Source: Spiroplasma endosymbiont of Danaus chrysippus
Lineage (GTDB): Bacteria > Bacillota_I > Bacilli_A > Mycoplasmatales > VBWQ01
Reading direction: 5' to 3'
DNA: 33,561 nt
NCBI RefSeq assembly: GCF_902809815.1
Contig: NZ_CADDIL010000006.1
Span: 91,912 to 125,472, forward strand
This document shows positions 1-33,561 of the stretch, in pieces (positions within the stretch are counted from its first letter, which is position 1; each line of letters opens with the position of its first letter). The notes beneath the pieces were generated by a model. It worked only from the letters and a program-made list of their open reading frames with translations. It made no database searches and was not told where the DNA came from. A program made the translations under genes and the position numbers.

Positions 1-1019
<1,019 letters not shown>

Positions 1020-2141
1020 TTAGCCCTAAATACTGGACCACTTTTGGATAGACAGTTTTAAATTTTTATTTGTGAAATTGGTGGTTTTAGAAATTTAGAA
1101 TGTATTCTTTCGTAATTATAAAACATAATATATTGGTTTACATCATTTATAGCTTCATTGAGAGAAAAATATTGATTTGAACCTTTAGGTAGTCATTCTT
1201 GAGATAAATGAGAAAATCAGTTTTCAGATATTACATTGCCACCAATATCATAAGGTTGTTTTTTGCTTAAAATTATTTGCTTATCAGCAGCTCAATTTGT
1301 GATGTCTTGACAATAAAATTCGTTGGCGTTATTTGAGTGTAAAATAACGTTTTTTACTTGGTTTCAAGAGAATTGTTGATTTATTTTTTCAAGTGCAGGA
1401 AGAATTAAATCTTGATAGGATTTGTTTGAACATGTATTATAGCTTACAATATTATTTGAATAAAAATCAATAATTACAAAAAGATATAATCAACCTTCTT
1501 TAGTATTTATTTGTTTAGTGTCCATTGATCAAATTTGATTTGAAGAGGTTGTACTTTTATAATCTTTGTTTACTTTATCCATTGTAGGTATTCACTTATT
1601 TGGATTTTTTTTGTTTTTAGGATAGTTATTTTTAGTTTGTTTTAATCCTTGAAGATTGTGATCTTTCATAATTTTTCGCATTTGTTTTGTTGATAATTCT
1701 AGATTTAAAATAATATGTTTGTATTGTTTTAATCATTCTTTAAATGCTGAAAAAATTCGTAAATAGCCATAAATTTGTCCTTTTCTTGTAAAATGAAATT
1801 CAAGTAAAAGTTGGCATAATTCTTGATATTTATGTGTACAATTACTAATTTGATTTTTTTCTTTTTTAATAGGGTTTTGTTTGTTTTTTACAAAATAATA
1901 TGTTGATCGGTTTAGTTGAAGATGTTGGCAAAGATATCTAATTGAATATTGGTTTTTGCTATCATCAATAATTTGAATTTTTTGTTTGATATTTAACTTG
2001 TTAATTACTAATGCTATTTGTTTAATTTTATCCATTATTAAAAATCCTTTCATGTCAAAATTAGTGTTAATTGTATAACACAATTGTTTTTCGAATACAT
2101 TCAAGTTTTTTTTAAATTAATGGTCTAGTAAAAAGGGCTAA
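1020..2141 (-). mobile_element. IS3-type insertion sequence, about 1.1 kb
   Basis: Imperfect terminal inverted repeats bound the element: TTAGCCCTAAATACTGGACC at 1020-1039, and the reverse complement of 2121-2141 begins TTAGCCCTTTTTACTAGACC. One minus-strand gene fills almost all of it. No convincing target duplication is visible: the left flank is GTGG and the right flank GTAG. The left end abuts an IS256 fragment, so the element either landed in an older IS or rearranged afterwards. IS3 elements usually carry orfA (helix-turn-helix, leucine zipper) before orfB. There is no room for an orfA here. Confidence 0.8.
1058..2104 (-). CDS. IS3-family transposase, OrfB-like (348 aa)
   Basis: With TGA = Trp the frame is open from 2104 to the TAA at 1058-1060. 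Residues about 50-75 (SIRYLCQHLQLNRSTYY) match the start of IS3/IS150 OrfB. An integrase core follows with WSMDTKQINTKEGWLYLFV (first Asp) and ISENWFSHL (Glu). The position normally held by the second Asp, in the HSD-x-G context, reads HSNNANEF, so a catalytic residue appears to be Asn. An internal Met at 2035 (MDKIKQIAL) is an alternative start; neither start has a strong ribosome binding site. With the DDE substitution and missing OrfA, the protein is probably inactive or depends on other copies. Confidence 0.8.
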
Positions 2142-2163
2142 GTAGCAAGTAGCAAGTAGCAAG
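2140..2163. repeat. 7-bp tandem repeat (AAGTAGC x3)
   Basis: AAGTAGC occurs three times in a row, followed by AAG, directly outside the right end of the IS3-type element. Because 7 is not a multiple of 3, unit gain or loss would shift the frame of the coding remnant that follows. Confidence 0.75.
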
Positions 2164-2355
2164 AGTGATTCTTTAACTGGTAATTTCACAATTCAATATT
2201 TTAGTGATAAATTTGCTAAACATGTAATTAATAACTATTATCAACAAGTTGGTATGGTTTATGTTATTATTACTCCTGATTTTCATACAGGAACTAAGTG
2301 AAAAACTAATAAAATACCAATTGTTTTTTCAATTGGAAGTAATGATAGTTTTTAA
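2146..2355 (+). pseudogene. orphan C-terminal coding fragment
   Basis: An open frame of 69 codons ends in TAA at 2353-2355 and reads, in part, QQVGMVYVIITPDFHTGTKW and IPIVFSIGSNDSF. It begins straight after the IS end and the 7-bp repeat, with no start codon or ribosome binding site; a TAG lies in frame at 2143. The composition looks like a genuine protein C-terminus with an in-frame TGA-Trp. It is probably the 3' end of a gene cut by the IS insertion. I do not recognise the family. It lies too far upstream of the MATE gene, and is itself terminated, to be part of it. Confidence 0.45.
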
Positions 2356-2574
2356 ATAAAAATAAATTAAAGAGATTATTTTTAAATATTTATTTATTAT
2401 TAGTTTATAATGTAATTATATTTTTTATAAAAATTTATATTTTAATTTTTTTCTTTTAACATTTTTTAAAATACTAAACATGTTTTTTATTTGTGACAGC
2501 AATAGATATTTTAGTTATGAACTTTTATAAAATATAATATTAATTAGATTAATTTTGTTAGAAAGGATAATATT

Positions 2575-4188
2575 ATGGAAAAAGAAAATCTTGTTAAAGT
2601 TACTTTCAATAAACGAACAGAAAGAAATTCAATAAACAAGTTGAAAAGACAAGCTATTTTTAGCACGGCAAATCCATGAAAAGCAATCTTTATTATGGTC
2701 ACACCACCTTTAATTGCTGTAATTATTTTTTCTACTTATCAAATTTTTGATAAATGAATTGCTACACAATGAGGTGGACAAAGTATTATTGATCGTTATA
2801 ATAATTATCAAAATTCAGGAATAATGATAACTGCTGAACAAGCATTAAAAATTATTAATATTGCTACTACTTATGCTGTTGTTCCTTCTTCAATGATGGT
2901 TTCCTTTGCTTTAATGGTTGCAACTGGAACAGGTATTAAGTTTTCAATTGCATATGGTCAAAATAAAAGAGAACAAATGTCAGAATATTTAGGAAATGGA
3001 TTTTTATTATCTTTTTTAGTTTCTATTGTTCTTATGATCATTATGTATTTTAGTTGTCAGAGTATTATTGAATTTCAAGCCGGAAGTGATGCTGGAAGTA
3101 ATCCAGTAATTAGGGAAATAATAATTAAAGAAGCAGTTAGATTTTCACAAATTTTAATTCTTGCTACACCATTACTTTTTTTTACTTATTTTTTAGTTTC
3201 ATTGTTACGTAGTGAAGGAATGATGTTATGAACAATTTTAATTAATGTTGCAGCTTGTTTAGTAAATATATCTTTAGATTTTATTTTTGTTATTCCTGGT
3301 AAATTAGGAATGGAAGGCACTGCATATGCAACTATTATTGCTTGAGCAAGCATTAATTTATTTTCAATACGTATTATTTGATATAGTGCCGATAATTTAA
3401 GATTTAAAGTAGCACACTTAAAACTTAAATGAGTAATAGTAACGGGCATTTTATTAATTGGTGCAACTTCTTTATTACAAAATATTGCCCAAAGTATTTT
3501 GGCAATGGTTACTACTAAAATTTTAAATACATTGCCACCTCCAGACTATCATGGTGGAGGAAGTACTGGTATTCCGGTTTTTGTTCAATTATATGGTGGT
3601 ATTATGCCTTGGTTAATTTTAATTAATGCACCTATTATTGGAATTACGCAGGGAGCAAGAGCATTAATTGGCTATGTTTATGGTTCAAAGGACTTTAGTC
3701 GTGTTTGACAATTGATGTGACGTTTAACTTTATTACTTTTATTGTTGCTAATTGGTTCAGTATTATTAGTAGTAATAGCAGGACAATATATGATGCATTT
3801 CTTTGGCGTAGATTTAGAAATGGCAAGATTCTTTAAAGTTTATATTATTATGCAGTTTGCTTTTTATCCATTAGCTACACTACATTATGTTGCTGTTATT
3901 TTCTATCAATCAATTAATCGTGGTAAATTGTCATTATTTGCTAGTTTACAACGAACAATTATAATGCCAATTGTTTGTTTAAGTTTAGGATATTATGTTG
4001 CACATGTTTCTCATAATGGTTTTTATTTTTATTTATTTCTTGGCTTTATTGATTTATTTGCTGCTTTTATATTACTACCATTATTAATTTATACATTTTT
4101 AAAATCTAAACCATTTATTCATACAACTAAAGATAAAAAAATGCAAATATCTAATTTATCAGAAAAAAAGTACTTAATAAAAATATAA
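2575..4188 (+). CDS. MATE-family efflux transporter (537 aa)
   Basis: This is a polytopic membrane protein of the multidrug and toxic compound extrusion type, an ion-coupled exporter in the plasma membrane. After a basic N-terminus of about 35 residues come around a dozen hydrophobic segments in two related halves. Typical MATE features are PSSMMVSFALMVATGTGIKFSIAYGQNKREQ-type and INAPIIGITQGARALIGYVYG-type segments at equivalent places in the two halves, and STGIPVFVQLYGG. Several Trp are TGA codons, which split the gene in the standard code. The start at 2575 follows GAAAGGATAA. An insertion between TM1 and TM2 (IDRYNNYQNSG) is longer than in classic NorM. It is monocistronic and ends before the hairpin at 4241-4272. 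The substrate is unknown. Confidence 0.85.
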
Positions 4189-4240
4189 TAGATTAAGTAA
4201 TTTATAAAAATATATCTTAATATTAATATATGAAGAAAAT

Positions 4241-4273
4241 AAAAAATACTCATTTAAAACAGAGTATTTTTTT
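4241..4273. terminator. bidirectional hairpin terminator after the MATE gene
   Basis: An 11-bp stem AAAAAATACTC / GAGTATTTTTT surrounds a 10-nt loop, with a T run on both strands. It serves the MATE gene on plus and possibly the HU gene on minus. Confidence 0.8.
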
Positions 4274-4316
4274 AATTATTTAAGATTAAAAAAGGTTGCT
4301 AATTTTACAAATTAAA

Positions 4317-4357
4317 AGGAATGAATATACAATCTATATTTGATTGAAGTCATTCCT
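4317..4357 (-). terminator. hairpin downstream of the HU-like gene
   Basis: AGGAATGA (4317-4324) pairs with TCATTCCT (4350-4357). On the minus strand the stem is followed by TTTTAATTT. It lies 13 bp past the HU stop codon, so it is probably the gene's own terminator. Confidence 0.65.
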
Positions 4358-4369
4358 AAAATAAAATAT

Positions 4370-4651
4370 TTATTTACCTTCATTAACTCTCTTTTTTAAT
4401 GCTTTACAAGAATTAAATTTAACTACTCGTTTTCTAGGAATAGCCATCGGTTCTGAATTTTGTGGATTTACTCCCGGTCGAGCTTTGCGGTATTTAATAG
4501 TAAAAGTTCCAAAGTTACGTAGTGTTACTTTTTCTCCTTTAATTAAAGCAGTAGCAATTTTATCTAAGATAAATTCTAACACTTCTTTGTATTCTTTTTC
4601 TGATAATTCTAATTTTTTTTGTACAGCTCGTGCTATCTGACTTTTTTGCAT
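4370..4651 (-). CDS. HU/IHF-family DNA-binding protein (93 aa)
   Basis: This is a small basic nucleoid protein that binds and bends double-stranded DNA as a dimer. The sequence shows the HU layout: two N-terminal helices (KSQIARAVQKKLELSEKEY, about residues 4-22), the LIKGEKVTLRNFGTFTIKYR beta region, and the DNA-contacting arm with conserved proline (RPGVNPQNSEPMAIPRKRVVKF), ending SCKALKKRVNEGK. The start is placed at 4651 (MQKSQ) because AAAGGG lies about 13 bases upstream and because this gives the usual family length. An ATG at 4684 would add 11 residues without a Shine-Dalgarno. It is transcribed alone, divergently from the lipoprotein gene. Confidence 0.85.
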   Translation of the reverse strand: MQKSQIARAVQKKLELSEKEYKEVLEFILDKIATALIKGEKVTLRNFGTFTIKYRKARPGVNPQNSEPMAIPRKRVVKFNSCKALKKRVNEGK

Positions 4652-4790
4652 AAAATTTTCAACCCTTTCTTCACCAATTACCATAAGTATGCTATAAAAA
4701 CATGTCTTAAATGATACTTATTATTATATAACATTTTTTAAAGAAACCTTATTTAATGAAAATCAAAGACTAGTAAAAAAATAAGATTTG

Positions 4791-4810
4791 AACATATAAA
4801 TTTATATGTT
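4791..4810. promoter_or_regulatory. perfect 20-bp palindrome upstream of the lipoprotein promoter
   Basis: AACATATAAATTTATATGTT is its own reverse complement. It ends 27 bp before the -35 box of the lipoprotein gene, and no T run follows, so it looks more like a dimeric regulator site than a terminator. Low-complexity AT DNA makes chance palindromes likelier than usual. Confidence 0.45.
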
Positions 4811-4837
4811 AATTAACAAGTGCAAAGCAAAAAAATC

Positions 4838-4866
4838 TTTACATTCATTTTTTTGTATGTTAAAAT
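4838..4866 (+). promoter_or_regulatory. promoter of the repeat lipoprotein gene
   Basis: TTTACA (4838-4843), a 17-bp spacer and TAAAAT (4861-4866) form a good sigma-A type promoter, 41 bp before the start codon at 4907. Confidence 0.6.
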
Positions 4867-4906
4867 TCAAAAAATAAGTAAATAACTATTTCGGAGGTAC
4901 TAAGAT

Positions 4907-5842
4907 ATGCAAATGAAAAATTTATTAAGACTTATGGGTGCATTAACCCTAACAACAGTAGCTACTACTTCAGTTGTAGCTTGTGGTGATCAAACTGCTA
5001 AGCAAGATATTAAAGATGTTAAAGTTGATGATCTTAAAACAGCAGTAGATAGTGAAAAAACTTTTGGTGATTTAAATACTAATAAAGAAATTACTGATGC
5101 AGTTGCAGCAGCGATTAAAAAAACAACTAAATTAGATGTTAGTGTAGGTACTGATTTTACTTTAACTAATGATAAGAAAAAAGAAGATAAACAAGTTGCT
5201 GGTGAAGTTAAATTTACAGTTACAGCACAAGGTGATAAAATTTTAGGAACATTTACATTTACAGATACTTTAACTGTTGCTAAGCAAGATATTAAAGATG
5301 TTAAAGTTGATGATCTTAAAACAGCAGTAGATAGTGAAAAAACTTTTGGTGATTTAAATACTAATAAAGAAATTACTGATGCAGTTGCAGCAGCGATTAA
5401 AAAAACAACTAAATTAGATGTTAGTGTAGGTACTGATTTTACTTTAACTAATGATAAGAAAAAAGAAGATAAACAAGTTGCTGGTGAAGTTAAATTTACA
5501 GTTACAGCACAAGGTGATAAAATTTTAGGAACATTTACATTTACAGATACTTTAACTGTTGCTAAGCAAGATATTAAAGATGTTAAAGTTGATGATCTTA
5601 AAACAGCAGTAGATAGTGAAAAAACTTTTGGTGATTTAAATACTAATAAAGAAATTACTGATGCAGTTGCAGCAGCGATTAAAAAAACAACTAAATTAGA
5701 TGTTAGTGTAGGTACTGATTTTACTTTAACTAATGATAAGAAAAAAGAAGATAAACAAGTTGCTGGTGAAGTTAAATTTACAGTTACAGCACAAGGTGAT
5801 AAAATTTTAGGAACATTTACATTTACAGATACTATTGAATAA
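4907..5842 (+). CDS. spiralin-like surface lipoprotein with three identical repeats (311 aa)
   Basis: A membrane-anchored surface lipoprotein. The N-terminus is a lipoprotein signal peptide: basic MQMKNLLRL, a hydrophobic stretch, and the lipobox SVVAC with the lipidated Cys at residue 26. After a GDQT linker come three tandem 94-residue units starting AKQDIKDVKVDDLKTA and ending FTFTDTLTV; the last is closed by a short TIE tail. Each unit combines a predicted helix (EITDAVAAAIKKTTKLDV) with beta segments, in the style of spiralin domains. A strong GGAGGT lies 8 bases before ATG 4907; Met3 is a less likely start. It is not spiralin itself, which in S. citri lies next to tsf. Host contact or immune-variable coat roles are inference. 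Confidence 0.85.
   Translation: MQMKNLLRLMGALTLTTVATTSVVACGDQTAKQDIKDVKVDDLKTAVDSEKTFGDLNTNKEITDAVAAAIKKTTKLDVSVGTDFTLTNDKKKEDKQVAGEVKFTVTAQGDKILGTFTFTDTLTVAKQDIKDVKVDDLKTAVDSEKTFGDLNTNKEITDAVAAAIKKTTKLDVSVGTDFTLTNDKKKEDKQVAGEVKFTVTAQGDKILGTFTFTDTLTVAKQDIKDVKVDDLKTAVDSEKTFGDLNTNKEITDAVAAAIKKTTKLDVSVGTDFTLTNDKKKEDKQVAGEVKFTVTAQGDKILGTFTFTDTIE
4997..5829 (+). repeat. three tandem 282-bp units in the lipoprotein gene
   Basis: Units start at 4997, 5279 and 5561, exactly 282 bp (94 codons) apart. Read side by side they are identical at the nucleotide level, including silent positions, until the third unit diverges at its last few codons (after ACAGATACT). This points to a very recent duplication or to ongoing homogenisation. 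Confidence 0.9.
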
Positions 5843-5863
5843 ATAATTAATATATATTAATTT

Positions 5864-5896
5864 AAAATGACATAATTTAAATTGTGTCATTTTTTT
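5864..5896 (+). terminator. terminator after the lipoprotein gene
   Basis: AAAATGACA (5864-5872) pairs with TGTCATTTT (5885-5893) and runs into a T stretch, 22 bp after the stop codon. Confidence 0.8.
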
Positions 5897-5918
5897 CTAA
5901 TTATTTTTCAAAATTTAT

Positions 5919-5948
5919 TTGACTATTACTATTAAAAACTGCTATTAT
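5919..5948 (+). promoter_or_regulatory. promoter of the str operon
   Basis: TTGACT (5919-5924), an 18-bp spacer and TATTAT (5943-5948) lie about 80 bp before rpsL. The untranslated leader of roughly 75 nt ends in AAAGGAGG, a near-perfect Shine-Dalgarno. Confidence 0.7.
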
Positions 5949-6028
5949 ACTTATTGGACTAAATTTTGATACAGTAGGAATTGTGTATATAATTAATTCT
6001 TTAAAATCATAAAGGAGGCTAACGATTA

Positions 6029-6448
6029 ATGCCAACAATGAACCAACTATTACGTAAAGGACGTACAGATAAAAAATACAAATCTAAATCACCAGCGTTA
6101 AATGTTTCATATAATTCATTAACAAAAACAACTTCTTCAATTAGCAGTCCGCAAAAAAAAGGTGTAGCGCTTGTAGTTACTACAAGAACACCAAAAAAGC
6201 CTAACTCAGCTTTAAGAAAAATTGTTCGTGCTCGTTTAACTAACGGTATGGAAGTTACTGCTTATATTTCTGGAGAAGGTCATAATTTGCAAGAACATGC
6301 TATTGTTGGAATCCGTGGTGGGAGAGTTAAAGACTTACCTGGAGTTAGATACCATGTTATTCGTGGGTATTCTGATACTGCCGGAGTAGTAAATCGTAAT
6401 CAAGGTCGTTCTAAATACGGAACTAAAAAACCAAAATATAAGAAATAA
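6029..6448 (+). CDS. rpsL: 30S ribosomal protein S12 (139 aa)
   Basis: S12 is in the decoding centre of the small subunit and controls translational accuracy. The sequence has the family hallmarks: N-terminal [11 protein letters not shown], the [12 protein letters not shown] loop whose lysines contact the decoding site and are classic streptomycin-resistance positions, and [32 protein letters not shown] near residues 84-115. Unusual local changes precede [15 protein letters not shown] in place of the common GVCTRVYTT. The start is set by AAAGGAGG about 10 bases upstream. It is the first gene of rpsL-rpsG-fusA, 14 bp before rpsG. Confidence 0.97.
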
Positions 6449-6462
6449 GGAGGTAAAACTAA

Positions 6463-6930
<468 letters not shown>

Positions 6931-6945
6931 TAAAGGAGAGAGAAA

Positions 6946-9048
6946 ATGGCAGAAAAATCAGGTCGAGAATATTCACTAGCAAATACTAGAAATATTGGAA
7001 TTATGGCTCATATTGATGCTGGTAAAACTACAACAACAGAAAGAGTTTTATACCATACTGGTAAAATTCATAAAATTGGTGAGGTACATGAAGGTGCCGC
7101 AACTATGGACTGAATGGAACAAGAACAAGAACGTGGTATTACTATTACTTCAGCTGCAACAACTGCTGTTTGAAGAAATAATCGAATAAATATTATTGAT
7201 ACTCCGGGTCACGTTGATTTTACTGTTGAAGTTGAACGCTCATTAAGAGTTTTAGACGGAGCAGTTGCTGTATTAGATGCGCAAACCGGAGTTGAACCAC
7301 AAACTGAAACTGTTTGAAATCAAGCAACTAGCTATAATGTACCAAGAATTGTTTTTGCAAATAAAATGGATAAAATTGGTGCTGACTTTGCTCATTCAAT
7401 TCAAACATTAAAAGATCGTCTTGGTGCTAATGCTCATGCAATTCAATGACCAATTGGTGCAGAAGATGCTTTTGATGGAATTATTGATATAATTGAAATG
7501 AAAGCATACCATTTTGATGGTAAACCAAATGAGGATTATAAAGAAATTGCAATTCCTGAAGAACTTAAAGATATTATTGCAAGTAGACGTGAGGAATTAT
7601 TAGAAGCACTTTCTCACTTTGATGATGATTTCTTTATGAAATATGCTGAAGGAGAAGTAACGGTTGCTGAAATTAAGACAGTAATTCGTAAAGCAACAAT
7701 TGCTGCTGAGTTTTTCCCAGTATTATGTGGTAGTGCCTTTAAAAATAAAGGTGTTAAATTAATGTTAGATGCAGTTATTGATTACTTACCTTCACCATTA
7801 GATGTACCTGCAATTAAAGGAATATTACCTGTTTCATCAAAAGAAGTAGAACGTCATTCTAGTGATGAAGAACCTTTCTCAGCGTTGGCATTTAAAATCA
7901 TGACTGACCCTTTTGTTGGAAGATTAACTTTTTTTAGAGTATATTCGGGAACATTAGAATCTGGTAGTTATGTATTAAACTCAACTAAAGAAAAAAAAGA
8001 GCGTGTTGGTCGAATTTTACAAATGCATGCCAATAGTCGTACCGAAATTAAAAAGGTTTATGCTGGTGACATTGCTGCAATTGTTGGCTTAAAAGATACA
8101 ACTACTGGTGATACATTATGTGATGAAAAACATGAAGTTATTTTAGAAAAAATGGTGTTTCCAGAACCAGTTATTTCATTAGCGCTTGAACCTAAAACAA
8201 AAGCTGATCAAGAAAAAATGAGTTTAGGTTTACAAAAACTTGCAGAAGAAGATCCAACATTCCGTGTTTCATCAGACAAAGAAACAGGACAGACAATTAT
8301 TTCAGGAATGGGAGAACTGCATTTAGACATCTTAACTGATCGTTTAAAACGTGAATTTAAAGTAGCAACTAACATTGGAAATCCACAAGTTGCTTATCGT
8401 GAAACAATTAAAGCAGTTTGTGAGCGCGCTGAGGGTAAATATATTCATCAATCAGGTGGTCGCGGCCAATATGGACATGTTATTATTAAATTTGAACCGA
8501 ATCCAGATAAAGGATTTGAGTTTGTTGATAAAATTGTTGGTGGTAAAGTGCCACGTGAATACATTAAACCAGTACAAGAAGGATTAATTGAATCATTAGC
8601 TAATGGTTTAATTGCTGGATATCCAGTTATTGACGTTAAAGCAACATTATATGATGGTTCATTCCACCCTGTTGACTCTTCAGAACGTGCCTTTAATATT
8701 GCAGCTTCTAAATCTTTACAAGATAATAAAGATTTATTAAAACCAGTATTATTAGAACCAATTATGAATGTTGAAGTTATTATTCCAGATGAATATTATG
8801 GTTCTATTGTTGGTAAAATTTCTGGTAAAAGAGGTACTATTGAAGCAGATGAAATGCGTGGTAACAGTAAAGTTGTTAAAGCTAAAGTGCCTTTATCTGA
8901 AATGTTTGGTTATGCTACTGAATTACGTTCAATGACCCAAGGACGTGGAACATATACAATGTCTTTTTCACACTATGAAGAAGCACCAAAATCAGTTGCT
9001 GAAGCAGTTGCTGGTAAATATCAAAAAGGAAGAATTACTAAAAAATAA
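6946..9048 (+). CDS. fusA: elongation factor G (700 aa)
   Basis: EF-G is the GTPase that drives translocation on the ribosome. GTPase motifs are all visible: P-loop [13 protein letters not shown] (about residues 19-31), the switch I region ending [19 protein letters not shown] and NKMDKIGAD. Domains II-V follow with [18 protein letters not shown], the [10 protein letters not shown] motif, the domain IV segment GGRGQYGHV and C-terminal [18 protein letters not shown]. The start at 6946 follows AAAGGAGAG. Several Trp are TGA, which hides the first 180 residues in a standard-code scan. Length and motifs are normal for the canonical factor; nothing suggests a tetracycline-protection paralogue. Confidence 0.97.
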
Positions 9049-9151
9049 AATAATTTAATTGAAAGTATAATAACTTTACTTTAAAATTATCTTAGTGTTT
9101 AATTTAATTAAATAAAAATAAGTATTAATTATTTCCAAGGAGGAAACAAAA

Positions 9152-10408
9152 ATGGCAGAAAAAGAAGTAAAAAAATCAAAGCCTGTATCAACAGGCCCAA
9201 AACAAAAATTTGAACGTACAAAACCGCACGTTAATGTTGGAACAATTGGTCACGTTGACCATGGAAAAACAACATTAACTGCTGCAATTACTAGTTATTG
9301 TTCAAAACATGAAGCAGATGGATATAAAGGTATGTTTAAGGACTATGCTTCTATCGATGCTGCTCCAGAAGAAAAAGCACGTGGTATTACTATTAATACA
9401 GCTCACGTTGAATATGAAACACCAACTCGTCACTATGCACACGTTGATTGTCCAGGTCATGCTGACTACATTAAAAATATGATTACAGGTGCAGCTCAAA
9501 TGGATGGTTCGATGTTAGTTGTTTCTGCAACTGATGGTCCAATGCCACAAACACGTGAACACATTCTATTGGCACGTCAAGTTGGAGTTAAAAAAATTGT
9601 TGTATTCTTAAATAAGTGTGATATGGAAAGTGTAGACGATGACGTATTAGAACTTGTTGAAATGGAAATTCGTGAATTACTAACTAAGTATGAATTTGAA
9701 GGTGATGATACACCAATTATTCGTGGTTCTGCAAGAGGAGCATTAGATGGTAAAAAAGAATGAGAAGAAAAAATTAAAGAATTATTAACAGCAATGGATG
9801 AATGAATTCCAACACCAAAAAGAGAAGTTGATAAACCAGTATTATTAGCTGTTGAAGATGTTTTCACTATTACTGGACGTGGAACAGTAGCTACTGGAAG
9901 AATTGAACGCGGAACTTTAAAAGTTAATGATGAAATTGATATTATTGGTATTAACAAAGGTCTTAAAAAAGTTGTTGTTACTGGTATTGAAATGTTCAGA
10001 AAATTATTAGATGAAGCACAAGCTGGTGATAACGTTGGAGTATTATTACGTGGAGTTAAACGTGAAGATATTCAACGTGGACAAGTTATTGCTAAACCAG
10101 GATCAGTTACTCCACATACTAAATTTAAAGGTGAAGTTTATATTCTAACTAAAGAAGAAGGTGGACGTCATACTTCATTTAATCCAGGATATCGACCACA
10201 ATTTTATTTCCGTACAACTGATGTTACAGGAAGTATGGGAGACTTTATTAATAAAGGTGAAAAATCAGAATTAATTATGCCAGGTGATAACGTTACTATT
10301 ACTGTTGAATTAATTCACCCAGTTGCCCTTGAGAAAGGTACTCAATTCTCAATCCGTGAAGGTGGAAGAACTGTTGGTGCTGGACAAGTTACTGAAGTTA
10401 TTAAATAA
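9152..10408 (+). CDS. tuf: elongation factor Tu with an N-terminal extension (418 aa)
   Basis: EF-Tu delivers aminoacyl-tRNA to the ribosome. G-domain motifs are GHVDHGKT, the [12 protein letters not shown] switch [14 protein letters not shown] and GSARGAL; domains II and III run to the end ([16 protein letters not shown]). Two internal Trp codons are TGA. The usual protein starts [16 protein letters not shown]. Here about 16 extra residues ([17 protein letters not shown]) come first, encoded from an ATG with CCAAGGAGG just upstream and no internal Met to offer a conventional start. A 103-bp gap separates tuf from fusA, so it may be expressed apart from the str operon. A 20-bp-stem terminator closes the unit. 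Confidence 0.97.
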
Positions 10409-10416
10409 TCACATTA

Positions 10417-10460
10417 AATTAAAAATCTTTATTCTCTTTTGAGAATAAAGATTTTTAATT
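10417..10460. terminator. strong bidirectional terminator after tuf
   Basis: AATTAAAAATCTTTATTCTC (10417-10436), a TTTT loop and the exact complement (10441-10460) form a perfect 20-bp stem with T-rich flanks on both strands. Confidence 0.9.
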
Positions 10461-10510
10461 AAAAATATTTTAGTAGTAAAATTAATTTATAGAAAAGAGA
10501 TGACAAATCA

Positions 10511-11158
10511 ATGGCTTATGTTAAAGAACTGGAAAGTCTAATTTTAAATCGTAAATCAATTCGTAATTATGATCCTAGTAAAATTATTAGTGATAGTAAA
10601 ATTAACGATATTCTTAACTATGTGCGTCATACCCCATCTTCATATGGTTTAGAACCATGAAAAATTTTAGTTATTAGTAATTCTAAAATTAAAGCACAAT
10701 TGCAACCAATCATAAATAATCAACAACAAGTTAGTACTTGTTCACATTTATTTATTTTATTAAGTTATAGTGGTGAAAATTTCAATACTAGTAATCAATG
10801 ATTTGTTGATACTGTTATGAAAAGACGTAATTTAACAAAACCACAATACGAAATTTATAAATCAACATTTAATAATTTCTTTGATCATGACAAAAAAACA
10901 CAAATAAATCATTGGGCACAATGTCAAACTTTTATTTTATTACAAAATCTTTTATTATTATTAACTGCTCATGAAATTGATAATGTTGTATTAGGTGGTT
11001 TTAATGAACAACAATTATTAACTTACTTAGAATCAAATAAGATTATTGAACCTAATAAGTATCATGTTACAATTTTAGTGTCTGCTGGTTATGGTTATCC
11101 ATCAAAAACTAAAATTATTAAAAACGAAGTTAGTGAAATCAGTACGCTTATCAAATAA
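10511..11158 (+). CDS. NAD(P)H-dependent nitroreductase family protein (215 aa)
   Basis: A cytoplasmic FMN-dependent reductase of the NfsB/nitroreductase fold. Family marks are an N-terminal RKSIRNYDPSK (FMN phosphate binding arginines, residues about 14-24), TPSSYGLEPWKILVI (residues about 42-56), a GGFNEQQL stretch and C-terminal ILVSAGYGYPSKTK. Two Trp are TGA, which splits the gene at 10800 in the standard code. The start at 10511 is the first in-frame Met before the motif; the upstream AGAAAAGAGA is a weak ribosome binding site. The usual Cys-Pro before the GGF motif is not evident, so substrate and activity are open. It is followed after 22 bp by the next gene and probably shares its transcript. 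Confidence 0.85.
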
Positions 11159-11180
11159 ATGTATTAGAAAAGGTATTGCA

Positions 11181-11978
11181 ATGGAAAAATTAAAAATAAA
11201 TAACTTAGATATTGAATTAAATATTAATGTTATTGGTAAATTTTTAGATAAGATTGAATATCCAATTCTTATTTTTGATTTTGAGACTTTTCGTAATTTA
11301 TTACATAAAAAAAAGAACAATTCGTATGCTCATGATTTTGAAAAAATTTTTTCAATTGCATTATTAATTATTAATAAAAAAGAAGATTTAAGTGTTAGTA
11401 ATTTACAAAATAAAAAGTTACATTTGTTCGTTAAAACTGTTATTCCACAACCAAATATTTTAAATGAAGATTTAAAACTTGTTAAACATCAGCAACAGTT
11501 TTTTAAATTTTTAACTAATAAGTTATTAAAATATAACATTAAATCTTTGATTTTACTTGGTGCTAGAACTGAGATATTAATGCTAAAAAACTATTTGAGT
11601 TATCATAATGATGAAAGTAAATTTAAAAATAAAGTTAGTTATTTTTTTCAAAAACATAAAATTTTTGATTTATATGACATTTGAAATAATGATCAAGTTT
11701 TAAATTTACCTTTATATAAAAAAGGTTTACATCTTGATGTTGGTGCTACTAAAAAAACTTCAATACTAATTAAAAATAATAATGATTATTGTAAAATATT
11801 AAAAGAACAATTTTCATTAACAAATAATAATATTGGAAGAATTATTGATCAATATTTTTTTAATAATATTTGTTTATTACCTAGTTTTACTACGCAAGTA
11901 GCAAATCATAATCAAAATGATGTTCTAATTGGCGCTGCAATCTTATCATTATTTTATACTTTTTGTGATAAATATTAA
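11181..11978 (+). CDS. DUF2779-like protein with a DEDD exonuclease-type motif (265 aa)
   Basis: Residues about 24-36 read YPILIFDFETFRN, the Asp-x-Glu motif I of RNase-H-fold (DnaQ/DEDD) exonucleases in the form typical of DUF2779 proteins. GARTEILMLKNYL and KIFDLYDIWNNDQVLNLPLY resemble later parts of that family, where further acidic residues sit. The C-terminus (DVLIGAAILSLFYTF) would carry motif III. The frame spans TGA-Trp codons. The start at 11181 has AGAAAAGG upstream; a longer reading frame from 11091 overlaps the nitroreductase and is rejected. An exonuclease role on DNA or RNA is inferred only from the fold; no partner gene is visible. Confidence 0.65.
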
Positions 11979-11982
11979 GAAA

Positions 11983-12021
11983 AATAAAAAATATTAATTA
12001 TTTAAATTAATATTTTTTATT
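11983..12021. terminator. terminator at the chromosome/phage boundary
   Basis: A 17-bp stem (11983-11999 with 12005-12021) around the loop ATTTA has T-rich flanks on both strands. It ends 14 bp before the stop codon of the first minus-strand phage-type gene, so it can end transcription from both sides. Confidence 0.8.
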
Positions 12022-12034
12022 ACATTTTATTTTT

Positions 12035-12676
12035 TTAGTTCAAATTTTTTGGTGTTTGTGAATTATATATTGTTGTATTTGTTGATAAAGGCATTAAATT
12101 ATTAATTTCATTAACATTCAATCTTGTTTCACTATTTGAACTTACATCTTGAGTTTCTAAATTATCATCATTATTTGTTAATTTAAGTAAATTTTGAAAT
12201 TGTTCTTCAAGTTCTGTTTTAGATTGACTAATTAAATAAGTATTTTCAAACACTGATTTTTTGCAAGGATATCAATATCCATCTTCATCTCAAATTAAAA
12301 CATCTTCTTTAGTATATTGTACTTCTTTTTTAGTACCATTTGGACCCCAAGGTAGTGATAATTCTCCACTTTTATTATCTTTATTAAGATTAACTATTTT
12401 TATTTTAGAATCGGGATTTGCTCAAGGTTCCCCCTTACTTATATTATTAATAACTGGAATATAAGTAGTTTTAATTTTTTTTTGGTTAACAACTCAATGT
12501 TCACCAATAACTGCTGTAATAATATAATCACCGCGATGACAAGTTACTGTTACTTTTTCTAGTGTTTCAATTTCTAATGGATTATTATCTTGATGTAATT
12601 GAAATTCATATTTTACAGTAGGGTTTTTAATACAAAATGTAACATTTGAATTTTCTGTATTTTCTTTAAATAACAT
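12035..12676 (-). CDS. phage-type protein with two GDYII/YPCK domains (213 aa)
   Basis: A small domain common in phage proteins (pattern GDYII-x-G-x-x-GE-x-YPCK-x-x-IF-x-x-TY) appears twice in diverged form. Residues 48-74 are RGDYIITAVIGEHW...KIKTTYIP, and residues 123-149 are KEDVLIWDEDGYWYPCKK...FENTYLI. The C-terminal 65 residues are polar, with a helix (SKTELEEQFQNLLKL) and an Asn/Thr-rich tail. The function of this domain family is not known. AAGGAG lies before the start. It is the outermost gene of the phage-like block, transcribed towards the chromosomal terminator, and its TGA-Trp codons split it in the standard code. Confidence 0.7.
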
Positions 12677-12800
12677 ATTTTCTCCTTCATTTTTTTGTTT
12701 TTTTGAATAAAGACTTTATTTTAAAAATAAACATATAGTAAATTTTAAATTTCAATATTTATCTTTATTTTTTTAAAATAATTTAATAAAATTAAAAAAA

Positions 12801-12828
12801 CTAATATAGATAAAAATATCTATATTAG
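12801..12828 (-). terminator. hairpin with a minus-strand T run
   Basis: CTAATATAGATA, a 4-base loop and TATCTATATTAG form a perfect 12-bp stem. On the minus strand a run of seven T follows (12794-12800), so it terminates transcription coming from the transposase-like gene at 13148-14308. Confidence 0.75.
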
Positions 12829-12829
12829 T

Positions 12830-12851
12830 AATGAACATTTAATGAACATTT
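12830..12851. repeat. 11-bp direct repeat (AATGAACATTT x2)
   Basis: Two immediately adjacent copies of AATGAACATTT sit next to the hairpin at 12801-12828. The rest of the gap 12677-13147 holds only AT-rich DNA and the coding remnant listed below. Confidence 0.7.
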
Positions 12852-12946
12852 AATAAATTATTATTAATAATATCATTTTTTTATCTTTTTTAAAAATATT
12901 TTTGTAATTAAATTATTATATATAATTTGGGAGCGTATCGATGTTG

Positions 12947-13145
12947 TCAATAATATTCAAATTTGTCTTAAAATTATAAAGTTAGACGAGAATAATTTTG
13001 ACTTCAATATGCAATTCTATGTTAATCTTAACACTTGAAAAATATTAGTCAACAATAATACTTACTTTTATAAATCAAAAATTCTTATTAAAGCATCTTT
13101 AATAAGTTTTGTTTTTATTTTTAGTTTTTTTGAATTTAAGTTTTA
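12947..13145 (+). pseudogene. possible coding remnant on the plus strand
   Basis: A frame without stops reads ERIDVVNNIQICLKIIKLDE, then NFDFNMQFYVNLNTWKIL with TGA-Trp, and ends with a hydrophobic stretch (ASLISFVFIFSFFEFKF) before TAA at about 13143-13145. No start codon with a ribosome binding site was found. The segment GGGAGCG-TATCG-ATG starts a different frame that stops after about a dozen codons. Amino-acid composition looks protein-like, so this may be the 3' end of a lost gene. The family is unrecognised. Confidence 0.3.
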
Positions 13146-13147
13146 AC

Positions 13148-14308
13148 TTATAATAACTGGATGGCTGTATTTATTTGATAGCATTTAAAATTAACCATTT
13201 TTGTATACATATCAATGTTATAAGTTCTATCACCAATCATATGCTTTAAAATTTGTTTAATATTAGTTTCAGTAAAACAACCAATATTTTCAACTAATGC
13301 TTGGTTTAATACACCATCTTTGGCATTAATAAAATAACCAACTTTTAATTTTTTATATTTTAAAGTTAATGATTGTAAAAAATCAATTAATTCATAATAT
13401 TCACCTTTTTCAAATAAATTTATTGCATTTTGATAGTGTAATTTAGCAATTTGATTTTTTCTTCTTCCAGCCATTATACCAAGAAATAAAACATGAAAAG
13501 CATGAAATTTATCTAAAATAAATTTTGCATTTAAAATTGTAGCAGTTTTTCTAATTCATTTTGCACTATCTCCACAAACTATTAAATTTGCTTGGTCAAA
13601 ATTTTCAAAAAATAAATTACCATATTTTTCAATTAATTTTGCAGTTTTTTCAGCACCAATTTCTGTTTTTGATACTCTTATTTGACATGCAGCTCTTTTA
13701 TTAATTAATTTTCCATTTTTCTTTTTACCAGTACAAAATACTATTAATCTCATAGAACATTTTTTACAATTTTTAGTATTGTGTTTTTCATTAAATTTAA
13801 ATTTTCTATGTCCATCATCAATATTTATATATAATGTTTGATTTGGTTGTAATACAATTTTAGGAATATTAACTTTTGGTAATTCAAATTTTTGATATGT
13901 TCTACAAACTGTACTATTACTTATTAAATCTTCAATAAAAGTATCACAAACATCACGATACTTTTTATCATCAGCAAAATATTTTAAAATTTGTTTAATA
14001 ACATTTGGTGCAAGTTTACTATATTTTTTAACACCAAGATAATTATCTAACAATGAAACAAATTCCTTTTTTTGTGTTTTTGGGTTATAATGTGTACAAA
14101 TACGTCGTTTATAAGTTAATAAACCTTTTTTTGCTTTTAATTTTCTTTTTCTAAATCTATATGATTTATATTCAAATTTATCACATATACTTCATAAATA
14201 ATCATCTATTTTTGCAAATAATTCTTCTGTTTGTTTTAAACTTAATTCATCTTGATTAAAATCGTGTTTGTCTCAATCAAAATGATTAGGAAATGGTAAT
14301 TTTATCAT
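13148..14308 (-). CDS. UPF0236/ISLre2-like transposase (Mbov_0401 type, 386 aa)
   Basis: This belongs to the UPF0236 group, a DDE transposase-like family spread through mollicutes as 'Mbov_0401 ICE element' proteins. Visible motifs are LYINIDDGHRKF (Asp at about 164-165), the second-Asp motif IVCGDSAKWI with Asp247 followed by ILDKFHAFHVLF, and GCFTETNI with the candidate Glu at about 347. A basic stretch (YRFRKRKLKAKKGLL) lies in the N-terminal third. Two TGA-Trp codons break it in the standard code; read with code 4 it is intact. The start at 14308 has AAAGGAAA upstream. It is divergent from terL, separated by 63 bp. No terminal inverted repeats were found near it, so mobility is unproven and a phage accessory role is possible. 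Confidence 0.75.
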
Positions 14309-14371
14309 TTTTAATTTTCCTTTCTTTTAAATAATTTAATTTTAACTTATATATGTTAATAAGGAGTAAAT

Positions 14372-16078
14372 ATGGCTTTTATCACTAGTTATGCACAATT
14401 AAATAAAAAATATAATCTTAATTTTAGTGATAATAATTATGGTTTTAGTTGAGATATTTTTAAACAATTTGTTGGTGATGAATGAGCAGAATTTTTTACT
14501 ACCAATTGTTTTTATCGTTTTGTACCAACTGCACGTGGAACAAGAAAAACTTGAAACTGTTTAGCATTTGATTTATTTATATGTTGTAATTTTAGAGATA
14601 GTAGTGTTCAAGAAGTAAGAAGATATGAAAATACTCATAGTGAAACTACAATTGGTGCTTTAATGAATGTTTGTCAAGTTTTATTAGATACATATAATAT
14701 TAATTTATTACCTAATAATCCACATGGCATTAAATGAAAAATTACTAAGGATGGGGGATGTATTATCTTTCCAAGTAATCAACAAATTGATTTTATTGGT
14801 TATGCTAATGGTAATAAGATTTTTGGAAAAGAAGCAGGTGGTTCAAGTTTTTTAGGTTCAAGAACAGATGAAATTATTATGGCAGAAGAAAAAGAAACAT
14901 TAACTGAAAAGCAATTAACATATCGATATGAACGTTTACAAAACTCTATGTTTAGAAGTAATCGTATTAAAGTATCAAATGAACCTATTAAAAAGTGAAG
15001 TTGAACATTTATTGATAAAAATATATATAGTACTACTTTTGGACAAAAGATTACTCGTTATTTTTATAAAAGTTTTTTCATTACTTTTACATGTAATCCA
15101 TATGATAAATACCATCCATTTTATTTAAAGTATTGCACGCCATTTTTACCATTAAATGATAAAATTATGGAAAATCTTAAAAAAGTTGGTAAAGTTTATT
15201 ATGAAAATAAAGAAATGTTTAGTGGTTTAGGTTTATTTATATTAAGATTTACTATTCAACCATTTTGAAATAAATTACCAGACATTCAAAAAAGAACATT
15301 ATTAGAAATGAAAAAAAGTAATCCCGATGAATTTAATACTGTTTTTTATGGTTTTGAATTTTTAGATAGTGATGCAACAATTTTTCCATTTCAAAAAACT
15401 GTAAAATATTGACAATTATACGATTTAAAACAATTTTATAATCAAGAAAAAGAAATGTATAAATTTGATTTTTATAGTGTTGGTATTGATTGAGCTACGG
15501 GACCAAAAGACCATACTGTATTTATGGTAGTTGGTTTTAAAGAATATAATAATACTGGTTATTATGATGCTTATATTATTTGTGAATTAGTAGTTACACC
15601 AAATGACTTTATAAATGAAAATGAAAAAATTAATGCTTATGTAAATGAAATTTTAGGATTAATGGATAATTTTGAAAATTTTGAACAAGCAATTTATTTT
15701 TATGATGATAAAGCAAGAACAGCAATGGATTGATTAAATCAAAAATTAATAGATGAACATAATACTATTTTAATAACACAAACTGCTATTAAACATGCTT
15801 CAAATTTAAATCAAGAAGCTGGATTAACTAATAGAGTAGTTTGAATGAGAAATATTATGAGTTATGGAAATTTTTATGCAAATAAAGATGATTTACCAAA
15901 AACAACTCAATGTTTAGAAGAATTACGTTATGATGAAACAAAAACTAATATTCCTGACAAAAATATGTATCAAGACCCTTATGATGCTTTGTTTTATGCA
16001 CTATATCCATACAAAAATGTAATTAGGGGTAAAAATAATGCTACTGTGAAAAAAAGCATCTTCACATTTGCAATATAA
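14372..16078 (+). CDS. phage terminase large subunit (568 aa)
   Basis: This is the packaging motor: an ATPase that pumps phage DNA into the prohead, plus a nuclease that cuts concatemers. The ATPase domain carries a Walker A-type loop TARGTRKT (residues 53-60) and an acidic Walker B-like segment TDEIIMAEEKE (165-175). The RNase-H-fold nuclease has SVGIDWATGPKDHT (Asp373), YFYDDKARTAMDW (Asp445/446) and YQDPYDALFYALYP (Asp535, Asp538). The order and spacing are standard for TerL. AAGGAG lies 6 bases before the start. It is the only structural-class gene on the plus strand, and no small-terminase gene was recognised beside it. Trp codons are mostly TGA. Confidence 0.92.
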
Positions 16079-16115
16079 CAAACAAGTATAATACAATTAA
16101 TAGTATAGGTATCAT

Positions 16116-16147
16116 AAAATAAACGCCTTTAATTTATGCGTTATTTT
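16116..16147 (+). terminator. weak hairpin after terL
   Basis: AAAATAAACGC and GCGTTATTTT pair with one unpaired base around an 11-nt loop, 38 bp after the terL stop. The T run is broken, so termination may be partial. Confidence 0.5.
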
Positions 16148-16228
16148 GCATTTAAAAGCATACTTGTAAAAATAATCAAAAATAGTACAATTTATAAGTA
16201 AAATCAAGGAAAAAAGGAGAAATTTATT

Positions 16229-16510
16229 ATGAAAACATGAATAAAAACAAATTTAAATAAAATAACATTAGCATTAGCATTAACTGGTGCTACAACTGGA
16301 ACAATAGGATTAATCATGGGGGGGATGCTTACCCATAATATGGAAAATTCATTTTTAAAACCAAATGGTGAAAGAGTATATGGTGATACAACTATTTGAT
16401 GAAATAAATGATATAGCCCTGATAAAACTAGATTGTATTTTTCTAAAATTAAACATCATGATGAAGATGTGAAATGGGATGGTACTTATACAGATAATTA
16501 TTTTGAATAA
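16229..16510 (+). CDS. small membrane or secreted protein in the phage block (93 aa)
   Basis: A basic N-terminus (MKTWIKTNLNK) is followed by a hydrophobic segment rich in Ala, Gly, Leu and Thr (residues about 12-35, LALALTGATTGTIGLIMGG). It is either a signal peptide or a single membrane anchor. The remaining 60 residues are polar and Trp/Tyr-rich (TTIWWNKWYSPDKTR), with an acidic end. There is no lipobox Cys. GGAG lies about 10 bases upstream of the start. It stops at 16508-16510, directly abutting the original stop of the convergent structural gene at 16511-16513. The family is unrecognised. Confidence 0.65.
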
Positions 16511-16560
16511 TTATATTTCTAAATTTATATAAGAAATATTCTCATTGTATTTATCAAATA
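16511..16560 (-). pseudogene. severed 3' end of the structural gene at 17924-19930
   Basis: Read on the minus strand, this stretch continues the frame of the gene beyond the IS256 insertion: ..LFD then KYNENISYINLEI and TAA at 16511-16513. The 8-bp ATCAAATA at 16553-16560 is the target duplication. These codons are no longer translated with their gene. Confidence 0.8.
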
Positions 16561-17935
16561 GAGGCTTTTTAGTAATCTGTGTTTCTTTGTTTTACAAAGT
16601 ACTAGTTCAGATTAATTCTGTCTTCAAATTTTATCATAAAATGAGCAATTGCTGTATTTCAATTTTGAATAGGCAATGTTCATTTTTTTGTGATATTTTC
16701 AATTGCTAAGTAAAAAATTTTAAAAACTGCCATATCATTAGGAAAAACTTTTTTATTTCTAATAACTTTTCGTAATTGGATATTAACAGATTCAATAGCA
16801 TTTGTAGTATAAATTACCCTTTTAATTTCTGCTGGATAACTAATAAAAACCATTAAATTTTCTCAATTTTTATATCAAGATTTAGCAATTTGTGGATATT
16901 GTTTATTTCATTTACTTTCAAATTATTCTAAAGCTTGCATTGCTTGTTCTTCACTACATGCTGTATAAATTGGCTTTAAATCGATAACTAGAGACTTTCG
17001 ATGTTTGTATGAAACATATTTTAAGCTATTTCTAATTTGATGAACTATGCATAATTGATGTTCAGTTTTAGGATAAACTGATTGTATTGCCTCTGACATG
17101 CCTGTTAAATTATCACTACAAGCAATAAGAATATCATTTAAGCCTCGATTTTTCATTTCTGTAAAATTATTTAATCAGAATTTAGCACCTTCATTTTCAC
17201 TAATTCATAAACCTAAAACATCTTTTTTACCTTCTAAATCAACTCCTAAAGCTATATAAACTGATTTGTTAATAATACGTTTATCCTGACGTACTTTAAC
17301 TACGATACAATCAAAATAAATGATTGGATAAACACTATCTAATGGACGATTTTGCCATGCTTTGACATCATCAATGACATCATCAGTAATTTGACTAATT
17401 ACGCTTTCGCTAATATCTGCGCCATGATATAACTCTTGCAACTGCATTCTAATATCTGATAAAGTCATACCTTTTGCATATAGTGAAAGAACTTGTTGAT
17501 CAAAACCATCAAATCTTCTCTGTCTTTTTGTGATTATTACTGGTTCAAAATTACTATTGCGATCTCTTGGTACATCAATTTCAATTTTACCTTGTTGAGT
17601 TATTAATTTTTTTGATGTTGTACCATTACGAACATTGTCATTATTACTGCGTTGATTTCTTTCGTGTCCTAAATAATTTTGCATCTCAGAATTCAACATT
17701 TTTTCTACCAATCGTTTAGTTAATTCTTTATATAAGCCTCCCTCTTTAAAAACTGTTGTTAAATCCTCAGTATTTTCTAATAATAAATCTACTGCTTTTG
17801 ATATTGGATCATTGTTATTAAGATTATCTTTTTTAGCCATCTGTAACTCACTCTTTCTAGATATATAAATTATATTTACTAGAATTAATTAAACATAGTT
17901 ATTTTTGTAAGTCACACAGATTACTAAACATTCCC
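16561..17935 (-). mobile_element. IS256-family insertion sequence, 1375 bp, with 8-bp target duplication
   Basis: The ends are related 22-bp inverted repeats sharing TTTAGTAATCTGTGT: the left begins GAGGCTTTTTAG at 16561, and the right, reverse-complemented, begins GGGAATGTTTAG at 17935. ATCAAATA flanks both sides (16553-16560 and 17936-17943), a fresh 8-bp duplication as expected for IS256. It carries one transposase gene with a premature stop. Related fragments occur at 656-1019 (5' part) and 20613-20731 (3' end). Confidence 0.9.
16602..17840 (-). pseudogene. IS256-family (Mutator-type) transposase with a nonsense codon
   Basis: Code-4 reading from MAKKDNLNNNDP (17840) to the TAG at 16602-16604 gives 412 codons, the normal family size. 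The DDE catalytic set is visible: YFDCIVVKVRQ, ACSDNLTGMSEAI and [13 protein letters not shown] at 16923-16925 (codon 306, ALE-stop-FESKWNKQ) interrupts it between the second Asp and the Glu, so the protein is truncated before its last catalytic residue. An Asn, Lys, Glu or Gln codon with one change would restore it. The sequence is otherwise undamaged, so the loss is recent. Other copies would be needed for transposition in trans. Confidence 0.88.
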
Positions 17936-19930
17936 ATCAAATAAAGTAATATTAGTTAAATTAATTTCTTGTTTATCAGTTATTAAAACTAAATTATAAT
18001 TTTCAGCACCAAATATACCACTAATTTCAATCCGATTTAAATTATTAATCGGATTTTCAATTTGTAATTCAAATTCACTACTATTATCAATTTGTGATAT
18101 TTCTTTATAAAATTGTAATTTAGAAAATAATTGAGATTTATTTGAACCATATAAATTTAAAGCGTTTTCAATTTTGTTTTTTTCAATAATTGTTCTTGTA
18201 AAATACTTTCCATATTCGCCATTTGCTAATGTTCAATCTGCTGGAATTAATGAAGGTATGTTATTGCTTTCCAATTCATTGGTTATAGATAATCAGTTAA
18301 ATTGGTTATCATCTAACTTAAATAATTCATTTTGACTAATATCATTATTTTTCAGTTTAATATTATTTATATCTGTAAAATCAAAATACTCAGATTTTAA
18401 TATAACTTTGGTATCTTTAAATCTTCAAATATCTTTACCAGTAGGTTTTATTGGACTTGATTTTAATTCAAAATAATAAGGTAATAATATTTTATTATCA
18501 TCATTTAAACCTTTATTAATTGACATAATTGAATAAATATTATTTGATAACATAATTACTAGTTTCTTAAAAATATGAACTTGTGATAAATTTATATAAT
18601 TTCGATAATCCAATTTTCATTGTTTAAATAAGTTAGTTATTACTTCTTCGGGTTTTTGTCCTTCAAATTTTGCTCTTAACTTTGCAATTTCATTGTCTGG
18701 AACACCTTTATCATCATATGTAGCACCTTCAAAATTTCTATTGTAGTTATATGTATAACTTAGCATATCTAATAATAGTTGTTGTAAACTATCATTAGTT
18801 GGTGCATCTTTTATTTCAATTTCAATATCATCAAATCTATTATTAGTTGCAACATATTGATAAAATTTACTTTCACCTACAAAATCTCAAACTTCTTTAT
18901 CTTTTAATTCTTTTTGACTTTTTAGTGGTCATTTACCACCTAAAACATTACTAAATTCATATCCTAATCAAGCATGTGTAACTCTTGCATTTTTAATAAC
19001 TTCTCTTCTTGTTTCAGTTCCAGTACTAATTTTAATCAAATCTAAAACTGATTTTTCTTGTCCAATAAATTGTTTTGCTAAATTTCAAGGTAATATTTGT
19101 TCACTAAATCATTGTTGTAATATTCTAACTTTTGGTTGGGTTTCAATAGGCATTGATAATAGCGGAAATGCTATCTTATCTTTAACAAATAACTTTGGGT
19201 ATACTTCCATATTGTCAACTTCACCAAGTACCTTTATATTGCCAAAAATCATGCTTCTAGGAGCTTTAATTTTTAAACCGATAACTTTTGTATCTTTATC
19301 TAATGGTTTTTGTAATTTAATAATGATTGGATAACCATCTCTTGTTTTAAAATCTTTAATTTTAATAATAGTTATACTTTTAGTACTTCTTGTTTTTGGA
19401 TTTTGATAAGGTTGTGAATAATTATTAATAATATATAAATTATCAATATTATTTTCAGTTAATGGTTCATTAATAGATACTGCATATAACTTAAATTGAT
19501 TTAATAAATTTATTTCTTGAAAAGTTAAATTTTTAATATCAGTCATACTATATTCAATAGTATTATCATTAATATTAGTACTTGCTCTTTGATTTAATTG
19601 CATAGTAAAGTCTGATGTTTCAACAGCAGTAGTTTTTAATACTTTATCAATATCAATAAAACCTATTTTAATAGTATTTGCTGAAAATTTTAAACTATTA
19701 TTTTCATTATTTTTAAATAAACGTTCAATTTCATAAATATAAATTGTTCTTTTTTTAAATTCATCGTATGCTCTATTAATATCTGGGTCACTAGTAGCTC
19801 TCATCATATTAGTAAAGTCATAAGGAATATTATCAATTAAGTAATCATTTTCTACTTCTGCTTGATTAAGTTTAGTTTGCTTCTGTTTCTGTGGAAACTT
19901 CGTTTGTGGTTTGTTGTTGTTGTTTTCCAT
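17924..19930 (-). CDS. phage structural protein, C-terminus cut by IS256 (668 aa)
   Basis: A large protein of the minus-strand structural block. It opens with a Lys/Gln/Asn-rich tail (residues 1-25) and continues as a mixed alpha/beta protein, including TETRREVIKNARVTHAWLGY and VHIFKKLVIMLSNNIYSIMS. I do not recognise a family; capsid, head-tail connector and tail proteins are all possible. The reading frame now ends GNV-stop, read from the IS256 terminal repeat. Without the IS it would have ended KYNENISYINLEI at 16511. The loss of 13 native residues may be tolerated. The start at 19930 has AGGAGAAAAC upstream and overlaps the preceding gene by 59 bp, suggesting translational coupling. Confidence 0.65.
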
Positions 19931-20994
19931 TGTTTTCTCCTATTAATTGGTTATTTTCGGGATTAAATAATTTTAGTTTAACTGTTAAATTATTAATTTC
20001 TTGTTCATCATTAATATTAAATGTTTTACTATTTAATAAATCTTTATCAATTCTCACTAATATTTGAATAAATTTAAGAATATCAATATTAAATTGTCAT
20101 AATTTTTGTTCAATATAATTAATAGTTGAAATATTTACTGCTGTACTTTCGGGAACTGATTGTTGTGCAGATTTCTTTTGACTTGGTATATGAATACCAC
20201 AACGTTTAAATATTTCATTAACATTTCAATCGTATATATCAGTTAAATTTTTACCTTTAAAATTACTATTTGTCATATTGATATTTTCATTTTGTTCATT
20301 ATTATCTCCGCCACTTTTAAATATGTAGTTTTTAGTAACCAAAGTTCTTACTGCTTCTTCTAATGCTGATTGAACATTACCATAAGTTTGACTAAATATA
20401 AATTTAGGTGAATTTAAAATGGTATCTAAAACAATTTGTTCATAAATAACATCTAATGCTTTAATTTTATCCATTACTTTATCACAATCTGCTAATTCAT
20501 TTGCTTTATTTCGCATAATTGCTATTGGTATATAATTAATATTTAGTGTTTGTTCTTGTAATAGATTAGGATTATTAATAAATGAGTTAAAATCTAATGG
20601 AAATTGGTTTTTACATTGCCTATTCAAAATTGAAATACAGCAATTGCTCATTTTATGATAAAATTTGAAGACAGAATTAATCTGAACTAGTACTTTGTAA
20701 AACAAAGAAACACAGATTACTAAAAAGCCTCTTTCAATTTTTTCTATAAAATTCTTGTTGAATTAAATATTGTTTAATAGTTTCATTATTAATTTCTAAT
20801 GGAGCATTATATAAATTAGCATTATTTTCTGCTACAAAATCAGTAAAATAAGTTTCATGATTAAAATCATTAAAACCAAAATAATTTAAAATTGAAGCAT
20901 GTGTACTTTTATTTTTATTAGTTAAAAATTTTACTTTTTCATTTTGATTATCACTAATATTACTTTTTTCTTTTCTTTTAAATAGACTTAACAT
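19872..20994 (-). pseudogene. phage structural gene split by an IS256 scar
   Basis: The 5' part starts at 20994 (MLSLFKRKEKS, with AGGTGGTGA about 10 bases upstream) and encodes about 87 native residues ending IQQEFYRKN. It then reads into IS256 sequence and stops at 20677. The 3' part resumes as KNQFPLDFNSFINN and ends at 19872 with a Gln/Thr/Glu-rich tail. An IS-derived ATG at 20651 could start a 259-residue product, but without a ribosome binding site. A portal or connector identity is conceivable from gene order, but no motif was recognised. The original junction was probably YRKNWKNQFPL, so little or no phage coding sequence was lost. Confidence 0.65.
20613..20731 (+). mobile_element. 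119-bp IS256 end fragment inside a phage gene
   Basis: The reverse complement of this stretch matches 16561-16679 without a visible difference: the GAGGC terminus, the inverted repeat and the last codons of the transposase. It lies in the opposite orientation to the full copy. The inner edge diverges after AGGCAATGT and there is no second end and no target duplication, so it is a deletion remnant. Confidence 0.88.
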
Positions 20995-21012
20995 AATATT
21001 CACCACCTTTTT

Positions 21013-21135
21013 TTAAAATATTTGATTAATTTTTAATACAATTTTTACTATAATAAATATAATTAAACCAGCAACAGCAGAAGATAATAATACTCCAATT
21101 AAACCTAAAATAATTTTTATAATTTTAAAAAACAT
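21013..21135 (-). CDS. 40-aa hydrophobic membrane peptide
   Basis: MFFKIIKIILGLIGVLLSSA, then a further hydrophobic stretch (VAGLIIFIIVKIVL), closed by KINQIF. It forms one long or two short membrane helices with Lys at both ends. It sits between the putative tail fibre gene (4 bp downstream of that stop) and the split structural gene. AGGA lies upstream of the ATG. Size and position would suit a small holin-like or virion membrane-interacting peptide, but nothing specific supports a role. Confidence 0.55.
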   Translation of the reverse strand: MFFKIIKIILGLIGVLLSSAVAGLIIFIIVKIVLKINQIF

Positions 21136-21139
21136 AATA

Positions 21140-23479
21140 TTATTCCTGTAATTCTTCTAATTTTCATACATTACCTTTTAAATTACCTTTTCCTGTATAA
21201 ATAGTAATCAATTTAGCATGTTGAACTGATAAAATTACTATATTAGCACTATCATTAAAGGTTTGTATTTGTACACCAGCAATTTTTTTATCAGTTATAA
21301 TAAATTCTTGAATAGTATAAACTGGATTATACATACTTCAAGAATAATAAACTCTATAATGTTTATTCTCTTTAAAATCATAAGTAATTTGTCAATTATC
21401 TCATTTATTTTTTTCTCTTGTTCCTACTTCTTTTCATTTTGGAATACTTGGAATTGGATTATTTTTTAATTCAATATCTCAACAATTTTCTTCAATTTCA
21501 TTTGTTTCTAAATTATTAGAAATAATTTTTATTGGTTTATTCATATTAATTTTATTTGGTGAAATAATATTTAATGTATTACTAGTAATTTTATAAATAT
21601 TTTCATTATTTTCTTCTAATTCTTCTAATTTTCATAAATTACCGTTTCTTGTATTTCCAGCTAATCAAGTAAATATTGGAGTATTTGTTCCATTAGAAAT
21701 TAAATAAGGTTGAGAATGATTTATTTCAAATGTTAATTCAGTATTACTTCCTTTTGAATAAATAAATTCTTCATAAATATAAATATCAGATAATATTAAT
21801 GTTTGTCTTCTAATACCATAATTAAATCATATACGATATCTTTTATTTTCTTTACAATCATATGTAATAGTTTGATTAACTCCATTTATAACACTTGTAG
21901 CAACTATTAATCACTTTTCTTTATCTTGCTTTTTATCTAATAAATTATCAACATATTGTTTTGTAGTTGCATCTTTTTCTTGTTCTGGTTCACCTATATC
22001 AACAATTCTAGTATTATTTGAAGTAATAATTCTTTTTTCTTTAGGTTGAATAATATTTGGACTATTAGGGTCTACTTCTCATAATGATTCACTACTACCA
22101 CCAGTAGTACTAATAGTATTAGTTTCTTTATCAATAGTAATATTTTCACCAGCAATTAATTTATTTTGTTTTTTATCTAATAAATTATTAGTTTCTATTT
22201 TTGTATAATAATCACGTTCAGTACTTTCTTCTGCTATAAATTCAGTTGGCGTATCTATTCCTTGATATTGATATATTTCTTTTATATCACCAATTAAATT
22301 AATTTTTCCACGTTCAGGATAAGAATTACCACCACCACTAAATTCTTTCTTTTTATTGTTATAGTAAATCGTTCCGGTATTTAAAATTCTTTTATTTTGG
22401 ATTTGTTCACTATACGTCATGGAATCAACATTTAACAATTCAAATTCATTAAAAACATTATTTAAATAAATTTTAATTACTTTATAAAATTTCATAAAGT
22501 TATTTTCTGTTGAATATTGATAACTGATTTTAATAAAATATCATTTAAATGTTTCTATATTATTATTTTCAACTTTCTTTCATAAAGGACTAGTTTCAAT
22601 ATTAAATCAATTATTTTTGATATCATCAATGTTTTCATTTGTTTTAGTTAATTCACTATTTAATTTGGTAATTTCATTTTCATTTGTAGTAATTCGTTTT
22701 TGCTGTTTAGCAGAAAAATCACAAGTTGGTGCATGTGTATAATCACCAATTTGTGGATTATTTTGTAATGCTTCTGGTGGTAATGTTCCAATTTCATCTG
22801 GTCAATCTAAAATCATTGTTTCAGTTTCTTTATCATAATCAGTTGCAACATAACCTTTATTAATAAATTTACTAACAGGACCTCTATATATTTCATTTTC
22901 ATTATCATCAACTAAATCATCATATAATTTAATTTGTTTTAATAATGTAAATTCTTTTTGTTCTTTTATTAATTCATCAACTTGATTTCTAGTATAAAAT
23001 GCTTTTAAGTCAATTTTTTCAACATCTATTTCATCATTATTATAACTTGAAAATATTTGTTTTAATTCTGTTAATCTTGCTCATATTTTCATTCTACTAG
23101 GTGCTAAATCTCAAACATTAATTGTAGGAGTACTATTTGCACTAAATTGATTACCATTATTAAATTGAATAGTAGCATCAACATTAAATTCAATTGGTGT
23201 ACGATTAAATACTCAATGTTCAACCATAACATAAACCATATCTCTTAATGTTTCTTTAATTAATTCATCTTTAAAACTATCAAAAGGAAATTTAGATAAA
23301 ATAAAATCAAGATAAGCATTAATATCATTTTGAGCACGAATAGCAAAAGTTTTAAATCAATCATTAACAATTGGTCATGTTTGTATATATTGCTGTGGCG
23401 TTTCTGTAATTTTTCCAGTTAATGGATATCAGTTATTATAATTTTCAAGACTGACATCAGTTCAAAGTTTATTAATCAT
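21140..23479 (-). CDS. putative tail fibre / receptor-binding protein (779 aa)
   Basis: With TGA = Trp this is one frame from MINKLWTDVSLENYNNWYPL to a TAA at 21140. Residues 1-320 look like a virion-attachment part with a helical stretch (ITKLNSELTKTNENIDDIK, about 280-300). Around residue 422 comes YYTKIETNNLLDKKQNKLIAG and then ENITIDKETNTISTTGG, the linker motif common in phage tail fibres and minor structural proteins. A second YVDNLLDKKQDK follows near 509-520. The C-terminus holds two diverged copies of one domain (about 523-623 and 682-779), each ending GN-x-x-GN-x-WKLEEL. AAGGA precedes the start, which overlaps the stop of the gene upstream. A host-binding role is inferred from this architecture. 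Confidence 0.7.
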
Positions 23480-23482
23480 AAT

Positions 23483-24382
23483 TTATCATTCCTTAAAAAA
23501 TGCTTGTTTATAATGATGAGTATGTTTTTTTGTTTTTTTATGTGTTATATGCTCAATTTCTTTTTGTATTTTATTTTTACCTTTTTTTAATTTTTTCTTA
23601 CTTTTTGTTACAACTTGACTATATGCAAACTTTTCTAAATGATGTAATAATCCTGTACCAAATAAAGTATTAACTGAAAACTTTAAACCAACATTTTTAA
23701 ATGATTTGTTAATATTTTCAATAGGATTATTAATAACATTTACTACTTTATGATAAGTTCTTATTATTCTAAATATTTCTCTATATACTTTAAAACTATC
23801 TCTAATTACTTGTTGTAAAACTGGTGGAGCAAATGCTATTGCTTTTAATCATTTATTACGATTAACACCATAACCAATGTATCAACCACTATATCAACGA
23901 TATCAGTGAAATGGATGTACTTGAGTAACAAAAGTTTCTGCTTTAAGAATACTATCAACAACTGTAATTGGTTTATATTTAGGATTGCGATGATAAATAG
24001 TAATTGCACATTTATCTAATGATAAAGGTTGAATTTTACAACCCATAAATACTGGTGAATTTAATGGAATTAATTGTGCATGTTTAATTGCTTTTTTCTC
24101 TGCACTAGTAAATAAATCTGTTGCTTTTTCTTTTAATTTATTAATTTTTTCAAATGCTTGTTTTTCAAATTTTTCAAATTTTTCTTGTAATTTATATATA
24201 CTTTCTCGTAATTTTTCAAAATATGGAGTATCTTTTCAAAATTTATTTAAACCTTTTTTTAAATAAAATCTAATATCAAAATATTTAAAACTTTGATTTG
24301 CTTTTAAAACAAGTTGATGAAGGGCGCATTGCAAACTTGGATACGATTTAATAAAAATACAAATGAGAGATAAAACTCTCAT
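23483..24382 (-). CDS. unidentified phage protein with a coiled-coil segment (299 aa)
   Basis: The N-terminal third contains a Lys/Glu/Phe heptad-like stretch (EKLRESIYKLQEKFEKFEKQ, about residues 55-75). A central part is rich in Trp, Tyr and Pro (HPFHWYRWYSGWYIGYGVNR), and the end is a strongly basic tail (KSKKKLKKGKNKIQKEIEH). No family is recognised; a tail or head-fibre assembly role is possible from position. The start is uncertain. ATG 24382 lies inside a hairpin and lacks a clear ribosome binding site, and the first 25 codons include an unusually GC-rich stretch (GGGCGCATTGC, about 24322-24332), so the native N-terminus may be missing. The stop overlaps the start region of the tail fibre gene. 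Confidence 0.55.
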
Positions 24383-24386
24383 TTTT
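24362..24386 (+). terminator. hairpin overlapping the start of the 24382 gene
   Basis: AATGAGAG and CTCTCATT pair around ATAAAA and are followed on the plus strand by TTTTTT. It would act as a plus-strand terminator, or on the minus strand would hide the start codon of the gene at 23483-24382. Confidence 0.5.
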
Positions 24387-24805
24387 TAATTGTTAAATAA
24401 AAAAACTTTAAAACTCTCGTAGATAGTCTAATTATGAGTACTAAATGTAAATACTACTACATGAGTATAAAAGAGTAATTTATTTATTTTTATTGAATTG
24501 TTATTGTATGAAATTGAAATTAAATTTGTATAGAAATGCAATAACCATAAACCCTGTTCTTTAATTATTTTTAAATTATTACATATAAAGGGGGTTATAT
24601 ATTACATACATACGTTATCAATAATATCATAACATAAATAAATTAATTATTAAATATAATTTTTATTTACGTATATGTGCTTCACTCATCAAGAGTGAAA
24701 GCACAATATATTACGTATACGTATTAATAAAAATATATATAAGCCTTTTATCACTGTAGGTGATAAGGCTTATACGTAAAAATACTTATTAGAAAGGAAT
24801 ATTAT
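24383..24805. promoter_or_regulatory. divergent control region with hairpins and TACGTA sites
   Basis: 423 bp without a gene lie between the minus-strand structural block and the plus-strand early block. It contains an imperfect hairpin GTGCTTCACTC-ATCAA-GAGTGAAAGCAC (24677-24704), a second hairpin AAGCCTTTTATCAC...GTGATAAGGCTT (24741-24771), a 12-bp palindrome TACGTATACGTA (24712-24723) and further TACGTA at 24668 and 24773. An upstream pair, ATAACC (24540) and GGTTAT (24593), encloses an AACCC/GGGGG arrangement. TATAAT-like boxes are too frequent to choose a promoter. It is a candidate for divergent promoters, operators and possibly an origin. Confidence 0.6.
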
Positions 24806-25294
24806 ATGCCAAATATTAGTTTAGATTTAAAAACTAAAATACAAGAAACAAATAATGGAATATTATTAGAAATTGGTGAATATGAAACATGATTTCCTAA
24901 ACAATTTACTAATATTAATGAAAAAAATAAAAAAATAATAATAAAAATAATAGAAGATTTTAATTATCAATTAGGTAAAAAATCAATTACAAAAGATATT
25001 GAAAGTATTAAAGGTAGTGATATTTTAAAATATATAAAAAATATTTCAGATATTACTACAAATGAAAATGAATTAATATCTTGTGAATTTTATGAACAAT
25101 ATAATGGTTATTATATTTTTAAAAATGATAAAAATCAAGAATGTTTTAAATATAACATTACATGAGAAAAAGATATGAAAAGTTTTAAAATAAATAATCC
25201 ATATAATGATAATGATTTAGCAATAAATTATATTGTTACACCAATGAAAGATATAAATACTCATAATGAAAAAATATTTTATTTAAAGTATTAA
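24806..25294 (+). CDS. first early phage gene, unknown protein (162 aa)
   Basis: An acidic and Lys/Asn/Ile-rich soluble protein, starting MPNISLDLKTKIQETNNGIL and ending THNEKIFYLKY. It contains alternating hydrophobic stretches (GILLEIGEYETWFPKQF; ISCEFYEQYNGYYIF) that suggest beta strands. AGAAAGGA lies 6 bases before the ATG. It is the first gene after the control region, where phages often place replication, anti-restriction or regulatory genes, but no motif decides. It is followed after 11 bp by the next small gene, and the whole run to 29304 appears to be one transcription unit. Confidence 0.7.
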
Positions 25295-25305
25295 AGGAAA
25301 TTAAT

Positions 25306-25422
25306 ATGTTATTAAATGTTGAAAAAATAGAATTAATTAAAAATTTATGTAATGAAAAATTACTTAAAAATAAAAAATATATTGAAATACAAGAAATATT
25401 AAAAATTATAGAAAGAGAGTAA
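25306..25422 (+). CDS. 38-aa helical phage peptide
   Basis: MLLNVEKIELIKNLCNEKLL followed by KNKKYIEIQEILKIIERE. It is probably almost entirely alpha-helical and has AAAGGAAA before the start. It is spaced 2 bp from the following gene. Function unknown. Confidence 0.55.
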   Translation: MLLNVEKIELIKNLCNEKLLKNKKYIEIQEILKIIERE

Positions 25423-25424
25423 AA

Positions 25425-25622
25425 ATGGAAGAAATAGATAATTTAGAAATACAAGAAGATAATAAAGAATTACAAAATAAATTATTAAAAGAACAAATTG
25501 AATTAATTGAAGAACAAAAAGAATTTTATAAAAAATCATGAAAAAGTAGAATTGTATTTTTAACAATTTGAATAATTATTATGATTTTAACATTAATAAT
25601 TATTGCTTCTAAATATTCTTAA
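25425..25622 (+). CDS. small C-terminally anchored membrane protein (65 aa)
   Basis: Residues 1-42 are a charged, Glu/Lys-rich helix with heptad character (LQNKLLKEQIELIEEQKEF). Residues about 46-61 are a membrane segment (IVFLTIWIIIMILTLIIIA). The topology, an intracellular coiled coil on a C-terminal anchor, is clear. It could tether a phage complex to the membrane or act as a spanin- or antiholin-like piece, but nothing fixes this. The GAAAGAGAG end of the previous gene supplies the ribosome binding site. Confidence 0.6.
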
Positions 25623-25640
25623 TTAAAGGAGTTAATATAA

Positions 25641-25799
25641 ATGATTAATTTAAAAGAAGATAAAAGAATATATTTAAAATATGAAGAAATTGAAAAAATA
25701 TTTGGTTCATGTGATATTTGTCATAAAAATTCATCATTTGCAAATAGAACTTGTAATAAATGTTTTTATAAATTAATAGGTGAAAAAAATGAAATGTAA
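25641..25799 (+). CDS. small zinc-ribbon protein (52 aa)
   Basis: Two Cys pairs, CDIC and CNKC, lie 13 residues apart (GSCDICHKNSSFANRTCNKC), a standard four-Cys zinc ribbon. A charged N-terminal helix precedes them (DKRIYLKYEEIEKIF). Such phage mini-proteins often bind nucleic acid or RNA polymerase, which is inference here. AAAGGAG lies upstream. The last codons overlap the next gene by 11 bp. Confidence 0.65.
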   Translation: MINLKEDKRIYLKYEEIEKIFGSCDICHKNSSFANRTCNKCFYKLIGEKNEM

Positions 25800-25971
25800 T
25801 ATTCATAATGAAAAATATATTTGAATTAGTGAAATAGATAATAGTTATTATTGTAATAAATGTATAGATTACATGATTGAAGAAGATATGTATTTAACAA
25901 GTGATAATTGAGATTACTTAGAAGAATATTATATTAATGAATTACAATTAGAAAATTTTAAAGGAGTGTAA
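25789..25971 (+). CDS. small Cys/His-containing acidic protein (60 aa)
   Basis: MKCNIHNEKYIWISEIDNSY then YCNKCIDYMIEEDMYL: the C-x-x-H and C-x-x-C pairs 19 residues apart form a plausible single zinc site. The C-terminal half is acidic and Tyr-rich. It overlaps the preceding zinc-ribbon gene by 11 bp, so translation is likely coupled. The family is unrecognised. Confidence 0.6.
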
Positions 25972-25976
25972 AAATA

Positions 25977-26186
25977 ATGAATAGATTAGAATTAGAAAAT
26001 GCAAGAAAATTAATAGAAAAATTTGAAGAATTACAAGAAGAATTTAATAGTAAATATGAAAATAGTTTAGACGTTAGAATTGATGATGATTATGAATTAA
26101 ACATTAGTAATGATTATTTTAATTATGAAAATGTAAATAAATTAGAACAAGCAATTATTGATTATAAAAGAATTATTAAAGGTTAA
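25977..26186 (+). CDS. small acidic phage protein (69 aa)
   Basis: A helical N-terminus (LELENARKLIEKFEELQEEF), an Asp/Asn-rich central part (RIDDDYELNISNDYF) and a helical end (VNKLEQAIIDYKRIIKG). It is probably a soluble helical hairpin. The AAGGAG in the tail of the previous gene serves its start. No family recognised. Confidence 0.6.
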   Translation: MNRLELENARKLIEKFEELQEEFNSKYENSLDVRIDDDYELNISNDYFNYENVNKLEQAIIDYKRIIKG

Positions 26187-26201
26187 AGGAGAAAAATATA
26201 A

Positions 26202-26378
26202 ATGGTAGCAGCAGCACTTAAAAAACATGAAGATAAATTATTAATTAAAAATTTAAAAATTCGTCTTACTAAAAATGACCATTATGAATTAAAAACATAT
26301 TGTTATGAAAGAAATATAACTATGAATGATTTTGTAAGGGATTTAATAAAAAATGCAATTAAACAATCAAAAAAATAA
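26202..26378 (+). CDS. ribbon-helix-helix protein, Arc/CopG-like (58 aa)
   Basis: After a short basic lead comes a strand (KNLKIRLTKNDHYEL) and two helices (ELKTYCYERNITMNDFVRDLIKNAIK), the layout of ribbon-helix-helix DNA-binding proteins, which act as dimers with the strand in the major groove. At 58 residues it fits a stand-alone phage repressor or a nuclease cofactor. Its gene overlaps the exonuclease gene by 26 bp. A natural hypothesis is that it binds the TACGTA palindromes at 24668-24778; this is untested. Confidence 0.6.
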   Translation: MVAAALKKHEDKLLIKNLKIRLTKNDHYELKTYCYERNITMNDFVRDLIKNAIKQSKK

Positions 26379-27009
26379 TTTAATTTTTAAAAAAGAAACA
26401 CATCAATATTTTATAAATAAAAAAGAATTAATATCAGTAAGTAAAATACTTGATTATTATTTAGGTAATTCATATTGTAAATGTAATAAATGTAAACATT
26501 GTTTTAATATTCATAATGCAAGAATTCGTGGTAATTTTGTTCATAAAGTAGCAGAATTATATTTTAAAAATATAAATATTAAAAATATAACTAATCAAAT
26601 TAAAAATTATATTAAAGATTTATTTTCACAAAATTATTTAAATTATTGTTATACATTATTAGATTATTTACCTACTAAATTTATTAATACTAATGAATAT
26701 ATTAGTGAAAAAATGTTTAATGCAGATATAGTTGCTGGAACACCAGATTTAATTTATAAAGAAAATAATTTAAATATAATAGTAGATTTTAAAACTTATA
26801 AAGTTTTTACTAAAGAATTATTAGAAAAATCAAAATTACAAATAATAGCATATTATTGATTATTAAAAAATAATAATTATGAATTATCAAATACTCATTT
26901 TATATGTTGAGTTAAAGAAAATGAAATTGAATTAATAAAAGTTGAAATAACAAATGAATTATTAATTGAATGAGAAAAAGCAATTTGAACATGAAAGGAA
27001 TTAAAATAA
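26353..27009 (+). CDS. PD-(D/E)XK exonuclease, RecE/RecB-like, with a Cys cluster (218 aa)
   Basis: A phage-type DNA exonuclease that would resect ends for the RecT annealase next door. Motifs in order: G60 with H64 and E68 (RGNFVHKVAELYF), Asp132 in AGTPDLIY, the catalytic VDFKTYK (Asp145, Lys147) and Q163 with Tyr167 in the QxxxY motif (LQIIAYYW). Unusually, four cysteines are packed together at residues 42-50 (CKCNKCKHC), suggesting a bound metal. The 4Fe-4S cysteines of AddB/Cas4 are spaced quite differently, so zinc is the simpler guess. RecT starts 2 bp after the stop. A TGA-Trp splits it in the standard code. Confidence 0.75.
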
Positions 27010-27010
27010 A

Positions 27011-27817
27011 ATGGCAAATGAATTATTAGTGAAAAATATTAATAATGGTAATGTAGAAAAATTTATTAGACAAAAAGGTATTGTTAATAATTTAGAAATA
27101 CAAAAATTTAAAAGTAATGTATTAGCAATTTCAAATCAATATGGTTTAGATAAAGCATATCCAGATACTATTATTAATAGTTGTTATCAAGCAGTATTAT
27201 TGAATTTACCATTAGAAAAGAATTTTGGTTATTGTTATATTGTACCTTATTGAGATAGTAATACTAAAGTAAATAATGCTCAATTTCAAATGGGATATAA
27301 AGGTTATATTCAATTAGCATTACGTAGTCAACAATATAAAGAAATTAATGTTAGTGATGTTAGATTAACAGAAATTAAAAAAGTAGATAGACTAAAGGGA
27401 ATTGAATTTAATTGAATACAAGAGGATTTAGAAAGATTAAAACAACCAATTATTGGTTATGTAGCATATTTTCAATTAGTAAATGGTTTTGAAAAAACTT
27501 TATATATGTCAAAAGAACAAATTGAAAAACATTTTTTAAAATATTCAAAAACTTATGCAAAAAATAAAGAATTTATTGTTAGTGATTTTGATAGTATGGC
27601 ATTAAAAACTGTACTTACTCAATTATTAAGAAAATGGGGAATTATGAGTACTGAAATGCAAATTGCATATGAAAGTGACCAAGCAATTATTACTGAAAAT
27701 GAAAAAATATATATTGATAATCCAAATACTAATAATGTAATTGAAAATAATACGAATTTTCAACAATTAGAAGAAAATATTGAAAAATTGGATAAAGTGG
27801 TATTTAAAAATGACTAA
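27011..27817 (+). CDS. recT: RecT-family single-strand annealing protein (268 aa)
   Basis: RecT coats single-stranded DNA left by the partner exonuclease and anneals complementary strands in phage recombination. Family features: the N-terminal lead to LAISNQYGLDKAYPDTIINS, then SCYQAVLLNLPLEKNFGYCYIVPYWD, the core FQMGYKGYIQLALRSQQYKEINVSDVR and the later segment MALKTVLTQLLRKWGIMS. The length is normal. The C-terminal 50 residues are Asn/Glu-rich and probably flexible. It lies directly after the exonuclease and overlaps the RuvC-like gene by 8 bp, so all three are likely made together. Confidence 0.9.
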
Positions 27818-28367
27818 TTATTTACTTTCAATTGACCCAAGTATAAAAAATACAGGATTTACTTTATGAGAAAAAAGATGTCATGTAATAGATTGCGAAA
27901 ATAATAATTGTATTGAAATAAAACTATGAATTCCGATATGAATTAAAAGTTTTAATTTTAAAAAACAATATGATTTTCATAAAGAAATAAAATGACAAAT
28001 TCATGATTTAATTGAAATTACAAGAAAAATTAGTAGATTTAATTTTGTTATTGAACGTGGGACTTTTCATAGTAAAAATGGTATTGGTTATGAAACACAA
28101 GAACATTTACGTGGTTTTATTGCTGGACAATTTAATAAATTAATAACAAAAGATATGTTAATAAGTCCAAAAGAATGACAAAATTGATATTTAAAAAAAT
28201 ATTTTAATGAATTAGAAAATAAAAAAATGTGAAATGATAAAGAAATATCTTTTAGTTTTGCATTGAGATTAATAGCAGAAAATAATTGAAATATAACAAT
28301 ATCAAATCATGATGAAGCAGATAGTTTATTAATTGGTTGATATTATTTAAATAAGGAGAATAAATAA
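27810..28367 (+). CDS. RuvC-like Holliday junction resolvase (185 aa)
   Basis: The four acidic residues of the RuvC/RNase-H fold are visible: Asp9 in LLSIDPSIKNTGFTLW, Glu82 in FVIERGTF, and Asp168 and Asp171 in NHDEADSLLIGWYYL. Spacing and length suit phage resolvases of the RuvC/Ydc2-like group, which cut branched DNA before packaging or in recombination. The ATG overlaps the end of recT. Many Trp are TGA. Its last codons (NKENK-stop) carry the ribosome binding site of the next gene in a TAATG overlap. It could also serve as a debranching nuclease. Confidence 0.8.
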
Positions 28368-28474
28368 TGTTAGAATTATTATCTTTAATAGAAGATTATA
28401 AAGACTGTAATTTTTATAATAATTATTTAATTTATAAAATAATGAATTTTATTATAAGAAAGGAAAATAAATAA
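28367..28474 (+). CDS. 35-aa phage peptide
   Basis: MLELLSLIEDYKDCNFYNNY then LIYKIMNFIIRKENK. A hydrophobic, mostly helical peptide, start and stop joined to both neighbours by TAATG overlaps. The AAGGAAAATAAATA before the next ATG encodes its own tail. Function unknown. Confidence 0.5.
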   Translation: MLELLSLIEDYKDCNFYNNYLIYKIMNFIIRKENK

Positions 28475-28581
28475 TGAGTAAAGAGAATTTAAAACCATGT
28501 AAACATTATATATATTATAAAGTACAAAATTATTATTTTGGAGAATGTGATATGTGTGATGAAGAAAAGGAGAATAAATAA
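28474..28581 (+). CDS. 35-aa peptide with a possible zinc site
   Basis: MSKENLKPCKHYIYYKVQNY then YFGECDMCDEEKENK. The C-x-H and C-x-x-C pairs could bind one zinc. It is coupled to its neighbours by TAATG overlaps on both sides. Function unknown. Confidence 0.5.
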   Translation: MSKENLKPCKHYIYYKVQNYYFGECDMCDEEKENK

Positions 28582-28679
28582 TGAAAAAAGAAGAATACTG
28601 AAAAAACCCATTTAATTTCGAAAGATTTATAGAAAAAGAAAACAAGAAGAACACAAAATGCAATGAAAAGAAAAAATAA
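28581..28679 (+). CDS. 32-aa charged peptide
   Basis: MKKEEYWKNPFNFERFIEKE then a Lys-rich end. It starts in a TAATG overlap with AAGGAG placed inside the previous gene. The following gene begins inside it in another frame, at 28663. Function unknown; coding status rests on context. Confidence 0.45.
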
Positions 28680-28782
28680 AAATTATATTCGTAAAAGTGA
28701 ATATGGTTGTTGATATTGTGATTGAAAATTAAGATTAAAAGTATATAAAAATAAAAAACAAAAATTAAAAGAAAAGGAGTAA
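28663..28782 (+). CDS. 39-aa basic peptide with a CxxC pair
   Basis: MKRKNKNYIRKSEYGCWYCD followed by WKLRLKVYKNKKQKLKEKE. It is strongly basic, with one Cys pair flanked by Trp, both Trp read from TGA. It overlaps the preceding peptide gene by 17 bp. Its end (AAAAGGAG-TAA) provides the next ribosome binding site. A nucleic-acid contact is plausible from charge alone. Confidence 0.5.
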
Positions 28783-28785
28783 ATA

Positions 28786-29064
28786 ATGAATTTATGAGAC
28801 TTTTTAAAATATAGTGATAAATATAATGTTTTTAAAATATATACAAAAAATACAGAAATATATTTTTCATGAAATGGCGGAAGTAGTGAATTAGATGATG
28901 ACCGTACTTTATTAGGTTATGAATTAGCTGATTGAAAAGTTTTATCATATAAACAATATCCAAATGAAATTAAAGTATTTATTGAATTAGATAATCAAGA
29001 AATGTGTACATATAATCATTTTCCAAAAACAAAAGAAGAAAGATTAAATTATAATAAGGAGTAA
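28786..29064 (+). CDS. unknown early phage protein (92 aa)
   Basis: A soluble acidic protein beginning MNLWDFLKYSDKYNVFKIYT. It has regular alternating strands (TEIYFSWNGG; LADWKVLSYKQYP; EIKVFIELD) that suggest a small beta-rich fold. Four Trp are TGA. AAGGAG lies 7 bases before the ATG, and its NKE-stop tail carries the site for the next gene. No family recognised. Confidence 0.6.
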
Positions 29065-29067
29065 ATA

Positions 29068-29169
29068 ATGGTTTGATGAGAAATATTAACTATAGTATCA
29101 GTAATATTGTTTTTAATGATAATTTCAACAATAATTGGCATTATAACTGAAATTATTAATGAATGATAA
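29068..29169 (+). CDS. 33-aa membrane peptide
   Basis: MVWWEILTIVSVILFLMIIS then TIIGIITEIINEW. It is a single membrane helix with Trp residues at both interfaces, all read from TGA or near the ends. AAGGAG precedes it. A role in membrane anchoring or lysis timing is possible but unsupported. Confidence 0.5.
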
Positions 29170-29184
29170 AATAAGGAGTAAATA

Positions 29185-29304
29185 ATGACTAAATGAGATT
29201 TAGCAAAATGATTAATGGAACAGTGATTAGAAGCAAGAAAAAATAATGATAAAGAATATATGCGAATAATACAAGATAGTTTTAATGAATTTGATTGAGA
29301 ATAA
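29185..29304 (+). CDS. 39-aa phage peptide, last in the early run
   Basis: MTKWDLAKWLMEQWLEARKN followed by NDKEYMRIIQDSFNEFDWE. It is an amphipathic helical peptide with four Trp. It uses the same AAGGAGTAAATA leader as its neighbours and ends before the terminator at 29373-29409. Function unknown. Confidence 0.5.
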
Positions 29305-29372
29305 TAACTAATTTATCTATATTTAATAAATATTTATGATATAAAAATAATATAAACTTAATAATAGTTTTT

Positions 29373-29409
29373 AACTCATTACTTTATTTCAAAGTAAATG
29401 AGTTTTTTT
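29373..29409 (+). terminator. terminator closing the early phage operon
   Basis: AACTCATT-ACTTT pairs with AAAGTAAATGAGTT (one bulged base) around ATTTC and is followed by a T run. Confidence 0.75.
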
Positions 29410-29433
29410 AAAAAAAGAAAGGATATTATATAC

Positions 29434-29751
29434 ATGTGACCATTTAAAAAAAATGAAGATAGTCCAAGAACAAAAGTTAATAAAAAAGAAGAAGAAAATT
29501 GAAATAGAATGAAAGAATGAGATAAAAGACAAGAAGAAAAAAGAGAAGAAAATAAAAAACGAGAATTAGAAAAACAAAAGGAAAAAGAAAGAGAGGCAGA
29601 ACGGCAAGAAAAAGAATTTAAAAAAGTAAAAGAAAAATTATTAAAAGATGAAGCAGAAAAATCTGAAAGACAAAAAAGATTAGATAATTCTACTCTAAAT
29701 AGAGATTTATTACACCCTACTTTTGCACGTAATAATTTTCCAAAATTTTAG
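29434..29751 (+). CDS. highly charged coiled-coil protein (105 aa)
   Basis: After MWPFKKNEDSPRTK, residues about 15-90 are an almost uninterrupted Lys/Glu/Arg helix (KREENKKRELEKQKEKERE and similar), certainly helical and probably a coiled coil. It ends in LLHPTFARNNFPKF. AGAAAGGA lies upstream, and the gene lies between two terminators, so it is transcribed on its own or by read-through. Phage scaffolding proteins are often small, charged and helical, which makes scaffold one guess. The composition alone gives no function. Confidence 0.6.
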
Positions 29752-29794
29752 ATACCTTATTAAATAAATAGTCATTGTAATATTTTATAAATAA

Positions 29795-29821
29795 AAAAAG
29801 TTACCTAAATGGTAACTTTTT
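29795..29821. terminator. bidirectional terminator
   Basis: AAAAAGTTACC and GGTAACTTTTT form an 11-bp stem around TAAAT, with A/T runs on both sides, between the convergent genes at 29434-29751 and 29933-30166. A further small inverted repeat TTAGG...CCTAA follows at about 29823-29838. Confidence 0.8.
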
Positions 29822-29932
29822 AATTAGGTGCCAACCTAACAACAATATAATATTAAGAACTTTTTATTTCATATACTTACAAAAGTAAGTCTCTTAATTA
29901 TACATTATTTAAGATTAGTGGAGTAAATATTA

Positions 29933-30166
29933 TTAAAAAGTAATACTTGTAAAAATAATTACTTCTATAAAAGATAAAATTGATAATATTAAGAATATAA
30001 TACCAATAATGGTTTTTTTTTCTTTAAAATTTATTTTTTTATTTTTTTCGTAAGAGTTACAGAATAATAGTATCCCAGGTATTAAAGTAACCACTAAAAA
30101 CAAGGCTCCTATTATTGATAATTTAATTGCTAAGATTGGACTGATAGTTGTTGCTAATAATAACAT
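29933..30166 (-). CDS. small two-helix membrane protein, possible holin (77 aa)
   Basis: Two hydrophobic segments (about residues 10-35, AIKLSIIGALFLVVTLIPGI, and 51-75, TIIGIIFLILSILSFIEVII) flank a short basic loop (SYEKNKKINFKEKK). Size, topology and position after the late structural genes fit a class II holin, which times host membrane permeabilisation. Mollicutes lack a cell wall, so an endolysin would not be needed and none is seen. AAGGA lies about 11 bases before the ATG. Any small phage membrane protein would look alike. Confidence 0.55.
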   Translation of the reverse strand: MLLLATTISPILAIKLSIIGALFLVVTLIPGILLFCNSYEKNKKINFKEKKTIIGIIFLILSILSFIEVIIFTSITF

Positions 30167-30204
30167 AAAATTATTCCTTACTTTTTTGTTTTATTATAAC
30201 ATAA

Positions 30205-33159
30205 TTATCTAGGATTAAATACTATTTTCGAAATAGTTAATTTATAATATTTATAATATCTTATATATTGTATTATCCCTAAAACTAATTTTTCACTAAA
30301 TATACCAAGTTCTAATTGCATAATATTAGGTAATAATTGTATTTTTCACTTAAATTCTTTATCAGATAAATCACAAAAACCTAACATTGTATCTTTTTGA
30401 TTCTCAATGCTTTGGGTAGTAATATTATCTTCAATTTTACTTTGCATATAAGTACTTTCAATACTATATAAATTATATTCATTTCTATCAATTTCTATAC
30501 CTATTTTACCATTACCATAATATCCAGCAAATAATCCATGATATATAATATTATTGTCTTCGTAATATTTTAATTTTAATGGATTATTATAAATTGATAA
30601 TTCTTTTAAGTCTTTTGAAAAAAGAAAAGTTTGAGATTTAGATGGTTTAAATTCTTCTATTGTTGAACAACCACCTGCTTGGCGATTAATAAATTCTTCT
30701 GTTTCATATTCATAATGTAAATAAACATCTACACTTTTATAATATCTTTTTAAATCATTAAAAGTTTTAATTAATAATGTAGGGTCTAAATAATCTTTGA
30801 AATTAATATTTATTTCTAGTGGTTTGATTTTAGGGACTACATTTTCTACTCATGAATTATAATCTCATATTAATTTATCTTGTGTATGAGTAAATATATG
30901 TGTTTCTGGTATATTAACTTCTATACTTGGATTTGCTGGAATTATTACAATTTGTTTTGCTATATTTTGTGGACTTGGTGGTAATATTTTTGCTGGATAA
31001 CTAAATGTTGTTTCTTCTGTTTCACTATATTCATCATGATTTAATTTATATAAAGTAGTTCAATTAAAAGCATTACCAGTTAAATATCCCATATTATTAT
31101 ATCTAAACTGAGCAATTGATATTTCATTATAATCACCTTGATAAGTAAAAGGATTATCACTATAAAATGTATGTCTTTCTTCACCTTGATGTAAACTTTG
31201 TGTAACAATTGTATCAATAATATAAGCATAATTTGACCCATCAATAACTCCATTACTTGTCGGATTTCATTGACATTCAGTATCTTCATTAGTTAATGGT
31301 GAAGCAATATCTAAAAATTCTGTATCTTCTGCCATTATATATACTTTATCATCTATTATATGATTAAAAATTTCTTTTGTTTTCTTTTGTGATAAATCAA
31401 CTGTACTTATTTGTTCTTTTACTTCTAACTTTTTACCAGTTTTAGCATCTCATGGATAAACACTTACTCTATCACTTAATTTCATTGTCATAGCAGTTGT
31501 TGAAACATGTGAACCTAACATTTTACCTAATGCAAACTCACTTGAATTACTAAATACATTTAAAGGAATAAATCAATTATTATCATTATTACCAATAATA
31601 CTTGATAAATTTGAAGCAAAAAATGCACTCATAAATCCATTAAAAAATGGCATATTTTTATATTGTTGAGAATTTTGAGTAATAATAAATCCTACTGGAA
31701 TACCTAATGTTAAAGCATTTAATAATTTACCTACTAATGGAATTGAACTTAAAGCAAATGGTAATCATTGTACACTATCATAAGGCATTTGAATTAATGA
31801 ACTAAATACTACACTATTAAAATTTAATATTGCTGACATATATTTTTGTGATATTTTTTTATAATCAACAGTTGGTGAACCAATAACTAATCCAGTATCT
31901 GGGTCTTTATATTTAAAATTACTACTCATATCAACATTATATTCACCTTGTAAATTATTTATATTTCATTCACTATCTCAAAAGAATTTTGCTTTACCAA
32001 TAGCATCACCATTACTTTTAATTGCTAATTCTTTATTACATGTTAATATTCCTTGAAAATCTTTTTGAGCTAACATATCAAATTTTCTTGCTTCTAAAAA
32101 TTTTTGTCATGTATCATAATGAGTAAATCCAGTAGGTTTAGCGTCCATAATATTATAAAATGTTGTTTCTGTATGACTACTTGTTGTTATTTTATCATTT
32201 ATACCAGCAAGTAAACCACCATTATTTTTAACTTCAGTTGTAGATTTTTCATTATTACCAGCAATAAATAATCTTCTTGAAGCAAATACTTTACTTTCAA
32301 ATATTTCTTCATTATTTTGTTGTATTGGTTCTTGACCTTGAATTATTGGTCTTCCATAATAATAACAACTTGTTAATAATTCTAATCCATAACTTTGTCT
32401 ATGACTATATCTTACACCAATATCACGCATTAAAGTACGATTTAAAGTTACTTTTCCTTGTTGAATAGTTGGGAAAGCATAACCACTACCTGGGCTTGCA
32501 TATTGTACAAAATCAAGTGTATTTTGACCACTAGAAACTACTCTATCATTTAAACTACTAAAAGTTAATACTTGCATACTAAATGCACCATTATAAGGAC
32601 TATAATAATTTGTTACATTTGAAATATATAATAATTGTCTATCTTGATTTTTACCACTATTACCACCAATATTTTCATTTTCATCATTAAATACACAAAA
32701 AAATTGTAAATAATCATCAATTGTAATATGTTCTTCAAACATTACTAAAGTATATTGTCTTTTTGTTTGTACTGTTTTAAATATTTGATTATTTGGTAAA
32801 TTACTAAAATCAACACCACTTGTATCATCAATTAAATAAGCATTTCAATAATCACCAATTTTATATTGTTTTGTATAAAATTCATCTTGACCATTAACTT
32901 TATGTATTTCTTCATTAATTTTACCTTTATTTTTTTGATATATTTTTGTACTATTTTTTCAAATACATACAACTGGAGTAGTACCAGTTAATATTAATTC
33001 ATATTGACCAAAATCACTTATTTTACTATTAATAGGTTTATATCCAGTTTCAGTTAAAGGTATAGCACCATTATTAATAATAAATGGAAATATTTTTCAA
33101 TAACTACATCTTTTAATTAGCAATTGTTTTCTTTTTAATTGAAGATGTAGATGTTTCAT
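30205..33159 (-). CDS. putative tail-tip/knob protein (984 aa)
   Basis: One code-4 frame runs to the TAA at 30205-30207. The first 110 residues have strand-rich, Tyr/Gly-rich composition. Residues about 140-300 contain VTNYYSPYNGAFSMQVLTF and GRPIIQGQEPIQ. Residues about 430-520 form a long hydrophobic patch (VQWLPFALSSIPLVGKLLNA; TLGIPVGFIITQ; GFMSAFFASNLSSIIG) inside an otherwise soluble protein. The phi29 tail knob gp9 has a comparable hydrophobic loop that opens the host membrane, so a membrane-penetrating tip is a reasonable guess. The start at 33159 overlaps the preceding gene by 47 bp and lacks a strong ribosome binding site; a downstream start is possible. Confidence 0.55.
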
Positions 33160-33561
33160 TAATTGAATTTGTTGATGTATCATTTTTATTATCTCCTAAT
33201 AATTTTATTTCTTCTTTATCCTCTTCCATTATTTCTTTATAATGTTTTTTTGCTTGTTGTTTTGTTACTTCATCTAATTCAGCAATTGCTTGTGTATATG
33301 ACATTGTTCTATCTGCTAATCTTTGACTAATCATTTCTTGTTTTAATAATTGGTCAGTCATAGCAATAGGTAAAAATTTAAAACTATAAGGTCTATCACC
33401 AATACCATCTCATAATTTTTCATGAATTAATAACATATCAAAAAATCTATAAAAATAATATGAATAATGACTTATTTTAGTTTCTGTAGTTTCCATATCA
33501 TTTTTATTATTAAATAATGATTTAGTTTTATTTTCATAATTTACACCAGAAAATTCATTAT
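33113..33561 (-). CDS. putative phage portal protein, C-terminal part (partial)
   Basis: The visible 148 residues run off the window end. The segment YYFYRFFDMLLIHEKLWDGI is followed by LPIAMTDQLLKQEMISQRLA, DRTMSYTQAIAELDEVTKQQ and AKKHYKEIMEEDKEEIK. This pattern of a helical region, an 'AxxELD' turn and an acidic helical tail resembles the C-terminal crown/clip end of portal proteins. The tail is Ser/Thr/Asn-rich, then Lys-rich. The portal forms the ring at the head vertex through which TerL packages DNA. It is the first gene seen in the minus-strand late block, followed by the tail-tip gene. The assignment rests on this end only. Confidence 0.4.

Follow-up and report, generated by a model that had tools for sequence, protein, structure and literature searches.

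Spiralin is the most abundant membrane lipoprotein of Spiroplasma citri, a lectin that binds insect glycoproteins and is needed for efficient transmission (PMC4804543). As the main surface lectin it also helps this species to colonise insects. Spiralin repeat-containing lipoproteins, in which a lipoprotein or secreted leader is followed by two to six spiralin domains, occur in S. chrysopicola DF-1 and S. syrphidicola EA-1, with genomes of 1,123,322 and 1,107,344 bp (PMC4607517), and on S. citri plasmids, where the three-unit protein is encoded without tandem identity at the DNA level. In the tsetse symbiont sGff, spiralin-derived copies with one and two repeats have been reported (PMC12408004), and cochineal S. 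ixodetis strains have been reported without spiralin genes (PMC8025503). The MBA of Ureaplasma joins a conserved anchor to one of several unlike tandem-repeat bodies, with units of 252–336 bp in about 2–6 copies (PMC3511179).

Spiralin arrays that are homogeneous and built of lineage-specific units recur in Spiroplasma; there are 5 copies of 300 bp at 99% in S. chrysopicola (G533), 2.9 copies of 291 bp at 99% in G539 and 2 copies of 297 bp at 95% in G142. The sister species S. chrysopicola and S. syrphidicola share a locus at which the leader and first unit are 95.4% identical in DNA and are followed by five copies of one unit in the former and four copies of another in the latter. As proteins, these two kinds of unit have 46.9% identity, while the array units of S. 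chrysopicola differ from one another at 0–10 of 294 nt.

The window analysed here, a stretch of 33,561 nucleotides, comes from the Spiroplasma of the butterfly Danaus chrysippus, an ixodetis-clade male-killer (PMC10232968, Table 1) whose assembled genome comprises 1,745,430 bp in 12 contigs. Its lipoprotein gene reads as a single-gene unit, with an HU-family gene on the opposite strand on one side and rpsL-rpsG-fusA-tuf on the other. The features of the locus, compared with the relatives S. ixodetis SHM and G002, are as follows.

4370..4684, minus strand: HU-family DNA-binding protein gene, the upstream synteny anchor (PF00216, 5e-28; 99.7% identity to G002)
4838..4866, plus strand: putative promoter TTTACA-17-TAAAAT, conserved in S. 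ixodetis SHM and G002, although such matches in the region are not above chance
4893..4897, plus strand: ribosome-binding site GGAGG, read from the sequence and conserved in S. ixodetis SHM and G002
4907..5842, plus strand: whole gene for a 311-aa spiralin-repeat lipoprotein, an ATG-started ORF with PF05215 and NF038028 above cut-off
4907..4995, plus strand: constant leader with signal peptide and lipobox (Cys26 codon at 4982-4984), ending at the 5′ swap boundary
4996..5277, plus strand: spiralin unit 1, 94 aa, from repeat finding and base-by-base comparison
5278..5559, plus strand: spiralin unit 2, 94 aa, the same as unit 1
5560..5841, plus strand: spiralin unit 3, whose first 274 nt (to 5833) equal those of unit 1
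5843..5863, plus strand: 3′ swap boundary zone; against G002, about 64% identity over 36 nt from the stop, then 98.7%
5864..5893, plus strand: terminator-like hairpin followed by a T-run (fold -11.6 kcal/mol, z -4.8), common to S. ixodetis SHM and G002
6029..6448, plus strand: rpsL, the downstream synteny anchor

A strict terminator scan listed none at the 5864..5893 hairpin. Promoter-like matches inside the units (5213, 5495 and 5777) were dropped, as 8 such matches were found against 9.4 expected.

Tandem Repeats Finder places the array at 4996-5833 with a period of 282, 3.0 copies, 100% matches and a score of 1676, while the second-ranking array in the window scores only 77. Chance is excluded as its origin. 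An earlier note, made from the letters of this DNA, had located the array correctly to within a few bases and had described it as a mollicute lipoprotein gene of three in-frame units of 94 residues, which is borne out. Its statement that the units are nucleotide-identical holds in full for units 1 and 2, which show 0 differences over 282 nt in a base-by-base comparison; unit 3 agrees with them for 274 nt until it reaches the stop codon, and 7 of its last 8 nt differ.

What the earlier reading missed is the identity of the units. Each 94-aa unit is a spiralin repeat, matched by the PF05215 and NF038028 profiles. PF05215 gives E 1.3e-19 and 70.9 bits against a cut-off of 25, and NF038028 gives 199.8 bits against a cut-off of 45 in three stretches, which places the protein in that family. 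The gene also begins, as NF038028 proteins do, with a Mollicutes lipoprotein signal peptide and lipobox: NF038029 matches residues 3-26, at 19.0 bits in one comparison and at 23.8-24 bits, level with its cut-off, in another, and VVAC with Cys26 is present in the sequence. Surface exposure would follow from this lipobox. NF038030, the profile of spiralin proper, reaches 187 bits against a cut-off of 140, a score raised by repetition, as the match runs mainly via the C-terminal domain of spiralin (best stretch, profile positions 137-238 of 239); a full-length NF038030 match that includes the N-terminal half was not found in the window gene. The mature protein is thus a string of near-identical spiralin domains on a membrane-anchored lipoprotein. 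No other canonical spiralin-repeat locus is present in this genome; the second-best spiralin match, at 29 bits, lies in a 591-aa ORF that starts with a membrane segment instead of a lipobox. Weak matches to other families (DUF3858, L6e and others) were treated as noise inflated by repetition. AlphaFold2 models built from single sequences, for the window unit (pLDDT 62.7) and for the unrelated SHM unit described below (56.4), suggested a helix and beta-strands and were too uncertain to compare. A Foldseek search of the predicted window unit against the PDB gave no match below E 0.5, and a PDB sequence search with the unit gave no credible match.

The HU-to-rpsL interval was read in the genome of the window and in five others of the genus, and rpsL is present in all six. 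Flanking genes are about 98.5–99.8% identical between the window and G002, S. ixodetis SHM (G001; NZ_AP026933.1, 2,102,039 bp) and G005. Against G002, fusA is 98.8% and HU 99.7% identical, and the stretch from HU to the leader is 97.4% identical although the bodies beyond it differ. The leader is kept in G002, SHM and G005, as is the terminator where compared. The window and G002 cease to match at GATCAAACTG, shortly past the lipobox cysteine, and identity resumes about 20 nt past the stop. Between these points, G002 has, behind the same promoter region and leader, an additional N-terminal domain and then three units of 285 bp with another sequence, which differ from one another by one base, in unit 1 only. 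S. ixodetis SHM carries the same N-terminal domain and a single 285-bp unit (about 4690-5340 of the extracted locus), whose reading frame is lost through an additional A in a poly-A tract; this could be a phase-off state, decay or a sequencing error. In G005, the copy of the 285 type is broken by insertion sequences. Over unit 1 and the N-terminal domain only, the 285 bodies of G002 and SHM show 5 non-synonymous and 0 synonymous differences, too small a number to argue for positive selection.

The 282-bp unit of the window and the 285-bp unit have no relationship detectable by phmmer or hhalign (probability 0.1%), and the spiralin models do not recognise the 285-bp unit. In the window, the spiralin unit begins right at the end of the leader, and nothing of a 285-type body is left between them. 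The outgroup G003 holds pieces related to the 285 type at this locus, and the outgroup G004 holds a body related to that of G003, its direct comparison with the 285 unit being weak (E 0.003). Because these outgroups carry diverged forms of the 285-type unit, the spiralin body of the window is probably a newcomer and the derived form at the locus. The earlier note had expected changes of length by whole units. This gains support from the one-unit allele of SHM, with the other unit type, and from the differing unit numbers in the orthologous arrays of S. chrysopicola and S. syrphidicola, but a focus on unit number was incomplete, as the type of unit also differs between strains at the same locus.

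There is no local stock of ALTERNATIVES: the window unit occurs nowhere else in its own genome at comparable identity, and the 285-bp unit was not found anywhere in the Danaus symbiont genome. No donor of the spiralin-type body was found in that genome or in the genus, the nearest units, from other Spiroplasma, being about 45–54% identical. A paralogous lipoprotein on contig 3 (C3:116893; locus extract from about 3885) shares its leader with the window gene (86.7% over 105 nt) and has an unrelated body; leader-sharing with unlike bodies therefore occurs within one genome too. On contig 1 of G002, near 558.7 kb, a protein with an N-terminal membrane segment carries an array of three 306-bp units at 97%, and repeated bodies are thus not confined to the HU/rpsL locus.

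The array can be dated only loosely. Between the window and G002, fusA has 21 synonymous differences in 463 sites (4.5%); at that age about 2.7 silent differences per pair of units are expected, and none of the roughly 60 synonymous sites per unit has changed between units 1 and 2. The array would thus be younger than the window/G002 split, as a loose bound, in support of the recent origin or homogenisation that the earlier note had proposed.

In the genome that carries the array, recA is broken: about 61 codons in, it is interrupted by an IS3-family copy (C1:159189-159371 and downstream) with the same transposase as at 1058-2104 of the window. The remainder of recA was not found in the genome. 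S. ixodetis SHM gave no recA match, and in G002 the gene is in three pieces. The Danaus symbiont genome, which lacks an intact recA, holds 16 RecT-family matches, that at 27011-27817 of the window among them; G004 holds 14 together with an intact recA, so the RecT count alone does not track recA loss. The RecT match of the window belongs to the following module.

26353..28367, plus strand: prophage recombination genes for a PD-(D/E)XK exonuclease, RecT and a RuvC-like resolvase (PF03837 3.6e-45, PF12705 6e-6, phrog_159 1.4e-7)

This module is candidate RecA-independent machinery that may be tied to the array. As recA is broken here and RecT-family genes are abundant, RecA-independent copying is probable, with RecT-type annealing or plain replication slippage as the likelier agents. 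The recA break may itself be younger than the array. The module is carried by a prophage-like element at 12035-33496, in which a PHROGs search gave no match for three large proteins and one 568-aa protein. The window also contains a perfect 120-nt inverted repeat (16560-16679 and 20613-20732, with 3,933 nt between the arms), one arm of which adjoins pieces of IS256 transposase, and broken IS256-family transposase pieces at 626-1022 and 16602-17840 that are about 97–99% identical where they overlap.

Taken together, these comparisons are best explained, with a probability of roughly 70% for the explanation as a whole, by replacement of the body within a fixed shell, followed by tandem amplification. 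The promoter region, ribosome-binding site, signal peptide with lipobox, and terminator would constitute the shell, and the body would be its exchangeable part. A spiralin-type unit would have taken the place of a body of 285-bp units, from the leader's end to the terminator; that strains differ here is observed, while the direction of the change comes from the outgroups. Recombination in the leader and in the terminator would account for the exchange, one spiralin unit would then have been multiplied in tandem, and slippage or unequal annealing, probably independent of RecA, would keep the copies homogeneous. The likely outcome is a change of surface and of glycoprotein binding between lineages, not rapid antigenic switching within a host.

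Part of the pattern might have arisen in the assembly, which was built from short reads only with SPAdes plus Redundans (PMC7046192). Some of its joins consist of a single N with duplicated ends of about 150-157 bp on either side; one such join directly precedes base 1 of the window, and another adjoins a different lipoprotein array. That array, in another lipoprotein on contig 1 near 70.3 kb, comprises 4.9 copies of 123 bp at 98%, and its copy number is doubtful because a single-N join with duplicated ends adjoins it. Since short reads cannot span three identical 282-bp units, the copy number and exact identity of the window array may likewise be a product of collapse or consensus; three exact copies are plausible, but neither the count nor the perfect identity is secure, and the worry about assembly that the earlier note had voiced was justified. 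We nonetheless consider it somewhat unlikely that the true gene has fewer, more or differing units that were merged during assembly. Against the short-read method and the duplicated contig ends stand the array at 4996-5833, which is free of N, the homogeneous spiralin arrays of the single-contig genomes S. chrysopicola, S. syrphidicola (G542) and G539, and the homogeneous 285-bp array of the single-contig G002; a wrong count would, moreover, leave the different body unexplained.

The two kinds of unit could also have stood side by side in an ancestral gene, each lineage amplifying one and losing the other with no import. Mixed bodies do exist, as the extra N-terminal domain ahead of the units in the 285-type protein demonstrates, and a mixed ancestor would be expected to lead to what S. 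chrysopicola and S. syrphidicola show, a first unit common to both with unlike arrays behind it. However, no ixodetis-clade genome seen holds both types together, spiralin-type units are absent from all five congeners, outgroups included, and the leader of the window joins the spiralin unit with nothing of the 285 type between them, all of which makes such differential loss improbable. An active contingency locus, varying the surface by frequent gain and loss of units within one host or by gene switching, would fit the unit numbers, which vary between strains (3, 3 and 1) and between the sister species, the SHM allele thrown out of frame in its poly-A tract, and the precedent of the Ureaplasma MBA, whose size varies in vivo (PMC3637154). 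We think this unlikely, since the SHM frameshift has other readings, as noted above, and little diversity has been published for infected butterflies (pi 0.0005; PMC7046192), although SNP counts of that kind would miss arrays. Insects, moreover, make no antibodies, and the antigenic variation that the earlier note had suggested therefore fits poorly with this host; given that the spiralin of S. citri binds insect glycoproteins as a lectin (PMC4804543), it is more plausible that adhesion or lectin activity varies.

Replacement of the body within a fixed shell remains the reading we prefer, and by analogy with S. citri spiralin the window protein may be a lectin, its lipid-anchored row of spiralin domains most likely forming a binding coat. 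One ixodetis-clade male-killer thus carries a repeat-only form of spiralin, though cochineal strains of the same clade have been reported without spiralin (PMC8025503), and in close relatives the same promoter region and signal peptide precede bodies of quite another kind. More tentatively, and with doubt, we suggest that such loci may be modular in general, a promoter-leader-terminator shell swapping whole bodies between lineages and RecA-independent amplification of a phage type (RecT) then building strain-specific coats in recA-defective symbionts. If this holds generally, strains with core genes about 99% alike could be told apart by a compact marker, and their differences in host or tissue would have a cause that can be tested. 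A further question is how, in the absence of RecA, the arrays remain homogeneous.

The locus resembles the MBA system in that a conserved lipoprotein anchor bears unlike tandem-repeat bodies in different strains, and its unit length is similar to that of the long MBA units. MBA itself has alternative bodies kept beside the locus, a 25-nt recombinase site and a XerC gene. Here, the genome holds no second copy of either unit type; the 25-nt site has 0 matches in the window with up to 3 mismatches, another site sequence being conceivable; and there is no site-specific recombinase gene among the neighbours HU, MATE-like transporter, IS3 transposase, rpsL, rpsG and fusA. We do not class the locus as MBA-type, since no stock of bodies, no 25-nt site within the window and no neighbouring recombinase accompany it. 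With the spiralin (spi) of S. citri and S. poulsonii, the window gene has in common the lipoprotein anchor and a homologous C-terminal domain; the N-terminal half of spi is unmatched, and the C-terminal domain alone is matched, three times. The closest likeness is to the spiralin repeat-containing lipoproteins of S. chrysopicola DF-1, S. syrphidicola EA-1 and the S. citri plasmids, to which the window gene belongs: the leader-then-domains layout is the same, and some of their arrays are also nearly identical in DNA, so that homogeneous arrays are already known as a kind. Its units are only about 45–54% identical to known spiralin-repeat units and, unlike the known cases, the array lies in an ixodetis-clade strain, at an HU/rpsL locus where relatives hold another body. 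The new part is this turnover of the body, at the level of strains, within a fixed shell.
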